This document shows positions 1-64,000 of a stretch of 64,000 bases of DNA, one piece after another. A program made the position numbers and the translations under genes. The notes below the pieces were generated by a model. It had not been told where the DNA came from and did not search any database. It worked only from the letters and a program-made list of their open reading frames with translations. The first letter of the stretch is position 1; each line of letters opens with the position of its first letter. The stretch is from contig CAUJCX010000035.1 in the NCBI GenBank assembly GCA_963169235.1, positions 248,001-312,000 on the forward strand, written 5' to 3'. The stretch is from Actinomycetota bacterium (GTDB lineage: Bacteria; Actinomycetota; Thermoleophilia; Miltoncostaeales; Miltoncostaeaceae).

Positions 1-1
1 C

Positions 2-772
2 CGCATCGGCCTGATCGACTTCGGCATGGTGGGGCAGCTGTCCGCGCGCGATCGCGAGGCCGCCATCCGCCTGCTGGTGGACGTGATGGACGGCAACGCG
101 GAGGCCCTGCCACGCCGGCTGCGCGCCCTGGGCGTGCGCTATCCGCAGGCCCGCGAGCAGGAGCTGGCCGACCACCTGGGCATCGTGCTGCGCCGCTACG
201 CCGACCAGGCCATGGGCGACATCGACGCCCGTGCGCTGGTGTCGGAGATCTTCGCCACCGTCTACTCGCTGGACGTGACGCTGCCGAGCCACTGGATGCT
301 GCTCGACAAGACGCTGGCGACCCTTGCCGGCGTGGCGCTGGAGGTGTCGCCCGCGTTCGACGTGTTCGCGCTGGCCCGGCCGTACGCCACCCGGGTGATG
401 GCCCACCGCCTGCGTCCCGACCGCCTGCTGATGCAGGCCTACGACGACGCCGAGCGCTACGCCGGAGCGTTCCGCGAGTACCCGTTCCAGGTCGCCGACG
501 TGCTCGAGGGCGTCACCAGCGGCACGCTGGAGGGCACGGTGCACATCGCCGAGCTCGACTCTGCGGCGCACCACGCGCAGGCCAGCATCAACCGCGTCGC
601 CCTGGCCATCGTCAGCGCGTCGCTGTTCGTGTCGTCCGCCATGATCGCCACACTCGCACGAGGAGGTCCCGACGTCGCGGGCCTCGCGTTGGCCGCGGGC
701 CCGCCGTTCGTCGTCGCCGCGGTGCTGGCGGGCTGGGTGGCGGCGGGGGTCGTGCGATCGCGGCGCTGGTGA
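2..772 (+). CDS. AarF/ABC1/UbiB family protein kinase-like, C-terminal part
   Basis: The reading frame is already open at the window edge, so the N-terminus and most of the kinase core are missing. The first visible residues, RIGLIDFGMVGQLS, carry the DFG metal-binding motif of ABC1/UbiB atypical kinases, followed by the helical C-lobe. Two hydrophobic segments close the protein (about 60 and 25 residues from the end), as in UbiB/AarF proteins, which sit at membranes and support isoprenoid quinone or lipid metabolism through ATP binding and hydrolysis. It is followed by recJ with a 60-base gap. The specific role in this organism cannot be told from the fragment. Confidence 0.85.
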   Translation, partial: RIGLIDFGMVGQLSARDREAAIRLLVDVMDGNAEALPRRLRALGVRYPQAREQELADHLGIVLRRYADQAMGDIDARALVSEIFATVYSLDVTLPSHWMLLDKTLATLAGVALEVSPAFDVFALARPYATRVMAHRLRPDRLLMQAYDDAERYAGAFREYPFQVADVLEGVTSGTLEGTVHIAELDSAAHHAQASINRVALAIVSASLFVSSAMIATLARGGPDVAGLALAAGPPFVVAAVLAGWVAAGVVRSRRW

Positions 773-835
773 GCGGCGCCTGACGCGCGTCGCGGCGCGG
801 CGACCCGTGTCACAGTGGGTGGTGGGGGGTGACGG

Positions 836-3415
836 ATGGGCTGGCGCACATCGCGGGTGAGCTACGACGACGTGCTGCGGGTGCGCGACGCCCTCGGATG
901 CCCCGAGATGCTGGCGTTCGCGCTGGTGCGCCGCGGCCTCGGCGACCCGGACGCGGCGCGCGAGTTCATCGCGGCCGACGGGCCGCTGGAGCCCCCCGAG
1001 ACCATCGCCGGCATCGGGGACGCCGCCACCCGGCTGGAGGCGGCGCTCGCGCGCGGTGAGCGCGTCGCCGTCCACGGCGATTACGACTGCGACGGCGTCT
1101 GCTCCACCGCCGTGCTGGCCGCCTACCTGCGCGGGCGCGGGGGAGACGTCACCACGTTCCTGCCGTCCCGCTTCACCGACGGCTACGGCGTGCACGAGGG
1201 CACGGTCGACGCGCTGGCCGACGATGGCGTCCGCGTGCTGGTGTGCGTCGACTGCGGTACCACGGCCGTGGAGCCGCTCCAGCGGGCCGTGGAGCGCGGC
1301 ATGGACGTCATCGTGCTCGACCACCACCTGGCGGCCGGCCTGCGTCCGCCCGGCATCATCGCCAACCCGGCACTGGGCCCGCAGCGCGACGACGCCCCCG
1401 CCGCCGTCGGCGTGGTGTTCGCGCTGGTGCGCGCCATGGGCGCGCGTCAGCCCCACCTGACGCTGGGCGCGGATCCCGATGGATTCATCGATCTCGCCGC
1501 TCTGGCCACCGTGGCCGACGCGGTGCCGCTGGTGGGCCAGAACCGGCGCATCGTCGCCCGCGGCCTCGCAGAGATGCGGCGCAACCCCCGTCCCGGCATC
1601 CAGGCGCTGTGCCGCGTCGCCGGCATCGACCCGCGCACGCTCGACGCCCGCCATCTGGGCTACTCGCTGGGACCCAGCATCAACGCCGCGGGACGCCTCA
1701 CCAGCGCCACGGAGGCGCTCAGCCTGGTGCTGGCCGACGACGTCGACGCCGCGCTGCCGCTGGCGGAGCGGCTGTGGACGCTCAACGTGGAGCGCCGCGA
1801 CATCGAGCGCCGCATCACCGAGGAGGCCATCGCCCAGGTGGAGGCGTCGCCCGACCACATCCGCGACGCCGACGTCATCGTGGCGTACGGCGACGGCTGG
1901 CACGAGGGCGTCGTCGGCATCGTCGCGTCGCGCCTGGTGGAGCGCTTCGGGCGGCCCGCCATCGTGCTGTGCCGCGACGGCGACGACGCGAAGGGATCGG
2001 GGCGCAGCCTGCCCGGCGTCGACCTGCACGACCTGGTGGCGCGGGTCAGCGACGTGCTGACCCGCTGGGGCGGCCACGCCGGGGCGGTGGGCGTCTCGCT
2101 GGCCTCGCGCGACATCGCCACGTTCGCGGACGGGCTGCGCGGCGCCGCGGCGGGCATCAGCGCCGTGATCGAGCGGGCCCGCGTGCGCCCCGTGGACGCC
2201 GTGGTCGGCGTGCGCCAGATGGACGTCGACGCCGCCGAGCAGCTGCAGCGCCTCGCCCCGTTCGGGCGCGGCAACCCGTCGGTGCGGCTGCTGGTGCCCG
2301 CGGCCCGGCTGGAGGCCCCGGGCACGGTGGGGGAGGGCCGGCACCTGGCCGCGCGCCTGGTGGCGGGCGGCGCCCACACCCGCGCCGTGGGGTTCAGCCA
2401 GGGGCACCGGGCCCGCGCCATCGCCCCGGACGACCGCTTCGACGCGCACGTGTCGCTCAGCCTCGACACGTTCCGCGACGTCACCGGCACCAAGGTGGTG
2501 TTCGAGCGGCTCGAGGCCCTGGGGGAGCCCCGCCGGGCCGCCGCCTGCGCCGACGCGTGCGACCTGGCCTGCGACGAGCGTCGCGGCATCGCCGACGTAC
2601 GCCGCTGGGCGATGGCCGGCGGCGCGCCGGAGCCCGGTCCCGCGACGGCCCGCCCTCGTCCGCCGCGCAGCATCAGCGACCTGCGGGGGCTCGGCGCCGG
2701 CCTTCCCCGCGCCGTCGCGCTGGCGGGGGCCGACGACGGCGTCGCCGTGCTGGTGGCCGACCTGCCCCGCCGCCGGGCCGCGCTTGAGGACCTGCTGCAC
2801 CCGACGCGCGTCGGGGTCGAGCGGCTGGTGCTGGTGGGCGACCGCTGCGAGCCGTCCGCGGCCGCCGCCCGGCTGGCCGGGCCGACCCCCCTGGTGGCGC
2901 TGATCGAGCACGGCGCCGACGTCGAGCTCCCCGCGGGCCTGCACGTCGTGGTGCTCGACCCCCCGGCCGGCGCGCACCAGGCGGACGCGCTGGCGCGCAT
3001 GGCCGCCGACCGGCACCTGCACCTGGTGTGGGGGCCCGACGAGACGGCGTTCGCCCAGATGTGCGCCGACGCCCGTACCGACGTGCGCGCGGCTGCGGCG
3101 GCCGCGTGGCGGGCCGTGCGCGATCGCCCGCGGCACGGGTGGGATGCCGACCTCCAGGCGCGCCTGCTGGACGGTTCGCCCCGCATGCGCGACCCCGCGC
3201 TGGTGGCCGACGCCCTCGCCGCCCTGGCCGCCATCGGCCTGGTGGAGCTCGACGCCGACCACCTGACCGTGCACGCCGACGCGACGCCGGCCGGATCGCT
3301 GGAGGACACCGGCGTGGCGGTGGCCGCGGCCGCGCGGCGGGACGCGTCCCACCGCTTCCTCGAGCGGGCCGCCACGCTCGACCTCGGCGCCGCCGAGCCG
3401 CTGGTGGAGGCCTGA
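836..3415 (+). CDS. recJ: Single-stranded-DNA-specific 5'-3' exonuclease RecJ
   Basis: 859 residues. RecJ degrades single-stranded DNA 5' to 3' in recombination and mismatch repair. The DHH phosphoesterase core is clear: GDYDCDG at residues 81-87, CVDCGT near 138, DHH at 162-164, and the DHHA1 signature GGHAGA in the middle of the protein, all Mn2+/substrate residues. The last roughly 280 residues form an Ala/Arg-rich extension longer than in E. coli RecJ (577 residues); Firmicutes and many Actinobacteria also have C-terminally extended RecJ. The ATG at 836 follows a G-rich stretch that can act as ribosome binding site. Located between an AarF gene and rel, an order common in actinobacteria. 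Confidence 0.93.
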   Translation: MGWRTSRVSYDDVLRVRDALGCPEMLAFALVRRGLGDPDAAREFIAADGPLEPPETIAGIGDAATRLEAALARGERVAVHGDYDCDGVCSTAVLAAYLRGRGGDVTTFLPSRFTDGYGVHEGTVDALADDGVRVLVCVDCGTTAVEPLQRAVERGMDVIVLDHHLAAGLRPPGIIANPALGPQRDDAPAAVGVVFALVRAMGARQPHLTLGADPDGFIDLAALATVADAVPLVGQNRRIVARGLAEMRRNPRPGIQALCRVAGIDPRTLDARHLGYSLGPSINAAGRLTSATEALSLVLADDVDAALPLAERLWTLNVERRDIERRITEEAIAQVEASPDHIRDADVIVAYGDGWHEGVVGIVASRLVERFGRPAIVLCRDGDDAKGSGRSLPGVDLHDLVARVSDVLTRWGGHAGAVGVSLASRDIATFADGLRGAAAGISAVIERARVRPVDAVVGVRQMDVDAAEQLQRLAPFGRGNPSVRLLVPAARLEAPGTVGEGRHLAARLVAGGAHTRAVGFSQGHRARAIAPDDRFDAHVSLSLDTFRDVTGTKVVFERLEALGEPRRAAACADACDLACDERRGIADVRRWAMAGGAPEPGPATARPRPPRSISDLRGLGAGLPRAVALAGADDGVAVLVADLPRRRAALEDLLHPTRVGVERLVLVGDRCEPSAAAARLAGPTPLVALIEHGADVELPAGLHVVVLDPPAGAHQADALARMAADRHLHLVWGPDETAFAQMCADARTDVRAAAAAAWRAVRDRPRHGWDADLQARLLDGSPRMRDPALVADALAALAAIGLVELDADHLTVHADATPAGSLEDTGVAVAAAARRDASHRFLERAATLDLGAAEPLVEA

Positions 3416-3466
3416 CGGCGGGACTGCGCGCATCGTGCGGGCGGCGCGATACCCTGTAGGGACCAC

Positions 3467-5680
3467 ATGAGCACCGAATCCACCACACGCGACGAGGGCG
3501 GGCGGGTGATGGCCGCCACCGGCCAGCTCGCCGAGCTGCTGGACGACGTGCGGCGCAAGCACCCGGGCCGCGACGCCGACCTCGACGCGGTGTGCCGCGC
3601 CTACGCGTTCGCCGAGGAGTACCACCGCGCGCAGGTGCGCAAGTCGGGCGAGCCGTACATCACGCACCCCTTGAGTTGCGCCCGCATCGTCGCCGGCCTC
3701 GGCATGGACGACGTGTCGGTCATCGCCGCCCTGTTGCACGACGCGGTGGAGGACACGCCGGCGACGCTCGACGAGATCACCGGCCACTTCGGCCCGGCCG
3801 TCGCCCAGATCGTCGACGGGGTCACGAAGCTGTCGAAGATCCACTTCGAGAGCAAGGAAGCCCACCAGGCCGAGAACTACCGCAAGCTGATCGTCTCGAT
3901 GGCCAGCGACATCCGCGTGCTCATCGTGAAGCTGGCGGACCGCCTGCACAACATGCGCACGCTGGCGTACATGGCCAAGCAGAAGCAGATCAGCATCGCG
4001 CGCGAGACGCTCGAGATCTACGCCCCGCTGGCCCACCGCCTGGGTATCCACTCCCTCAAGTGGGAGCTCGAGGACCTCGCGTTCTCGGCGCTGCACCCCC
4101 GGCGGTACTCCGAGATTCAGCAGATGGTGAATCAGCGCCGGGCGGACCGCGAGCTGTACATCCGCGAGGCCGGCGACATCGTGCAGGCCGAGCTTGAGGA
4201 CGTGGGCATCGCGGCCGCCATCACCGGCCGCGCGAAGCACTTCTACTCGATCTACGAGAAGATGATGCGCAAGGGAGTCGAGTTCAACGAGATCTACGAC
4301 CTCACCGCCATGCGCGTGCTGGTCGACTCGGTGAAGGACTGCTACGGCGCGGTGGGCATCATCCACGCGCTGTGGAAGCCGATGCCCGGGCGGTTCAAGG
4401 ACTACATCGCGGTCCCCAAGGCGAACCACTACCAGAGCATCCACACCACGGTGGTGGGACCGGGCGGCAGCCCGCTGGAGATCCAGATCCGCACGCAGGG
4501 CATGCACCAGACCGCCGAGTTCGGCGTCGCCGCGCACTGGCTCTACAAGGGCGCCGCGGCGGGCGCGGAGCCCGCCTGGCTGGCCCGCATGGTCGACCTG
4601 CAGCGGGAGTTCCGCGACCCCAGCGAGTTCCTCGAGGACCTGCGGCGCGACCTGCACGGCGACGAGGTGTTCGTGTTCACCCCCAAGGGCGAGCTGCGCA
4701 ACCTGCCCGCCGGGGCGACGCCCATCGACTTCGCGTACGACGTCCACACCGACGTCGGCCACCGCTGCGTCGGCGCCAAGGTGAACGGGCGCATCGTGCC
4801 GCTCACGTACGAGCTCCAGTCCGGCGACTTCATCGAGATCCTCACGTCCAGCCAGCCCCGCGGCCCGTCGCGCGACTGGCTGCCGCTGGTCACCAGCACG
4901 AAGGCGCGCACGAAGATCCGGGCGTTCTTCCGCAAGGAACAGCGGGAGGACGCCGAGCACCGCGGCCGCGAGACCGTGCAGGAACACCTGCGCAAGGCCG
5001 GCCTGCCCAGCCAGCGGGTGGCCGGGTCGCCGCTGCTTCTGGAGGTCATCCGCGAGCTCGGGTTCCGCAAGGCCGAGGACTTCTACATCTCCGTCGGCAG
5101 CGGCAAGACGTCCGCCGCGATGGTGGTCAACCGCATCATGCAGCGCCTCAAGCAGGGCGAGGCCGTGGAGGACACGCGGGCGGTCACGTCGGCGTCGCGC
5201 CCCCTGCGCTCGGTCAGCGCGCTGCAGTCCACCGAGATGGGCATCGAGGTCGACGGCCTCAACGACGTGCTGGTGCGCATGGCCAAGTGCTGCAACCCCG
5301 TGCCCGGCGACCCCATCGTCGGCTACATCTCGCTCGGCCGCGGCATCACCATCCACCGCGGCGACTGCCCCAACGCGGGTGCCCTGCAGAAGAACCCCGA
5401 GCGGTTCACGCCCGTGAACTGGACCGGAACCACCCAGCACAGCTTCCGGGTCGAGCTCGCCGTCGAGGCCTGGGACCGGCCGCGCCTCTTGGAGGAGCTG
5501 TCCCGGGCGTTCGCCGAGTCCGGCGTCAACATCGTGTCCGCGCAGATCCACATGGAGAACCAGATGGTGCGCGACACGTTCGTCGTCGACGTCGGCGACA
5601 CCGAGACGTTGCGGGGCGTCATCACGGCACTGCGCCAGGTGGAATCGGTGTTCGACGCCTACCGGGTGACCCCGCAGTGA
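3467..5680 (+). CDS. rel: Bifunctional (p)ppGpp synthetase/hydrolase (RelA/SpoT, Rel)
   Basis: 737 residues, usual length for a long RSH enzyme controlling the stringent response. In order: HD hydrolase domain (THP near 66-68, HD at 91-92, EDTPAT after it), synthetase domain at roughly 230-345 (GRFKDYI and YQSIHT motifs), TGS domain near 400-460, Cys-containing zinc-finger region (MAKCCNPVPGD), and a C-terminal ACT domain. Hydrolase and synthetase residues both look intact, so it is probably bifunctional. A -10-like TACCCT (3450-3455) lies 11 bases before the ATG at 3467; a second in-frame ATG at 3509 is an alternative start. Follows recJ after 51 bases. Confidence 0.96.
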   Translation: MSTESTTRDEGGRVMAATGQLAELLDDVRRKHPGRDADLDAVCRAYAFAEEYHRAQVRKSGEPYITHPLSCARIVAGLGMDDVSVIAALLHDAVEDTPATLDEITGHFGPAVAQIVDGVTKLSKIHFESKEAHQAENYRKLIVSMASDIRVLIVKLADRLHNMRTLAYMAKQKQISIARETLEIYAPLAHRLGIHSLKWELEDLAFSALHPRRYSEIQQMVNQRRADRELYIREAGDIVQAELEDVGIAAAITGRAKHFYSIYEKMMRKGVEFNEIYDLTAMRVLVDSVKDCYGAVGIIHALWKPMPGRFKDYIAVPKANHYQSIHTTVVGPGGSPLEIQIRTQGMHQTAEFGVAAHWLYKGAAAGAEPAWLARMVDLQREFRDPSEFLEDLRRDLHGDEVFVFTPKGELRNLPAGATPIDFAYDVHTDVGHRCVGAKVNGRIVPLTYELQSGDFIEILTSSQPRGPSRDWLPLVTSTKARTKIRAFFRKEQREDAEHRGRETVQEHLRKAGLPSQRVAGSPLLLEVIRELGFRKAEDFYISVGSGKTSAAMVVNRIMQRLKQGEAVEDTRAVTSASRPLRSVSALQSTEMGIEVDGLNDVLVRMAKCCNPVPGDPIVGYISLGRGITIHRGDCPNAGALQKNPERFTPVNWTGTTQHSFRVELAVEAWDRPRLLEELSRAFAESGVNIVSAQIHMENQMVRDTFVVDVGDTETLRGVITALRQVESVFDAYRVTPQ

Positions 5681-5733
5681 GCCGAGCCGGTCGCGGGGGA
5701 TCCGCCCGCACCGCCTGCTAGCCTCGCGACTCC

Positions 5734-6492
5734 GTGGACCTCGTCGACCTCATCACGCCGTCCCTGGCCGCGTTCGCGGCCCTGGTGGCCATCGGCCTCG
5801 GCGTTCAGGCTTTCCGGCAGGGGCGGCACATCCGGCGCCTCGAATCGCGGCTCGAATCCCTGGGCGCGTCCGGCACCGCAGCGCCTCTGGAGCGCCTGGC
5901 GCAGCTGCAACAGCGCATCAGCACGTCGTCCGGCGGCACGGGCCTGTCGGCCGACACCCGCACCCGCCTGTTGCGGGGACTCGGCATCGTGGTCGGCGTC
6001 GCGGTGGTGGCCGTCGGCGGGTGGTTCGCGTGGCAGCAGCTCAGCGGTGGCGACTCCGGGGGAGGCTCCGCCGGCGTCACGACGCCCACGACCCCCGGCA
6101 CCACGACGGGCAAGGCCACCACGACGACCGCCGCGGCACCGGTGGCCGGGGTGTGCACCAACGTGAAGCCCCTCGACGACCCCGGCGCCGTGTCCGTCAG
6201 CCTGTTCAACGCCAGCGGCGTCACCGGCGCGGCGCTCGGCACGACGTGGCCCAAGCTGCAGGCCGCGGGCTACGGGCAGGGCGCCATCATCAACGAGCCC
6301 AACGGCACGAGCGACCTGGCCAAGTCGTCGGTGCAGTACGTGAAGCGCGCCGACCGGCCCGCCGCGTGCGCCGTGGCGAAGGAGCTGGGCTTCAACCGGG
6401 TGATCCCGCTCGACGGCTACACGCCCGACCAGGTGGGCGGCGACAGCGTCAACGTGCTGGTGGTCGTCGGGATCGACCTGGCCAACGGCTGA
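5734..6492 (+). CDS. Membrane protein with LytR_C domain
   Basis: 252 residues from a GTG start that lies 9 bases after the -10-like TAGCCT (5719-5724). A first membrane segment spans about residues 8-27, then a short charged helix (30-62), a second membrane segment about 82-100, a Gly/Ser/Thr-rich linker to about 140, and a C-terminal domain with the look of the LytR_C fold found at the end of LytR-CpsA-Psr proteins. The catalytic LCP domain itself is absent. LytR_C-only proteins are common and uncharacterised in actinobacteria; a cell-envelope role is inferred. The Thr-rich linker suggests the C-terminal domain is outside the membrane. Confidence 0.72.
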   Translation: MDLVDLITPSLAAFAALVAIGLGVQAFRQGRHIRRLESRLESLGASGTAAPLERLAQLQQRISTSSGGTGLSADTRTRLLRGLGIVVGVAVVAVGGWFAWQQLSGGDSGGGSAGVTTPTTPGTTTGKATTTTAAAPVAGVCTNVKPLDDPGAVSVSLFNASGVTGAALGTTWPKLQAAGYGQGAIINEPNGTSDLAKSSVQYVKRADRPAACAVAKELGFNRVIPLDGYTPDQVGGDSVNVLVVVGIDLANG

Positions 6493-6555
6493 GGCCGTCC
6501 GCCGCGTGACGCCCGCGCGGGGCGCGGTGCGGGGCGCCGGGTACACTGGTTCGTC

Positions 6556-7665
6556 GTGACGCGCGTACTCATCCTCGGCTCCACCGGGTCCATCGGCGTG
6601 CAGGCCCTGGACGTCATCGCGGCCTGCGACGACCTCGAGGTGGTGGGGCTCGCGTGCGGCACCCGCGACGCCGAGATGGCCGCCCAGGCTGAGGCCCACG
6701 GCGTGCGGCACACGTCGGCGGCGACGGGCGCGGGCACCGTGCCGTACCGGGAGGACGCGGCCCACCTCATCGACGCGTGCGCGCCCGACGTCCTGTTGAA
6801 CGCGGTGGTGGGCGCGGCCGGCCTGCAGCCGACGGTGGCCGCCCTCGACCGCGGCATCACGGTGGCGCTGGCCAACAAGGAGAGCCTGGTGGCGGGGGGA
6901 GAGGTGGTCGCCGCCGTGCGCCGCCGCACCGGCGCGCGCCTGGTGCCCGTCGACAGCGAGCACTCGGCCCTGCACCAGTTGCTCGACAAGCGCGACCCGC
7001 GCACCGTCTCCCGCATCGTGCTGACCGCGTCCGGCGGACCGTTCCGAGGCCGCACGGCGGCCGACCTGCGCGACGTGACCCCCGCGGACGCGCTGCGGCA
7101 CCCGACGTGGACCATGGGCGCGAAGATCACCATCGACTCGGCGACGCTGATGAACAAGGGCCTCGAGGTGATCGAGGCCCACCACCTGTTCGGCACCCCG
7201 TACGACGACATCGAGGTGCTGGTGCACCCGCAGTCCATGGTGCACGGCATGGTGCGCCTCGCCGACGGGGCGGTGCTCGCGCACATGGGGCCCGCCGACA
7301 TGCGCGTGCCCATCGCGTACGCGCTGCGCCACCCGGCTCCGCCACCGCCGCACGCGGGACTCGACCTGGTGGGCACGTCGTGGCAGTTCGCGGCGCCCGA
7401 CGGCGACACGTTCCGCTGCCTGCCGCTGGCGATCGAGGCGGGGCGTCGCGGGGGGCTGGCTCCCGCGGTGCTGAACGCCGCCAACGAGGTGGCGGTGGAG
7501 GCGTTCCTGGCGGGACGCCTGGGCTTCCCCGACATCGCCAGGGTGGTGGAGACCGTGCTGGCCGGTGCTCCCAACGGTGAGGGCGACGACCTGGACGCCG
7601 TGCTCGACGCCGACCGCCACGCCCGTCACGCCGCCGCCGACGCCATCGCCGGGGTGGTGGCCTGA
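6556..7665 (+). CDS. dxr: 1-deoxy-D-xylulose 5-phosphate reductoisomerase
   Basis: 369 residues, NADPH-dependent conversion of DXP to MEP, the second step of the non-mevalonate isoprenoid pathway. The N-terminal LILGSTGSIG is the NADPH-binding loop, LANKESLV and the SEHSA and SGGPFR segments are active-site signatures, and the metal/substrate region MGAKITIDSAT-MNKGLE follows. The GTG start is 8 bases downstream of TACACT (6542-6547), so the mRNA may be leaderless. The stop overlaps the next start by one base (TGATG), coupling it to rseP; ispG follows, giving the actinobacterial dxr–rseP–ispG arrangement. Confidence 0.96.
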   Translation: MTRVLILGSTGSIGVQALDVIAACDDLEVVGLACGTRDAEMAAQAEAHGVRHTSAATGAGTVPYREDAAHLIDACAPDVLLNAVVGAAGLQPTVAALDRGITVALANKESLVAGGEVVAAVRRRTGARLVPVDSEHSALHQLLDKRDPRTVSRIVLTASGGPFRGRTAADLRDVTPADALRHPTWTMGAKITIDSATLMNKGLEVIEAHHLFGTPYDDIEVLVHPQSMVHGMVRLADGAVLAHMGPADMRVPIAYALRHPAPPPPHAGLDLVGTSWQFAAPDGDTFRCLPLAIEAGRRGGLAPAVLNAANEVAVEAFLAGRLGFPDIARVVETVLAGAPNGEGDDLDAVLDADRHARHAAADAIAGVVA

Positions 7666-8744
7666 TGCTGGCGGTGAACATCGTCCAGTTCATCCTGATC
7701 CTCATCGGGCTCGTGCTGGTGCACGAGTGGGGCCACATGGTGGTGGCCAAGAAGTGCGGCATGCGCGTGGAGCGGTTCTCCATCTTCATGGGGCGCCCGC
7801 TGTGGAAGGTGACGCGCGGCGAGACCGAGTACGCGCTGGGATGGCTGCCCATCGGCGGCTACGTGAAGATCAGCGGCATGACGCGCGACGAGGAGGTGCC
7901 GCCCGGCACCGGCGACCGCACGTACCACGCGGCGAAGGTCTGGAAGCGCGTCGCCACCATCGCGGCGGGGCCCGGCATCAACATCGTGGTGGCGTTCCTG
8001 GCGTTCGCCGCGATGTACTGGATCGGCGTGCCGCGCGACGCCACGTCCATCAACCGGGTGGTGGCGGTCAGCGAGGGATCGCCCGCGCAGAAGATCGGCC
8101 TCGCGGCCGGAGACCGCATCGTCGCGGTGAACGGCGTGCGGTCGACCGACCCGGAGCGCATCCGCGAGCTGCTGTCGGCGCGGCCCGGGAAGGCCACCAC
8201 GGTCACGTACCGCCGCGGCGACCGGGAGATCACGCGCGACCCCGTGCTGATGTCGGCCCAGGACCCCGAAACCGGCCGCACGGTCGGCCGCCTGGGCTTC
8301 TCGTTCGACCTGCTGGTGGGCCCGCCGGTACGGTCGGGGCCCGTGGAGGGCCTGGGCGACGCGGCGTCGTACACGTGGTTCGTCACCAGCGAGACCGGCA
8401 AGATCCTGGCCCGCCAGTTCACGCGGCCCGACATCGACCAGGTGTCGAGCGTGGTCGGTGCCGGGGCCGCGTACAACGAGGTGGCCCAGGACGGCACGCC
8501 CACCATCCTGCGCTTCATCGGCCTGCTGAGCCTGGCCCTGGCGCTGTTCAACCTGCTGCCCGTGCCGCCGCTTGACGGCGGGCACATCGTGTTCGCGTTG
8601 ATCGAGAAGGTGCGGGGCTCGCCGCTTCCGCGCCGGGCGTTCGAGACCGCGACGGTGGTGGGCCTGGTGGCCATCGTGCTGCTGGGCGTGGTGCTGATCC
8701 AGAACGACATCGCCCGCATCGCCAACGGTACGTTGATGCCGTGA
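7665..8744 (+). CDS. rseP: Site-2-type intramembrane zinc metalloprotease, RseP family (M50)
   Basis: 359 residues. HEWGH at residues 20-24 in the first membrane helix is the zinc site of M50 proteases; the second metal motif, [10 protein letters not shown], lies near the C-terminus. A PDZ domain sits between (roughly 120-190, with [15 protein letters not shown]). RseP-type proteases cut membrane-bound anti-sigma factors and leftover signal peptides inside the membrane. It is coupled to dxr upstream (1-base overlap) and to ispG downstream (4-base GTGA overlap). Its local substrate is unknown; neither anti-sigma candidate of this window (10.8 kb and 22.6 kb) has a membrane segment. Confidence 0.93.
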
Positions 8745-9973
8745 GCACGCGTCGCACGTCAGCGGCATGCCGGGTGGGGGACGTCGTCGTGGGCGGCGGC
8801 GCGCCCGTGGTGGTGCAGTCGATGACCAACACGGACACCGCGGATGCCCGCGCCACCGCGGCCCAGGTGGCGGCCCTCGCCGAGGCCGGCTCCGAGATCG
8901 TCCGCATCACGGTGAACAACCGTGCCGCGGCGGCCCAGGTGGCCGACATCCGCGCCCGGTTGCGCGACGACCACGGCGTCGAGGTGCCGCTGGTGGGGGA
9001 CTTCCACTACAACGGCCACACGCTGCTGGCCGAGTTCCCCGACTGCGCCGAAGCACTCGACAAGTACCGCATCAACCCCGGCAACGTGGGCCGCGGCGCC
9101 CGCCACGACGCCAACTTCGCGGCCATCGTCCAGGCCGCCATCGACCACCGCAAGCCGGTGCGCATCGGCGTCAACGCGGGGTCGCTCGACCCGGAGCTGC
9201 TGGACGCGCTGATGGACGCCAACGCGCGGTCGGCCCAGCCGGCCTCGGCCGACGACGTGCTGCGCGAGGCACTGGTGCGCAGTGCCCTCGACTCGGCCGC
9301 CGCGGCGGAGGAGATCGGCCTGCCCCACGACCGCATCATCGTGTCGTGCAAGGTCAGCCGCCTGCCCGACATGGTGGCGGTGTACCGCGAGCTGGCGTCC
9401 CGCTGCGACCTGCCGCTGCACCTCGGGCTCACCGAGGCCGGCATGGGCACCAAGGGCATCGTGGCGACCACAGCCGCCCTGTCGGTGCTGCTGGAGGCGG
9501 GCATCGGCGACACCATCCGCGCCAGCCTCACCCCCGAGCCCGGGGCCGACCGCGCGCTCGAGGTGAGGGTGTGCCTCGACGTCCTGCAGTCCCTCGGCCT
9601 GCGCACGTTCCGGCCCGAGGTGACCGCCTGCCCCGGATGCGGCCGCACCACCAGCACGTTCTTCCAGGTGCTCGCGCAGCGCATCGAGGGGCACCTCGAG
9701 GAGCGCATGGACACGTGGAAGCGGGAGCGCCCGGGCGTGTCCGGCCTGAAGGTGGCCGTGATGGGCTGCATCGTGAACGGGCCGGGAGAGAGCCGCGCCG
9801 CCGACATCGGCATCAGCCTGCCGGGCACGGGTGAGTCGCCCCGCGCCCCGGTCTACATCGATGGCCAGAAGGCGACGACGCTCGAGGGCGCCGGCCTCGC
9901 GGAGGACTTCATCGCCCTGGTCGAGCAGTACGTCGAGCGCCGCTTCCCCGTCGCGGAACCCGCGTCCCGGTAG
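8741..9973 (+). CDS. ispG: 4-hydroxy-3-methylbut-2-enyl diphosphate synthase (flavodoxin/ferredoxin)
   Basis: 410 residues, the penultimate MEP-pathway enzyme, converting MEcPP to HMBPP with a [4Fe-4S] cluster. The N-terminal [12 protein letters not shown] signature, the TIM-barrel segment RINPGNVG, and the cluster cysteines in CPGCGRTT and GCIVNGPGE are all present. The GTG start overlaps the rseP stop (GTGA). The length fits the compact two-domain bacterial form. With dxr two genes upstream, two MEP steps are transcribed together. Confidence 0.96.
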
Positions 9974-10029
9974 GCGGTCCCCGATGGGGGGACGGGCGGT
10001 GCGGGTGTGGTAAGTTGTCGGTCGATCGA

Positions 10030-10103
10030 CGGGGCGTGGCGCAGTCTGGTAGCGCACCCGGCTGGGGGCCGGGCGGTCGGAGGTTCAAATCCTCTCGCCC
10101 CGA
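10030..10103 (+). tRNA. tRNA-Pro (GGG anticodon)
   Basis: A full cloverleaf can be drawn: 7-bp acceptor stem CGGGGCG/CGCCCCG, D arm GCGC...GCGC, anticodon stem CCCGG/CCGGG with loop CTGGGGG (anticodon GGG), and T stem GGAGG/CCTCT around TTCAAAT. The discriminator base is A and no CCA is encoded. It ends 16 bases before the start of the phosphatidyltransferase gene. Confidence 0.97.
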
Positions 10104-10119
10104 TCACATTTCTGCCGAT

Positions 10120-10695
10120 ATGACCCACCCGCGTACCTCTCGACGTCTCGCGTGGCTGCCCAATGCGCTGACGCTGGGGAGACTGGCGGCCCTGCCGGTG
10201 CTGGCGTGGGTGATCCTGCGCGCGGATGGGCCCACCGATGCGGTGGCGGCGTGGCTGTTCGCGGCGGTCGGCCTCACCGACCTGCTGGACGGGTTCCTGG
10301 CGCGGCGGCTGCACGCCGAGTCGGCGTTCGGGCGCCTGGCCGACCCCCTGGCCGACCGCCTGCTGGTGGCCGTGGGCCTGGCGGGCCTTCTGTGGCTGGG
10401 GCGCTTCCATCCGGCCGGACCGCTGTTGATCCTGGGGCGCGATCTCGTGACGATCGTGGGCGTCGCCGCCCTCAAGGGCAAGGGCGTCGACGTGAGGGTC
10501 GACTTCCTCGGCAAGTCGTCCTCGGCGCTGGTGATGGCCGCCGTCGCGCTGGGCCTGCTGTCGACGGCCGACTGGATCGATGGCCTGTTCTGGGTTTCGG
10601 TGGGCTTGTCGATCATCGCGTTCGGCCACTACGCGCTCGGCATCCTGCGCGCGCTGGGGGCCGGCCGCAGCACACGGATCTCCAGCAGGGGATGA
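10120..10695 (+). CDS. CDP-alcohol phosphatidyltransferase (PgsA-like)
   Basis: 191 residues, integral membrane enzyme joining a CDP-activated diacylglycerol to an alcohol such as glycerol 3-phosphate. The family motif D-x2-DG-x2-AR-x8-G-x3-D-x3-D is complete (from DLLDGFLARR to the ADPLAD segment), and four or more hydrophobic helices follow. The reading frame stays open backwards through tRNA-Pro, but that part cannot be coding, so the ATG at 10120 is chosen; it lacks a visible Shine-Dalgarno sequence. The exact alcohol is not determined; PgsA (phosphatidylglycerophosphate synthase) is the likeliest. Position before the RsiG/FHA/MerR genes resembles mycobacterial pgsA2–garA–ftsR. Confidence 0.85.
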   Translation: MTHPRTSRRLAWLPNALTLGRLAALPVLAWVILRADGPTDAVAAWLFAAVGLTDLLDGFLARRLHAESAFGRLADPLADRLLVAVGLAGLLWLGRFHPAGPLLILGRDLVTIVGVAALKGKGVDVRVDFLGKSSSALVMAAVALGLLSTADWIDGLFWVSVGLSIIAFGHYALGILRALGAGRSTRISSRG

Positions 10696-10715
10696 GGGTT
10701 TCGGGCCGACTGTTC

Positions 10716-10721
10716 TATGCT
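10716..10721 (+). promoter_or_regulatory. -10-like element for the RsiG-like gene
   Basis: TATGCT, preceded by TTC, 73 bases before the start codon of the RsiG-like gene. No convincing -35 box is visible. The gap between the two genes (98 bases) also contains GGCC-rich inverted segments. Confidence 0.35.
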
Positions 10722-10793
10722 GTGGCTGCGGCCCCCGGCCGACGCGGCGCGGCCACCGCGGCGATGCACCTTTCCTGACCCCAAGGAGTCCGT

Positions 10794-11060
10794 ATGGAGA
10801 TGGAACCCCTTCCCGACCTGAGCGGGCTTGCGGACGCTGAACTGAAGCGCATGATCGAGGACCTGAAGCAGGCCGAGAGGGACGTGTCGATGCAGCGCCG
10901 GCTGCTGCACGGGCGCATCGACATCCTGCAGCAGGAGGTCGTCCGGCGGCTGTCCGGCAAGGACGACAGCGAGCTGTCCGTCGTGGACGTCGATGCCCTG
11001 GCGCGCATTCTGGCCGGGCGCGTGGGCGATTCCATGCACTTGGACGGCGACGAGAAGTAG
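10794..11060 (+). CDS. RsiG-like anti-sigma factor candidate (c-di-GMP-binding helix)
   Basis: 88 residues, mostly helical. Residues 28-43 match the RsiG c-di-GMP motif E-x3-S-x2-R-x3-Q-x3-D as E28, S32, R35, H39 (Q replaced by His) and D43. In Streptomyces, RsiG bound to c-di-GMP sequesters the sigma factor WhiG; in Rubrobacter a one-motif RsiG does this as a homodimer (established knowledge). This short protein has a single motif, so it fits the Rubrobacter type. AAGGAG sits 6 bases before the ATG. No WhiG/FliA gene is in the window, but two WhiG-type promoters are (19530, 25779). Assignment rests on motif and length only. Confidence 0.7.
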   Translation: MEMEPLPDLSGLADAELKRMIEDLKQAERDVSMQRRLLHGRIDILQQEVVRRLSGKDDSELSVVDVDALARILAGRVGDSMHLDGDEK

Positions 11061-11070
11061 GGTCCGCGTC

Positions 11071-11535
11071 GTGTCCGTCGGTTTGATCTCGTGTCCCACG
11101 TGCGGCGCGCGCCAGAGCGACGCCCACCGCTTCTGCAGCGAGTGCGGTGCCCTGCTGAGGGTCGAGGGCGGGGTCGACGCCACGGGGCCCATGCCCCTGC
11201 CGGGCGACTTCGACACCGCCGAGTGGAAGCACGCCGCGGTCAACGAGCCCGCCCTGGCGGTGCTGTCGGGCGGGCCGTCGGGCGCGGTCTTCTCGATCCC
11301 CGAGGGCACGGTCACCATCGGGCGCTCCCCGTCGAGTGACGTTTTCTTGGATGACGTCACCGTGTCGCGGCAGCACGCCAACGTCGAGCGCCGCGGAGAT
11401 CACGTCGTCTTGCAGGATCTCGGCAGTCTGAACGGAACGTACGTAAACCGGCGCCGCATCGATGGGGGTGAAGCCCTCGAGAACGGCGACGAGCTCCAGA
11501 TCGGAAAGTTCCGCCTCACCTATTTCTCTGGATGA
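11071..11535 (+). CDS. Zinc-ribbon and FHA-domain signalling protein (GarA/OdhI-like)
   Basis: 154 residues from GTG 11071, ten bases after the preceding stop. A four-cysteine zinc ribbon (CPTCG at 8-12, CSECG at 22-26) is followed by a linker and a C-terminal FHA domain (about 75-150) with the phosphothreonine-binding landmarks IGRSPSSD, VSRQHA and LGSLNGTYVN. FHA domains dock phosphothreonine partners of Ser/Thr kinases. Its gene order, immediately before an FtsR-like MerR regulator (overlap ATGA), matches garA–ftsR of mycobacteria and corynebacteria, where GarA/OdhI controls central metabolism. The N-terminal threonine motif of true GarA is not evident here. Confidence 0.88.
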   Translation: MSVGLISCPTCGARQSDAHRFCSECGALLRVEGGVDATGPMPLPGDFDTAEWKHAAVNEPALAVLSGGPSGAVFSIPEGTVTIGRSPSSDVFLDDVTVSRQHANVERRGDHVVLQDLGSLNGTYVNRRRIDGGEALENGDELQIGKFRLTYFSG

Positions 11536-12239
11536 ACGCCTCTTCAGTCGCCCCACTGCCCGACGACGAGAAGATCCTCACGATCGGCGCCGTGTGTTCC
11601 GCGCTGAAGGAGGACTTCCCGAGCGTCTCGATCTCGAAGCTTCGCTACCTCGAGGATCAGAAGCTGATCACCCCGCGGCGTACGCCCGGCGGCTATCGGC
11701 TCTACTCGCCCCGCGACGTCGAGAGGCTGCGCACGATCCTGCGCCTGCAGCGCGACGAGTTCCTGCCGCTGAGGGTCATCCGTCAGGAGCTGGAGTCGTC
11801 GAGCTCCGGCGCGTTCAGCGTGGCCGAGCAGGCCAAGAAGATGAAGCGGGCGCAGCTGACCGGGCCCGCGCCGACGCGCCGCTACAGCGCCGGCGAGGTG
11901 ATGGAGGCCACCGGCGCGGCGGCGGCGCTGATGCGGGACCTCGAGGAATACGGCCTCATCGACGCGACGGACGGCATCGACGACACCGAGCGTGAGCTGG
12001 TGCAGACCGCCGTCGAGCTCGCGTCGTACGGGGTGCAGCCCCGGCACATGCGCATGTTCCGCACCGCCGCCGAGCGGGAGGCGGACCTGCTCGAGCAGCT
12101 GCTGGCGTCCGGGCTGCGGTCGCGCAACCCCGAGCGGCGCCGCGAGGCGCTTGAGACGATGGAGGGGCTGGCGGCGATCGTCTCCCACATCCGTCATCTC
12201 GCTCTGATCGCCGAGCTGCGGCGCATCTCCGACTCCTGA
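11532..12239 (+). CDS. MerR-family transcriptional regulator (FtsR-like)
   Basis: 235 residues. Residues about 15-85 form the MerR winged helix (TIGAVCSALKEDF, SKLRYLEDQ, TPGGYRLYSPRDVERL), followed by a long C-terminal helical region without metal-binding cysteines. Size and position directly after an FHA gene match FtsR (Rv1828-type), a regulator of cell-division genes in corynebacteria. The start overlaps the FHA stop (ATGA). Specific targets in this organism are unknown. Confidence 0.85.
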   Translation: MNASSVAPLPDDEKILTIGAVCSALKEDFPSVSISKLRYLEDQKLITPRRTPGGYRLYSPRDVERLRTILRLQRDEFLPLRVIRQELESSSSGAFSVAEQAKKMKRAQLTGPAPTRRYSAGEVMEATGAAAALMRDLEEYGLIDATDGIDDTERELVQTAVELASYGVQPRHMRMFRTAAEREADLLEQLLASGLRSRNPERRREALETMEGLAAIVSHIRHLALIAELRRISDS

Positions 12240-12265
12240 AGCACGGCGCGGCGAAAGGGTTCCGC

Positions 12266-13081
12266 ATGATCCGGACGGGCGTGGACATCGGCGGTAGCGG
12301 CATCAAGGCCGGCCTGGTCGACACGGGCACCGGGGAGCTCGTCTCCGAACGGTTGCGGGTGGCGACCCCGGCCGGGCGCGACCCCGCCGGCATCGCGGGT
12401 GTCGTCCGCGACCTCGTCGGTCAGCTGGGCGGGGAGGGCACCGTCGGGCTGGGGATGCCCGCGGTGGTCACCAACGGGCAGGCCCGCACCGCGGCCAACA
12501 TCGACCAGTCGTGGATCGGCACCGACGCGGCCACCCTGTTCACCGACGCCACCGGTCGGTCGTGCCTGGTCGCCAACGACGCGGACGTCGCCGGCGTGGC
12601 AGAGATGGCCCACGGGGCGGGCAAGGGGCGCGCGGGCGTGGTGCTGCTGCTGACGCTGGGCACCGGCATCGGCAGCGCGCTGTTCGTCGACGGCCGCCTG
12701 GTGCCCAACACCGAGCTGGGACACATCGAGGTGCGCGGCAAGGAGGGCGAGCGCCGCGCGGCCGCGTCGGTGCGCGACGCCAAGCACCTGTCGTGGGCCG
12801 ACTGGGCCGCCCGGCTCGACGAGTACATCGACACCGTCGAGCGCCTCGTGTGGCCCGACCTCATCATCCTGGGCGGCGGGGTCACCAAGCAGCCCGACAA
12901 GTTCGTGCCGATGCTGAACTCGCGCGCCCCCATCGCCGTCGCCCGCTTCCGCAACAACGCGGGCATCATCGGCGCCGCGCTGCTGGCGGCGACCGCCGAC
13001 GCCGACGACGCGGCTCCGCCGAAGGCCCGTCCCCGGCGCGCCGCCCCGGCGCCCAAGCGCGGCTCGCACGCCAAGGGCTGA
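12266..13081 (+). CDS. ppgK: Polyphosphate glucokinase (ROK family)
   Basis: 271 residues. The N-terminal GVDIGGSGIKAG is the phosphate-binding loop, NDADVAG (104-110) carries the catalytic aspartate, LTLGTGIGSALF (129-140) is the glucokinase signature, and LGHIEVRG follows. This pattern and length match actinobacterial polyphosphate–glucose phosphotransferase, which makes glucose 6-phosphate from polyphosphate or ATP. The last 20 residues are Pro/Arg/Lys-rich and not part of the fold. It follows the MerR gene by 26 bases with AAAGGG before the ATG. Confidence 0.9.
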   Translation: MIRTGVDIGGSGIKAGLVDTGTGELVSERLRVATPAGRDPAGIAGVVRDLVGQLGGEGTVGLGMPAVVTNGQARTAANIDQSWIGTDAATLFTDATGRSCLVANDADVAGVAEMAHGAGKGRAGVVLLLTLGTGIGSALFVDGRLVPNTELGHIEVRGKEGERRAAASVRDAKHLSWADWAARLDEYIDTVERLVWPDLIILGGGVTKQPDKFVPMLNSRAPIAVARFRNNAGIIGAALLAATADADDAAPPKARPRRAAPAPKRGSHAKG

Positions 13082-13105
13082 CGGGCACGGCCGCCGGACC
13101 GTGGG

Positions 13106-14131
13106 TCAGCGGGGGACGGTGGCGATGAGGGTGACGGGGCCCCGGATGCCCAGCCGCATCGCGGCGGCGGGGGAGATCTCGAGGTCGCGATCGGTGCGGA
13201 AGGGCCCGCGGTCGACGATGGCCACCACCACGGTGGCGTCGCCGTGGCGCAGCTGCAGGCGCGTGCCCAGCGGCAGGGTGCGGTGCACCGCCATCATCGC
13301 GTTGGGGTCGTACGCGGCCCCGGCGGGCGTCGCGGTGCCCGCCCGGCCCGCGTAGACGCCGGTGACGGGGGTGAGCCGGCGAGGGCCGGTGTAGGCCCGG
13401 GTGGGCCACGCCACGCCCACGCCACCGCCCTCGTCGATGGACGCCGCGGGACCCCGCGGCGGGTCGAGCGACACCGGGTCGCCGGTGCGGGCGTCGACGG
13501 GTGCCGCGCCGGGCAGCGAACGGGCCCGCAGCACCGACGCCGGCAGGCCGCCACCGGGCACCGCGCGGGCGTCCACGGCGGCAGGGTCGGCGGGGGACGA
13601 CACCGGCGGCGTCACGGTGTCGGGCGCGAGGCGCTCGAGGCGGCTCGTGACCGCGGCCCGGCGGGCCTCCAGCAGGCGGCGCTGCCCGGCGAGCGCCTGC
13701 TTGCGGCGCGCGACGTCGGCCTCGGCGGCCTTCATCTCGTCCAGGGCGATGCGCAGCGACGCGAGGCTGGCGGCGTCTGCGCGCTGCGCGGCGGCCAGCA
13801 GGTCGGCCTGCGTCGTGGCCAGGTCGAGGCGGCCGCTGACCAGGGCCGTCAGGGGAGCCGGCTGCGGGTCCGCGTACGCGGCCCGCAGGCGGGCGGAGAC
13901 GATGTCGGCCTGCGCCGTGTACCGGGCCCGCAACGCCTCGGCGCGGGCGCGGGTCGAGGCGAGCGACGCGCGGGCGGCATCCAGCCGGCCGTCCACGCGC
14001 TCCTGGGCCGCGTCGAGCGCGCGCTGGCGCGCCGCGAGCGAGGCCGCGTCGGGTGCGGCCACGGCCGGGGTCGCGGTCGCGGCCGCCGCGGCGGTGACGG
14101 CGGCCAGCAGCAGTCGGGTGCACGTCCTCAC
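13106..14131 (-). CDS. Secreted coiled-coil protein with C-terminal RlpA-like double-psi beta-barrel
   Basis: 341 residues from the GTG at 14131, next to a TACAC hexamer. A signal peptide (about 1-25, ending AVA-AP) is followed by a long Ala/Arg-rich coiled coil (30-190), a Pro-rich linker, and a double-psi beta-barrel at about 245-341 with the RlpA-type segments YDPNAMMAVHRTLPLG and VAIVDRGPFRTDRDLEIS. The Asp of IVDRGPF is the usual catalytic-site aspartate of RlpA/DPBB lytic proteins. Together this suggests a peptidoglycan-acting exported protein, with the helix perhaps regulating or positioning the barrel. The same coiled-coil plus hydrolase plan recurs in the Rpf protein at 50.3 kb. Confidence 0.8.
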   Translation of the reverse strand: MRTCTRLLLAAVTAAAAATATPAVAAPDAASLAARQRALDAAQERVDGRLDAARASLASTRARAEALRARYTAQADIVSARLRAAYADPQPAPLTALVSGRLDLATTQADLLAAAQRADAASLASLRIALDEMKAAEADVARRKQALAGQRRLLEARRAAVTSRLERLAPDTVTPPVSSPADPAAVDARAVPGGGLPASVLRARSLPGAAPVDARTGDPVSLDPPRGPAASIDEGGGVGVAWPTRAYTGPRRLTPVTGVYAGRAGTATPAGAAYDPNAMMAVHRTLPLGTRLQLRHGDATVVVAIVDRGPFRTDRDLEISPAAAMRLGIRGPVTLIATVPR

Positions 14132-14187
14132 CCGGTGTGTATCGACGGCTGCCCCTGCCGACGTGACCCGCGGGGCGCCCGCGGGCG

Positions 14188-15684
14188 TCAGGCGGTGGGG
14201 GGCGCGGCCAGGTGCCGCAGCAGCGCGTCGGCGGACAGCTCGCGGCCCGTCGCCCGGCGCATCAGCTCCGCGGTGGGGTACCGCGAGCCGTGCCGGTGGA
14301 TGCGGTCGCGCATGAACGCCAGCACGTCGCCGAAGCGCCCGTCGGCGACGGCGGCGTCGAGGCCTCCCAGGGCCTCGTCGGCCGCCTCGGCCAGCTGCGC
14401 GGCGTACAGGCTGCCCAGCGTGTACGTGGGGAAGTAGCCGAAGAGCCCCTCCGGCCAGTGGATGTCCTGCATCACGCCCACCGAGACGCGGTCGGGGCGC
14501 ACGCCGACCATGTCCTGCATCAGCGCGTCCCACGCGTCGGGCAGGTCGGCGACGTCGAGGCTGCCGCGGATCAATTGGGTTTCAAGGATGAAGCGCAGGG
14601 CGATGTGGAGGTGGTACGTCACCTCGTCGGCGTCGACCCGGATGAACGTCGGCGCCACGCCGTTCGCGGCCCGCACCACCCCGGGCACGGTGAGGTCGGC
14701 GGCGGCGTCGCCCAGGTGCTCGCGCACCACCGGCAGGCAACGCTCCCAGAACGCCCGGGTGCGGCCCACGTGGTTCTCCCAGAAGCGCGACTGCGACTCA
14801 TGGGCGCCCAGCGATGGGGCCTCGCGCAGCGGCGTGCCCTCGTACTCGGCCGGCAGGCCCTGCTCGTACATCGCGTGCCCGGCCTCGTGCAGCGTGATCA
14901 TCACGTTCTCGAGGGGGTCGCGGATGTGGTGGCGGATGCTGAAGCGCACGTCGCCGGCGCCGAGCGTCTGCGTGAACGGGTGGGCGGTGGGCGCGATGAG
15001 GCCCGCGTCGGCGTCGAACCCCACCATGGACGCGACGGCCCGCGCGAGGCCCAGCTGCGGCCCCTGGGGCCACTCGCGCGCCGGCAGCGGATGCAGGCCC
15101 TGCGCCGACCGCCGCTCGAGGATGGGCGCCAGCGCGGTGCGCAGGTGGGCGAACACGGGCTCGAGGTCGGCTGCGCGCGCCCCGGGCTCGTACTCGTCGA
15201 GCAGGGCGTCGTACGGGTCGCCGCCATCGGCCAGCAGCACCGCGGCGTCGCGTGAACGGGCGACCACCTCGCCGAACGGCCCTGCGAACGCCGCGTAGTC
15301 ATCGGCGGGACGGGCCGCGATCCACGCGGTCACCGAGCGGGACGTCGCCTCGCTGTGCGCCCGCACCAGGTCCTCCGGCAGGCGCACCGCGCGGTCACGG
15401 CGGCGGCGCATCAGCTGCACCTGTCGCATGGCGTCGGAGCCGGGTGGCGTGGCGCCCTCCAGCGCAACCAGGACGTCGCCCATGTCGGGTCGCACCAGCT
15501 CGCGATGCGCCATCGCGGCGATCAGCCCCGACTGGCGTGCCCGCGCGTCGCCCCCGGACGCCGGCATCCCGGCCTCGCGGTCCCACCCCAGCACCGAGGC
15601 CACCCGCCCCAAGTCGGTGAGCGTGCGACACCACGCGGTGAATTGATCCCACTGCGGTGTGGTCGGCGGATTCGGCGAGTTCAT
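14188..15684 (-). CDS. Metallocarboxypeptidase, M32 (Taq carboxypeptidase) family
   Basis: 498 residues, the normal length. HEAGH at 266-270 is the zinc-binding HEXXH motif, E296 in HESQSR the third ligand, and DEYEPG (163-168) is a family signature. The enzyme removes C-terminal residues from peptides in the cytoplasm; no signal peptide is seen. The ATG at 15684 lies 6 bases after TAACAT on the same strand, so the transcript may be leaderless. Reads away from the small membrane protein gene at 15749. Confidence 0.94.
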   Translation of the reverse strand: MNSPNPPTTPQWDQFTAWCRTLTDLGRVASVLGWDREAGMPASGGDARARQSGLIAAMAHRELVRPDMGDVLVALEGATPPGSDAMRQVQLMRRRRDRAVRLPEDLVRAHSEATSRSVTAWIAARPADDYAAFAGPFGEVVARSRDAAVLLADGGDPYDALLDEYEPGARAADLEPVFAHLRTALAPILERRSAQGLHPLPAREWPQGPQLGLARAVASMVGFDADAGLIAPTAHPFTQTLGAGDVRFSIRHHIRDPLENVMITLHEAGHAMYEQGLPAEYEGTPLREAPSLGAHESQSRFWENHVGRTRAFWERCLPVVREHLGDAAADLTVPGVVRAANGVAPTFIRVDADEVTYHLHIALRFILETQLIRGSLDVADLPDAWDALMQDMVGVRPDRVSVGVMQDIHWPEGLFGYFPTYTLGSLYAAQLAEAADEALGGLDAAVADGRFGDVLAFMRDRIHRHGSRYPTAELMRRATGRELSADALLRHLAAPPTA

Positions 15685-15748
15685 CCTCGGATGTTAGCGC
15701 GCCCCGCCGGGGGACCGGGTACCGGCCGGAGGGACTATCCTCACAGGC

Positions 15749-16036
15749 ATGCCAGGCGACGACGCGACGGGGTGGCGACGCCTCAGGTCATGGTGGGAGA
15801 ACCGGCCCATCGGCCTGCAGGTGGGCGTGGTGGCCCCCATCTCGATCGTCGCCCTGACGGTGCTGCACGTGACGCTCTTGAACCAGCCGATGGGGCGCGG
15901 CACCAGCTACGGCGTGTTCTGGGGCATCCTGGTCACCCTGCTCATCGTGGGCGGCACCCGCATGGAGCGCGGCCGCCGTGAGGCCGAGAGGGAGCGCCTG
16001 CACCCCGACGGTGACGAGCGCCGCCTGAGGTTGTGA
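15749..16036 (+). CDS. Small two-helix membrane protein
   Basis: 95 residues, family not recognised. Two hydrophobic helices, about residues 24-43 and 55-70, are flanked by a Trp/Arg-rich N-terminus and a highly charged C-terminal tail (ERGRREAERERLH). The ATG is 7 bases after TATCCT (15736-15741), a leaderless-type start. Convergent with the lipoprotein gene at 16080. Confidence 0.7.
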   Translation: MPGDDATGWRRLRSWWENRPIGLQVGVVAPISIVALTVLHVTLLNQPMGRGTSYGVFWGILVTLLIVGGTRMERGRREAERERLHPDGDERRLRL

Positions 16037-16079
16037 CCGGAAGGGGGGCGGTCGTCGCCCCCCTTCGCGTGGACGTGCG

Positions 16080-17084
16080 TCAGTTGGTCGCCGCGCTCGA
16101 CAGGCGCTGCAGCGCCGTCATGAACTCGGTGGCCACCGACGTCATGCGGGACGTGTCGTCGGCCTCGGCCGCGTCCAGGAGGTCACGCCCCAGACGGGTG
16201 ACGTCGGGCGTCGCGGCCACGATCGCCGCGCGCTTGCGCTCGAGCTCCGGGTTGTCGACGGTGTAGCCGCGCATGCGCTCGGCCGCCGCATCGATGCGGT
16301 CGAGATGCGCGCGCATCTCGGCGGACTTGGCCTGCACGGCCGAGGCACCGCCGGACGCGACCGACTGCAGCGCCTGGCCGAAGTCCTGCAGCGCCGTACC
16401 CAGCTCGACCGTGTCCTTGCTGAACACCGATGCGTCGACCGTGCCGCTGGGCGACGGGTCGGTGGTGTCGGTGGTCGTCGGGATGGACGGCGACGACGAC
16501 GTCGTCGGGACGGTCGGCGTCGACGGGCTCGTCGGCATGGTCGGCACGACGGGCGTCGTCATTGTGGTGGACGTGGTGGGCGTGGAACCCGCGTCCTTGC
16601 CGCACTCGGTCAGGCCCAGGGACTTGGTCTTCTCGTCGGCCCGCGCCTTGGCGGCGTTGATGGCGGTGCTCGCCTCCGTGATGACCGTGAGGGCGTCCTC
16701 ACCGCCCTTGATGCGGTCCTTCGCCGCCACGATGCCCTTGATCTGCTCGTCCAGGGCGACCATCGCGGCGTCCCAGTCGGGCTTCATCTCGGCCGGCGGC
16801 ACCAGCGCCTTCAGCTGGTCGTACTGCTTCTGCGCCTCGGGAAGCATCTTCTCGAGGTACGGCACCACCTCGGTGGGGCCACTGGGCTCCGGCACCGAGT
16901 CGCGTGCGGTGTTGAAGGCCTTGCAGATCCCGTCCGCCTTGCTGCGGAACTCGTCCGCGCTCAGCGCCGTACCGTTGCCGCCGGTCGTGGACGTCTTGCT
17001 GTCGCCGCCGCAGGCGGCGCCCGTGACGGCGATGAGGGCGATGGAACCCACGGCGAGCGCGTTCCGGATGCGTGTCTTGAGCAC
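16080..17084 (-). CDS. Lipoprotein with paralogous C-terminal helical domain (long form)
   Basis: 334 residues. The GTG at 17084 is chosen because AGGAG lies 8 bases before it; an earlier GTG at 17093 would be too close. A signal peptide ends in TGAAC-GG, a probable lipobox. Two helical domains follow, joined by a Thr/Pro/Ser-rich linker (about 190-235). The C-terminal domain (last about 110 residues) is plainly related to that of the next gene, sharing LERKRAAIVAATPDVTRLGR against LEQRRAAIVAASPDVSRLGR. No enzymatic motif is visible. The pair looks like a tandem duplication with an extra N-terminal domain in this copy. Confidence 0.75.
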   Translation of the reverse strand: MLKTRIRNALAVGSIALIAVTGAACGGDSKTSTTGGNGTALSADEFRSKADGICKAFNTARDSVPEPSGPTEVVPYLEKMLPEAQKQYDQLKALVPPAEMKPDWDAAMVALDEQIKGIVAAKDRIKGGEDALTVITEASTAINAAKARADEKTKSLGLTECGKDAGSTPTTSTTMTTPVVPTMPTSPSTPTVPTTSSSPSIPTTTDTTDPSPSGTVDASVFSKDTVELGTALQDFGQALQSVASGGASAVQAKSAEMRAHLDRIDAAAERMRGYTVDNPELERKRAAIVAATPDVTRLGRDLLDAAEADDTSRMTSVATEFMTALQRLSSAATN

Positions 17085-17157
17085 GTGTGTCACTCCTGGT
17101 GTGGTTGCGGCGTCGCGTCGCGGCGCCGGGTCGTAAGGCGGGGGCGTGGTGTGCCGG

Positions 17158-17793
17158 TCAGCCACCCGCGGCGGTCTGAAGGCGCTTCAGCGCGCCGGTG
17201 AACTCTTGTGCGACCTGCTGTACCCGCTGTGAGTCGCCCGCCTCGGCCGCCGCCAGCAGCTCGCGGCCCAGGCGGGACACGTCGGGGCTGGCCGCGACGA
17301 TGGCGGCCCGCCGCTGTTCCAGCACGGGCGCCTCGACGTGGTACGAGGCCATGCGCGCGACGATGCGGTCGAGGTCATCGAGCTGCGACCGCATGGTGGC
17401 TCCGCGGGCCCGCAGCGCCTCGGGTCCCTCCGCGGCGGCCTGCAGCGTCAGGCCGAACCGCGTGAGCGTCTGGGCGAACGCCTGGACGTCGGTGACGAAC
17501 GTGGCCGGGCTGACGGTGCCGCCCGGCGTCGTCGACGCCTCCGTGGTATCGGTGGTGCCGGTCGTGGGCGTGGTCGGCGTCGTCGGTGCCGTCGACAACG
17601 TGGGCGTATTCGTCACGGTGGACACCGACAGGGTCTCCACCCTCGCGGTGGACGTGGCGACCGTCGGCGCGGCCGTGGTGGCGGCCGTCGTGGTGGACGA
17701 GGCCGAGTCGGATCCCCCGCATCCGGCGGTGATTCCGGCGCCGCCGACTACCAGGGCCAACGCCGCGGCCCGCGTTCGCGTGGTGCGATTCAC
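17158..17793 (-). CDS. Lipoprotein with paralogous C-terminal helical domain (short form)
   Basis: 211 residues from the GTG at 17793, with GGGGAG 9 bases upstream. The signal peptide ends in ITAGC, a lipobox, giving a lipidated N-terminal Cys. A Thr/Ser-rich linker (roughly 30-95) leads to a helical domain related to the C-terminus of the neighbouring lipoprotein. Function unknown; both are expected at the outer face of the cytoplasmic membrane. The gene is transcribed just before the long form (73-base gap) and sits downstream of an orphan histidine kinase, so a sensory or envelope role is possible but unproven. Confidence 0.75.
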   Translation of the reverse strand: MNRTTRTRAAALALVVGGAGITAGCGGSDSASSTTTAATTAAPTVATSTARVETLSVSTVTNTPTLSTAPTTPTTPTTGTTDTTEASTTPGGTVSPATFVTDVQAFAQTLTRFGLTLQAAAEGPEALRARGATMRSQLDDLDRIVARMASYHVEAPVLEQRRAAIVAASPDVSRLGRELLAAAEAGDSQRVQQVAQEFTGALKRLQTAAGG

Positions 17794-17896
17794 CAGTTTC
17801 CACTCCCCGTTCCTTCGCGCTTGCGCGTGGATTGTATGTGGGCGGCGTCGTCGCGAGACCGCCCACACGGGGAGTACCCCTCACCGGATGCCGGTG

Positions 17897-19477
17897 TTAC
17901 GGGCCCTTCTCGGAGGTATCGGCGGCCGCGAGCGGCAGCCTCGCCGTGAAGTGCGCGCCGCGGTCCGTCGCGGGGTCGAGCACCAGCGTGCCGCCGTGCG
18001 CCTCCACGATGGCGCGGCTGATCGCCAGGCCCAGCCCGGAGCCCGGGAGGCCGCGGCTGCCGTCGCCGCGCTGGAACGCCCCGAATACGCGCTCGCGCTC
18101 GGCGGCGGGGATGCCCGGCCCGGAGTCGGCCACGCGGATCTCCACGTCGTGGTCACCCTGGCGCACCGTCACGTCGACGCGATCATCGGCGCAGCAGTAG
18201 GCGATGGCGTTACCCAGGAGGTTGTCGAGCACCTGGCCGACGCGCTGACCGTCCACCACGGCGTACACCGGCGCGTCGGGGAGGTCGGCGCTCACATGGA
18301 TGCCCCGGGCGCGCGCGGCCGGAACCGCGCTGGCCACCGCATGCCGCGCCAGGGCCGCGACGTCCTCGTGGTGGGGCACGAGGGCCAGCCCACCCGCCCG
18401 GGCCTGGGCCACCGTCAGCAGGTCGCCCACCATGCGATGGAGGCGCAGCGCGTTGCGGTGCGCCACGTCCACAGCGCCCCGCTGGGCGTGGCTCAGGTCG
18501 CCCGCCTCGCCGGCGGTCAGCAGCTCCAGGTAGCCCACGACGGACGTCAGCGGCGTGCGCAGCTCGTGCGATACGAGGGCCAGGAAGTCGTCGCGCGCCT
18601 GCAGCGCCCGGCGCTCGGCGGTGACGTCGCGATGCACGAACACCCGCCCCAGCCGACCTCCCGCCGCGTCGGTGACGGGGGCTGTGTACCGCACCACGGT
18701 GCGCGCCGGGGTGCCGTGGCGGTACTCCCACACCGACGTCTCGTCCACCGCGCTCGCCAGGCGGGTGAGCTCGGCGACGTACGCGTCAGCATCCTCGAGC
18801 GCCGCGATCTGGTGGGGCGACACGTGCGCGGGGTGCAGCGGGCCGAGCACCGTGCGGGACTCCCGGTAGCCGGGGTTGCACGCGATGTCCCGGCCGGCGT
18901 CGTCCACCAGCACGATGGCGTCGGGCGCGGCGTCCAGCACGGCCTGGGCGATGCCTGCCTGCCGGTGCGCCTCGTGCAGGGCCCGCACGCGTACCAATGC
19001 GGCGCCGGCCTGCCAGGCGAGCACCAGGAGGTCGTCCGCGACGCCGGGGGCCAGGGGACGCGGGACGTCGTGCAGGCGCAGGTTGCCCGTGGGCACGCTC
19101 GCGGCACGCAGTGGCGCCACCAGGACGCCTGGCACGTCGGCGTCCCACGCGAGGTCGTCGGCCACCAGGGCGCCGTCGGGACGGTCGACGAGCACGACCT
19201 CGGCCCCGGACGCGCACGCCAGGTCCACCGCGGCGTCCGAGACCGCGGCCAGGATCGCGTCCTCCGAGTCGGCCACGATCAGCGCCTGCGACGCCCTCAG
19301 CATGCATCCGCGGCGGCGTTCGGCCACCTCGCGCTCGCGCAGCATGCGCCGCAACGCGGCGTTCTGCGCCTCGAGCAGGGCGTTGGCGCCGGCCAGTCCC
19401 GTGGCGATGCGGGCCGCGTGGGGCGTGGCGGACGGGTGGGAGGCGACGTCGGTGGCGGGCATGGACGCCGTAGCCAT
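17897..19477 (-). CDS. Soluble GAF/PAS sensor histidine kinase (orphan)
   Basis: 526 residues with no membrane segment. A coiled N-terminus (30-60) leads into a GAF-like region (about 60-170), a PAS domain (about 175-290), a HisKA dimerisation domain with phospho-acceptor H304 in LVSHELRTPL, and a C-terminal HATPase_c domain with the N, G1 (DSGPGIP) and G2 (GSGLGLA) boxes. It autophosphorylates and should pass phosphate to a response regulator, but none is encoded nearby, so it is an orphan. The ATG at 19477 has GGGAGG about 14 bases upstream; an in-frame ATG five codons later is possible. Confidence 0.9.
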   Translation of the reverse strand: MATASMPATDVASHPSATPHAARIATGLAGANALLEAQNAALRRMLREREVAERRRGCMLRASQALIVADSEDAILAAVSDAAVDLACASGAEVVLVDRPDGALVADDLAWDADVPGVLVAPLRAASVPTGNLRLHDVPRPLAPGVADDLLVLAWQAGAALVRVRALHEAHRQAGIAQAVLDAAPDAIVLVDDAGRDIACNPGYRESRTVLGPLHPAHVSPHQIAALEDADAYVAELTRLASAVDETSVWEYRHGTPARTVVRYTAPVTDAAGGRLGRVFVHRDVTAERRALQARDDFLALVSHELRTPLTSVVGYLELLTAGEAGDLSHAQRGAVDVAHRNALRLHRMVGDLLTVAQARAGGLALVPHHEDVAALARHAVASAVPAARARGIHVSADLPDAPVYAVVDGQRVGQVLDNLLGNAIAYCCADDRVDVTVRQGDHDVEIRVADSGPGIPAAERERVFGAFQRGDGSRGLPGSGLGLAISRAIVEAHGGTLVLDPATDRGAHFTARLPLAAADTSEKGP

Positions 19478-19529
19478 CGGCGTTTCGGCCCCTCCCTTGA
19501 GCGCGGTATCCTGGTCCGCGAACTGGGGC

Positions 19530-19557
19530 TAAAGGTTTGGGCCCTTTCTGCCGATTG
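19530..19557 (+). promoter_or_regulatory. Sigma-28/WhiG-type promoter for the PilZ gene
   Basis: TAAA at 19530-19533, a 16-base spacer starting GGTTT and ending TTCT, then GCCGATTG at 19550-19557. The FliA/SigD/WhiG consensus is TAAA(GTTT)-N15-GCCGATAA, so both boxes match very well. A transcript would begin near 19563, leaving about 90 bases before the PilZ start codon. Confidence 0.75.
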
Positions 19558-19654
19558 GGCGTCCACACTGACGCCCGGCGCACCCCGCGCCGACGCACGC
19601 GTGAACAACCCCGCCCGCACAGCACGCGGGTCGGCGATTCCGGAGGACCGGTAC

Positions 19655-20059
19655 GTGAACGAGACATCCCAGCACGCCGCCGAGCAGGACGACGACCGCC
19701 GTCGCAGCCCCCGCTTGAGCGTCGCTCTTCCCGTCCGCATCGTTGCGGACGGTGAGCCGATCGCGGTGGAGACGGTCGACATCAGCGAGGACGGCGTTCT
19801 GCTGAGCGGTGCCGACTTCCCGCCCGGCGATCACGTGCGTCTGGAGATCGAGCTCGCCGAGGCCGGCTGGCGCAGTCTCGACGCCGAGGTGGTGCGCCGC
19901 GAGGAGGCCGAGAACGGCGACGACCGCCTGGCCGCCCGCTTCGCCCGCATCGCGACCGAGGGTGGGCGCAGCGCCATCCAGGCCTTCTTCGAGGCCCGCC
20001 TCGGCCCCGTCGCCGACGCCGTCGAGCCGCGTCGCTCGATGCCGGTGCACAACGCCTGA
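19655..20059 (+). CDS. PilZ-domain c-di-GMP-binding protein
   Basis: 134 residues. The start is fixed by GGAGG 8 bases before GTG 19655, although the frame stays open far upstream. PilZ hallmarks are intact: RRSPR (R16-x3-R20) and D42-x-S44-x2-G47 in VDISEDG, the two motifs that wrap intercalated c-di-GMP. A single PilZ domain fills the protein. Such proteins transmit c-di-GMP levels to motility, pili or polysaccharide machines. It is preceded by a sigma-28/WhiG-type promoter and followed by an 11-bp hairpin, so it is probably monocistronic. Confidence 0.88.
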   Translation: MNETSQHAAEQDDDRRRSPRLSVALPVRIVADGEPIAVETVDISEDGVLLSGADFPPGDHVRLEIELAEAGWRSLDAEVVRREEAENGDDRLAARFARIATEGGRSAIQAFFEARLGPVADAVEPRRSMPVHNA

Positions 20060-20069
20060 GACCGATGTC

Positions 20070-20105
20070 CGCCGGTCGCCGTCCCGTCCGCGGAGGCGAC
20101 CGGCG
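20070..20105 (+). terminator. Hairpin after the PilZ gene
   Basis: A perfect 11-bp inverted repeat, CGCCGGTCGCC at 20070-20080 and GGCGACCGGCG at 20095-20105, with a 14-base loop, starts 10 bases after the PilZ stop. No T-run follows, as is usual in very GC-rich actinobacteria. Confidence 0.65.
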
Positions 20106-20215
20106 TCGTAGGCCGTGACGCCTCCCGCGGCATCACGTCCCTCCGCGTGGCGTCCTCACGAGTTACGGCAGGGGTGCCGGCGGGTGCGTCCGCGCGACGC
20201 GGCCCCGCGGCGGGG

Positions 20216-20392
20216 TCAGCGGGTGACCACCTCGCCGACGCGCGCCTGAGCGGCGGCCAGGCGCTCCCACGCGCGCTCCTCGGCCCGGCGGTGCTCCTCG
20301 GCGGATGCGTACAGATGCGCCCCGCGGGACACGGAGAGGTAGTCGGACTGCGCCCGTGCGAGCTCGCTGACCGGATCCGTCTCAACCGTCAT
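20216..20392 (-). CDS. Small charged helical protein
   Basis: 58 residues, not recognised. The ATG at 20392 has an excellent AGGAGG 6 bases upstream, which argues for a real gene. The product is helical and Glu/Ala/Arg-rich with no membrane segment. It lies between the PilZ gene (convergent) and the secreted protein gene at 20473. Function unknown. Confidence 0.6.
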   Translation of the reverse strand: MTVETDPVSELARAQSDYLSVSRGAHLYASAEEHRRAEERAWERLAAAQARVGEVVTR

Positions 20393-20472
20393 CGCGTTCC
20401 TCCTGCGACGTGCCCGCCGGATGGCAGGGTTGGGTGGATATCGGCATCGGCCGTCACGAATCGAGCTTCGCG

Positions 20473-20970
20473 TCAGCGGCGGGCGAGGGCCCGCTTGGTC
20501 TCGGGCCGGGAGGGTGCGACGCGGAAGCCGGTGCACGCCACGTGGGCGCTTGTGCGGCCGTCGACGAGGCGGGTGGAGGCCGTCAGGCAGACGCGGTACG
20601 CGCCCGGGGCCAGGTCGTCGGGGCGGAACTGCAGCCGTACCGCGCCCTCGGTCCAGCGGGCCCGCTCGCCGATGCCCTGACACGCGTCAGCGCTGACACC
20701 ACCGTCCGCCGCGGACTTCGTCACGAGGCCCGCGTCGCTGCCCGTCGTGGCGGTGGCGGACGCGTTCCCGGCGCGGTGCCAACGGGCCGTCACGGCTACG
20801 CGGCAGCCACCGCTGGCGGGCGGCGCCATCACCTCGGCGGCGACGTCCAGCGTGCCGCCGGCGTACTGCGCGCTCATGCCGCTGATGGGAGCGCCCTGGG
20901 CGCTTCCCGCCGCCGCGGCCGCGAGGGCCGCGACGGCGAGGGATGCACGGAGGATGTGCGGCGCGCTCAT
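20473..20970 (-). CDS. Secreted hypothetical protein
   Basis: 165 residues with a clear signal peptide: Ala-rich hydrophobic core and cleavage near AQG-AP at about residue 27. The mature part has two or three cysteines (GGCRV, DACQG, VACTG, CLTAS) that could form disulfides and a beta-rich pattern, perhaps an Ig-like or jelly-roll fold. No family recognised. The ribosome binding site before ATG 20970 (AAGGAC) is very close, so the start is moderately certain. Confidence 0.65.
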   Translation of the reverse strand: MSAPHILRASLAVAALAAAAAGSAQGAPISGMSAQYAGGTLDVAAEVMAPPASGGCRVAVTARWHRAGNASATATTGSDAGLVTKSAADGGVSADACQGIGERARWTEGAVRLQFRPDDLAPGAYRVCLTASTRLVDGRTSAHVACTGFRVAPSRPETKRALARR

Positions 20971-21084
20971 GTCCTTCCCATCGCCCCAGACGGGGCCTGT
21001 CGTCACCGCGGGTAGAGGAACTACCATGCCCCCGCGGCGGCTAGGCTTCGCGTCGCCGTCGTCACACCGCCCAAGGAGCGTGCA

Positions 21085-21900
21085 TTGGCCACCGTCACCC
21101 CGCCCTCGACCGAATCCACCGGCCGTCTGCGGCTGTGCGCCGGCTGGCCGCTGGCGCGCCGTGCGGGCATGGGCACCATCCGCTTCGGCGGCGCGGCCAT
21201 GACGCGTCGCATGCTGGACGCTGCGGGTGTGGGGCAGAGCTCCCGGGTGGTCGACCTCGCGCCGGGGCGTGGCGCCACGGGCGCGCTGCTCAACGGCGTC
21301 AACCTGCACTCATACACCGCGGTGTGCGGCACGCCCGCCGTGGCCGCCGCGGTGCGCGGGCGCATCGACGGCCTCGAGCGCCGCACCGTCATCGGCACGC
21401 CGGACGCCACGGGCCTTCCCGACGGGGAGGCGTCCGCCGTCATCGCCGAGACGCTCCTCACCGGCCTGTCCGACCCGGGCAAGGAAGCGGTGCTGCGCGA
21501 GACCGCGCGCATCCTGCGTCCCGGAGGGTGCGCCGCGTTCCACGAGCTGGCCATCGTGGACGACCCCTGGGCGCGGGGAGCCCTGCCCCTGCGCGACCTG
21601 CTGGCGGCTCCCGCGCGGGGTGGCCTGCGGCCGCTGAACGTGCGGGGGTGGCGCGACCTGGTCGCCCCGGCGGGGCTGGAGGTTGTGGGCGCCAGCCTGG
21701 GGACGTTCACGCCGCCCGACCTGGCGGAGGCCCTGCGCGATGCGACGGGACGCGACAAGCTCCTCATCGCCGCGCGCCTCATGCTGCCGGGGCGGGTGGC
21801 GCCCCGCTGGCGCGCGGTGGCCTACGAGCTCGACGCGCACGCCGCCGAGCTCGCGAGCATCGTGCTGGTCGTGCGCCGGCCCGTGCTCGCCCTCGCCTGA
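21085..21900 (+). CDS. SAM-dependent methyltransferase, class I
   Basis: 271 residues from TTG 21085, chosen because AAGGAG lies 6 bases before it. Residues about 50-60 (VVDLAPGRGATG) form the SAM-binding motif I, with the later LPDGEASAVIAE and ILRPGG segments as motifs II and III. The substrate cannot be told; overall it resembles small-molecule methyltransferases of the UbiE/COQ5 type. Convergent with the sigma factor gene at 21907, with only 6 bases between stops. Confidence 0.78.
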   Translation: MATVTPPSTESTGRLRLCAGWPLARRAGMGTIRFGGAAMTRRMLDAAGVGQSSRVVDLAPGRGATGALLNGVNLHSYTAVCGTPAVAAAVRGRIDGLERRTVIGTPDATGLPDGEASAVIAETLLTGLSDPGKEAVLRETARILRPGGCAAFHELAIVDDPWARGALPLRDLLAAPARGGLRPLNVRGWRDLVAPAGLEVVGASLGTFTPPDLAEALRDATGRDKLLIAARLMLPGRVAPRWRAVAYELDAHAAELASIVLVVRRPVLALA

Positions 21901-21906
21901 CCGCCG

Positions 21907-22494
21907 TCAGGCGGCCAGGACGTCCCGCACCGACTCCTGCAGGCGGCGCCGCGCCCGGTGGGTGCGCACGCGGGTCGCGCCCGGCGTCAACTGCATCACC
22001 TGGGCGATCTCGGCCGGGGACTGCCCGGCCAGGTCGCGGACGGCCACCTCGCGGTAGGTGTCCTCGAGCGCCGCGACGGCACCCATCAGCGCCTTGCCCA
22101 CCTCGGCCGCGACGGTGGCCCCGAACGGGTCGGCCAGGTCGTCGGCGACGGGCGGCAGCTCGTCCATGGGGACGGGCGCCTTGGCCCGCCGGGCACCGGC
22201 ACGGTAGGCCTCGTTACGGGCGATGGTGCTGAGCCAGGCGGCCAGGTCGTCACCGTGGAAGCGCGGCAGGCTGCGGAACGCCCGCACCCATGCCTCCTGC
22301 GTCGCGTCCTGGGCGTCGTGGTGATCACGCAGGATCGCCCGGCACACGCGGTACATGCGGGCGTCGTAGCGGTCCACGATCTCCCGCGAGGCGGAGGGGT
22401 CGCCGTCCACGGCGCGCGCCACCAGGCGGGCGTCGCGGCTGGGCGCGAGGGGCGTGGCGGAGGTGTTCTCGGCGGTGATCGTGGAGGGCGTCAT
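21907..22494 (-). CDS. ECF-type RNA polymerase sigma factor
   Basis: 195 residues. Region 2 is seen in DAQDATQEAWVRAFRSL and the following tryptophan-containing helix, and region 4 in LEDTYREVAVRDLAG and IAQVMQLTPGATRVRTHRAR near the C-terminus. ECF sigma factors redirect RNA polymerase to stress or envelope regulons, usually held by an anti-sigma factor. GGAG lies 7 bases before ATG 22494 and is partly covered by an inverted repeat (22504-22529). The anti-sigma gene at 22616 is divergent, so either sigma factor of this locus could be its partner. Confidence 0.88.
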   Translation of the reverse strand: MTPSTITAENTSATPLAPSRDARLVARAVDGDPSASREIVDRYDARMYRVCRAILRDHHDAQDATQEAWVRAFRSLPRFHGDDLAAWLSTIARNEAYRAGARRAKAPVPMDELPPVADDLADPFGATVAAEVGKALMGAVAALEDTYREVAVRDLAGQSPAEIAQVMQLTPGATRVRTHRARRRLQESVRDVLAA

Positions 22495-22503
22495 CTCGGG
22501 GCT

Positions 22504-22529
22504 CCAGGTGTCGTTGTCCGTACACCTGG
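22504..22529 (-). promoter_or_regulatory. Perfect inverted repeat in the leader of the ECF sigma gene
   Basis: CCAGGTGT at 22504-22511 and ACACCTGG at 22522-22529, spacer 10 bases, located 10 bases before the sigma start codon. On the sigma mRNA the proximal arm overlaps the GG of the GGAG ribosome binding site. It could be a protein operator or a translation-controlling hairpin. Confidence 0.5.
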
Positions 22530-22615
22530 TCCGACGCGCACACCGCGCCGACAATTCCTCGTCGCCGGGGGAATAAAGTGGGGGCGTCGTTCGTCTCACT
22601 GCATTGGACGGTCGG

Positions 22616-22873
22616 ATGTCGTCGGATCCGCATTCATGTAGACGTCTCGAGGCGCTGCTCGACCGGGAGCTCGACGGCGAGCTGACCTCCGAGCAGCGCG
22701 ACTTCATGTCCGCGCACCTCGCCTCGTGCCCCGCGTGCCGCGAGCGGCGCTCGTTCCACGTCGGCGTGCGCACGGCCATCGATACGGCGCTGCAGGACGA
22801 GTCGATGCCCAGCGGCATGGCCGCGCGCATGCTGCACCGTCTCGACGAGCTGCAGGCGGAGGACGAGGCGTGA
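22616..22873 (+). CDS. Zinc-binding anti-sigma factor (ZAS/zf-HC2 domain)
   Basis: 85 residues from ATG 22616 (a TTG at 22604 is possible). C8 and the H34-x3-C38-x2-C41 cluster (HLASCPAC) form the zinc-binding anti-sigma signature known from RsrA and related factors; in RsrA-type proteins oxidation of these cysteines frees the sigma factor. There is no membrane segment, so it is cytoplasmic. The stop overlaps the start of the next gene, a sigma factor (GTGA), which makes that sigma its likely partner. Confidence 0.85.
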   Translation: MSSDPHSCRRLEALLDRELDGELTSEQRDFMSAHLASCPACRERRSFHVGVRTAIDTALQDESMPSGMAARMLHRLDELQAEDEA

Positions 22874-23847
22874 CGGCCCGCAGCACCGTGCGCCGCCGGG
22901 CGTTCGAATCGTTCTTCGTGGAAGAGATGCCGGTGCTGTACCGCGCCGCCCGGCGCCGCGTGCGCAACGACGCGGACGCGGAGGACCTGGTGCAGGAGAC
23001 GATGCTGCGCGCATACCGTTCTTTCGACGCGGACGCGCCTCCGGACAACCCCGCCGCGTGGTGTCACACCATCCTCACCAACCTGATCACCGATCGGGCG
23101 CGGGCCGCGCAGCGCACGCCGGACACGATGTCGGTCGACGACGAGGGCGCAGGTTTGTACGACCGGCTCGAGGCGGGACGCGAGACCGGCATGTTCAGCG
23201 ACCCCCAGCGGCTGGTGGAGCGGTGGAGCAACCAGACCGAGGTGCGGGCGGCGATGGGGACGCTGCCGGAGTGGGCCCGCGACGTGCTGGTGCTGTCGCA
23301 CGTGCGGGGGCTCCGCTACCGCGAGATCGCGAAGGCCTTGGGCGTGCCCGAGGGCACGGTGATGAGCCGGCTGGCCCGCGCCCGGCGCGCCCTCGAGCGC
23401 GCGCTGGCCGATCGCGCGGGTTTGCCCGACCGGGCTCGGGCCCGCCTGGAGGCCCCGGCCCCCGAGTCGGCGCCGCGCCTCGACAAGATGAAGCAGTCGT
23501 GGGGCACCGTGCCGCCGGCGTTCGCCGCGCTGGCCGCCGACCCGGCGCTCTTGGACGCGGCCTCGCGCATGATGCAGAGCGTGGTCGCCGACGGCGCCCT
23601 CTCAGCCGCGGTGAAACGCGCGCTGCTGGCGTCGCTGGCGGGCAGCCCCCCCGACCCGGCCGACCGTCCCCTGACCGCCCTGGCCGGGTTCGTGGCCGCG
23701 GCCTCCGCCGACCCGGCGGGCCTCAGCCGCAGCGACTACGAGCTGCTGTACGCGGAGGGGTGGAGCGAGCCACAGGTCATGGAGGCGCTGCACCTGTCGG
23801 CGTTCGCGCCGTACATGAGCACCATGAACGCGGCGCTCGGGGGCTGA
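22870..23847 (+). CDS. ECF-type sigma factor with C-terminal AhpD/CMD-like extension
   Basis: 325 residues, far longer than a normal ECF sigma (about 190). Region 2 (EDLVQETMLRAYRSF) and region 4 (IAKALGVPEGTVMSRLARAR) occupy about residues 10-190. The last about 115 residues resemble the AhpD-like/carboxymuconolactone decarboxylase fold: a start like SWGTVPPAFAALAADPALLD and an end like LLYAEGWSEPQVMEALHLSA then MNAALG. The peroxidase CxxC segment is missing, so any such domain is non-catalytic. GTG 22870 overlaps the anti-sigma stop. ECF41/ECF56 sigmas carry other C-terminal domains (SnoaL-like) that tune activity; a sensing or regulatory role here is inference. Confidence 0.82.
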   Translation: MTARSTVRRRAFESFFVEEMPVLYRAARRRVRNDADAEDLVQETMLRAYRSFDADAPPDNPAAWCHTILTNLITDRARAAQRTPDTMSVDDEGAGLYDRLEAGRETGMFSDPQRLVERWSNQTEVRAAMGTLPEWARDVLVLSHVRGLRYREIAKALGVPEGTVMSRLARARRALERALADRAGLPDRARARLEAPAPESAPRLDKMKQSWGTVPPAFAALAADPALLDAASRMMQSVVADGALSAAVKRALLASLAGSPPDPADRPLTALAGFVAAASADPAGLSRSDYELLYAEGWSEPQVMEALHLSAFAPYMSTMNAALGG

Positions 23848-23854
23848 CGGCGGC

Positions 23855-25192
23855 GTGGCGACGCCGGTCCCCGAGGTCGAGGCCTGCGTCGTGGGAGGGG
23901 GCCTCGGCGCGCTGATGGCCCACACGGCGTTGCGCTTCCGCGGCCTCGGCTGCGAGGACGTCGCCGTCGTGGGCGCCCACGACGACCCGTTCGCGACGTA
24001 CCGCCGGCACGCGTGGGGCGTCGGCCAGCGCGTGACGTACGCCGACCCACTGGGGCACTTCCTGCCGGCCGACTGGCCCGGCCCCGCCGTGCTCGACGTG
24101 GTCGCCCGGCCGGGGATGGCGTCGCTGCGCCGATTGGCGGGCGGAGGGCCGGCGGCGGGCGTGGCCGACACGGTGGCGCAGGCGCGGGCGGTCGCCCGCC
24201 GCCTGGGCTACGTCCGCAGCTTCACCCGCCGCGTCGTGGCCGACGTGGTGCGCGCCACGGGGCCTGCGGGCCCGCACTTCGGGGTGTACGCCGACGACGG
24301 GGCCCTGGTGCTGCGCGCGCGCCACGTGCTTCTGGCCCTCGGCCACGGTCCGCCCGTGTTCCCCCCGGTGCTCGACGCCGCCCGCGGCCATCCGCTGATG
24401 CGCGACCGGGTGGTGCACGCGTACGAGCCGAAGCGGTACGTACGTGGCGGGCGGTACCTGGTGATCGGCGCCGGCCTCGCGGCCGTGAACGAGTGGGTCA
24501 ACGCCCTGGCCGCGGGCGCGGAGTGCATCGCGGTGCGCCGTCCCGACGTGGAGGGGGAGGATCTGGGGGCGCCCCAGTGCCTGTTCGAGGCGCTCGGCAT
24601 CGACGCGTACTCCGGGCTCACGCACGACCAGCGCCTGGGCATCCTGGGCCGCGTGCTGCGGGGTGCGACGGCGTCGGGCGACGCATGGCGCACGGCCGTC
24701 ATCCGGGGCCACCACGACGGCAGGTTCCGGGAGGTGGTGGGGGAGGTCACGTCCGTCGCGCCGGGCCCCAGCGGGCTGGTGGCCGACTGCGCCCTGGCGG
24801 CAGGAGGGGACACCGGGCCGCTGCACGTCACCGGGGTCACGGTGGCCACCGGCTTCGACGCCGACCCCCGGGCCGTGCCGCTGCTGGCGCGCCTGGTGCT
24901 GCGGCACGCGCCGCCGATGACGGGGGGGCGGCTGGCGCTGCCGGGCAACTGCGGCCTGGTGCCGGTCGACCAGCCCGCGTCCCGGCTGTGCGTCGCGGGC
25001 TTCCACGCCGCGCTGGCCGTGCCCCACGCCGACACGCTGGCCGGCCTCAAGTACGTGGCGCGCCGCTTCGCCGACGACGTGGTGCGCGCCCGCGGCGGGC
25101 GGGGACGCGGCGTCGGCTCGCGGGCGCGCATGCACGCGGCGTGCGTCGGCTCCGCCCTGGGCGATCTGCGTCGCACGCCGGTGACGGCCTGA
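23855..25192 (+). CDS. FAD/NAD(P)-binding oxidoreductase
   Basis: 445 residues. The N-terminal CVVGGGLGALMA is a dinucleotide-binding GxGxxG-type loop, and a second one, YLVIGAGLAAVNEW, occurs near residue 205, as in two-dinucleotide flavin monooxygenase-like or thioredoxin-reductase-like proteins. The segment VATGFDAD near residue 330 is the typical ATG-containing FAD motif. The electron partner and substrate are unknown. The GTG start is 7 bases after the sigma-factor stop, so it is probably in the anti-sigma–sigma operon and could be part of its redox response. Confidence 0.78.
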   Translation: MATPVPEVEACVVGGGLGALMAHTALRFRGLGCEDVAVVGAHDDPFATYRRHAWGVGQRVTYADPLGHFLPADWPGPAVLDVVARPGMASLRRLAGGGPAAGVADTVAQARAVARRLGYVRSFTRRVVADVVRATGPAGPHFGVYADDGALVLRARHVLLALGHGPPVFPPVLDAARGHPLMRDRVVHAYEPKRYVRGGRYLVIGAGLAAVNEWVNALAAGAECIAVRRPDVEGEDLGAPQCLFEALGIDAYSGLTHDQRLGILGRVLRGATASGDAWRTAVIRGHHDGRFREVVGEVTSVAPGPSGLVADCALAAGGDTGPLHVTGVTVATGFDADPRAVPLLARLVLRHAPPMTGGRLALPGNCGLVPVDQPASRLCVAGFHAALAVPHADTLAGLKYVARRFADDVVRARGGRGRGVGSRARMHAACVGSALGDLRRTPVTA

Positions 25193-25193
25193 C

Positions 25194-25781
25194 ATGTGCC
25201 CGACGCTCCTGGGACGGTTGCACACCCGCCTGGCCATGGTCGCGCTGCCCGCCGTGGCGGCTGCCATCGCGTTCTGGATGGGCGCCGGGGCACACTGGCT
25301 CGCGCTGGCGGGGATGTGGCTCGTGCTGGGAGCCGCCGTCGATGCGGGCCTGTACCGGCCGCTGGTGCGCTGGCAACCCGGCGTCCTGACGGTGGGGATG
25401 GGGCTGGCCGAATGGATCCTGGTCGCGGGGGTGGCCCACGCCGTGCACCTGGGCATCGGCGTCGTGGCGCTGAGCGTCGCCTACTGGAGCGGCTGGCTGG
25501 TGGGCCACGCCGTGCGCCTCGCGGTGCTGCCGGTGGTGTTCGTCACGCGCCAGGAGGAGGGGGGAGAGGTGGGGCGGCCCCGCTGGTGGATCCCCGCCGG
25601 GCAGCACGTGCGTCCCCCCGCGCCCGACCGCGGCACCCCGCTGCCACCGCGCCTGTCCGGCCTGTGGACACATCCCACCAGTGACGGGCCCGCGTTGCCC
25701 CCGCCGTCGCATGTCGGGCCCATCCCCGCCGAGTTCCTGGCCGCCCTCGACGCCCTGCGTGAGCGTCGCCAGGAGGGGTAA
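25194..25781 (+). CDS. Four-helix membrane protein with Pro-rich cytoplasmic tail
   Basis: 195 residues, family not recognised. Four hydrophobic segments lie in the first about 115 residues, followed by a Pro/Arg-rich soluble tail. The ATG is one base after the oxidoreductase stop, so the two are probably cotranscribed. The TAA stop also forms part of the -35-like box of the downstream WhiG-type promoter. Confidence 0.65.
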   Translation: MCPTLLGRLHTRLAMVALPAVAAAIAFWMGAGAHWLALAGMWLVLGAAVDAGLYRPLVRWQPGVLTVGMGLAEWILVAGVAHAVHLGIGVVALSVAYWSGWLVGHAVRLAVLPVVFVTRQEEGGEVGRPRWWIPAGQHVRPPAPDRGTPLPPRLSGLWTHPTSDGPALPPPSHVGPIPAEFLAALDALRERRQEG

Positions 25782-25806
25782 CGGAAATCGGCGGTTCTGC
25801 CGATAG
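25779..25806 (+). promoter_or_regulatory. Sigma-28/WhiG-type promoter for the YjfB-like gene
   Basis: TAAC at 25779-25782, a 16-base spacer, then GCCGATAG at 25799-25806. Spacing, the GG after the first box, the TTCT before the second and the GCCGAT core equal those of the promoter at 19530. The TAA is also the stop codon of the upstream gene. Transcription would start about 1-3 bases before the start codon or just upstream of it, so the leader is very short. Confidence 0.65.
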
Positions 25807-25813
25807 GGGGAGC

Positions 25814-25984
25814 ATGAACACCATCACCACATCCTCCAACCCGGCCAGCGAGATGGTTCAGGTGCTGATGCTGCGCAAGCAGATGGACGCGGCCAAGACC
25901 AACGCGGAGCAGTTGCTCAAGGCGATGCCGCCGCCCCCGCCCGCACCGGCGCCGCACGACGGCCAGATCGACACGTACGCCTGA
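25814..25984 (+). CDS. YjfB-like putative motility protein (very small)
   Basis: 56 residues. The middle, QVLMLRKQMDAAKTNAEQLL, resembles the YjfB_motility family (hydrophobic residues, K-x-MD-x-A, then QLL), followed by a Pro-rich tail and an acidic/Tyr end. In Bacillus subtilis yjfB belongs to the SigD (sigma-28) motility regulon. Here the gene directly follows a sigma-28-type promoter, which independently supports the call. GGGGGAG just before the ATG can serve as ribosome binding site. No enzymatic role is known for the family. Family membership is judged by eye. Confidence 0.6.
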   Translation: MNTITTSSNPASEMVQVLMLRKQMDAAKTNAEQLLKAMPPPPPAPAPHDGQIDTYA

Positions 25985-26014
25985 CGCCCCGGGCGCCTCG
26001 CGCGCCCGCGGCGA

Positions 26015-26563
26015 CTACCGCAGCACCAGGTAGAGCACCACCGCCACGGCGACCAGTGCGATCACGGCGACCGTGACGAGGTACGCCGCCTGGCGGGACG
26101 CCGGGTCGGCCGACAGGGCGCGGATGGCGGACTCGGGGCTGCGCTGCCCCGGCACGGGGCGGCCCGCGCCCGGTGGCGCCGTCGCCACCGGTTCGTGCGT
26201 GATGCGCCCGGGAGCCGCCCGCAGCGGCGGCGGACCCGGCGGGGGAGGCGGCGCCCCGGCCATCGCGCCCGCATCGCGCAGCTCCACCACGGTCTGGCCG
26301 ATGCGCACCTGATCGCCGGGCATCAGCGGGCTGCCGGCCGGGAGCCGCACGCCGTTGAGGTACGTGCCGTTGCTCGAACCGAGGTCCTCGATGCGCAGGC
26401 CGCCCGGGGTCACGATGACGCGGGCGTGCCGGCGGGAGCAGCGCGCGTCGTCCACCCGCAGCCCGTTGGCGGTGTCGCGGCCGATGACGACGTCGTCGGC
26501 GCCCAGCCGCACCCTCACGCCGGCCGAGGGGCCCTCCACCACCACCAGATACCGCTCGTCCAC
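26015..26563 (-). CDS. FHA-domain protein with C-terminal membrane anchor
   Basis: 182 residues from GTG 26563, with GGAGG 4 bases upstream. An N-terminal FHA domain (about 1-90) shows VIGRDTANGLRVDD, CSRRHARV and LGSSNGTYLNG, the phosphothreonine-binding loops. A Pro/Gly/Ala-rich linker (95-140) is followed by a single hydrophobic helix at the very C-terminus, so the protein is tail-anchored with the FHA domain in the cytoplasm. It probably recruits Ser/Thr-kinase targets to the membrane. Convergent with the YjfB-like gene (30-base gap). Confidence 0.85.
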   Translation of the reverse strand: MDERYLVVVEGPSAGVRVRLGADDVVIGRDTANGLRVDDARCSRRHARVIVTPGGLRIEDLGSSNGTYLNGVRLPAGSPLMPGDQVRIGQTVVELRDAGAMAGAPPPPPGPPPLRAAPGRITHEPVATAPPGAGRPVPGQRSPESAIRALSADPASRQAAYLVTVAVIALVAVAVVLYLVLR

Positions 26564-26651
26564 CCGTCCTCCGGTCTGCCGCCCGCGACGCGCGCCCGTG
26601 CCCACGCTACCCGCTTTGCAGGCCGGCGGGGAGGCGTGCCACACTGCAGCG

Positions 26652-27056
26652 ATGCCGACCGAGCTCACCCGCGTGCGCGTCGACAAGTGGCTGTGGGCGG
26701 CCCGCTTCTTCAAGACCCGCTCCCTCGCCACCGAGGCGATCCAGGGCGGTCGCGTCGACGTCAACGGCACCGTCGCCAAGCCGTCGAAGGAGGTGCGCAT
26801 CGGCGACGAGGTCGAGCTCACCATCGGCCCGTACACGCACGTGGTGGCGGTGCGCGCCCTCAGCGACAAGCGCGGCCCCGCGTCGGTGGCGCAGACGCTG
26901 TACGAGGAGACCGAGGCCAGCCGCATCGAGCGCGAGCGGGTGGCGACGCAGCGCCGCGTCGCCCCGCCGCTGGGCGCCGACATGGGCGCGCGCCCCACCA
27001 AGCGCGACCGGCGCCGCATCGAGCGGGTGCGGGGCCGCCCGGGGCCGCCCGGCTGA
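26652..27056 (+). CDS. hslR: S4-domain RNA-binding protein, Hsp15 (HslR) family
   Basis: 134 residues. An S4 RNA-binding domain opens the protein (RVDKWLWAARFFKTRSLA at about 8-25, GGRVDVNGTVAKPSKEV after it), followed by a basic C-terminal tail (RRIERVRGRPG), matching Hsp15. In E. coli Hsp15 binds stalled 50S subunits carrying nascent chains after heat shock. The frame is open upstream, but the ATG at 26652 lies 6 bases after CACACT, a weak -10, so a leaderless start is plausible. Confidence 0.88.
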   Translation: MPTELTRVRVDKWLWAARFFKTRSLATEAIQGGRVDVNGTVAKPSKEVRIGDEVELTIGPYTHVVAVRALSDKRGPASVAQTLYEETEASRIERERVATQRRVAPPLGADMGARPTKRDRRRIERVRGRPGPPG

Positions 27057-27117
27057 CCTGTCCGGCGGGGACACTCGGTCCCGTCCCGCGGGGACGGGCG
27101 CGCGTACCATCCGTCAG

Positions 27118-27738
27118 ATGAAGAGCCGCCTGCCCATCCTGATCGCCATCGTGGCGGCCGCGGTCGTCGCCGTCGCCGCCGTCGGGGTCGTGTTCGCCAC
27201 CCGCGGGGAAGACCCCCCGCAGCTGCACGCCGTGCCGTACCAGACGCCGCTGGAGAGCCCCGCCACGCGGGGTCGCGACAGCCTCGGGCAGCCCGTCAGC
27301 GTGCCCCGCGACGGACGCCCCGCCGTGGTCACGTTCCTGTTCTCCCACTGCCCCACGGTGTGCCCGCTGGTGGGCAGCGAGATCGCCGCGGCGCTCGACC
27401 TACTGCCGGCGGCGACGCAGAAGGACGTCGACGTGGTGGCCATCAGCGTCGACCCGCGCGGCGACACGCGCCCCGCGGTGACGGCGTTCCTTGAGAAGCA
27501 CCGGCTCACCGGCCGCATGCGCTACCTGGTGGGCACGCGGGCCGAGCTCGAGCCGCTGTGGCGGGCGTGGAGCATCGAGGCCCAGCCGGACGACGCGGAC
27601 GCGACGCAGTCGATGCACACGGCGCGGGTGGTGCTGATCGACCGCAAGGGCCGTCAGCTGGGCAGCTACCCGGGCGGCGTGCCCATCAAGGCGCAGGACC
27701 TGGCCGATGACATCGCCGCGCTGGTGGCCGCGAAGTAG
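27118..27738 (+). CDS. SCO1/SenC-family copper chaperone, membrane-anchored thioredoxin fold
   Basis: 206 residues. One N-terminal membrane helix (about 5-27) anchors a thioredoxin-like domain outside the cell. The metal site is complete: C78 and C82 in CPTVC, and the His of QSMHTARV near residue 168. SCO proteins deliver copper to, or reduce, the CuA site of cytochrome c oxidase. The ATG is 7 bases after TACCAT (27105-27110). A cupredoxin gene lies 5 kb away (32111), but no oxidase subunit is in the window. Confidence 0.9.
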   Translation: MKSRLPILIAIVAAAVVAVAAVGVVFATRGEDPPQLHAVPYQTPLESPATRGRDSLGQPVSVPRDGRPAVVTFLFSHCPTVCPLVGSEIAAALDLLPAATQKDVDVVAISVDPRGDTRPAVTAFLEKHRLTGRMRYLVGTRAELEPLWRAWSIEAQPDDADATQSMHTARVVLIDRKGRQLGSYPGGVPIKAQDLADDIAALVAAK

Positions 27739-27754
27739 GCCTGCGCATGGGGTG

Positions 27755-28639
27755 TCAGGCGCCCCGCCGGGCCGTGGCCAGCGCCTCCAGGCGGGCGGGG
27801 ATCTCGGGCGCGCCGATGCGGGCGCACCACGCGGCGGCGTCGTCGCCCGGCCCCGTCCAGCGCCACGACGCCACCGTGCCCACGTCGAGGTCGTCCACCA
27901 GCGTCGCGATCAGGGTGAACAGGCGGGCCTCGTCGTGCCGCTCGGCGAACGTGGCGGCCAGGCGGGCGGCGCCCCGCACGGCGACGTCGCCCCAGGCCGC
28001 GGGATCGGTGGGGATGGACGCGACGCCGCCGAAGTGGTTCACCACGGCCGCGGCCGATTTCGCACCGAACCCGGGCAGGCCGGGAAAGCCGTCGGCCGAG
28101 TCGCCCATCAGCCCCAGCCAATCGGGGATGAGGCGGGGTGGGACGCCGTACGCGGCCATCACGTCGGGTTCGGTACGCACGCGGCCCTCGCCGCGGCGGT
28201 CGAACTGCACCACGCGGTCGCCCTCGACGCACTGGGCCAGGTCCTTGTCGGGCGTGCAGACGACGACGCGCGTCACCGCGGCGTCGGCGGCGGCCCGCCG
28301 GGCGGCGCTCGCCAGGGCGTCGTCGGCCTCGTGCTCCACCATGGGCCAGACGGTGAACCCCAGGGCGGCGAGCGCGTCCTCGAGCGGCCCGAACTGCTGC
28401 CACAGCTCCGGGTCGATGCCGGCGCCCGTCTTGTAGCCCGGCCACAGGTCGTTGCGGAACGACTCGATCACGTGGTCGGTGGCGACGCCGACGTGCGTGG
28501 CGCCGTCCTCGAGCATGCGCACCAGGGAGCGGCAGACCCCTCGCACCGCCCCGACGGGCCGCCCGTCCTCGACATGGGGCGGGGCACCGTAGTGGTGGCG
28601 GAACAGCTCGAACGTGCCGTCGACGAGGTGAACGTCCAC
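27755..28639 (-). CDS. 5'-3' exonuclease / flap-endonuclease-like protein
   Basis: 294 residues from a GTG start, 6 bases after TAGGGT on the same strand. The N-terminal HLVDGTFELFR, EHEADDALA and CTPDKDLAQCV segments hold the acidic metal ligands of the PIN/FEN nuclease fold, and LPGFGAKSAAAVVNHFG is the helix–three-turn–helix DNA-binding motif. It resembles the stand-alone 5' nuclease domain of DNA polymerase I, which removes RNA primers and flaps. Confidence 0.86.
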   Translation of the reverse strand: MDVHLVDGTFELFRHHYGAPPHVEDGRPVGAVRGVCRSLVRMLEDGATHVGVATDHVIESFRNDLWPGYKTGAGIDPELWQQFGPLEDALAALGFTVWPMVEHEADDALASAARRAAADAAVTRVVVCTPDKDLAQCVEGDRVVQFDRRGEGRVRTEPDVMAAYGVPPRLIPDWLGLMGDSADGFPGLPGFGAKSAAAVVNHFGGVASIPTDPAAWGDVAVRGAARLAATFAERHDEARLFTLIATLVDDLDVGTVASWRWTGPGDDAAAWCARIGAPEIPARLEALATARRGA

Positions 28640-28659
28640 GGCGGCACCCTACCGGCCGC

Positions 28660-29409
28660 TCACCCTCCCAGCACGCGTGCCGCCAGGTCGTCGCGCCCGT
28701 GGGCCCGCCACCAGGCGGCCGCCTCGAGGCGTACGACCGGCTCCCAGCCGGCGACACGTGCCCACGTGTCGTCGTCGCCGTAGCCCACGCGCACGGCGGC
28801 GCGGGCGGGCCGGCCCAGCCGGTTGACGGCCACCAGGCCCGCCAGGTCCTCCGCCGGGTCGCCGAAGCGGGAGAACTCCCAGTCGACCAGGCCGGGCACG
28901 TCGCCGTCCCACACGATGTTGCCCACGGTCAGGTCGCCGTGCACGCGCACGAACCGCGGGCAGGCGGCGGGCAGGGCCAGGGGGATGTCGAGCCCTGCGG
29001 CGACGGCCGCGTCGCGCACGGCGGCGACGCGCAGGGCGGCGAACTCCGTCGCATCGGCGGGCACCAGCCGGTCGCCCTGCGGCACCTCCCCGGTCTGGGC
29101 CGTCGGTCCGTGATGGTGGACGCGGTACAGCAGTGCGCCGAGCAGCCCCCAACCCTCTCGGCTCACCCGGGACGCCGCACGCGGCGCGCCTGGAAGGCGG
29201 ACGGTCTCGAGCCGGCCGACGCCGGCCGCCAGGACCCGGGGCACCCCCGGCAGGCCCGCGAGGTCGCGCAGCGCCGCCGCCTCCCGGGCCAGCGGCACGG
29301 ACGGTCCGGTCTTCTCCACCCGGTCCCCCCCGAGGCGGATGACGAACCGCGCGTCGTCGGGGAGCGCGGGGTGCCCGGCGTCCCGGTCGCCCCGCGTCGG
29401 TCCGGCCAG
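28660..29409 (-). CDS. Phosphotransferase of the APH / choline-kinase fold, start uncertain
   Basis: About 249 residues. The N-lobe begins RFVIRLGGDRVEK, with LAREAAALRDLAG after it; the catalytic loop VRVHGDLTVGNIVWDG (H-G-D-x2-x-x-N) and DWEFSRFGDPAEDLA (metal-binding DWE) are intact. These kinases phosphorylate small molecules such as aminoglycosides, choline, homoserine or methylthioribose; the substrate here is unknown. No ATG, GTG or TTG in frame lies between the upstream stop and the N-lobe; CTG 29409 is used as a provisional start. A GTG at VEKTG would remove part of the N-lobe, and starts further upstream overlap the DUF1501 gene. Confidence 0.72.
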   Translation of the reverse strand: MAGPTRGDRDAGHPALPDDARFVIRLGGDRVEKTGPSVPLAREAAALRDLAGLPGVPRVLAAGVGRLETVRLPGAPRAASRVSREGWGLLGALLYRVHHHGPTAQTGEVPQGDRLVPADATEFAALRVAAVRDAAVAAGLDIPLALPAACPRFVRVHGDLTVGNIVWDGDVPGLVDWEFSRFGDPAEDLAGLVAVNRLGRPARAAVRVGYGDDDTWARVAGWEPVVRLEAAAWWRAHGRDDLAARVLGG

Positions 29410-29411
29410 CG

Positions 29412-30794
29412 CTACGCCACCAGCGGGATGCGCGTGGAGTTCATCCCGGCCAGGACGCGGCCCGCCTCCACGCCCATGAACTGCTCGAGAACGGACGCGT
29501 ACACGGTGCGGAACTCGGTCGTGACCTTCAGGTTGTTGTCGGGGTCCAGGGACGACAGCCCGGGGAACTCCGACAGGATGCCGCCGCGGGCGCGGTTGCC
29601 CACCAGCATCAGCAGCCCTCCGGCGCCGTGGTCGGTGCCCGTGTTGTTGGCCTTCGGGCGGCGGCCGAACTCGCTCCACACCATCACCATCACGCGCTGC
29701 GCCAGCCCCCGGGCCTCCAGATCGGCCTGGAACGCCCACAGCGAGTCCGAGAGGTCAGTGAGCAACTCGGCGTGCTCGGTGAGCTGGTTGTCGTGCGTGT
29801 CGTAGCCGCCGGTGCTGACCGCCGCGATGCGCGTGCCGAAGCCCGCGCCCAGGATGCGGGCCAGGTTGCGCAGATCTTTGCCGAGGTCGGTGTCGGGGTA
29901 CGCCACCGGCGTCGGCGGCAGCGGGTGGTCCTTGTCGACCTTCAGGGGCTCGAGCATGTCGACCATGCGGAACGCGTTGCGGTACGCGTCGCGGGCCGCC
30001 TTCAGGCCCCCGCGGGCGCGTCCCCGGGCGGCGTCGCGATACAGGCTGGTGAAGCCGTCGTCGCCCCACACGCCGGGGATCCAGAAGCTGAACGCGCCGG
30101 GGTCGTACACCGATCCGACGGGTGCCGTGCGCGAGCGCAGCACCGGGTCGAGGTCGCCCGAGATGCTCACGGCCTGCAGGGGATTGTCGGGCGTGCCCAT
30201 CAGGTCCATGGTGCGCCCCAGCCACCCCGTCAGGTCGAGCGTGTGGCCCACCGTACCGGTGCGCCAGTAGCCCACCGAGTTGAAGTGCGACTGGTCGGGG
30301 TCGGCGTAGTCGACGGCCGGAAGCACCGCCACCTTGCCCTGGTTGTAGAGGTCGGCCAGGCGGGCCAGCGACGGGTGCCAGCGGAAGTCGCCGTTGTCGC
30401 GCAGCGCCAGCGCCGTCTCGGGGGCGATGGCCAGCGAGCCGCGCAGCGTGCGGTACACCGGGTCCGCCACCGGCACCAGGGTGTTGAGGCCGTCGTTGCC
30501 GCCGTCGAGGTAGAGCGACACCAGGATGGGGGCGTCCGGCGCCTGCGCCTGCTGGGCGGCGGCCGCCTCCATCACGGCACGCGGCGTCAGGGCGGCGGCG
30601 GCCGAGCACATCAGCACCATGCCGGCGCCGCGCTCGAGCACGTCCTTGCGGGTGAGGCCGCCGTCGCGGGCGAACGCCTCGAGGCCGTTCATCGCGTCGG
30701 CCGGGATCGGCACGGCCTGGGCGGCGCGCCGCGTGAGCGAGCGGCGCGTCAGCAGGTGGTCCTGGCAGCCGCGCGGGCGGGGGGCATCGGTCAT
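29412..30794 (-). CDS. DUF1501-domain exported protein
   Basis: 460 residues. An N-terminal twin-arginine-like stretch (RRSLTRRAAQ) and a later hydrophobic region (GAGMVLMCSAAAAL) precede the DUF1501 domain, with LYLDGGNDGLNTLVP, QSHFNSVGYWRTG, TGGYDTHDNQ and WSEFGRRPKANN as the conserved, mostly acidic, motifs of this alkaline-phosphatase/sulfatase-like superfamily. DUF1501 proteins pair with DUF1800 proteins in many phyla; their role is undefined, export is typical. The start is a 1-base overlap with the DUF1800 stop, and AGGTG precedes it by 6 bases. Confidence 0.87.
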   Translation of the reverse strand: MTDAPRPRGCQDHLLTRRSLTRRAAQAVPIPADAMNGLEAFARDGGLTRKDVLERGAGMVLMCSAAAALTPRAVMEAAAAQQAQAPDAPILVSLYLDGGNDGLNTLVPVADPVYRTLRGSLAIAPETALALRDNGDFRWHPSLARLADLYNQGKVAVLPAVDYADPDQSHFNSVGYWRTGTVGHTLDLTGWLGRTMDLMGTPDNPLQAVSISGDLDPVLRSRTAPVGSVYDPGAFSFWIPGVWGDDGFTSLYRDAARGRARGGLKAARDAYRNAFRMVDMLEPLKVDKDHPLPPTPVAYPDTDLGKDLRNLARILGAGFGTRIAAVSTGGYDTHDNQLTEHAELLTDLSDSLWAFQADLEARGLAQRVMVMVWSEFGRRPKANNTGTDHGAGGLLMLVGNRARGGILSEFPGLSSLDPDNNLKVTTEFRTVYASVLEQFMGVEAGRVLAGMNSTRIPLVA

Positions 30795-32110
30795 CAACAC
30801 ACCTGTGAGTCGGGGCCTGCCAGGATGAGGTGGCGCATGACGCGCTGGCGCTCGGGGAAGAAGTGCTTGACCTCCCACGGGTCGGTGCGCCCGTCGACCG
30901 CGCGCACGGCGTAGCGGGCCAGGACGCGCTCGGTCGACGGCGTGATCACCGGGTTGCCGCACGCCTTCACCGCCGCCCGCACCGCCGCCGTGGGCGACTG
31001 GTTCGCCGTGATGCTGCCGTCCTCGAGCCAGTCCTGCACCACGGCGGACGCCGCCGAGAAGCGGGCCCGGACGGATGCCGCCGACAGCCACTCCTCGTCG
31101 GACGGCCAGCCCGACACGTTGGGCGGGTAGAACGGCGCCTGCCCCATCTGGTGCAGCATCCAGCCCCAACCGGGGCGCGTGACGCCGCGGTTGAGGCCGC
31201 GCAGCATGCCGGCGGCGAAGACCACCGGCGACTTCACGAAGTCGGGCGTGTCGAGGTCGGCGTACAGCGACGGGTGGTTGAGGATCATCCTCAGCACGGG
31301 CCGCACGTCGGTCTTGGCCGCCCGGTACGTCGCGGCCATCTCGCGCAGGAAGCGCGGGGGCAACGGCCGGGGCGTGAAGTACGCCCACAGCTTGCCGCAG
31401 ATGAACGGGGCGTGGTGGGGGTCGTCGATCGCGATGTCGACCACGTCGTGCGGCCGCCACTTGCCCTTCTTGCCGAGGATGGTCTTGACCCCGTCGTCGT
31501 GGACGGAGGGGTCGTACCCGAACGCGTCCGTGCGCCAGTCGCGCGTGAACCCGGTGAGCGCCCGGGCCGCCTCGCGGATGTCGCGCTCGGTGTAGCCGTT
31601 GTTCACGCCCAGCGTGAAGAGCTCCATCAGCTCGCGGGCGAAGTTCTCGTTGGGGGCGCCCTTCTCGCTGCCCGCCAGGTCGAGCCACACCTGCATCGCG
31701 TGGTCGCGCAGCATGGCGTGCGCCAGGTCGCGGAAGCGCCCCAGCGCGTGGCGGCGCAGCACCCAGTAGTGGGCCATCATCAGCTTGGTGTCGCCCACCT
31801 TGCGGTTGGACGTGGCCCAATGGTCGTGCCAGTTGAGGGTCATGCGCTCGGCCAGCGGCTGGCGCGTGCGGACGGCGCGGTCGAACCACCACAGCGTGTC
31901 GTGCGACCAGCGGTTGATGGGGTCGATGGGCTGCCCGTCGACGCGGGGTGGAGCACCGCCCACCTGGCGCCCCCGGGGGCGCAGGAGCTCCTCGACCACC
32001 GCGCGCCGGCCCTTGCGGGCCAGGTTCGCCGCCTCGTTGGGACGGGGGCCGAAACCGGCCCGCCACAACAGGCGCTCGATCTCACGCCGTTCCTTCGTCA
32101 CGCGCGCCAT
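30794..32110 (-). CDS. DUF1800-domain protein
   Basis: 438 residues. The N-terminal LLWRAGFGP, the LNWHDHWA segment and NENFARELMELFTLG followed by Y-T-E-R-D-I-R-E are the diagnostic motifs of DUF1800. The family has no defined activity. It is translationally coupled to the DUF1501 gene (TGATG) and follows the cupredoxin gene with no gap, forming a three-gene operon. The combination suggests the proteins act together at the cell surface. Confidence 0.88.
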   Translation of the reverse strand: MARVTKERREIERLLWRAGFGPRPNEAANLARKGRRAVVEELLRPRGRQVGGAPPRVDGQPIDPINRWSHDTLWWFDRAVRTRQPLAERMTLNWHDHWATSNRKVGDTKLMMAHYWVLRRHALGRFRDLAHAMLRDHAMQVWLDLAGSEKGAPNENFARELMELFTLGVNNGYTERDIREAARALTGFTRDWRTDAFGYDPSVHDDGVKTILGKKGKWRPHDVVDIAIDDPHHAPFICGKLWAYFTPRPLPPRFLREMAATYRAAKTDVRPVLRMILNHPSLYADLDTPDFVKSPVVFAAGMLRGLNRGVTRPGWGWMLHQMGQAPFYPPNVSGWPSDEEWLSAASVRARFSAASAVVQDWLEDGSITANQSPTAAVRAAVKACGNPVITPSTERVLARYAVRAVDGRTDPWEVKHFFPERQRVMRHLILAGPDSQVC

Positions 32111-32488
32111 CTACCGCCTCCGGGCCGGGACCTTCACGATGAACGTCGCCTTCATGCCGTGCCCGAGGTGCCCGGGCACTCGGCACCACAGGGTGTACCG
32201 GCCCCGCGTGAGGCGCAGGCGCATCTGCGCCCGCCCCCCGTTGGCCTTGATGACCGGCGTGACCGCGACGTCCTTGCCCTTGGCGTTGCGGATGGCCACG
32301 TCGTGCGGGTCCTCACCGATGTTGGAGACCTGCACCACCACCACGCCTTCGGGCACGACCTTGCGCGACAGGTTCAGCCGGTACTCACGGGCATACACCA
32401 GCATGTACGCCGGGGGGCGCCGCGTTGCGGCGCGTGGTGCCGCGCTGAGCGCAGGCGGCATGGGCGGGAGGGCGAAGACCGGGAGCAC
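32111..32488 (-). CDS. Cupredoxin-domain protein (type 1 copper)
   Basis: 125 residues from GTG 32488. A short hydrophobic N-terminus is followed by one cupredoxin domain. The type 1 copper ligands are all present: H62 (EDPHDV), C102, H107 and M112 (C-x4-H-x4-M in WCRVPGHLGHGM). It should carry one blue-copper centre for electron transfer. The N-terminus is a weak signal sequence, so export is probable but not certain. First gene of the cupredoxin–DUF1800–DUF1501 operon; AAGGTAGG precedes the start. Confidence 0.84.
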   Translation of the reverse strand: MLPVFALPPMPPALSAAPRAATRRPPAYMLVYAREYRLNLSRKVVPEGVVVVQVSNIGEDPHDVAIRNAKGKDVAVTPVIKANGGRAQMRLRLTRGRYTLWCRVPGHLGHGMKATFIVKVPARRR

Positions 32489-32632
32489 GACGGTACCTAC
32501 CTTCTCTTGTCGGCAGCGGGCACACGATCCCAGAGGGGCACGAGGATCACGCCGCAGCGCGCGTCGACCACTCCACGGGCGCGATGTGCGCGATGCGCGA
32601 GGCCCCTGTGAGGATGTCGTAAAGTCAGCCGC

Positions 32633-32818
32633 ATGGCGTCGTCACCGCCACCCCACCGCGCGGCAGACGTGCGCGAGCGCGTGCGCGCGGACCTCGCGTG
32701 GTACCTGCGGCACGATGCGGCCCTCAAGCGGTGGCCGGTGATCGACGAGCCGTGGGCGCGCGCCGTCGGGCACCGCGAGGCCGCCGACGGAGACCGTCCC
32801 CAGGTCACCCGCCGCTGA
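32633..32818 (+). CDS. Small hypothetical protein, probably leaderless
   Basis: 61 residues, not recognised, with RVRADLAWYLRHDAALKRWP as a helical core of aromatic and charged residues. The ATG lies 7 bases after TAAAGT (32620-32625), a good -10 box, which supports a real leaderless gene. Its 3' end overlaps the Sua5 gene on the other strand by 14 bases. Function unknown. Confidence 0.5.
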   Translation: MASSPPPHRAADVRERVRADLAWYLRHDAALKRWPVIDEPWARAVGHREAADGDRPQVTRR

Positions 32819-33788
32819 CGGCGTCCTGGCCGGCCGCCGCGGCCCGGCGCAGGCGGTCGCCGACCGCGGTTCCCAGCCCCGCATCGGGGGGCGGCACCGC
32901 CAGCACCACGTCGGCCCCCACGGCGTCGGCCTGGCGCAACAGGCGATAGACGTCGTGCGCGTAGCCGTCGTCTCCCGGGGCGGGCACCAGGATGCGGGTC
33001 CCCGGCATGCGCGGTGGGTCCTGGGCGATCACGCACACGGCCAGGCCCGCGGCCCGGCGCGCCTCGACGCGCTGCGGGAGCTGGGCCGCGGACACGAGCT
33101 CGACGCGGGCGAGGGGGGAGTAGTGCGCCTCGCGCATGCCGGGGGCCCGCGACGGCCCGTGTTCTCCGCGCACCACGTCGTGGCCGGCGGCCTCGGCGAT
33201 GCGCTCCAGCGGCACTCCCCCGGCCCGCAACACGATCGCCCGGTCGCCCCGCGCGTCGATGATGGTCGACTCGACGCCCACGTCGCTCGGGCCGCCGTCC
33301 AGCACCACGTCGACCGCGTCGCCCAGGTCGGCGACCACGTGGGCGGCCTCGGTGGGGCTGGTGCGGCCGTAGCGGTTGGCCGACGGCGCCGCCACGCCGC
33401 GCCCCACCAGGCGCAGCAACTCGGCCGCGAGCGGGTGGGACGGCACCCGCAGGCCCACGCCGTCGAGGCCCGCCACCACCGCGTCGCTCACCCGCGGCCC
33501 CCGCGTCACCACCAGGGTCAGCGGCCCGGGCCAGAACGCGTCGGCCAGGCGGCGCGCAAGCGGCGACACCTCGGCGCCGTAGCGATCGAGCACATCGGCG
33601 TCCGCCGCATGGACGATCAGCGGGTGGTCGGCGGGGCGGCCCTTGGCGGCGAACACCCGCCGGACGGCCGCGGCGGACTCGGCGTCGGCACCCAGTCCGT
33701 AGACGGTTTCGGTGGGAAACGCCACCAGTCCGCCGGCGGCGATGACCCGGGCCGCGAGCGCGGCATCGGGCGTGACGGTGGGCACCAT
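32805..33788 (-). CDS. Threonylcarbamoyl-AMP synthase, Sua5 type
   Basis: 327 residues. The YrdC domain fills about residues 8-195 (VAFPTETVYGLGADA, KGRPADHPL, VRVPSHPLA-like segment, SANRYGRTSPT), and a C-terminal Sua5 domain follows (about 230-320), the long form of TsaC. It makes threonylcarbamoyl-AMP from threonine, bicarbonate and ATP for the t6A37 modification of tRNAs. ATG 33788 is preferred over an ATG three codons upstream because TAGTGT lies exactly 7 bases before it. Other t6A genes (tsaB, tsaD, tsaE) are not in the window. Confidence 0.93.
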   Translation of the reverse strand: MVPTVTPDAALAARVIAAGGLVAFPTETVYGLGADAESAAAVRRVFAAKGRPADHPLIVHAADADVLDRYGAEVSPLARRLADAFWPGPLTLVVTRGPRVSDAVVAGLDGVGLRVPSHPLAAELLRLVGRGVAAPSANRYGRTSPTEAAHVVADLGDAVDVVLDGGPSDVGVESTIIDARGDRAIVLRAGGVPLERIAEAAGHDVVRGEHGPSRAPGMREAHYSPLARVELVSAAQLPQRVEARRAAGLAVCVIAQDPPRMPGTRILVPAPGDDGYAHDVYRLLRQADAVGADVVLAVPPPDAGLGTAVGDRLRRAAAAGQDAVSGG

Positions 33789-33830
33789 GCGGCGCACACT
33801 AGCGGGTACGACAAAGTCCGCGTGCGGCCC

Positions 33831-34037
33831 ATGGCCATGGGCTTCTGGACGACTTCACCCAACGCTAACCGTCCCGATACCGTCCATCGGCTCGAGGTCG
33901 TTCAGTATGTATGCATCAGACGTCACAAAGTGCTGGCTGAAGGGGACGCGGGGTGTTCCGTCCACTTCGTCGCCGACACCGACGTGGCGGCCCCTGCGAG
34001 GACGAGAGGCCTTGCTCAGGGGGACGTGGTGAGCTGA
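33831..34037 (+). CDS. Possible small ORF of atypical composition
   Basis: 68 codons in a 400-base stretch otherwise empty of genes. GC content and codon choice are lower and unlike the neighbours (TCA, AGA, GTA, TAT, AAA appear). A perfect 11-bp inverted repeat begins at its stop codon, where a terminator would be. An overlapping frame ending at 34032 is also open, so which frame, if any, is translated is unclear. It may be a remnant of transferred DNA. No family recognised. Confidence 0.25.
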   Translation: MAMGFWTTSPNANRPDTVHRLEVVQYVCIRRHKVLAEGDAGCSVHFVADTDVAAPARTRGLAQGDVVS

Positions 34038-34075
34038 TTCGCCGGCACGGACGGGGCACGACGCGCCGGCGAATC
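34036..34075. terminator. Hairpin in the low-GC gap before 34188
   Basis: GATTCGCCGGC at 34036-34046 pairs perfectly with GCCGGCGAATC at 34065-34075 (11 bp, 18-base loop). It starts inside the TGA of the small atypical ORF. No T-run follows. Could be a terminator or an operator. Confidence 0.5.
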
Positions 34076-34187
34076 GCTCCCATCGTCATCACTCGTGTGC
34101 CGCGTCACCGCCCGGTGGCCGCGGAACGTGACACCAGGACCACGCATCGGGGACGCCCGGCGCCGCGGCGTCCATTAGCCTCGCGGG

Positions 34188-34541
34188 ATGGTCCCGGCCC
34201 TCACGCTCAGCATCGTCGTGTTCCTCGTCGGGCTCGGGTTCTGGGGCATCGCCACGGGGGCGACGCGTCGCATGCCGGGACGCCCCCTGCTGGTGGCCAC
34301 GCTGATCGCCGAGGCCGAGCTGGTGACCCAGGCGGCCGCCGCCGCCGTGGCCATCGCCGCGGGCCACCGCCCGGAATCGACGGGCGAGTGGGTGGGCTAC
34401 GCGATCGTCACGGTCGGCATGATCCCGTTCGCGTGGAACCGGGCCCGCGGCCCGCACGCCACCCCGTTCGACGCGGCCGTGCTGGGCATCGTGTGCCTGG
34501 TGACCGCGGTCGCCGTCCTCCGCCTCCTGTCCCTGTGGTGA
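34188..34541 (+). CDS. Small integral membrane protein
   Basis: 117 residues, about four hydrophobic helices (residues 3-24, 38-58, 68-84, 96-115). No family recognised, although actinobacterial genomes often carry such proteins in pairs. The ATG is 6 bases after TAGCCT (34176-34181). The next gene, also a membrane protein, starts 4 bases after its stop, so the two form an operon. Confidence 0.7.
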   Translation: MVPALTLSIVVFLVGLGFWGIATGATRRMPGRPLLVATLIAEAELVTQAAAAAVAIAAGHRPESTGEWVGYAIVTVGMIPFAWNRARGPHATPFDAAVLGIVCLVTAVAVLRLLSLW

Positions 34542-34545
34542 GCCC

Positions 34546-35016
34546 ATGAGCATGTCCGAGCCCCAGCCCGATCACGCACCGGACGCGCCGCCGCCCGCCT
34601 CGGGGCGCCGGGTGGACGGCATGGGCAGCGTGTTCGTGGCCCTGTACGCGCTGTTCGCGCTGGCCGCGGGCGCGCGTTCCGGGTTCCAGCTGGCCACGAA
34701 GTTCGGCGACGCCCCGCTGGCGTACGTGCTGTCGGCCGTCGCGGCGGTGATCTACGCGCTGGCGGCGTACTGCTTCGCGCGGCCCTCGTCCACGTCGCTG
34801 CGGGTCGCAAGGGTGGCGCTGCTGGTGGAGCTGGCGGGCGTGGTGGGGGTGGGGGCCCTCAGCCTGGCGCAGCCCGACGACTTCCCCGACCAGACGGTGT
34901 GGTCGAACTTCGGGGAGGGCTACGGGTTCATCCCGCTGCTTCTGCCCGTGGTCGGCCTGTGGTGGCTGTCGCGCCGGCGCACCCGGCAGGGCTTCGACGC
35001 GGGGCGCCTCACGTAG
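34546..35016 (+). CDS. Integral membrane protein
   Basis: 156 residues. A Pro/Asp-rich cytoplasmic N-terminus (1-25) is followed by four predicted helices and a basic C-terminus (SRRRTRQGF). It resembles the uncharacterised four-helix actinobacterial integral membrane proteins found next to similar small ones. Function unknown; likely acts with the upstream membrane protein. Confidence 0.75.
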   Translation: MSMSEPQPDHAPDAPPPASGRRVDGMGSVFVALYALFALAAGARSGFQLATKFGDAPLAYVLSAVAAVIYALAAYCFARPSSTSLRVARVALLVELAGVVGVGALSLAQPDDFPDQTVWSNFGEGYGFIPLLLPVVGLWWLSRRRTRQGFDAGRLT

Positions 35017-35041
35017 CGGACGCCCCGCGCGCAGGGGGCCG

Positions 35042-35332
35042 TCATGCGGCGCGCTGACCCCAGCCCGCGTCGGTGCGCAGCACCAGCAGCCCGTCGCGCT
35101 CGTCGACGCGGCCCGACACCACCATCAGGCCGACCGTGGTCAGCACGTCGCGCGGCGCGGGGCGCTCGCGTCCGGCGGCCAGCTCGCGGCCGACGGCGGC
35201 GTCGATGAGGCCCCGCATCGAGAGGCCCATGGGGTGGGCGGCGAGCGCCTGCTCGATGGAGCGGCGCAGGCGCTGTGGTGCGGCGCCGGGGTTGCCGGGC
35301 AGCCCGCGCAGCGGCGTGGTGTGGTGGGTCAT
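35042..35332 (-). CDS. Small hypothetical protein under LexA-type boxes
   Basis: 96 residues. ATG 35332 is fixed by AAGGAG 8 bases upstream. The C-terminal two thirds look like a winged-helix or similar small alpha/beta domain (MRGLIDAAVGREL, DVLTTVGLMVVSGRVDERDG), but no family is recognised. The promoter region holds two LexA/Cheo-type boxes flanking a -10-like TAGTCT, so it is predicted to be damage-inducible. No known SOS gene product is similar. Confidence 0.65.
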   Translation of the reverse strand: MTHHTTPLRGLPGNPGAAPQRLRRSIEQALAAHPMGLSMRGLIDAAVGRELAAGRERPAPRDVLTTVGLMVVSGRVDERDGLLVLRTDAGWGQRAA

Positions 35333-35399
35333 GGCCGTCTCCTTCGGTGTCACGTGGTTCGCGGTGGGTGCCCGAGGGAGTCTGATGTCTGCCTCGGAC

Positions 35400-35413
35400 A
35401 GAACACATGTTCG
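35400..35413. promoter_or_regulatory. LexA (SOS) box 1
   Basis: GAAC-ACAT-GTTC at 35401-35412, flanked by A and G, is a perfect core of the actinobacterial/Bacillus SOS box CGAAC-N4-GTTCG. On the minus strand it lies just downstream of the -10-like TAGTCT (35423-35428) of the 96-residue gene. Confidence 0.7.
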
Positions 35414-35443
35414 CCACCGTGGAGACTACTCCTGCCCGGTCCG

Positions 35444-35457
35444 CGAACATATGTACG
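35444..35457. promoter_or_regulatory. LexA (SOS) box 2
   Basis: CGAAC-ATAT-GTACG, one mismatch from the SOS box core. It covers the expected -35 position of the minus-strand promoter whose -10 is TAGTCT at 35423-35428. Together with box 1 it brackets that promoter. Confidence 0.6.
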
Positions 35458-35601
35458 TGCGTCGTTCCGATCGACGGTGGGTCCGCGCGTGAGCGGCGTC
35501 GTGATCGTGCGATGGAGCATCGCGAAACCCGCATGGGCGCGGTATCGGGAGGTGCCCGGGGCGCCCCTCGGGGATGTTCCGGAGGGGCGCAGGGGAGGCG
35601 G

Positions 35602-36831
35602 CTACGCCAGGCCCAGCTCGGCCGCCGCCTGGCGCAGGGCGTCCTTGACGTCGGGGTGGGCCGCGTCGCGGATGAGGTGCTTGGCCTGCCGCTTCTGGTC
35701 GTACCCCCAGAGCTCGGCGACGCCTTGCTCGGTGACGATGGAGCTCTGCTGGAACGACGTGACCGACTCCTTCAGCTTCGGCACGATGGTGGAGACGCCC
35801 GCCTTCGGGTGCCAGCTGCGCAGGGCGATGAACGCCTGCCCGCCGGGGGAGTGCATGGCCCCGACGATGAAGTCGGTCTGCCCCCCGAACCCCGAGTAGA
35901 TGCGGTCGCCGATGCGCGACGCGTTGGCCTGCCCGAACAGGTCGACCTCGAGCGCCGTGTTGACCGACGTCATGAAGCGCTGGCGGGCGATGGTGCCCGG
36001 GGCGTTGGTGTGCTCGGTGCGCATGAACCGCACCCGGTTGTTGCCGTCGAGCCAGTCGTAGAGATCCTGGGTGCCGAACGCGAACGACGTGGTGAGTGGG
36101 TGCGTCGGGTCGAGCGCGCCGATGCGCTCCAGGCGCAGCACGCCGTCCGAGAACATCTCGGTCCAGATGCGCAGGTCGCGGCGCTTGGTGAGGCTCTCGA
36201 GCGTCGCGTCGGGCACCGCGCCGATGCCGATCTGCAGGGTGGCGCCGTCGCCGACGCGGCTGACGACCATCTCGCCGATGGTGCGGCTGGCGTCGTCGAG
36301 CGCGCGGGGCTCGTGCGTGCCCAGGGGTTCGGACACCTCGACCGCCAGGTCGACGTCGCTCACCGGCACCTGTGCGTCGCCGTACGTGTACGGCATGCGG
36401 TCGTTGATGACGGCCACCACGCGTCCCGACCGGCTGCGGCACCCCTCGATGGCGCCGGGCAGGATGTTCACCTCGACGCCCAGGCTCAGCTGACCGTCCC
36501 GGGGCGGCGCGCAGTGCAGCACCACGACGTCCGGCGGGCTCACGCGGCGCATCAGCACGGGCACCATCGACAGCCGGCACGGGATGTAGTGCAGGTCGGG
36601 GTGGGTGCGCATGCCGGGGCCGACGAACGCCGTCTCGGCGGTGACGCCCTCGCGGGTGGGGATGGTGCCGGCGGGCGCGTTCAGCACGTGCAAGGTGTAG
36701 CGCTCGAACGCGCGGTCGACGGCGTCGAGGCCGACGGCGGGGATCGACATGTTGCCGCTCATCACGACGCGCGGCGCGCCGTCGAACGCGGCCAGGGAGC
36801 GGACGAGTTCGTCCGGGGACACGGTTCTCAT
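35602..36831 (-). CDS. Acetyl-CoA hydrolase/transferase family protein
   Basis: 409 residues. The protein has the two-half CoA-transferase layout, with GDGATLQIGIGAVPDA near residue 195 and FGTQDLYDWLDGNN, SVNTALEVDLFGQAN and GFGGQTDFIVGAMHSPGG in the C-terminal half, as in 4-hydroxybutyrate or acetate CoA-transferases. These enzymes move CoA between acids through a glutamyl-CoA intermediate. It may handle acetate, butyrate or succinate; the substrate is not set by the sequence. Divergent from the PPOX gene at 36983. Confidence 0.85.
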   Translation of the reverse strand: MRTVSPDELVRSLAAFDGAPRVVMSGNMSIPAVGLDAVDRAFERYTLHVLNAPAGTIPTREGVTAETAFVGPGMRTHPDLHYIPCRLSMVPVLMRRVSPPDVVVLHCAPPRDGQLSLGVEVNILPGAIEGCRSRSGRVVAVINDRMPYTYGDAQVPVSDVDLAVEVSEPLGTHEPRALDDASRTIGEMVVSRVGDGATLQIGIGAVPDATLESLTKRRDLRIWTEMFSDGVLRLERIGALDPTHPLTTSFAFGTQDLYDWLDGNNRVRFMRTEHTNAPGTIARQRFMTSVNTALEVDLFGQANASRIGDRIYSGFGGQTDFIVGAMHSPGGQAFIALRSWHPKAGVSTIVPKLKESVTSFQQSSIVTEQGVAELWGYDQKRQAKHLIRDAAHPDVKDALRQAAAELGLA

Positions 36832-36982
36832 AGGTCGCCATGTTGCCGGATGCGGACGCGTCGGGGACGCGCACGCGACGCGGTGTCACATCCCCCGCCG
36901 GAGACACCCCGGGTGGACCGCCGCCCGTCGCCGGCACTACCATCGCGCAGGTCCGCTGGTTCCCCCTCGTGAAGGAGTGGAG

Positions 36983-37384
36983 ATGGAAAAGCTCGACGAG
37001 CGTCAGCGCGCGGTGTTCGAGGGCAGGAACTTCGCCCACTTCGCGTCCCACGGCGAGGACGGCTACCCCAGCGTGTCGCCCGTGTGGGTCGATCTCGACG
37101 GCGACCTGGTGGTCATCAACACGGCGGAGGGACGCCGCAAGACCGAGAACGTGCGCCGCAACCCGCGGGTGGGCATCTCGGTGCACGAGCAGGACAACCC
37201 GTACAACCACGTGGCGCTGCAGGGCGACGTGGTGGAGATCACGCACGAGGGCGCCGACGCCCACATCGATGCGCTCGCCAAGAAGTACATGGACGCCGAG
37301 GAGTACCCGTGGCGCGCCGACGGCGAGGTGCGGGTCATCATCAAGGTGCAGCCCGACGCGATCTCCAGCATGTTCGTGGAGTAG
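36983..37384 (+). CDS. PPOX-class (split-barrel) flavin/F420-dependent enzyme
   Basis: 133 residues. A single split beta-barrel with the segments FAHFASHGEDGYPSVSPVWV, TENVRRNPRVGISV and VALQGDVVEI marks the pyridoxamine 5'-phosphate oxidase-like family, which in actinobacteria often uses F420 and reduces small molecules. AAGGAG precedes ATG 36983. It is 2 bases upstream of arr, so the two genes are cotranscribed. Confidence 0.85.
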   Translation: MEKLDERQRAVFEGRNFAHFASHGEDGYPSVSPVWVDLDGDLVVINTAEGRRKTENVRRNPRVGISVHEQDNPYNHVALQGDVVEITHEGADAHIDALAKKYMDAEEYPWRADGEVRVIIKVQPDAISSMFVE

Positions 37385-37386
37385 AC

Positions 37387-37818
37387 GTGGAGGGACGGGC
37401 GCCGACGCCGTTCGAGGTGTACCAGGACGGCGTGCTCTTGCACGGCACCAAGGCCGACCTCGCCGTGGGCGACCTCCTGGTGCCCGGGCGGATGTCCAAC
37501 TTCCAGGAGGGGAGGGTGATGAACCACGTGTACGTCACCGAGACCCTCGACGCCGCGGTGTGGGGTGCTGAGCTGGCCGCGGGGGACGGGCGCGAGCGCA
37601 TCTTCCTCGTCGAGCCCACCGGCCCGATCGAGGACGACCCCAACGTCACCGACAAGAAGCTCCCCGGCAACCCCACGCGCAGCTTCCGCACGCGGCAGCC
37701 GGTGCGCATCGTCGGCGAGCTCGAGCACTGGACGGGTCACACGCCGGAGCAGCTGCAACACATGCGGGGGCTCCTGGCCGGCCTGCGAGAGCGCGGCGAG
37801 GACGTCATCTACGACTGA
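37387..37818 (+). CDS. arr: Rifamycin ADP-ribosyltransferase Arr
   Basis: 143 residues from GTG 37387. The sequence matches Arr along its length: LHGTKADLAVGD, GRMSNFQEGRVMNHVYVT, LDAAVWGAELA, IEDDPNVTDKKLPGNPT, and a C-terminal VIYD. Arr inactivates rifamycins by ADP-ribosylation; chromosomal copies occur in mycobacteria and many environmental actinobacteria. Here it lies in an operon with a PPOX-type gene and shares the base composition of its surroundings, so it looks native rather than acquired. Confirmation of the catalytic His/Tyr/Asp set needs an alignment. Confidence 0.93.
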   Translation: MEGRAPTPFEVYQDGVLLHGTKADLAVGDLLVPGRMSNFQEGRVMNHVYVTETLDAAVWGAELAAGDGRERIFLVEPTGPIEDDPNVTDKKLPGNPTRSFRTRQPVRIVGELEHWTGHTPEQLQHMRGLLAGLRERGEDVIYD

Positions 37819-37821
37819 CGC

Positions 37822-37862
37822 CTCCCCGCTGCTCCGGTCGGCGTGACCGGAGCAGCGGGGAG
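37822..37862. terminator. Strong bidirectional terminator between arr and dhaK
   Basis: A perfect 18-bp stem (37822-37839 with 37845-37862, beginning CTCCCCGCTGC) with a 5-base loop GGCGT. It lies 3 bases after the arr stop and 6 bases before the dhaK stop, so it can serve both convergent transcripts. Confidence 0.9.
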
Positions 37863-37868
37863 TGGGGC

Positions 37869-38864
37869 TCAGAAGATGCGCACCGCCACCTCGGCGGGCG
37901 CGTCGAACAGGCGGTTGAGCTCGTCGTCGAGCTTCACCAGCGACACGGACGCGCCGGCCATGTCGAGCGACGTGCAGTACTCGCCGACGTAGCTGCGGGT
38001 CACCTTGATGCCCTGGGACGCCAGCTGCTCGGCGGCCCGCCCGTACAGGATGTAGAGCTCGGAGATCGGCGTGCCGCCGAGGCCGTTGATCATCAGCGCG
38101 ACCTCGTCGCCGGACGAGTACGGCAGGTCGGTGACGCACGCGTCGAGCAGCTCGTCGACGATGTCGTTGGCGCTCGCCAGCTTCTCGCGGCGGCGGCCGG
38201 GCTCGCCGTGGATGCCGACGCCCATCTCCATCTCGTCGTCTCCCAGCTCGAACAGCGGGGAGCCCTTGGCGGGCGGCGTGCACGACGTCAGGGCCATGCC
38301 CATGGTGCGGGTGACGGAGTTGACGCGGTTGCCCAAGGCCACCAGGTCCTCCAGCGACGCGCCCTCCTCGGACGCCGCGCCCACGGCCTTGATGACGAAG
38401 AAGTTGCCGGCCACGCCGCGGCGGCCCACGGTGTAGAGCGAGTCCTTCACGGCCACGTCGTCGTCCACGAGGATCGTGGCGATCGTGATGTCCTCGGCCT
38501 CCGCCAGCTCGCGGCCCATGTCGAACGCCATGCGGTCGCCGGTGTAGTTGTTGATGATGTGCAGCACGCCCTTCTTGCTGGCCAGGAGCTTGGTGGTCTC
38601 GTACACGTAGTCGGACGGCGGGGCGGCGAACACGTCGCCGGGACACGCCGCGTCCAGCATGCCCCGGCCCACCGCCATCACGTGGGCGGGCTCATGACCC
38701 GAGCCCGAGCCCTGGATGATCGACACCTTGTCGTCGTTCGGTGCGTCCGTGCGCATGATGAGGTTGTACTCGGGCACGTACTTGAGCGTGTCCGGGTTCG
38801 CCAGGGCGATGCCCTTGAGCATCTCCGGGACGAACTGCTTCGGGTCGTTCACGAACTTCTTCAC
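37869..38864 (-). CDS. dhaK: Dihydroxyacetone kinase subunit DhaK
   Basis: 331 residues from GTG 38864, with GGGAG 6 bases upstream. DhaK binds dihydroxyacetone through a hemiaminal bond to a histidine; here H219 in GIHGEPG is the candidate, and QGSGSGHEPAHV (51-62) is the phosphate-proximal motif. It is last of the aldolase–HAD–dhaL–dhaK operon. No DhaM gene lies nearby, so the phosphate donor is more likely ATP or a distant PTS component. Confidence 0.92.
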   Translation of the reverse strand: MKKFVNDPKQFVPEMLKGIALANPDTLKYVPEYNLIMRTDAPNDDKVSIIQGSGSGHEPAHVMAVGRGMLDAACPGDVFAAPPSDYVYETTKLLASKKGVLHIINNYTGDRMAFDMGRELAEAEDITIATILVDDDVAVKDSLYTVGRRGVAGNFFVIKAVGAASEEGASLEDLVALGNRVNSVTRTMGMALTSCTPPAKGSPLFELGDDEMEMGVGIHGEPGRRREKLASANDIVDELLDACVTDLPYSSGDEVALMINGLGGTPISELYILYGRAAEQLASQGIKVTRSYVGEYCTSLDMAGASVSLVKLDDELNRLFDAPAEVAVRIF

Positions 38865-38929
38865 GTGGATCTCCCTTCATGGATTCCCCGACGATGTTCG
38901 TGGGCGCATGCGGGGCTTGAGACCGCGCC

Positions 38930-39556
38930 CTACTCCTTCCAGGCCGCGTCCACGGCCTCCCACATCACGGCGACGCCCATGGCGCCGGCGTCGACCGAGT
39001 CACGGCTGCGCTCGCCCGTGTACGACGCGCGCCCGCGCATGGCCAGCATCCCCTTGGTGCCCTCGGCCGCCGCGCGGGCCGTCTCGGCGCCGGCTCGGAT
39101 GGCCGGCCCGGACCCCTGGGCCAGCGCGGCCTCGAGCGCGTCGACGGCGGGCACCAGCGCGTCCAAGAGCGTCTTGTCGCCCACGTCGGCGTTGCCGCGC
39201 TGCTTGACGCCCTCGATCGCGGCGCGCATGGCCGCCACCACCTGCTCGCCGGTGGGCTCGGGCGCGTCGTTGAGGCTGCCTCCGGCGCGCAGGAACGCCG
39301 TGCCCCAGATGGGGCCGGACGTGCCGCCGATGCGCTTGCTCAGCACGACGGCGGTCTTCTTCAGCAGGCTCGGGACGTCGGTGTGGCCGAGCTCGTCCCA
39401 GTCGCTCAGGACGATCTCGAAGCCGCGCGCCAGCGAGTAGCCGAAGTCGCCGTCGCCGGCGACGGAGTCGAGCTCGCAGAAGTACGACTCGTTGTCGACC
39501 GCGGTCTGCGCGATGGTGCGGACGACCAGCTCGGCGCGGTCAAGGGCCTCGGTCAT
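38930..39556 (-). CDS. dhaL: Dihydroxyacetone kinase subunit DhaL
   Basis: 208 residues. The nucleotide-binding subunit of dihydroxyacetone kinase: D30, D35 and D37 (SVAGDGDFG) chelate the two Mg2+ ions that hold ADP/ATP, with GGTSGPIWGTAF and DAGAMGVAVMWEA as later signatures. Its start overlaps the HAD stop (ATGA). Sits between the HAD gene and dhaK. Confidence 0.92.
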   Translation of the reverse strand: MTEALDRAELVVRTIAQTAVDNESYFCELDSVAGDGDFGYSLARGFEIVLSDWDELGHTDVPSLLKKTAVVLSKRIGGTSGPIWGTAFLRAGGSLNDAPEPTGEQVVAAMRAAIEGVKQRGNADVGDKTLLDALVPAVDALEAALAQGSGPAIRAGAETARAAAEGTKGMLAMRGRASYTGERSRDSVDAGAMGVAVMWEAVDAAWKE

Positions 39557-40341
39557 CGGGCCTCCTCGTCAAGGGGTTGGGTGCGACAGGTGTCGAGGTC
39601 GGCCAGCGTCACCTGGTCGCCGGGGCGGGCGGCACTGCGGTTGGCCAGCACGCGGGCGGGCTCGCCGGGGTCGCCCAGGCTGGTGACGACCATCGCGGCG
39701 GCGCGCATGTCCTCGTCGGCGGTGTAGCCGCTGACGGTGACGACGCAGCGCAGGCCCGCCGCCACGGCGGCGGTGAGGCCGATGTGGGAGTCCTCGATGA
39801 CGATGGCGTCGCCGGCGTCGCGGCCCAGCCGGTCGAGCGCCAGCAGGTAGATCGCCGGGTCGGGCTTCTTGGCGGGCACCACGTCGCCCGCGAACACCGA
39901 GAAGTGCGCGGCGTTGCGGGGTCCCACGGCGTGCTCGAGCACCGCGCGCACGGACGCCTCCGCCGACGTGGAGGCGACAGCCAGCGTCCAGCCCGCCGCG
40001 ATCGCCTCGTCGACGATGCGGGCGATGCCGGGTCGGCCGGGCAGGGCCCCGGAGCGCACCATCTCGGTGTACGTCGCGGTCTTGGCCTTGTGCCACTCGG
40101 CGATCAGCGCACGCTGGCCGTCCGCGTCGGTGGGCAACCCGTGCGCGGCGACGAACTCCGGTGTGAGCAGGGACATCATGCGTTCCTTGCCGCCGCCGAT
40201 GCGGAGCTTCTCGCCGTACTCGGCCACCGACCACTCGACGGGCACCCCGGCCTCGGCGAACGTGCGGTTGAACGCGGGCCGATGGCCGTCGCGCTCGGTG
40301 TCGGCCAGCACGCCGTCGCAGTCGAAGATGAGCGCCGGCAC
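39553..40341 (-). CDS. HAD-superfamily phosphatase, CbbY-like
   Basis: 262 residues from GTG 40341. Haloacid dehalogenase motifs: FDCDGVLADTE at residues 7-17, VASTS near the middle, KKPDPAIYLLALDRLG and VIEDSHIGLTAAVAAG toward the C-terminus. The cap insertion is of the CbbY/phosphoglucomutase-like type. It is likely to act on a sugar phosphate made or used by the operon, such as a 1-phosphate or bisphosphate. The start overlaps the aldolase stop by one base. Confidence 0.85.
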   Translation of the reverse strand: MPALIFDCDGVLADTERDGHRPAFNRTFAEAGVPVEWSVAEYGEKLRIGGGKERMMSLLTPEFVAAHGLPTDADGQRALIAEWHKAKTATYTEMVRSGALPGRPGIARIVDEAIAAGWTLAVASTSAEASVRAVLEHAVGPRNAAHFSVFAGDVVPAKKPDPAIYLLALDRLGRDAGDAIVIEDSHIGLTAAVAAGLRCVVTVSGYTADEDMRAAAMVVTSLGDPGEPARVLANRSAARPGDQVTLADLDTCRTQPLDEEAR

Positions 40342-41192
40342 TACGCGCGTCCCGCCCCGCCGAAGAGCTCGATGTAGTGGGCCGCCATGTTCTTGACGGC
40401 GTCGTACACGTGCCGTTGCAGCGACGGCGGATCCTTCTTCGCCGGGTTCTCCGTGGTGAACTCGCGGAACGCGTCGACGTACGCGATCTTCAGCGCGGTC
40501 GAGATGTTGACCTTGGCGGTGCCGCGCGCGATGAGGTCGGTGAACTGGGCGTCGTCGAGGCCGGTGCCGCCGTGCAGCACCTGGGGGATGGGGCACTTCT
40601 CCACGATCGCCGTGACCCGCTCGGGCATCAGCTCGGGCGTGCCCTTGTAGAGCCCGTGGGCCGTGCCGATGGCGGGCGCGAAGCAGTAGATGCCCGTGGC
40701 GTCGATGAAGTCCACCGACACGTCCACGGGGTGCACGGTGCCGGCCTCGTCGGAGCCGATGCCGTCCTCGACGCCCAGCACGCTCTCGATCTCGCCCTCC
40801 ACGTCGGCGCCGTACGCGCGCGCCTCGGCCACCACCTCGATGGTCTGGCGGGTGTTCTCGGCGACGTCCAGCTCGGACGCGTCGAACAGCACCGAGTTCC
40901 ACCCCGCCTTGAGGCAGGTGGTGATCCATGCGCGGTCGGGGCAGTGGTCGAGGTGGATCGCGACCGGCACCTTCACCTCATCGGAGCGGGCCTTCCAGAT
41001 GGCGTAGAGCGGCCCGGGGCGCAGCCACTTCACCGTCTTCAGCGACGTCTGCACGATCAGCGGCGCCTCGAGGTCGGACGCGGCCTCCAGCACGGCGGTG
41101 AGCGTGAGGTCGTCGACGATGTTGATGGCCGCCACGCCGTAGCGGTCGTCGAATGCCGGGTCGAGGATCTCGCGAAGTGGCGTTGCGGGCAT
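40341..41192 (-). CDS. Class II (zinc) aldolase, ketose-bisphosphate type
   Basis: 283 residues. ATG 41192 is preferred over GTG 41198 because AGGAAGG lies 7 bases before it. H80 and H83 in HLDHCPD are zinc/catalytic residues, and VLHGGTGL carries the third histidine motif. These enzymes reversibly condense DHAP or a related triose phosphate with an aldehyde. Exact substrate (fructose or tagatose bisphosphate or another) is not clear. First gene of a four-gene operon. Confidence 0.88.
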   Translation of the reverse strand: MPATPLREILDPAFDDRYGVAAINIVDDLTLTAVLEAASDLEAPLIVQTSLKTVKWLRPGPLYAIWKARSDEVKVPVAIHLDHCPDRAWITTCLKAGWNSVLFDASELDVAENTRQTIEVVAEARAYGADVEGEIESVLGVEDGIGSDEAGTVHPVDVSVDFIDATGIYCFAPAIGTAHGLYKGTPELMPERVTAIVEKCPIPQVLHGGTGLDDAQFTDLIARGTAKVNISTALKIAYVDAFREFTTENPAKKDPPSLQRHVYDAVKNMAAHYIELFGGAGRA

Positions 41193-41253
41193 GGACACAC
41201 CTTCCTGCCAAGGGACTCCGGGGCGCGCCCGATGGGTGCGCTCCCTTGCACTG

Positions 41254-41283
41254 ACGCTAGTCCTGCACTTCCTTTGCCGTCAA
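41254..41283 (-). promoter_or_regulatory. Promoter of the aldolase–HAD–dhaL–dhaK operon
   Basis: Reading on the minus strand: TTGACG (41283-41278), 18-base spacer, TAGCGT (41259-41254), 62 bases before the aldolase start. Direct repeats of GTGCA-type (GTGCAGG and GTGCAAGG) lie in and after the spacer and could be an operator. Confidence 0.6.
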
Positions 41284-41430
41284 GGTTCTGGCGTCTTTAC
41301 ACCGTGCGCAGATGGCGCCCTCCGCATCGTCCGCGGCCCGCTGTGCGGCTGCGCAACCGTGCTGCTGTGACGACCAAGGACACCACGGTGCGCGTACCGG
41401 CCGGCGTCTTCCGCGCGGGGGCGGGCCGGC

Positions 41431-41967
41431 TCAGCGGCCCGGCGCGCCGTCATCGTCCGGCGCGGTGGGCGGGACGACGCCGTCGCGGGCGGCCCGCCCC
41501 GCGATGCGGCGGATGACGCCCTCGGCGCCCGCCAGGCGCGCGGCGACCAGCAGGCACAAGAGGGCCAGGGGGATCTCCAGCACCCCCGCGGCCAACAGCG
41601 CCGCCATGCGGTCCGGGCCCGCCTGCGCCGTCGTGATGTCGAACCAGGCGTCGATGACGAGGAACGTGGCCGTCGACACCGCCGCGGCCTGCGTCCACTC
41701 CGAGCGCCGGTAGAGCCCCAGGCCCGTGAGGCCCAGCACGATGGCGACCCCGACGTCGAATCCGGCCCACGAAAGGTCGTACCCGACGGTGTCGTACGTG
41801 CGTGGCAAGGAGATGGCCACGTACACGGTCCACGGGACCATCACGACGGCCATCAGCGTGAACACGGCGGCCAGCCAGCCCGCCAGCGGGATGCGCGGCG
41901 CCAGCTTGGGCGCGCCGTCGGACGTGTCGAACTCCAGCGACGGGTCGGGGCTCGAAGGCGTGGTCAC
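41431..41967 (-). CDS. Integral membrane protein
   Basis: 178 residues from GTG 41967, with GGAAG 9 bases upstream. Four hydrophobic helices lie between residues about 30 and 150, with a short N-terminal Ser/Pro/Asp segment and an acidic Pro/Asp C-terminus (PTAPDDDGAP). No family recognised. Flanked by a 364-base gene-free stretch on its 5' side. Confidence 0.65.
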   Translation of the reverse strand: MTTPSSPDPSLEFDTSDGAPKLAPRIPLAGWLAAVFTLMAVVMVPWTVYVAISLPRTYDTVGYDLSWAGFDVGVAIVLGLTGLGLYRRSEWTQAAAVSTATFLVIDAWFDITTAQAGPDRMAALLAAGVLEIPLALLCLLVAARLAGAEGVIRRIAGRAARDGVVPPTAPDDDGAPGR

Positions 41968-42331
41968 TGCGACGCGCTTCCGGGCGCGGTAGCAACCACG
42001 CGACGGGAGGCATCCGTGCGGGCAGTGGTCGTGACGATTGCCGCGAGCGCCATGACCGGACGATACGCCGCCGCCCGCCGTTCGCGGCGGCTCGATGCGA
42101 CCACTCGGCTCGATACCTCTCCATGAAAAGGGCCGAGGTGTGGAGGGGATGGCCGCGGAACCCCTCACGGAGCAATGCGACATAACATCCATTCTCGTGC
42201 GGAGAAGGCTCAGGCGGCCGTACGGGTGCGTCCGGGGATGGCCGCCGCTCGCGACGACCCGCGGAATGCCTGCGACACTGGTCGCGTCGGCACGGAATCC
42301 AACGCGGAAAGCGGGCGTTGACGTGGGCGTG
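41968..42331. other. Gene-free stretch
   Basis: No convincing gene. It has a GC-rich hairpin (GCCGCC...GCGGCGGC near 42070) and an AT-richer patch around 42180-42195 with ATAACAT. The start of the VOC gene lies at its right edge. Confidence 0.5.
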
Positions 42332-42760
42332 ATGCGCCTCGAGAACGTGGGGATCGTGGTGGACGACCTCGACGCGACCGTCGAGTTCTTCGTGGCCCTG
42401 GGTCTGAATGTCGTCGGCCGCACCGAGGTCGGCGGCGACTGGGTCGATCGCGTGGTCGGCCTGGACGGCGTGCGCTGCGACATCTGCGTGCTGCGCACGG
42501 CGGACGGTGACGGTGGCCTTGAGCTGATGCGGTTCCATTCGCCGGCGGCCGTGGGCGGCGATGCGGCGGCACCGCCGAACACGCGCGGCCTGCGCAGGCT
42601 GGCGTTCGCGGTGGACGACCTCGACGCGACCATCGCCGACGCGCAGGCACGCGGTGCGACCCTCCTCGGCGACGTCGTGCAGTACGAGGACGCGTACCGG
42701 CTGGGCTACCTGCGCGGCCCCGAGGGCCTCATCCTGATGCTGGCCGAGCGCCTGGGCTGA
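42332..42760 (+). CDS. VOC-superfamily (glyoxalase/bleomycin-resistance-like) protein
   Basis: 142 residues. One or two vicinal-oxygen-chelate modules: MRLENVGIVVDDLDATVEFF opens the first, and LRRLAFAVDDLDATIADAQ the second; histidine is replaced by V at the first metal position, while E in GLELMRF and the C-terminal EGLILMLAE are kept. Metal binding is therefore not certain. Frame stays open upstream; ATG 42332 or GTG 42323 fits the domain start. Its 3' end overlaps the convergent PH-domain gene by 32 bases. Confidence 0.75.
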   Translation: MRLENVGIVVDDLDATVEFFVALGLNVVGRTEVGGDWVDRVVGLDGVRCDICVLRTADGDGGLELMRFHSPAAVGGDAAAPPNTRGLRRLAFAVDDLDATIADAQARGATLLGDVVQYEDAYRLGYLRGPEGLILMLAERLG

Positions 42761-44177
42761 GGTCGTCCCGGGCCCATGGCATCAGGTCGGCCGCGAGGGC
42801 TTCGGCACGGCGCGAGTCCGCATCGATCACGGGGCGCGCGCCCACCCCGACGCCCAGGTGCACGCGGGCGGTGCGCAGGCCGCGGCGTCTCTGGAACGGC
42901 GACGAGTGCAACGACACGGCGACCACGCCGTCGCGATGCACGACGGTGCGCCGCCGCACGAGGCTTCCCGAACGCATGTGCAGCAGCCCGTTCACCCCGT
43001 GCCCGAGGTTCCGGTGCCGGTCGAGGGCGACCGCGGCCATGATGAGGGCGAGCGCGGCGGCGCCCGTCGCGGCCCACCAGAACCCGGTGACGACGGCCAC
43101 GATACCCGCCGCCGCCGGCAGCGTCACCGCGCGTGCGACCCGGCGCGGCAGGCCCGCGATGGGATGAGGGCGCAGCGGTGGGTACGGCCCCGGTACGACG
43201 GCCTCGGCCAGTGCCACGCCGGCGGCCCGGGTGCCGAGCGGGAGCACCCGCACCGCCCCGCGGACGTCCCCCCGGGGCGCCCAGCTCATGCCGCTCACCG
43301 GGCACTCCACCACCGACGCACCGAGCACCCGCCGCGGCAGGTTGTCGATGATCTCCACGCCCAGCACGCGGGAGCGGTCCACGGTGGTGCGGCGACGCGC
43401 CACGAGGCCGCGCTCGGTGACGACGTGCGCGCGGTTCAGGCGCACGCGGAAGGCGCCGTCGATCAGCAGGCTCGCGAGCGCGCCGAGGGCCAGTGCCACG
43501 ACCACGGCCATGGCCACGCCCGCGGCGACCCCCGTGGCCGACTGCGGGAGCCAGCGTCCCGCCCGGACGGCCAGCTCCCACAGCGTCCGCAGCCCGGCGA
43601 AGTCATTCGCGAAGCCCACCGCGGCGCCGATCGCGGCGGCCGGTACGGCCACGAAGCGCGTCGTCGTGGCGCCGGCCAGCAGCGCCATCGCGGCGCCCAT
43701 CCGGGCGACCGGGGGCTCCGCGTCGGCGTCGGCACGGGAGCCGGGCATCACGGCGCGACGCACTTCCTCGGCGCGAGCCCGGGTGATGCCGTCCAGCGAC
43801 ACCTCCGCCTCGTCCGAGCCCGCCGCCGCCACCTCCAGCCTCAGCTTCACCAGGCCGACGACCCGGTGAAGAAAGGGCTCCTCGATGCTCACCCCCCGCA
43901 CGCGCTCGAGGGGAACCATGCGGTCGCGGCGCACGAACAGCCCCTCGGTCACCTCGACGCGGTCGGCGAACACGATGTAGCGGAAGCGCCACCATCTCAC
44001 CGCTCCCGCGGCGATGCCGGCCACGGCCACCAGGACGGCGGCGAACGCGGCGCCCGACAGGGATGGGCGCAGCACGACGGGCACCACCAGCGCCGGCCAC
44101 AGCTGCGCCAGCGTTCCGGGTACGGAGGCGAGCATCGACAGTGGGTGCAGGCGACCCTCCAGAAGCCGCGCGCTCAC
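42729..44177 (-). CDS. Bacterial PH-domain membrane protein (YdbT-like, long)
   Basis: 482 residues from GTG 44177. Several hydrophobic helices alternate with bacterial PH (bPH2) modules, such as RYIVFADRVEVTEGLFVRRD, VPLERVRGVSI, ERGLVARRRTTVDRSRV and GSLVRRRTVVHRDGVVAV. This matches YdbT of Bacillus, the larger of a pair of PH-domain membrane proteins of unknown function. It overlaps its smaller partner by 4 bases. Confidence 0.82.
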   Translation of the reverse strand: MSARLLEGRLHPLSMLASVPGTLAQLWPALVVPVVLRPSLSGAAFAAVLVAVAGIAAGAVRWWRFRYIVFADRVEVTEGLFVRRDRMVPLERVRGVSIEEPFLHRVVGLVKLRLEVAAAGSDEAEVSLDGITRARAEEVRRAVMPGSRADADAEPPVARMGAAMALLAGATTTRFVAVPAAAIGAAVGFANDFAGLRTLWELAVRAGRWLPQSATGVAAGVAMAVVVALALGALASLLIDGAFRVRLNRAHVVTERGLVARRRTTVDRSRVLGVEIIDNLPRRVLGASVVECPVSGMSWAPRGDVRGAVRVLPLGTRAAGVALAEAVVPGPYPPLRPHPIAGLPRRVARAVTLPAAAGIVAVVTGFWWAATGAAALALIMAAVALDRHRNLGHGVNGLLHMRSGSLVRRRTVVHRDGVVAVSLHSSPFQRRRGLRTARVHLGVGVGARPVIDADSRRAEALAADLMPWARDDLSPGARPASG

Positions 44178-44686
44178 GCGGCATCGTCCGCGCCGGCACG
44201 CGCGGTGATCTCGGCGACCAGGCGTCGCGCCGAATCCACGTCGAGGCCCGGGATCACCGGGCTCGCCCCCGCGGCGGCCGTGTGCACGTGTACCCGCGCG
44301 AGGCCCGCGCTGCGTAGCAGCGGGCCGGTGGACGTGTCGACCGACTGCACCCGGGTGAACGGCACCACCTCCACCGTCTGCCACAGCCAGCCGCGGCGGA
44401 TGACCAGACCTGCGTCCAGGACGGCGTAGCGGAACACGCGGTGCCGCCGTTCGGGCCAGATCCAGGCGAAAAGCGCTCCTCCGGCGAGCCCGGTCAGGTA
44501 CGCGGCCGTGGCCGCCCCCCGGATCCACGCCGGCACATGCTGGCTCGGCACGGCGGCCCACAGCGACGGGACGGCGACCGCCGCCACGGCGACGACACCG
44601 AACGCGTGCCACCGCCACACGCCGACGATGTCGTCGTCGAGCGGCAGCGTGGGTTCGGCCAGGGTGCTGGGTGGCTCGCAGTCCAC
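44174..44686 (-). CDS. Bacterial PH-domain membrane protein (YdbS-like, short)
   Basis: 170 residues from GTG 44686, 6 bases after CATGAT, a -10-like box. Two hydrophobic helices (about 25-65) are followed by one PH module (VLDAGLVIRRGWLW, VPFTRVQSVDTSTGPLLRSAGL). This is the small partner of the YdbS/YdbT pair; in Bacillus YdbS and YdbT contribute to resistance against heterologous antimicrobial peptides. The same role here is inference. Confidence 0.82.
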   Translation of the reverse strand: MDCEPPSTLAEPTLPLDDDIVGVWRWHAFGVVAVAAVAVPSLWAAVPSQHVPAWIRGAATAAYLTGLAGGALFAWIWPERRHRVFRYAVLDAGLVIRRGWLWQTVEVVPFTRVQSVDTSTGPLLRSAGLARVHVHTAAAGASPVIPGLDVDSARRLVAEITARAGADDAA

Positions 44687-44825
44687 GGGTCGATCATGCC
44701 GGGCCCGAGGGCGGCGCGCATTAACGGCACCGCAACCCCATCGGGGACGTGCCGCAACACCGCGGGCGGACGCTCGGGACGGTGGCGCCGATGCCACCGC
44801 GAGCCACACGAGAGGGAGGCACAAC

Positions 44826-45191
44826 ATGCAGGTCACCGAGGCCCCGACCGCCATCATCGGGTACCAGGTGCGTGCCGCAGATGGGACGACCCCGCTGGGT
44901 GAGGTCGACGAGGTGAGCGCCCGCGCGCTCCGCATCCACCGCATTCCCGGCCACGCGCGTCACGTGGGGTACCTGCCCCTCGACGCGGTCGCCCGGGTCG
45001 ACGATGCCACCGACACGGTGGTGCTGACCGGGTCGGTCGACATGGCCCGGATGCTGGACGCGCCGGCGCCCCCCGATGCCGGCGCGTGGCACAAGAGCCC
45101 CGACTGGTGGGCCAGCCTGCTGGGCCACTACGGCCTGTTCGAGGCGGAAGGCCGCGGCAGCGAGCCGTTCCTGCACCCCGACCAGCGCTGA
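44826..45191 (+). CDS. PRC-barrel-like small protein
   Basis: 121 residues; GAGGGAGG lies 6 bases before ATG 44826. Residues about 10-75 look like a PRC-barrel-type beta fold (GYQVRAADGTTPLGEVDEV, HVGYLPLDAVARVDD), followed by an acidic/Trp segment. PRC-barrel proteins occur in ribosome maturation and photosynthesis, but stand-alone soil-bacterial copies are uncharacterised. A hairpin follows its stop. Confidence 0.65.
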   Translation: MQVTEAPTAIIGYQVRAADGTTPLGEVDEVSARALRIHRIPGHARHVGYLPLDAVARVDDATDTVVLTGSVDMARMLDAPAPPDAGAWHKSPDWWASLLGHYGLFEAEGRGSEPFLHPDQR

Positions 45192-45197
45192 CCGCAG

Positions 45198-45242
45198 GCG
45201 GCGGTGGTCGGCGGGGGGCTTTCCCCCACCGCCCACCGCCGC
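45198..45242. terminator. Bidirectional hairpin between convergent genes
   Basis: Outer arms GCGGCGGTGG (45198-45207) and CCACCGCCGC (45233-45242) are perfectly complementary; inside, GGGGG and CCCCC around CTTT extend the stem. It fills the space between the PRC-barrel-like gene and the secreted protein gene stop. Confidence 0.75.
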
Positions 45243-46571
45243 TCAGCGTGCGCCGATGTCCTTATCCGACAGCGCCGTGGCGTAGATGAACGGTTTGCTT
45301 GTGGCGCTGCCGTCGGGCCGAGAGAAGCACGCGAACGCCACCAGGGCCCCGGTGCCGTCGGCACTGAGCGCGGGTGAGCGGCAGTTGCGCAGATGGGCGC
45401 TGGCGCGCACCGCGCCATGTACCACGACCCGTCCCTTGGTGGACACCGCGGCCACGTAGATGCGCCGATCGCTGACCCAGACGCCGGCCACCCGGCCACC
45501 GGGAAGCGCCGCGAACGATCCCTCGTACGACCAGGGCGACCTGCCCGGGACGCGGACGGCCACCGGCGCATTCCATGGGCCGCCGATAGAGCGCTCGACG
45601 CTCACCCACGTGCCCGGCGTGCCGAAGCGCGTCCACATCATGGCGGCGCGACCGTCGGAGAGGCGCACCAGGACCGGGCGACCGGTCAGGCCCTCGAGCC
45701 CGGCGATCGGCTGGCGGGTGGCCTCGTCGCCGGGGCGCCACGACACGGCCTCGGGGGGCGTCCCGTGCGGGCCGACGAACAGCAGCCGGTCGCCGCCGCG
45801 TAACATCGCGATCCAGTCCCCGTCGCCGGTGGGGGCCCAGTGCCACTCCGAGAACGGCCGCCCGGCGGCGGCCACGCTGACCCGCACGCCGGGGCCACCG
45901 TCGATCCACGGCGGTGATCGGTGCATCAACAGCCCCTCCCCTGAGGGGCCGTAGGTGATGGCGGGCGTCGACGTCGGATCCAGCGGGTCCTCGACCGACG
46001 GCGCCCACTGCACCCAACGCGCCGCACCACGCCGCAACACCCACTGGGTGGCACCGACGGTCCGCCAGAACGCACCGCCGGGCAGCGCGATGGGTGGGGT
46101 ATCGGGGTACGTCTCGACCTCCCGGCGGGGTGCATTAAGCGCGGGAATCCGTGCGCGTTCGAACACCCCACGGGGTGTCACGACATCGAAGCGCCTCGGG
46201 GCGAGACTCAGCCTTTCCCAGCCGACGACCGTGCCGCCCGCCGTGCGCGTGGACCGGGGACGAAACCCATCCCGCACGGTCTCGGGCCGCGCCCAGTGAC
46301 CACGGCTGCGGACGACGTTGACGCCATACGATCGCAACGTCGGGAACCCGACCCGGACGTTGATCTTCGCGTCGGCGCTATGAAACGCGACGAGCGCGAA
46401 GCCTGACGGGTACGCCGCCACCACGGGGATGCCCGGCGACCCCGCCTGGCCCAGGGGGACGGGCACCGGCGCGGCGACGGCAACGGGGGCCACCAGGGCC
46501 GCTGCGATCACCCCGAGGGTCAGCGTCGCCCGCCGGACGTCCCGCCGGTGAACAACGTGATGCCCGCGCAA
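45243..46571 (-). CDS. Secreted protein with beta-propeller-like repeats
   Basis: 442 residues. A signal peptide (basic start, hydrophobic core, AVAAP cleavage region near 35) leads to a mature protein rich in Trp, Gly and Arg with repeated beta-strand/turn units (such as GDGDWIAMLRGGDRLLFV and LPGGRVAGVWVSDRRIYVAAV) that resemble propeller blades. No active site or family identified. Probably exported and structural or ligand-binding. Confidence 0.65.
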   Translation of the reverse strand: MRGHHVVHRRDVRRATLTLGVIAAALVAPVAVAAPVPVPLGQAGSPGIPVVAAYPSGFALVAFHSADAKINVRVGFPTLRSYGVNVVRSRGHWARPETVRDGFRPRSTRTAGGTVVGWERLSLAPRRFDVVTPRGVFERARIPALNAPRREVETYPDTPPIALPGGAFWRTVGATQWVLRRGAARWVQWAPSVEDPLDPTSTPAITYGPSGEGLLMHRSPPWIDGGPGVRVSVAAAGRPFSEWHWAPTGDGDWIAMLRGGDRLLFVGPHGTPPEAVSWRPGDEATRQPIAGLEGLTGRPVLVRLSDGRAAMMWTRFGTPGTWVSVERSIGGPWNAPVAVRVPGRSPWSYEGSFAALPGGRVAGVWVSDRRIYVAAVSTKGRVVVHGAVRASAHLRNCRSPALSADGTGALVAFACFSRPDGSATSKPFIYATALSDKDIGAR

Positions 46572-46724
46572 TGTCGCTGCCTTTCGTGTGGAGCCGGACG
46601 TGCCAGGGATCCTCTCGCCCGGCGCGCGATGCTCCTACTGAGCCGTCGGGTAGTTCTCCCCGATCCCACGCCGCCCGAGATGCGCGATGCTCTCGGAGCC
46701 ACCACCCACCCGAAGGAGACGGCC

Positions 46725-47123
46725 ATGGACGTGACCCGCGCCGGCGACGCGCCCACCACCCCCGGACCCGCCGACTGGTTCACCGGCGACGTGCTGATCG
46801 ACGCGGCGGCCGTGCCGGGCGAGGGCAGCCGCGCGGCGGCCGCCATCGTGCACTTCGCCCCCGGCGCCCGCACCGCCTGGCACACGCACCCGCACGGCCA
46901 GACCATCCTGGTCACCGAGGGCATCGGCCGCTGTCAGCGCCGCGGCGGGCCCGTCACCGAGATCCAGACCGGCGACCGCGTCTTCTTCGCTCCCGGGGAG
47001 GACCACTGGCACGGGGCCGCCCCCGACCGGCGCATGGCGCACCTCGCCGTCCATCAGGTGGACGACGCCGGGCAGGCCGTCGTGTGGGGCGCGCACGTGA
47101 GCGACGACGAGTACGGGGCGTGA
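46725..47123 (+). CDS. Cupin-domain protein
   Basis: 132 residues; AAGGAG lies 8 bases before ATG 46725. A single cupin barrel: GARTAWHTHPHGQTILVTEG is motif 1 (H-x-H-x4-E-like metal ligands), and GDRVFFAPGEDHWHGA is motif 2. Small cupins of this type are often transcriptional-output or metabolic enzymes (isomerases, dioxygenases); the substrate is unknown. The enolase-superfamily gene follows after 48 bases. Confidence 0.85.
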   Translation: MDVTRAGDAPTTPGPADWFTGDVLIDAAAVPGEGSRAAAAIVHFAPGARTAWHTHPHGQTILVTEGIGRCQRRGGPVTEIQTGDRVFFAPGEDHWHGAAPDRRMAHLAVHQVDDAGQAVVWGAHVSDDEYGA

Positions 47124-47171
47124 AGGCGCGGGCGCCAGTGGGGACGCCCCCGCGCCGATAGGCTGCGCCGC

Positions 47172-48227
47172 ATGGATACGTACGCCCGCCTTGCCGAGCT
47201 GCCGCTGAGGATCGACGCGCAGAGCTACGCCGCGCACACGCGCGACACCTCCAGCGGCTTCACCCGCACCACGACCGAGATCATCCTCACCGGACAGGGC
47301 CACGAGGGCCGCGGCGAGGACGTCTGGACGGACCCGGACGACCACGCGCACTACGCGGACGGGCTCATCCCCTCGCTGGTCGGCGAATGGACGATCGGGA
47401 CGCTTTCCGAGCGGCTGGACCGCGGCGACTTCTTCCCCGACCCCGCCGATCCCAACGGGCCGCGTTTCCGCCGCTGGGGCCTGGAGTCGGCCGCCCTCGA
47501 CCTGGCGCTGCGCCAGGCCGGCGTGTCGCTGGCCCAGGCGGTCGGCCGCACCTCAGGCCCCATCCGCTTCGTGCAGTCGGTGCGCCTGGGCGATCCCTCC
47601 GACGCCTCCGTGCTGGCGGGGCGCCTGGCGCAGTACCCCGGATCGTCCTTCAAGCTCGACCCCGTCGACGACTGGGACGACGACCTGGTGGAGCGCATCG
47701 CCCAGATGGGGCCGGACGTCGTGGCCGTACTCGACTTCAAGTCGCTCTACCACGGCACCATCGTCGACACGGTGCCCGACCCCGCGCTGTACCGGCGCTG
47801 CCTGCGGGCGTTTCCGCGGGCGCTGATCGAAGACCCGGAGCTGGCCGGCGCCACCGGCGCGGAGGTGCTGCCGGTGATCGACCGGGTCACGTGGGACGCC
47901 CCGCTGCACTCCGTCGACGACCTGCTGGCGCTCGCCCACGCCCCCCGCGTGGTGAACGTGAAGCCCTGCCGCTTCGGGTCGCTGCGCGCGCTCACCGCGT
48001 TCTACGACCACTGCGACGCCCACGGTATCGCCATGTACGGCGGCGGGTTCTTCGAGCTGTCGGTGGGACGCGGCCAGATCCAGTACCTCGCGTCGCTGTT
48101 CCACCCCGACGGGCCCAACGACGTCGCGCCCGGCGGCTACAACGACCCGATCCCCCCGGACGGGCTGCCGCGCACCCCCCTCTCCCCTCCCGACCCCATG
48201 GAGCCGGGCTTCCAGTACACGGCCTGA
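47172..48227 (+). CDS. Enolase-superfamily enzyme (mandelate-racemase/muconate-lactonizing type)
   Basis: 351 residues. The ATG is 7 bases after TAGGCT (47159-47164). The barrel half has acidic metal ligands in the usual order: D in VVAVLDFKS, E in LIEDPEL, and the D of VIDRVTWD; the C-terminal KPCRFGSLRALTAFYDHC carries the lysine region of the active site. The N-terminal capping domain is present. Enzymes of this family abstract a proton next to a carboxylate; the substrate here cannot be assigned. Confidence 0.8.
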   Translation: MDTYARLAELPLRIDAQSYAAHTRDTSSGFTRTTTEIILTGQGHEGRGEDVWTDPDDHAHYADGLIPSLVGEWTIGTLSERLDRGDFFPDPADPNGPRFRRWGLESAALDLALRQAGVSLAQAVGRTSGPIRFVQSVRLGDPSDASVLAGRLAQYPGSSFKLDPVDDWDDDLVERIAQMGPDVVAVLDFKSLYHGTIVDTVPDPALYRRCLRAFPRALIEDPELAGATGAEVLPVIDRVTWDAPLHSVDDLLALAHAPRVVNVKPCRFGSLRALTAFYDHCDAHGIAMYGGGFFELSVGRGQIQYLASLFHPDGPNDVAPGGYNDPIPPDGLPRTPLSPPDPMEPGFQYTA

Positions 48228-48240
48228 CCGTCGCACCCAG

Positions 48241-48262
48241 GGTGTCAGCAGAGGCTGACACC
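48241..48262. promoter_or_regulatory. Perfect inverted repeat upstream of cysM
   Basis: GGTGTCAG (48241-48248), six bases, CTGACACC (48255-48262). It is 14 bases after the enolase-superfamily stop and 42 bases before cysM. Could be a terminator of the first gene or an operator of the second. Another palindrome built from TGACAC/GTGTCA lies at 49601. Confidence 0.5.
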
Positions 48263-48303
48263 ACTGCGGGACCTCGGCGGGGCGGCCCTGCCACACTGGA
48301 CCG

Positions 48304-49209
48304 GTGACCGGGTACCGCCGCCTCGAGGACGTGATCGGCGCCACGCCGCTGGTGCAGCTGACCCGCATCGCGGGAGCCGACGCCGCGCGGCGCGGCAACG
48401 TCGTGCTGGCCAAGCTCGAGGGCAACAACCCGGCGGGGTCGGTGAAGGACCGGGCGGCGATCAGCATGATCCGCGGGGCCGAGGAACGCGGCGACGTGCG
48501 TCCCGGCGACACGCTGATCGAGGCGACGTCCGGCAACACCGGCATCGCGCTGGCGATGGCGGCCGCGATCCGCGGCTACCGCATGGTGCTGATCATGCCC
48601 GACGACCTGTCGGTGGAGCGCGCGCAGTCGATGCGGGCGTACGGCGCCGAGCTCGTCCTCACCCCGAGCGCCGGCGGCATGGAGCACGCCCGCGACGTGG
48701 CCCAGCAGATGCAGCGCGACGGCGAGGGCTTCCTGGTCGACCAGTTCTCCAACGAGGACAACCCGCGCGTGCACCAGCGCACGACCGGCCCCGAGATCTG
48801 GGCCGACACGCACGGCGAGGTCACGCACTTCGTCAGCGCCATGGGCACCACGGGCACCATCACGGGTGTCTCGCGCTATCTGAAGGGCGAGAACCCGTCC
48901 GTGCGCATCGTGGGGGCGCAACCCGCGGAGGGGTCGAGGATCCCGGGCATCCGCACGTGGCCCGAGGCGTACCTGCCCTCGATCTTCGACGCCGGCGCGG
49001 TGGACGAGATCATGGAGGTCTCGCAGGCGGACGCCGAGGAGACCGCGCGCCGCATGGCCGCCGAGGAGGGCCTGTTCGCCGGCATCTCGTCCGGTGGCGC
49101 GTGCTGGGCCGCCCTACGCGTGGCCGAACGGGTCGAGGGCGCCACCATCGTGTTCATCGTGTGCGATCGCGGCGACCGCTACCTCTCCACCGGGGTGTTC
49201 CCCGCCTGA
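48304..49209 (+). CDS. cysM: Cysteine synthase B (O-acetylserine sulfhydrylase B)
   Basis: 301 residues from GTG 48304, 6 bases after CACACT. The sequence closely follows CysM, including LEGNNPAGSVKDRAA with the PLP lysine K48, EATSGNTGIALAMA, DQFSNEDNPRVH, and the C-terminal CDRGDRYLSTGVF. CysM makes cysteine from O-acetylserine and sulfide or thiosulfate, or, in mycobacteria, from CysO thiocarboxylate. A partner cysO is not adjacent, so the sulfur source is open. Confidence 0.95.
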   Translation: MTGYRRLEDVIGATPLVQLTRIAGADAARRGNVVLAKLEGNNPAGSVKDRAAISMIRGAEERGDVRPGDTLIEATSGNTGIALAMAAAIRGYRMVLIMPDDLSVERAQSMRAYGAELVLTPSAGGMEHARDVAQQMQRDGEGFLVDQFSNEDNPRVHQRTTGPEIWADTHGEVTHFVSAMGTTGTITGVSRYLKGENPSVRIVGAQPAEGSRIPGIRTWPEAYLPSIFDAGAVDEIMEVSQADAEETARRMAAEEGLFAGISSGGACWAALRVAERVEGATIVFIVCDRGDRYLSTGVFPA

Positions 49210-49245
49210 GCGCTGCCGAGCAGGGCCGCCGCGCGCGCCCGGCGC

Positions 49246-49476
49246 TCAGCCGCGCCAGTAGTCGTTGGCGGCCGCCACCGTCTGGAAGTTGATCGCCACC
49301 ACCTGCGACGCGGCGGTCAGCGCGTCGGCCGAGTTCGCGTACTCGGGCCGCAGCGCGTGCAGCACCTCGGTGTCGGGCTGCGTGTACTTGACGCCGCGCC
49401 GACTCAGCGTGATGGCGAGCTCGAAGCCCTCCTGGGGCGTCGCGGTCTTCAGGGTGGTGAGCCATTCGTCGGCCAT
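49246..49476 (-). CDS. Small hypothetical protein
   Basis: 76 residues, starting at ATG 49476 with GGAGAC before it. Contains two helical halves with aromatic residues (NDYWRG at the C-terminus). No family recognised. The codon use is typical of the genome, which supports a real gene. Convergent with cysM. Confidence 0.6.
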   Translation of the reverse strand: MADEWLTTLKTATPQEGFELAITLSRRGVKYTQPDTEVLHALRPEYANSADALTAASQVVAINFQTVAAANDYWRG

Positions 49477-49600
49477 GGTCGTCTCCGATCGTGGAAGGTG
49501 CGGACGCCTTTATTCTGCCCTGATCTCGAGCATCCGGGGGGCCATCACCCGCCTTTTCGCGCGTTGCGTCGCGAATGTGCCGTCTTTCGGCACAGGGCTG

Positions 49601-49616
49601 TGACACCCCTGTGTCA
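49601..49616. promoter_or_regulatory. TGACAC palindrome before the gene at 49707
   Basis: TGACAC (49601-49606) – CCCT – GTGTCA (49611-49616), a perfect 6-bp inverted repeat with a 4-base spacer in the 230-base gap between divergent genes. A -10-like TAGATT lies near 49650. Likely operator. Confidence 0.45.
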
Positions 49617-49706
49617 GTTGGGTGCAGCGCGCCGTCCGAGGGCCGTCGTAGATTCGTCAGCAAGGGAGCGCGACGGACTCCCTCCACCGGATCACTGCCT
49701 GAGCCC

Positions 49707-50141
49707 ATGCCCCAGCGTCTGACAGTCGTCACCATCGCCCCGTCCCGGCCGACCGTGCTGCACGCGGCGGTGGCCCGGCTGGACGGTCCGTCCAGCGAGG
49801 TGATGTGGGACGGGCACGGCCTCATCTACCGCGCGTGGCACGGCGACCGCCCGGCTCCACCGCGCGAGATCCCCCTGTTCCCCGCCCCCGGCGCCTGGCA
49901 CCGGTTCTGGGCCGCCGTCGACGGGCTGGGCGTGTGGGACTGGGACGGCCGCTACGACGCGCAGGGCGACGTCGACGGCGCGGGCCCGGGCTGGGTCCTA
50001 CGCCTCGCGCGCGGGCACCGCAGCATCGACGTGTCCGGGTTCGCCGCCTTCCCCGACGGCACCCCCGGGCGCCCCGGACCGGGTTTCCGCCGCCTGTGCC
50101 GCGAGCTGTCGGCGCTGGTGGGAGGCCGCGCCATCGGCTGA
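49707..50141 (+). CDS. Hypothetical protein
   Basis: 144 residues from ATG 49707; an earlier in-frame ATG at 49575 is less likely because the first 44 residues look non-coding. A Trp-rich region (WHRFWAAVDGLGVWDWDGRYDA) suggests a compact alpha/beta domain. No family recognised. Preceded by an inverted repeat and a TAGATT -10-like box. Confidence 0.6.
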   Translation: MPQRLTVVTIAPSRPTVLHAAVARLDGPSSEVMWDGHGLIYRAWHGDRPAPPREIPLFPAPGAWHRFWAAVDGLGVWDWDGRYDAQGDVDGAGPGWVLRLARGHRSIDVSGFAAFPDGTPGRPGPGFRRLCRELSALVGGRAIG

Positions 50142-50270
50142 GCCGGTCACGAACGCGATGGCGTTCGCGTTTTCGGGGCGCGGAATCGCCGGAATGCGCG
50201 GGTGGGATCTGTTTGGTACCGTCAGAGCTCGCCCCGAATGCACCCGACACTGGGAGTGCGCGAACACCAT

Positions 50271-51308
50271 ATGGACGAGCCGACGTCACATGCCGTCGGC
50301 GGCGCGCGACGCCCTCGGCTCGCCGTCGCCGGCCTCCTTGTCGCTGCCACCGCCTTCGGCGTGTGGAGCGGGGTGGCCCGGGGCCAGACGCAGCAGATCG
50401 ACGGCCAGCGGGCGCAGATCCGTCAGCTGGAGGCGGGGCTGATGCAGGTAGACGCCCAGTCCCAGCAGGCGTCCGAGGCGTACACCGAGGCCGATGCGCG
50501 CGTCACCGAGCTGCGGGGACGCATCGCCAAGAACGCGGTCGACCGCGTGGCGGCCCGCAAGCACATGACGAAGTCCCAGGACGTGCTGGCCAAGCGCCTG
50601 GTGGCGCTGTACGCCCAGGACAACCCCAGTGTCATCGAGATGATGCTGTCGTCGGGAAGCCTCGCCGACGCCGTCGACAACGCCGACCTGATGCGGCGCA
50701 TCGAGCGCCAGGACCAGGCGGTGCTGCGCGACGCCATCCGCGACCGCGAGCGCCTGGTGAAGCTGCGCGCGCAGCTGGTGGCCGACCAGGCCGAGGCGGC
50801 GAAGACGCGGCGCGAGATGCAGGCGCGGGTGCGTCACCTCCAGAGCCTCGCCGCGCAGCGCCAGAGCCTGCTGGCCGACGCCCGCGCGACGCTCGTCTCG
50901 CTGGAGCAGGCCGAGCGCGACCGCCAGGCCCGTGCGGCCGCGGCCGCGCAGGTGGCCGCCGTCACCCGGGCGCAGCGCCAGGCCACGGCCCAGGCCGACG
51001 GCACCGAATCGCCGGTCTCGTCGCCTGCGCCCACGGCGTCGCCCGACACGACGCCCGTGTCCAGCCCCTCCCCCTCGGCGTCGCCCCACCTCGAGCGCAT
51101 CGCTCAGTGCGAGTCGGGCGGCAACCCCGGGGCGATCTCACCCGGTGGCCAGTACCGGGGCAAGTACCAGTTCGACCCCGCCACCTGGCGGGCCGTGGGC
51201 GGCAGCGGCGACCCCGCCGCGGCACCCGAGGCCGAGCAGGACCGGCGCGCGGCGATCCTCTACTCCCGCACGGGGCCGTCGTCATGGCCCGTGTGCGGCG
51301 CCAGGTAG
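50271..51308 (+). CDS. Exported coiled-coil protein with C-terminal Rpf (resuscitation-promoting factor) domain
   Basis: 345 residues. A signal or anchor segment (about 15-38) precedes a PcsB/EnvC-like coiled coil (about 40-265), a Ser/Pro/Thr linker, and a C-terminal Rpf-type lysozyme-like domain starting IAQCESGGNPGA (catalytic Glu) with YRGKYQFDPATW and ending in PVCG, with two conserved cysteines. Rpf enzymes cut peptidoglycan to wake dormant cells and remodel the wall. ATG 50271 is the likeliest start although no clear Shine-Dalgarno is seen. Second coiled-coil plus wall-hydrolase protein in the window after 13106. Confidence 0.82.
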   Translation: MDEPTSHAVGGARRPRLAVAGLLVAATAFGVWSGVARGQTQQIDGQRAQIRQLEAGLMQVDAQSQQASEAYTEADARVTELRGRIAKNAVDRVAARKHMTKSQDVLAKRLVALYAQDNPSVIEMMLSSGSLADAVDNADLMRRIERQDQAVLRDAIRDRERLVKLRAQLVADQAEAAKTRREMQARVRHLQSLAAQRQSLLADARATLVSLEQAERDRQARAAAAAQVAAVTRAQRQATAQADGTESPVSSPAPTASPDTTPVSSPSPSASPHLERIAQCESGGNPGAISPGGQYRGKYQFDPATWRAVGGSGDPAAAPEAEQDRRAAILYSRTGPSSWPVCGAR

Positions 51309-51318
51309 CGGAAATCCC

Positions 51319-51347
51319 TTGACGGTGAGACGCGAAACACCGATAGT
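51319..51347 (+). promoter_or_regulatory. Primary-type promoter of the sigma factor gene
   Basis: TTGACG (51319-51324), 17-base spacer, GATAGT (51342-51347), a near-consensus sigma-70 promoter. It gives a leader of about 190 bases before the sigA start at 51543. A second TTGACG at 51355-51360 has no matching -10. Confidence 0.75.
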
Positions 51348-51542
51348 GCTTTCGTTGACGGGTTCTCGTCGAGTGTGAGGTGTGCCCCACCCCGCCCCCG
51401 ATCGCATGATGGTGCGCGGTCGGAGGGGGGTGGTGTGGTGCCGGGGTGCCGCTCAGGTGCCCCGGTGTGGCGCGCGGCGTATGGAAGTTGCGCCGCGAGT
51501 GGTAAGTGTGACCGGACAACTCCCGAACGGAGACGGAGGCGG

Positions 51543-52622
51543 ATGTCCTCGCAGTTGGGTGTGATGAAGAACGATGGTGAGCTGCGCGCGCTGATCGTGC
51601 GTGGCCAGGAGCTCGGTTTCCTCGGCCTCGAGGAAGTGGCGGAGGTGCTCGACGGCTTGGGCCTCGACGCCGAGGCCGCCGAGGAGGTGTACCAGCAGCT
51701 GGAGGAAGCCGGCATCGACCTGCTCGAGCAGGCCGACGCCAACGCGCGCGCCGCAGAGCACGCCGACGAGTCCGAGCGGCCCCGCCGCAACGGCGCCACC
51801 GTCGAGCAGACGACCGACGCGCTGCAGCTGTTCCTCAAGGACATCGGCCGCGTGCCGCTCTTGACCGCCGCCGACGAGGTGCGCCTCGCGAAGCGCATCG
51901 AGGCCGGCGACCAGGAGGCCAAGCGCCAGATGGTCGAGGCCAACCTGCGCCTCGTGGTGTCGATCGCGAAGGGCTACCGGGGCCGCGGGCTGCCGTTCCT
52001 CGACCTCATCCAGGAGGGGACGCTCGGCCTCGTGCGCGCCGTCGAGAAGTTCGACTGGCGCCGCGGCTTCAAGTTCTCGACGTACGCGACGTGGTGGATC
52101 CGCCAGGCGGTCACCCGCGCCCTGGCCGACAAGGGCCGCACCATCCGCATCCCGGTGCACGTGGTGGAGAAACTCAACCAGATCAGCCGCGCCGAGCGCG
52201 TGCTCATCGGCCAGCTGGGGCGCGAGCCCACGGTCGCCGAGATCGGCGAGGCCGCGGGCCTGCCGCCGGACGAGGTGGAGGAGATCCTCCGCAGCGCCCA
52301 GCCCACCGTGTCGCTCGAGAAGCCGGTCGGTGAAGAGGAGGAGTCCGAGCTGGGCCGCTTCCTCGCCGACGACAGCACCATCGCTCCCGAGGTGTCGGCC
52401 GAGGTCTCGCTGCGCGAGCAGGCCCTGCGCGAGCTGCTCGACCAGCTGAGCTACCGCGAGCGCCGCGTGCTCGAGCTGCGCTACGGGCTCAGCGGCGAGA
52501 AGCCCCGCACGCTCGACGAGCTGGGGCGCATGTTCAACGTCACGCGCGAACGCATCCGTCAGGTCGAGAGCCAGTCGCTGCAGAAGCTGGCCTCGCTGCC
52601 CGACAGCTCCCGCCTGGGCTGA
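51543..52622 (+). CDS. sigA: Primary RNA polymerase sigma factor (RpoD/SigA)
   Basis: 359 residues. Regions 1.2 ([15 protein letters not shown]), 2 ([33 protein letters not shown]), 3 ([19 protein letters not shown]) and 4 ([19 protein letters not shown]) are complete, with the C-terminal [14 protein letters not shown] typical of sigma-A. An N-terminal helical region 1.1 is present. The start is ATG 51543 with GGAGG close by. This is the housekeeping sigma factor; a strong sigma-70 promoter precedes it. Confidence 0.96.
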
Positions 52623-52630
52623 GCCGCCAC

Positions 52631-52666
52631 CACCCGGGGCGCCCTCACGGGCCCCCGGGGCGGGTG
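52631..52666. terminator. GC-rich hairpin between sigA and YqgE gene
   Basis: CACCC-GGGG-C-GCCC, loop TCAC, GGGC-CCCC then GGGTG: a multi-part stem of about 13 bp with one bulge and no T-run, in the 44-base gap between convergent genes. Confidence 0.55.
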
Positions 52667-53257
52667 CTAGTTGACCGTGGGGTCGTCCGGCATCTGGGCG
52701 ACGATGCGGTAGGCGCCGCCCTTGCGGGCCACCACGCGGCCCCACAGGCCCTCGTGGTCGTCCGTGAACACGTCGTCGGGTTCGGCCTCCACGTCGATCC
52801 AGGCGCCCTCGGCGATCTCCTCCTCCAGCTGGCCGTCGCTCCAGCCCGCGTAGCCGCCGAACGCACGCGCCCTGCGCAGCATGCGGGGGAGGTTCTCCTC
52901 GTCGCTGCGCGGATCGATGATGCCCACCGTGGCCACCACCAGCGTCGCGGCCTCCTCGGGCAGCAGGTGGTCGGCCAGCACGATCAGCGCCTCGGGCTGC
53001 ACCGGGCCGCCCGCGTGGATCACCGCGTCCTCGTCCATCAGCTCGCACAGCGGGGACGGCACGGCGTCATGCACCAGCAGCTCCAGCGGCCGGTTGAGCA
53101 CCAGGCCCAGGGCCCCGTCGGCGGAGTGCTCGAGCATCAGCACCACGGCCCGGGCGAAGTTGGGGTCGCGCAGCACGGGCGACGCCACCAACAGGCGCCC
53201 GCGACGGGTCGCGGGGGCGTTCTCGGGGGGCAGGCTGAGATCGGGGGTGTCGCTCAT
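52667..53257 (-). CDS. YqgE/AlgH family protein
   Basis: 196 residues. Characteristic segments are GRLLVASPVLRDPNFARAVV, LEHSADGALGLVLNRP, HAGGPVQPEAL, and FGGYAGWSDGQLEEEIAEGAW. The family is widespread, small and of unknown biochemical role; AlgH in Pseudomonas affects alginate regulation. Transcribed toward sigA. Confidence 0.9.
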   Translation of the reverse strand: MSDTPDLSLPPENAPATRRGRLLVASPVLRDPNFARAVVLMLEHSADGALGLVLNRPLELLVHDAVPSPLCELMDEDAVIHAGGPVQPEALIVLADHLLPEEAATLVVATVGIIDPRSDEENLPRMLRRARAFGGYAGWSDGQLEEEIAEGAWIDVEAEPDDVFTDDHEGLWGRVVARKGGAYRIVAQMPDDPTVN

Positions 53258-53419
53258 CGTGCCTCCCCCGTGGCCCCCATCAGCGCGAGGGGACCTGGCG
53301 TCGCGTCACGCGCCGTCAGGCGCGAACCCGGCACCGACCGAGCGGACGCGTCGGCGCCCGCCGTCGGGTGGTCCGGTCGTACGCACGGACCGTGGCCGCC
53401 GGCACCGGCCGCGGCGCTG

Positions 53420-53680
53420 CTACTCCTGTGCCAGCGCGGCCTGGCGACGCCGAGCCTGCGCCATGTTCACCACGCCGCCCACGACGCACAGCGCGAACGT
53501 GACCAGGAGGCCCAGCCAGAAGATGGGCATGTGGTTCCAGAGCCGCTCCTCGGGACCGAGGTCGCGGATGCCCCACCCGGTGCAGAACCACACGATGGTC
53601 GCGATCATCACCGTTCCCGCCGCCCGGAAGGGCCACGTGATGGGAAGGTGGTACGAGCCGCCGTTGTGCGACGAAGCCAA
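53420..53680 (-). CDS. Small two-helix membrane protein, TTG start
   Basis: 86 residues. The TTG at 53680 has AAAGGA 6 bases before it, which fixes the start. Two hydrophobic helices (about 18-34 and 50-68) with WP/WNHMPIFW aromatic flanks. Not recognised. A TAGCGT -10-like box lies upstream on the same strand. Confidence 0.65.
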   Translation of the reverse strand: MASSHNGGSYHLPITWPFRAAGTVMIATIVWFCTGWGIRDLGPEERLWNHMPIFWLGLLVTFALCVVGGVVNMAQARRRQAALAQE

Positions 53681-53803
53681 GGTGGGTCCTTTCCGGTTAC
53701 TACGCTGCTTGCAGGGACGCTAGCACGCCGTTCGGCGGTACCGGGGCCCTCGCGCACGCCTGGGCCGGGACGCCCCGCCCCGCTGGGCGGTGACCTCGGT
53801 CCC

Positions 53804-54718
53804 TCACTTGGGCGGCGGGGGGTTCTCGTGGCGGTCGGCCCACGCGGCCAGGCCGTCCAGGTTGTCGCGGTGCCACCCGAGCCACTCCCACAGCTCCCGC
53901 GCGGCGTCGCCCGTGACGGCCGACTGCATGGGGACGTCGGCGACCACTCGCGCGGCGGCGCCCTCGGCCCCGCCCTCGCGGAAGCCGGCCAGGGCCGCGT
54001 CGCCCATGCGTCCCCACAGCTCGTCGGCGACGGCGAACGGGTCGGCGGCCGTGGGCGCCGCGAAGTGGGCCACCCCCACCGTCGCCGCGCCCAGCCCCTT
54101 CAGCCGCGCGATGCTGGCGCGGCCCGCGGCCACGTCGATGGCGGCCGGTGGCGTGCTGGGGTACAGCCCGCCGCGGGCCAGCTCGACGCCCAGCGCGTCA
54201 CCGGCCATCAGCGTGCCGGAGCCGGTCTCGAGCACCGACATGTGGTGGAACGCGTGGCCCGGCGTCTCGAGCATGCGCAGCGCGACGCCGCCACCCAGGT
54301 CGACCACGTGGTCGTCGGGCGCGACGTCGATGCGCTCCTCGGGCGTGGCCGCCAGGCCGCCGTACACGTCGGCCATGTCGCCGTACACCGCGGCGGACGC
54401 CGTGACGAGGCGCTCGGGATCGGCCAGATGGCGCGCTCCGCGGCCGTGCACCACCACGCGGGCCTGCGGGAACGCAGCCGCCAGGTCACCCGTGCCGCCG
54501 CAGTGATCGAGGTGGATGTGGGTCAGCACGATGGCGTACAGGTCGTCGGGCCCGATGCCCTCGGCGGTGAGCGCGTCGCGCACCGTCTGGGCGCTGGTCT
54601 GGGCGCCCGGGTCGACGATGGCGACCCTGTCCCCTTGCACCAGGTAGCACGCGGTGATGCCGTCCCGGCCACCGAGCTTGGTGTCGATGATGCGGATGCG
54701 GGGGGCGAAATCGTCCAT
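53804..54718 (-). CDS. Metallo-beta-lactamase-fold hydrolase
   Basis: 304 residues. The zinc motif THIHLDHCGG (H-x-H-x-D-H) near residue 65 and later His/Asp ligands (ETPGHAFHH, AGDALGVE) are those of MBL-fold enzymes such as glyoxalase II-like or lactonase-like hydrolases. ATG 54718 is 7 bases after CAGACT. The insertion in the middle and the C-terminal helix are not diagnostic. Divergent from rpiA. Confidence 0.85.
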   Translation of the reverse strand: MDDFAPRIRIIDTKLGGRDGITACYLVQGDRVAIVDPGAQTSAQTVRDALTAEGIGPDDLYAIVLTHIHLDHCGGTGDLAAAFPQARVVVHGRGARHLADPERLVTASAAVYGDMADVYGGLAATPEERIDVAPDDHVVDLGGGVALRMLETPGHAFHHMSVLETGSGTLMAGDALGVELARGGLYPSTPPAAIDVAAGRASIARLKGLGAATVGVAHFAAPTAADPFAVADELWGRMGDAALAGFREGGAEGAAARVVADVPMQSAVTGDAARELWEWLGWHRDNLDGLAAWADRHENPPPPK

Positions 54719-54749
54719 GGGGACGAGTCTGCCATATACCCTGTGCCCC

Positions 54750-55442
54750 ATGGACGACACCACACGCCAGCTCTCCTGGGACGCCGCCGGTAAGGCCGCG
54801 GCCGCGATGATCGAAGACGGCCAGTTCGTGGGCCTCGGAACGGGCCGCGCCGCCGCCGCCGGCATCCGGGCACTCGCGGCCCGCATCAAGGACGAGGGGC
54901 TCTCGGTCACGGCCGTCGCCACGTCCCTGCAGAGCGAGGCGCTGGCCACCGAGCTGGGCATCCCGCTGGTGGCGATGGACCGCCCCGTCGACTTCGCGTT
55001 CGACGGCGCCGACGTGGTCACCCCCACCGGCCTGGTCATCAAGGGCGCCGGCGGGGCGCTGGTGCGCGAGCGGGTCGTCGACGACACGGCCGGCCGCTTC
55101 GTGGTGCTGGTGGACGAGCCCAAGGTGGCGGGGCACCCGTCGTCGTGGGGCACGCTGCCGGTGGCCGTCGTGCCGTTCGCCGCCGACTTCGTCGCCCATC
55201 AGACCGCCGACCTGGCCCCCAGCCGTCGTCCCGAGCACAGCGACGACGAGCTGATCATCCTGGACATGCGCCCGCCCCAGGGGGCCGCGTGGCACCCGCT
55301 GCACGCGCGCCTGCGCCAGATCCCCGGGGTCGTCGACACCGGCCTGTTCGACGTCAGCATCGAGAACGTGCTGGTGGGCGAGCCGGACGGCACGTGCCAG
55401 ACGCTGGCCCAGCTGGTCGGCGAGGGCCACATCTTCCTCTGA
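54750..55442 (+). CDS. rpiA: Ribose-5-phosphate isomerase A
   Basis: 230 residues. FVGLGTGRAAAAGI is the phosphate-binding G-T-G region (usually GTGSTA, here with R), DFAFDGADVV and IKGAGGALVRERVV hold the catalytic Asp, Lys and Glu. It interconverts ribose 5-phosphate and ribulose 5-phosphate in the pentose phosphate pathway. The ATG is 7 bases after TACCCT (54737-54742). Confidence 0.9.
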   Translation: MDDTTRQLSWDAAGKAAAAMIEDGQFVGLGTGRAAAAGIRALAARIKDEGLSVTAVATSLQSEALATELGIPLVAMDRPVDFAFDGADVVTPTGLVIKGAGGALVRERVVDDTAGRFVVLVDEPKVAGHPSSWGTLPVAVVPFAADFVAHQTADLAPSRRPEHSDDELIILDMRPPQGAAWHPLHARLRQIPGVVDTGLFDVSIENVLVGEPDGTCQTLAQLVGEGHIFL

Positions 55443-55479
55443 CGAGGGCACGCGGCAGGTGAACGGGTACCGTGAGGGC

Positions 55480-56853
55480 ATGCGCGCCGCCCTCGCCTCC
55501 CCCCTCGCACGCTCGGCCGGCTACCTGTCGCGCCGGCTTGGTCGCGGCGGCGGCACGTCGCTGCCGGGCAAGGTGCTGCTGCGGGCGCATCCCACGGCGG
55601 TGGCGCATCTGGGACGCCGGCTCACCGGCGGCGCGGTGTGCGTGTCGGCCACCAACGGCAAGACCACCACGTGCCGGCTGCTGGCGGCGTGCCTGGCCAC
55701 GGACGGCGTGGCGGTGGTGTCGAATCCCGCGGGGGCGAACCTCCTCACCGGCGTGGCGACCGCGCTGCTGGACGGCACCGGGGGGCGGCGCCGCGAACGA
55801 CGGGGCCTGTTCGAGGTGGACGAGGCCGCGCTGCCCGAGGTGGTGCGGCAGCTGCGGCCGGGCGTGCTGGTGCTGATGAACCTGTTCCGCGACCAGCTCG
55901 ACCGCTACGGCGAGCTGGAGGCCATCGCCGGGCGCTGGCGCGCCATGGTCGACGCCCTCCCGGCCGAGACGCACCTGGTGCTCAACGGCGACGATCCCGC
56001 CATCGCGGCGCTCGGGACGGGACGCGACGCCACGTACTTCGGGGTCGACGCCCCCGCACTCGGGGCCGGCGCGACGTCCCACGCGTCCGACAGCACGCGC
56101 TGCCGCCGCTGCGGCCACCCGCTGACATACCGGTACGTCACGCTGGGACACATGGGCGACTGGATGTGCGAGGCGTGCGGTGACGCCCGCCCGCCCCTGG
56201 ACGTCGCCGTCACGGCCGCCGAGATGGACGGCACGCGCGGTCAGCGCATCCACTGGCGCACCCCCGACGGCGACGCGGAGGCCACCACGACGCTGCCGGG
56301 CCTCCACAACGCGTACAACGCCACCGCGGCGCTGGCCGCCGCCCTCCGCATGGGGGTCCCGCTTGCCCGTGCGGCCACGGCGATCGCGGGTGCGGAGGCG
56401 GCGTTCGGACGCGCCGAGCGGGTGGTGCTGGCCGGGCGCGACCTGGTGCTGCTGCTGGCGAAGAACCCGGCGGGCGCCAACACCACCGTGCAGACGATGC
56501 TGCTCGACACCGGCCCGCTGCACGTGCTGGTGGCCCTCAACGACCGCACCGCCGACGGGCAGGACGTCAGCTGGATCTGGGACGTCGACTACGAGCCCCT
56601 GGTGGAGCGCATCGAGACCCTCACGGTCACCGGCGACCGCGCGTACGACATGGCCCTGCGGTTCGCGTACGCCGGTGTCGACCGCACCCGCATCGTGGTG
56701 GACCCCGACCCCGGCGGCGCGCTCGACCGGGCGGTGGCCGGCGTGCCCGACGGCGGCACGCTGTACGTGCTGCCCACGTACACCGCGATGCTGCGCCTCC
56801 GCGAGATCCTGGTGGAGCGCGGCGCCGCGACGGAGTTCTGGCGTGATCGGTGA
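55480..56853 (+). CDS. murT: Lipid II isoglutaminyl synthase, MurT subunit (Mur-ligase fold)
   Basis: 457 residues. Mur-ligase domains with the P-loop SATNGKTTT (56-64), the catalytic region, a four-cysteine zinc knuckle (CRRCG...CEACG), and the DUF1727-type C-terminal domain. With GatD it amidates the glutamate of lipid II to isoglutamine. ATG 55480, 6 bases after TACCGT, is preferred over GTG 55459. In other bacteria gatD follows directly; here a methyltransferase gene intervenes, overlapping murT by 11 bases. Confidence 0.92.
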   Translation: MRAALASPLARSAGYLSRRLGRGGGTSLPGKVLLRAHPTAVAHLGRRLTGGAVCVSATNGKTTTCRLLAACLATDGVAVVSNPAGANLLTGVATALLDGTGGRRRERRGLFEVDEAALPEVVRQLRPGVLVLMNLFRDQLDRYGELEAIAGRWRAMVDALPAETHLVLNGDDPAIAALGTGRDATYFGVDAPALGAGATSHASDSTRCRRCGHPLTYRYVTLGHMGDWMCEACGDARPPLDVAVTAAEMDGTRGQRIHWRTPDGDAEATTTLPGLHNAYNATAALAAALRMGVPLARAATAIAGAEAAFGRAERVVLAGRDLVLLLAKNPAGANTTVQTMLLDTGPLHVLVALNDRTADGQDVSWIWDVDYEPLVERIETLTVTGDRAYDMALRFAYAGVDRTRIVVDPDPGGALDRAVAGVPDGGTLYVLPTYTAMLRLREILVERGAATEFWRDR

Positions 56854-57616
56854 CGCCGCCGCGGCCCGCGCGTTCGCCGCGGAGCACGCCCACTACACCG
56901 AGGACCTCGCCATGTGGACGGCCGCGGCCACGGCGTGCGGAGGGCCGGTGCTGGACCTCGGTTCGGCGTCCGGGCGGGTGGCGCTGGCGCTCGCGCGGGC
57001 CGGCGTGGAGGTGTGGGCGCTCGACGCCGACGCGTTCATGCTCACCGAGCTGGCGCAGGCCGCGGCGGACGCGGGCGCCGACGTGGCCGCCCGCGTGCGG
57101 ACGGTGCCGGGCGACATGCGCGACTTCTCGCTGACGACCCGGTTTCCCCTGGTGCTGGCCACCATGAACACGCTGCAGGTGCTGCTCGACCCGCACGACC
57201 ACGCGGAGTGCCTGCGTTGCGTGCGCTCGCATCTCGCCGACGGCGGGGAGTTCTGGTTCGACGTGACGCTGCCCGACATCGGCGACGTGGTCGACCAGAT
57301 GGGGCTCGTGCGCGCCGGTCACGAGCACGTGGACGAGGCCACGGGCGAGCGCTGGATCCACTCGTCGTGGTACGAGGGCTACGACGCCGCCACCCAGACG
57401 GCCTCGTACGCGCTGCGGGTCGACCACGTGGCCGGCGACGGCACGTCGCGCCCCGCCGTGCGTCACCACGACGTCCACCTGTTCGCCCCCGCCGAGCTCA
57501 CGCACCTGCTGGCCCGCAGCGGTCTGCGGGTGCTGCAGTCCTGGGGTGGCTTCGCCGGCGAGGCGCTCGAGGACGGGGCCGCCCACCAGGTCTACCGCTG
57601 CGGGGTCGCCTCGTGA
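56843..57616 (+). CDS. SAM-dependent methyltransferase inserted between murT and gatD
   Basis: 257 residues from GTG 56843, overlapping murT by 11 bases and gatD by 4. Motif I is VLDLGSASGRVALALA (about 31-46), with WALDADAF and the FPLVLATMNTLQVLLDP segment after it. It resembles class I small-molecule methyltransferases; Cys, His or Tyr acceptor residues are not visible. Tight overlap on both sides implies coregulation with lipid II amidation, but its substrate is unknown. Confidence 0.78.
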   Translation: MIGDAAAARAFAAEHAHYTEDLAMWTAAATACGGPVLDLGSASGRVALALARAGVEVWALDADAFMLTELAQAAADAGADVAARVRTVPGDMRDFSLTTRFPLVLATMNTLQVLLDPHDHAECLRCVRSHLADGGEFWFDVTLPDIGDVVDQMGLVRAGHEHVDEATGERWIHSSWYEGYDAATQTASYALRVDHVAGDGTSRPAVRHHDVHLFAPAELTHLLARSGLRVLQSWGGFAGEALEDGAAHQVYRCGVAS

Positions 57617-58353
57617 GCGTCGTGCGCCTGTGCCACCTGTACCCCGACGAGATGAGCATCTACGCCGACCGCGGCAACATCGCCGTGCTGGCCCGGCGCC
57701 TGGAGTGGCGCGGCCTGCGGCTGGACGTGACGGCGTCCGAGCTCGGTGACGCCCTCGACGACGGTCACGACATCTACTACCTGGGCGGCGGGCAGGACCG
57801 CGACCAGGCCATCGTGGCCCACGACCTGGCGGGCGCGAAGGCGGACGCGCTGCGCAGCGCCGCGGCCGACGGGGCCGTCGTGCTGGGCGTCTGCGGCGGC
57901 TTCCAGCTGATCGGCCACGGCTACACGGGCACGGACGGGGCGCGCATGCCGGGCGTCGCCCTCATCGACGCCGACACGGTGGCCGAGACCGGTCCCCGCC
58001 TCATCGGCGACGTGATCCTGGACGCCGATCTGGACGGCGAACAGCGCACCGTGGTGGGCTTCGAGAACCATGCGGGCCGCACGCGCCTGGGACCGGACGT
58101 GCGCCCCCTGGGGCGGGTGGTGCACGGGCACGGCAACGACGGGCGCAGCGGCCACGAGGGCGCCGTGCGCGACCACGTCATCGGCACGTACCTGCACGGG
58201 CCGCTGTTGCCGAAGAACCCGTGGCTCGCCGACGTGGTGCTGCGGTGGGCCCTCGAGCACGCGGGGGCGTCCCAGGTGCTGGACCCGCTGCCGGACGACC
58301 TCGAGGTCGCCGCCCACGCGGCCGCGGCGGCCCGCGCCGGGGTGCGGCGCTAG
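57613..58353 (+). CDS. gatD: Lipid II isoglutaminyl synthase, GatD glutaminase subunit
   Basis: 246 residues. Class I glutamine amidotransferase with nucleophile C94 in LGVCGGFQLIG and catalytic His in GTYLHGPLLPKN, and the N-terminal LCHLYPDEMSIYADRGN typical of CobB/CobQ-like GatD. It supplies ammonia to MurT. The start overlaps the methyltransferase stop (GTGA). Confidence 0.92.
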   Translation: MSVVRLCHLYPDEMSIYADRGNIAVLARRLEWRGLRLDVTASELGDALDDGHDIYYLGGGQDRDQAIVAHDLAGAKADALRSAAADGAVVLGVCGGFQLIGHGYTGTDGARMPGVALIDADTVAETGPRLIGDVILDADLDGEQRTVVGFENHAGRTRLGPDVRPLGRVVHGHGNDGRSGHEGAVRDHVIGTYLHGPLLPKNPWLADVVLRWALEHAGASQVLDPLPDDLEVAAHAAAAARAGVRR

Positions 58354-58405
58354 CCGGATCCCGGCCCGGAGGTGGTGTCGTTCCACCCCCGGGCGGGACG
58401 TCGCG

Positions 58406-59977
58406 TCAGTGCGCCAGCATCGGCGCGGGCGTGTCGGCCGTCGGGTCCGCGTCACCGTCGTCGGCCGGCATCGGCATGCTGCGGCGCGGCAGGAAGTACG
58501 TCGGCACGAACGCCACCAGCACCAGCGCGAACGCCACCACGTAGCTCAGCTGGAACGACTCCGCGGCCTGCCGCAGCCCTTCCGCGACGGCAGCCGGGCC
58601 ACCGATCTGACCGACGATCGACGGGTCGTGGTGCGAGGCGATCGCCGGCAGCGCCAGGGCCTTGCCCTTGAGCGCGTTGGTGAGCACCACCGAGATCACC
58701 GCGACGCCGACCGAGCTGGCGATCTGCTGGTTGATGTTGAGTAGCGTCGATCCGCGGGCCACGTCACGGCTACGCAGCGTGCGCAGGGCCGACGTGAACA
58801 GCGGCATCATGACGCCGCCCATGCCCAGGCCGATGACGAACAGGATGGCCATGATCGGCACGTAGCCCGTCGCCTCGGTGACGCGGCTCAGCATGAACAT
58901 GCCGGCGGCGATCACCACCATGCCGAACGGCACGATGCGGCCCACCGGGATGCGGTCGGCCAGCGCGCCCGCCAGCGGCATCGTCAGCATCGCTCCGATG
59001 CCCTGCGGGGCCACCAGCAGGCCCGACGCCAGGGTGGACTCGCCGCGCACCTCCTGGAAGTACGTGGGCACCAGCAGCAGGCCGCCGAAGAACGCGGACG
59101 CGAACGTGAACATCGTCAACAGCGACACGCTCAGGTTGCGGTCACGCAAGAGGTGCAGGTCGAGCAGCGGGTGCTCGGCGCGCAGCGCGTGCCACACGAA
59201 CGCGATCATCAGCGCGATGCCGGCAACGGCCGGGATCCACACGTGGGGGTCGGCGATGGTGCCCTTCGACGGGATCGTCGACACGCCGTACAGGAACGCC
59301 GCGAGGCCGGGCGACAACAGGGCCATGCCCATGAAGTCGAACGTCTGCGAGGGCTCCGGCCGGTCGGACGGCAGCACGCGGCCGGCGTACGCGAGGCCCG
59401 CGATGCCGATGGGCAGGTTGATGAGGAAGATCCAGTGCCACGACGCGCTCTCGATGAGCCAGCCGCCCAGGATGGGGCCGAGGATCGGGCCCAGGAGCAT
59501 CGGCACGCCCAGGATCGCCATCAGGCGCCCCATGCGGTGCGGGCCGGCGGCCTTCGTCATGATGGTCATGCCCAGCGGCATCAGCATGCCGCCGCCGAGG
59601 CCCTGCAGCACGCGGCACGCGATCAGCACGTTGATGTCCCACGCGGCGGCGCAGAGCACCGATCCGAGCGTGAACAACGCGATCGCGGCCATGTACAGGC
59701 GTTTGGTGCCGAAGCGGTCGGCGGCCCAGCCGGTGAGCGGGATGACCGTCGCCAGCGCCAGCGTGTAGGCGGTCACCGTCCACGCGACGTGCGCGTACGT
59801 GAGCGGTGCACCGGGCGTGCCGAACACGGACTGGAACGTCGGCAGCGCGACGTTCACCACCGTCATGTCGAGGATCGACATGATCGCGCCGAGCACCACG
59901 ACTCCGGCCACCTTCAGCACGTTGAAGTCGATGCGGTCGTCGGCGCCGGAGGCGGGGGCCTCCGTCTGCTGGGTCAT
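58406..59977 (-). CDS. DHA2-family major facilitator drug exporter (EmrB/QacA type)
   Basis: 523 residues with 14 predicted helices. The family motifs LDMTVVNVALP (helix 1), RVLQGLGGGMLMPLGM (motif B/C region) and GPILGPILGGWL (motif C) place it in the proton-driven DHA2 multidrug exporters. AAAGGA lies 6 bases before ATG 59977. It overlaps the MarR gene (ATGA), so that regulator should control it. Confidence 0.92.
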   Translation of the reverse strand: MTQQTEAPASGADDRIDFNVLKVAGVVVLGAIMSILDMTVVNVALPTFQSVFGTPGAPLTYAHVAWTVTAYTLALATVIPLTGWAADRFGTKRLYMAAIALFTLGSVLCAAAWDINVLIACRVLQGLGGGMLMPLGMTIMTKAAGPHRMGRLMAILGVPMLLGPILGPILGGWLIESASWHWIFLINLPIGIAGLAYAGRVLPSDRPEPSQTFDFMGMALLSPGLAAFLYGVSTIPSKGTIADPHVWIPAVAGIALMIAFVWHALRAEHPLLDLHLLRDRNLSVSLLTMFTFASAFFGGLLLVPTYFQEVRGESTLASGLLVAPQGIGAMLTMPLAGALADRIPVGRIVPFGMVVIAAGMFMLSRVTEATGYVPIMAILFVIGLGMGGVMMPLFTSALRTLRSRDVARGSTLLNINQQIASSVGVAVISVVLTNALKGKALALPAIASHHDPSIVGQIGGPAAVAEGLRQAAESFQLSYVVAFALVLVAFVPTYFLPRRSMPMPADDGDADPTADTPAPMLAH

Positions 59978-60453
59978 GCGGGTTCCTTTCCTTGCTGCTG
60001 ATGTGCGAGCGCGTCGTTGAGGGCCTCGGCCAACCGCGCCGCGACGGGCTGCGGCAGCGATGCCGCCATGCCCTGGAAGGCGTCGCGCCAGATGCCGCGC
60101 TTGCCGTCGACATGACGGCGGCCGGCGGCGGTCACCGACACCAGCCGGACGCGCCGGTCGTGCGGGCACTCCACCCGCTTCAGCATCCGGTCCTTCACCA
60201 ACTGGTCCACGTTGCGGCCCGCCGCCGCCACCGACAGCTCGAGCCGCTCGGCGATGACGTTGATGGGCAGCGGTTCGTCCGCCTCCCCCACCGTCATCAG
60301 CACGCGGGCCTGCGAGAACGTGAGGCCCTCCTTGGCGTGACGCTCGAGGGCCGACACGTCCACGTGGCTGCGCACCGAGACGAGCAGTCGCTCGAGGGCG
60401 TCGACCACCGCGTGGGTGGTGTCGGAGGGGGATGCGGGGGCGAGATCGGTCAT
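59974..60453 (-). CDS. MarR-family transcriptional regulator of the DHA2 exporter
   Basis: 159 residues. A winged-helix core (TFSQARVLMTVGEADEPLPI, LELSVAAAGRNVDQLVKDRML, DRRVRLVSVT) with flanking dimerisation helices. MarR repressors respond to phenolic or drug ligands and commonly sit directly in front of an efflux gene. ATG 60453 is preferred; a perfect 9-bp inverted repeat begins at it. Confidence 0.9.
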   Translation of the reverse strand: MTDLAPASPSDTTHAVVDALERLLVSVRSHVDVSALERHAKEGLTFSQARVLMTVGEADEPLPINVIAERLELSVAAAGRNVDQLVKDRMLKRVECPHDRRVRLVSVTAAGRRHVDGKRGIWRDAFQGMAASLPQPVAARLAEALNDALAHQQQGKEPA

Positions 60454-60494
60454 TGCGCGATCGGGACAGTAGCGCGCGTGCAACTATCGCGCAA
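60453..60494. promoter_or_regulatory. Probable MarR operator region
   Basis: TTGCGCGAT (60453-60461) and ATCGCGCAA (60486-60494) form a perfect inverted repeat across a 24-base interior. The interior holds an imperfect 18-base palindrome (AGTAGCGCGCGTGCAACT) and a TACTGT -10-like box of the marR promoter. Confidence 0.6.
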
Positions 60495-60572
60495 GCGTGA
60501 CCTTTGCGCCGATGCGCACAAGGTGCGTCCGCGGAGGGCGCGGCGGGCGCGGTGCCGGGCCTCGGAGCCGGC

Positions 60573-62156
60573 TCAGCCCGTGGGGACGTCGCGGCGGCGG
60601 AAGCCCGCGATGCCCGCCGCCGTGAGGACGACGGCGGCGGCCACCAGCGCGGCCGCGCCTCCGCGCGCAAGCGGTTCGGACGGCACCTTGCCCACGGCCG
60701 CGAACGGCGACAGCCGCACCACCCACGACGCGAGGCCGATGCCCGGCCCCAGGTAGCCCACCACCACGGCGGCGGCGAACAGCCCCCACACCGCGGTCTG
60801 CAGGCGCGGCGCCAGGCCGAACGCCGCCACGCACAGGCCCAGCATCACGGCGGCCGCCGGGACGTACGCGGCGCACGCCACCAGCGTCCGGGCGACGATG
60901 CCCGCGTCGCCCATCGAGACGGCCACCGAGACGCCCAGGGAGAGGGCCCCGGCGAACCCGATCACCAGCAGGCCGGCGGCCACGACCACCGCCTGGACGC
61001 CCAGCCAACGTACGCGGGATCCACGGCCCGCCAGCTCGATCTCCACCTGCCCGTCGTCCTCCGCGCGGCGCCAGCCCCCGGCCAGCTGCACGGCGGCCCC
61101 GGACATCACCATCGCCAGCACCAGGGCGAACATCGCGAGCGCCTGGTCGACCCCCACGTCGGCGCCGATGCCCCTCAGCTCGCGCAGCGTGGGGTTGTCG
61201 CGCAGCGCCTCGACCACCTGCCGGGCCAGGAGGCCGTACATCGCCATCACCACGACGGCGGCGCCGGCCCAGCCCGCGATGGCGCCCCGCCGCTCGTGCA
61301 CGGCCAGGCCGAACGGCCGCACCAGCAGGCGCGATGCCCGCGCTGGCGCGCGCCGCACGGGCAGCATCGAGCTGCCGAGGTCGCGGCGCGCCGCCAGCGC
61401 GAACGCGGTCGCGAACAGCGCGGTCGCGGCCGCCAGCGAGATGGCGAGGGGCCACCAGCGGGGCTCCCCCATCGCCCGCACCTCGTCGAACCAACCCATG
61501 GGAGACGCCCACACGAGGGGCGTCTCGCGGGCCGCGCCCACGCCGCGCACCACGTACGCCGCGACGGCCGCCGCCAGCGCCGCGCCCCAGGCCGCGCGGG
61601 TGTGCTCGAACACCTGCGCGGCCACCGCCGCCAGGCCGGCGAACACGATCACGAGCGCCGCGATGGCCAGCGCGTACGCCACGGCCGAGCGGCCGGCGAC
61701 GCCCTCGGCGATCATCACGACGGCGCATCCGGCCGCGGTGGCCAGGGCCGCGGCCACGGTGATCACCAGGGCTCCCGTCAGAGGCGCGTGGCGCGAGATC
61801 GGCGACGCCAGCAGCAGCTCCAGGCGCCCCGCCTCCTCCTCGCGGCGGGTGAGCCGGCACACCAGCGCGATGCCCATCACGGGCAGCGCGAAAGAGGCGA
61901 TGAAGCCGAACTCGTTCGCGACGATGCCGCCGAACGAGTCGATGCCCGCCACGTTGCCGTTCAGCATGCGGATGGCGGGGCCGGTGCCGACGGTGCGCGC
62001 GTACGCCGCGATCTCCTCCGGGGTGCCGTACGTGCCCCGCAGCGCCGTGACCGTCACCACCATGCCCGCCACGATGCCCAGCACCCAGCCGGCGATGGTG
62101 CGCCACGCCGTGCGCAGCTGCACGGCCAGCATCGCGTCGAGACCCCACCGGCTCAT
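60573..62156 (-). CDS. ABC-2-type exporter permease
   Basis: 527 residues, about 12 predicted helices. ATG 62156 overlaps the ATPase stop (ATGA). A cytoplasmic segment RLTRREEEAGRLELLLASPI after the first helices and a second ARRDLGSSMLPVRRAPARAS are the coupling loops seen in ABC-2 exporters of the polyketide-antibiotic or lipid type. The protein looks like a fusion of two six-helix halves, so it can pair with one ATPase dimer. Substrate unknown. Confidence 0.85.
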   Translation of the reverse strand: MSRWGLDAMLAVQLRTAWRTIAGWVLGIVAGMVVTVTALRGTYGTPEEIAAYARTVGTGPAIRMLNGNVAGIDSFGGIVANEFGFIASFALPVMGIALVCRLTRREEEAGRLELLLASPISRHAPLTGALVITVAAALATAAGCAVVMIAEGVAGRSAVAYALAIAALVIVFAGLAAVAAQVFEHTRAAWGAALAAAVAAYVVRGVGAARETPLVWASPMGWFDEVRAMGEPRWWPLAISLAAATALFATAFALAARRDLGSSMLPVRRAPARASRLLVRPFGLAVHERRGAIAGWAGAAVVVMAMYGLLARQVVEALRDNPTLRELRGIGADVGVDQALAMFALVLAMVMSGAAVQLAGGWRRAEDDGQVEIELAGRGSRVRWLGVQAVVVAAGLLVIGFAGALSLGVSVAVSMGDAGIVARTLVACAAYVPAAAVMLGLCVAAFGLAPRLQTAVWGLFAAAVVVGYLGPGIGLASWVVRLSPFAAVGKVPSEPLARGGAAALVAAAVVLTAAGIAGFRRRDVPTG

Positions 62157-63097
62157 GCCCCGTCCCCCGCGTCCCCCGCGTCCCCCGCGGGCGCGCCGCC
62201 GTCGGCGTACGTGTGCAGAAACACCTCGTCGAGGCTCGGCGGCGTCACCGTGAGCGTGTGGATGCCCGCGCGTTCGAGCGCCGCGACGACGGCGGGCACG
62301 GCGTCCGCGTCGGCGCTGAGGCGCACGTCCACGCGGCCGCCGTCCGCGGCGCCGACGGCCAGGTCGCCCACGCCGGGGCGGTCGAGGCCCTCGGGAGGAC
62401 GCTCGGTGACGGCCCGCACGCGCGTGCGGGTGTGGCGGCGCAGGTCGGCCAGCGACCCGGACGTGACGGTGCGGCCGGCCCGGATGATGCTGACGCGGTC
62501 GGCGAGGGCCTCCACCTCGGCCAGGATGTGGCTCGACAGAAGCACGGTGCACCCGGCGGCCTGACGCTCGCGCACACAGCTCTGGAACGCCTCCATCATC
62601 AGGGGATCGAGGCCCGACGTCGGCTCGTCGAGGATCAGGAGGTCGACGTCCGCCGCGAGGGCGGCGATGAGCGACACCTTCTGCCGGTTGCCTTTGCTGT
62701 AGTCGCGCGAGCGCTTGGCGGGATCGAGGGCGAAGCGGGCGATGAGCGCGTCGCGGCGGGTCTCGTCGATGCCCCCGTGGGCCCGCGCCAGCACGTCGAT
62801 GCACTGTCCGCCGCTGAGGCCCGGCCACAGCGTGACGTCGCCCGGTACGTACGCCAGCCGCCGGTGGAGGGGCACCGCGTCGCGCCACGGGTCGGCCCCG
62901 AACAGCTCCACCCGCCCCGCGTCGGCGCGCATGAGGCCCAGCAGCACGCGGATGGTGGTCGACTTGCCCGCGCCGTTGGGGCCGAGGAACCCGTGCACCT
63001 CTCCCCGGCTCACGCTGAGGTCGAGGCCGTCGAGCGCGACGGTGTGACCGAAGCGTTTGACCAGACCGTCGATGTGGATGGGGGGTGCGTCGCTCAT
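62153..63097 (-). CDS. ABC-2-type exporter ATPase
   Basis: 314 residues from ATG 63097 with GGGAG upstream. Walker A FLGPNGAGKSTT (about 37-48), signature YSKGNRQKVSL, Walker B LLILDEPTSGLDP and the H-loop SSHIL are complete. The C-terminal extension after residue 220 is typical of drug-exporter ATPases (DrrA type). The last residues repeat GDAGDAGDGA, encoded by three tandem GTCCCCCGC units (62161 region). Forms an operon with the permease downstream. Confidence 0.93.
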   Translation of the reverse strand: MSDAPPIHIDGLVKRFGHTVALDGLDLSVSRGEVHGFLGPNGAGKSTTIRVLLGLMRADAGRVELFGADPWRDAVPLHRRLAYVPGDVTLWPGLSGGQCIDVLARAHGGIDETRRDALIARFALDPAKRSRDYSKGNRQKVSLIAALAADVDLLILDEPTSGLDPLMMEAFQSCVRERQAAGCTVLLSSHILAEVEALADRVSIIRAGRTVTSGSLADLRRHTRTRVRAVTERPPEGLDRPGVGDLAVGAADGGRVDVRLSADADAVPAVVAALERAGIHTLTVTPPSLDEVFLHTYADGGAPAGDAGDAGDGA

Positions 63098-63175
63098 GGC
63101 CGCTCCCGTGATGTCGCGGGGAGCGAGGGGCTCCCCCTCGTCCTCCACACTACGCCGCGGCCCCACGCACCGCTG

Positions 63176-63628
63176 TTACATCGTCGCGCCGCCGCCGCTC
63201 GAGCCGAAGCCGCCGGTGCCGCGCCCGTCGGAGGGGGGCAGCGCGTCCACCTCGCGCACGTCCCCGGTCCACACCGGCACCAGCACCAGCTGGGCGATGC
63301 GCGCCCCGGCCTCGAGGTGCACGTCCTCGTCGCCGTGGTTCACCAGCAGCACGATCACCTCGCCGCGGTAGCCCGCGTCGATGAGGCCCGGGGCGTTGGT
63401 GACGCCCAGTCCGTGGCGGCGCGCGAGGCCGCTGCGCGGCAGCACCAGCCCGCCCCAGCCCTCCGGCACGGCGATCGCAAGCCCCGTGCGCGCCTCGGCG
63501 CGTCCGCCGGCGGTCACGTGCACGGGCTCGACGCAGGCCAGGTCGAGGCCCGCATCCCAGGCGTGGGCGCGTGCCGGCACCGTCGCGCGGGGATCCAGGC
63601 GGGTGACGTCGAGGGGTGGGAGGGCCAC
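63176..63628 (-). CDS. dut: dUTP diphosphatase
   Basis: 150 residues from GTG 63628, 8 bases after TAACAT. dUTPase motifs are in order: AHAWDAGLDL (I), LPRSGLARRHG (II), GVTNAPGLIDAGYRGE (III), IAQLVLVP (IV), and RGTGGFGSSG (V) at the C-terminus. The trimeric enzyme converts dUTP to dUMP, keeping uracil out of DNA. Confidence 0.94.
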   Translation of the reverse strand: MALPPLDVTRLDPRATVPARAHAWDAGLDLACVEPVHVTAGGRAEARTGLAIAVPEGWGGLVLPRSGLARRHGLGVTNAPGLIDAGYRGEVIVLLVNHGDEDVHLEAGARIAQLVLVPVWTGDVREVDALPPSDGRGTGGFGSSGGGATM

Positions 63629-63635
63629 GGCCGGT

Positions 63636-63648
63636 GATGTTAGCGTCG
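63636..63648. promoter_or_regulatory. Overlapping divergent -10 elements between dut and the TfoX-N gene
   Basis: The same TGATGTTAGCGTC stretch reads TAGCGT (63641-63646) on the plus strand, 7 bases before GTG 63654, and TAACAT on the minus strand, 8 bases before the dut start. Two leaderless promoters apparently share these bases. Confidence 0.6.
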
Positions 63649-63653
63649 GGGAC

Positions 63654-63971
63654 GTGTCCGCCGACCGCAGCCTCCTGGCGCATGTCGTCGACCTCTTGGG
63701 CGACGACCCCGCGCTCACCACGCCGCGGCTCTTCAGCGGCTGGTCGCTGCGCTACGCCGACGAGCCGGTGGGGATGATCGTGCGCGGCACCGTGTATGCG
63801 AAGGCGGCCCCCGACGTGGGCGAGGCGTGGCGCGCGCTCGGCAGCACGCCGTTCACGTACACGCGGGGCGACCGCACCATCACGATGGCCGGCTACTGGT
63901 CGGTGCCCCCGGACGGGCTCGAGCGCGGGGACGCACTACGGGACTACCTGGGCCTCCCGCCGGACGACTGA
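63654..63971 (+). CDS. TfoX N-terminal-domain protein
   Basis: 105 residues from GTG 63654. The order FSGWSLRYADEPVGMIVRGTVYAKA then GSTPFTYTRGDRTITMAGYWSVPPD fits the TfoX_N fold (Sxy-like N-terminal half). Stand-alone TfoX_N proteins are common and their function is unclear. The protein stops 29 bases before the window edge and appears complete. Confidence 0.82.
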   Translation: MSADRSLLAHVVDLLGDDPALTTPRLFSGWSLRYADEPVGMIVRGTVYAKAAPDVGEAWRALGSTPFTYTRGDRTITMAGYWSVPPDGLERGDALRDYLGLPPDD

Positions 63972-64000
63972 CCAGGCCCCGGGTCCCCCGCTGCACTACC

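Follow-up and report, generated by a model that had tools for sequence, protein, structure and literature searches.

A WhiG-type sigma factor, predicted to be held by RsiG and c-di-GMP, appears to switch on chemotaxis, flagellar and signalling genes in a flagellated Thermoleophilia bacterium

The antagonist of the flagellar sigma factor FliA/SigD is FlgM, which is coupled to hook export. As of 2021, no sigma/anti-sigma complex other than RsiG-WhiG was known to be a target of c-di-GMP (PMC8325347). A survey of flagella in actinobacteria, published in 2023, found no flagellar genes in Rubrobacteria, and WhiG and RsiG go unmentioned in its main text (PMC10746217). Flagellar control of PilZ proteins has precedent, for instance in the FliA-influenced FlgZ of Pseudomonas (PMC3913639). 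In this study, we analysed a 64-kb stretch of DNA (the window; contig 35, positions 248001-312000) from the metagenome-assembled genome of a flagellated, uncultured Thermoleophilia bacterium (G000; 2.94 Mb, 65 contigs, 96% complete), whose nearest relative in the comparison set is the sister genome G001. Here, WhiG, which is predicted to be held by c-di-GMP, appears to switch on genes for chemotaxis, the flagellum and signalling; a second sigma factor and a predicted c-di-GMP receptor are among their products. Such an arrangement extends the RsiG-WhiG switch, whose roles known to date are in sporulation and in the control of pili. We consider it probable that the sites in the window are promoters of a single WhiG/FliA-type sigma factor and that RsiG and c-di-GMP gate the WhiG regulon.

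This reading presupposes a WhiG/FliA homologue in the genome, and a single WhiG gene is present on contig 8. Its product scores 351.8 bits in a profile search with NF004935 (cut-off 343) and matches the WhiG of Streptomyces venezuelae with an E value of 4e-82; with 281 bits it is also the sole gene above the cut-off of TIGR02479, the other sigma-70 matches falling below. The gene that passes RpoD_Cterm and adjoins a DnaG-like primase gene (named by eye) is taken as the housekeeping sigma factor. Contig 55 carries a large flagellar and chemotaxis cluster, many genes of which were named by eye from the sequence, and further flagellar genes lie on contigs 28 and 51. Within the 64-kb window, a single tRNA and no riboswitch were found. 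Between the PilZ and YjfB-like genes, at positions 21907-23847, lie two genes for ECF-like sigma factors and one for a small zinc-finger-like protein (by eye).

An earlier note on this DNA had claimed two sites with FliA/SigD/WhiG-like boxes, beginning at 19530 and 25779, and both were recovered at these positions (Table 1). They are the only matches to TAAA-N16-GCCGATAA with at most two mismatches in the 64 kb, compared with 0.11 matches expected from the shuffled window, and not one of 100 shuffled versions contained two. The spacer of both is 16 nt rather than the canonical 15, the ends of both -10 boxes are off-consensus, and TAAA-N15-GCCGATAA has no match with at most two mismatches in the window. 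When the window was scored with a matrix built from twelve sites that all lie outside it, four window sites came out on top, with scores of 17.7-20.0. Random sequence of the same composition yields 0.06 matches of at least 17.5 per 64 kb, compared with the four seen, and two such matches did not occur in any of 150 random windows.

Table 1. Features of the window; positions count from its first nucleotide.
Feature	Position	Strand	Support
rsiG, candidate single-motif c-di-GMP-dependent anti-sigma, 88 aa	10794..11060	+	PF22802 68.6 bits, cut-off 27
PAS histidine kinase	17897..19477	-	HisKA, HATPase_c, PAS_4
Predicted WhiG-type promoter TCAA-N15-GCCGATGG, before histidine kinase, divergent to PilZ promoter	19474..19500	-	matrix 20.0, top score in window
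Predicted WhiG-type promoter TAAA-N16-GCCGATTG, before PilZ gene	19530..19557	+	matrix 19.1; kept in G001, G006, G015
Stand-alone PilZ-domain protein, candidate c-di-GMP receptor, 134 aa	19655..20059	+	PF07238 53.1 bits, cut-off 22.5
Orphan protein, 58 aa	20216..20392	-	Pfam match absent
Predicted WhiG-type promoter TCGA-N15-GCCGATAT, before 58-aa orphan	20438..20464	-	matrix 17.7
Predicted WhiG-type promoter TAAC-N16-GCCGATAG, before YjfB-like gene; only -10 conserved	25779..25806	+	matrix 18.8
YjfB-like motility protein, 56 aa	25814..25984	+	PF14070 YjfB_motility 40.8 bits, cut-off 27

The earlier note also placed a PilZ protein with an intact c-di-GMP motif downstream of the first site, and the protein bears this out: the PilZ domain (residues 14-112) is its sole Pfam match, an N-terminal YcgR domain is absent, and both motifs, RRSPR and DISEDG, are intact. 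In an alignment by eye of 12 orthologues, RxxxR and [DN]xSxxG are each present in all 12. The PilZ site is conserved in four of four genomes of two genera, as TCAA-N16-GCCGATCG in G001 and TCAA-N15-GCCGATTG in G006 and G015, although here, as in our other conservation counts, the compared genomes are related and hence not independent. The stretch scanned upstream of PilZ orthologues in the other genera examined holds no site, though most of these genomes have WhiG; in other genera, PilZ lies approximately 7-9 kb from RsiG wherever both share one contig. The divergent kinase-side site has counterparts in G006 (19.1), G015 (17.8) and, weakly, G001 (14.2). Because its -10 box covers the ATG at 19477, the kinase probably starts at the ATG at 19462. 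G006 has the same kind of kinase gene facing away from PilZ, and a GTG follows the -10 there by 7 nt; at this place, G015 has an ORF comparable in length. The site of the 58-aa orphan recurs before its G001 orthologue as TGAA-N15-GCCGATAC (19.1), with a distance of 45 nt to the ATG in both; proteins similar to the orphan by eye have 61 aa in G001 and 77 aa in G006, where the gene is two genes from PilZ.

Downstream of the second site, the 56-residue protein that had been likened to YjfB passes the family profile, and it shares 34-44% identity with homologues in G001, G006 and G015. Its promoter is less secure than that of PilZ because only the -10 is conserved. An alternative that we regard as unlikely is that the PilZ site is real and the YjfB site a product of chance, with TAAC supplied by a stop codon and GCCGATAG standing near the start codon for another cause. 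The TAA of the -35 box does also terminate the preceding ORF (25194-25781), and G001, G006 and G015 have no such -35. However, GCCGAT[AG] lies 7-8 nt 5′ of the homologous ATG in all four genomes, even though the upstream neighbour differs in G006 and G015. In addition, the gene is a member of a motility family, and the site has a high matrix score (Table 1). If the site is the promoter, the mRNA of the YjfB-like protein probably has no leader or almost none, because the -10 is so close to the ATG.

The third element of the earlier note, an RsiG-like candidate at 10794, has the residues named there, E28-S32-R35-H39-D43, and falls in the RsiG family. The motif occurs once and agrees with E-x3-S-x2-R-x3-Q-x3-D at four of five positions, with H for Q; among 30 RsiG sequences of Thermoleophilia, all of those matching the motif pattern have H at this position, and those not matching it, several of them from members of the family studied here, mostly have E for the last D. 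The RsiG of Thermoleophilia has been reported as single-motif (PMC8325347). Twin-motif-like forms, with two RsiG matches per frame, occur in two genomes of the class (G038 C2:238754-239173, 174 aa; G048 C78:11606-12052, 231 aa). Among the 61 genomes searched, 42 have RsiG and 43 have WhiG; both are missing from the reduced genus g9, and the two are largely kept and lost together. FlgM had no match in flagellated members of the family, in which the only four matches, all weak, are in g9; RsiG is therefore the only recognised antagonist of WhiG, although the absence of FlgM is weak evidence because FlgM is short and diverse. In Bacillus, flgM lies between yvyF and flgN. Here, flgN abuts a gene that we take to be yvyF-like, with no flgM between them. 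FlgM-like small ORFs of other Thermoleophilia families were rejected as candidates: they lie outside flagellar operons as far as these were read, most are below the cut-off, and several adjoin thiL- or moeA-like genes (named by eye).

Alternatively, these sites could be WhiG promoters with WhiG acting as an ordinary flagellar sigma-28, in which case the partner of RsiG would differ or c-di-GMP would play no gating part. The regulon is indeed a standard late-flagellar set, RsiG-WhiG binding is here a prediction from sequence, and several RsiG proteins of the family carry E where the motif has D. However, RsiG aligns to the solved WhiG-binding RsiG of Rubrobacter radiotolerans (structures 7lq2/7lq3/7lq4; phmmer E 1.4e-7), and this alignment, together with the shared retention and loss of RsiG and WhiG and the failure to detect FlgM in flagellated family members, makes the ordinary sigma-28 quite improbable in our view.

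The regulon extends well beyond the window. Genome-wide counts were taken from pattern searches plus chosen stretches, and two-mismatch matches precede cheA, flhB, cheR, cheY, cheW, flgF/G, flbD-motAB and fliJ, all of them intergenic and close upstream. Flagellar and chemotaxis DNA, approximately 1.7% of the genome, holds 6 of 22 N15 matches (p 1.4e-6) and 4 of 35 N16 matches (p 0.003); these p values are indicative, since the motility share was estimated and the matches were already known when the classes were defined. The enrichment in pili, flagella or chemotaxis that the earlier note anticipated thus holds for flagella and chemotaxis and is thin for pili, with one prepilin-like gene (20.6); pilT was rejected as a target because its site is below the matrix threshold. 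That all window matches arose by chance in a GC-rich genome is scarcely credible, since many two-mismatch matches do lie elsewhere inside coding-like sequence but the shuffles, the independent matrix, the enrichment and the conservation all speak against it. The pattern TCAA-N15-GCCGATAG with two mismatches was rejected for genome searches as too loose (144 matches vs 76 in the reversed control). In G001, a WhiG-type site precedes a flagellin gene. In G000, a gene for a GGDEF protein lies behind a site (18.9), as does the gene for a similar protein in G001 (22.6), so a diguanylate cyclase is likely to belong to the regulon. TAAA-N15-GCCGACAA stands directly before a gene of approximately 120 aa without a Pfam match (G000 C15:63631, score 19.9), and a thiL-like gene (by eye) is divergent from cheW with its WhiG-type site in G000.

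The strongest site is the sole perfect TAAA-N15-GCCGATAA of the genome. It precedes the gene for an RpoD paralogue of 360 aa, whose score is below the RpoD_Cterm cut-off (328 vs 354). In the family, this site scores at least 16 in 10 of 15 WhiG-bearing genomes vs 0 of 13 WhiG-less genomes (Fisher 2.5e-4), although the WhiG-less set is mostly one genus, 2 of the 13 being incomplete genomes or outside it, so that these are not 28 independent cases. In addition, three of the twelve training sequences of the matrix are sites of this gene, a bias towards high scores in G000, G001, G006 and G015. In the titles and abstracts of the literature, we recognised no RpoD paralogue driven by sigma-28. A second RpoD paralogue lies inside the window at 51576-52619 (G000 C35:299576-300619).

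The c-di-GMP-controlled WhiG regulon proposed in the earlier note is therefore supported by the WhiG gene, the enrichment, the PilZ site in four genomes and the co-occurrence of RsiG with WhiG, while its YjfB site stands for the -10 and not for the -35. By homology to the Rubrobacter and Streptomyces complexes, we infer that c-di-GMP gates WhiG here. When c-di-GMP is abundant, a homodimer of RsiG together with c-di-GMP would sequester WhiG, and a fall in c-di-GMP would free it. Freed WhiG would transcribe cheA, cheR, cheY, cheW, flhB, flbD-motAB, fliJ and flgF/G, and also the diguanylate cyclase, the PilZ/histidine-kinase pair, the YjfB-like protein and the RpoD paralogue. When c-di-GMP rises again, the PilZ protein made under WhiG may give a fast response at the protein level, and RsiG would shut down transcription more slowly. 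More tentatively, RsiG may have replaced FlgM in this family, such that c-di-GMP and not hook completion licenses the late flagellar genes and WhiG starts a sigma cascade through the RpoD paralogue; we regard this as possible rather than probable. In that case, motility would probably be among the early outputs of the RsiG-WhiG pair.

This predicted regulon resembles the late flagellar regulon of FliA/SigD in that sigma-28 promoters precede genes for chemotaxis and flagella and a PilZ gene is co-expressed with these, here by prediction; unlike that regulon, it has no detected FlgM, and its PilZ protein has no YcgR N-terminal domain. With the RsiG-WhiG pair of Streptomyces venezuelae it shares the sigma and anti-sigma families, but the Streptomyces RsiG is twin-motif and its system has sporulation targets and no motility (PMC8325347). 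It is closer to the (RsiG)2-(c-di-GMP)2-WhiG switch of Rubrobacter radiotolerans, which has a single-motif RsiG with a WhiG partner, the same promoter consensus and diguanylate cyclase genes in the regulon (PMC8325347). However, the RsiG motif has H here and Q in Rubrobacter, and the Rubrobacter regulon consists of type IV pili and DGC/PDE genes (PMC8325347), whereas the core here consists of chemotaxis and flagellar genes, joined by PilZ, YjfB and the RpoD paralogue. New in the present case are the RpoD-paralogue site, the likely inclusion of a diguanylate cyclase, and the finding that FlgM is not detected in flagellated family members. If an RsiG-WhiG pair governs chemotaxis and the flagellum in basal actinobacteria that are flagellated, along with a predicted c-di-GMP receptor and one more sigma factor, this offers a concrete candidate for an older role of the switch.
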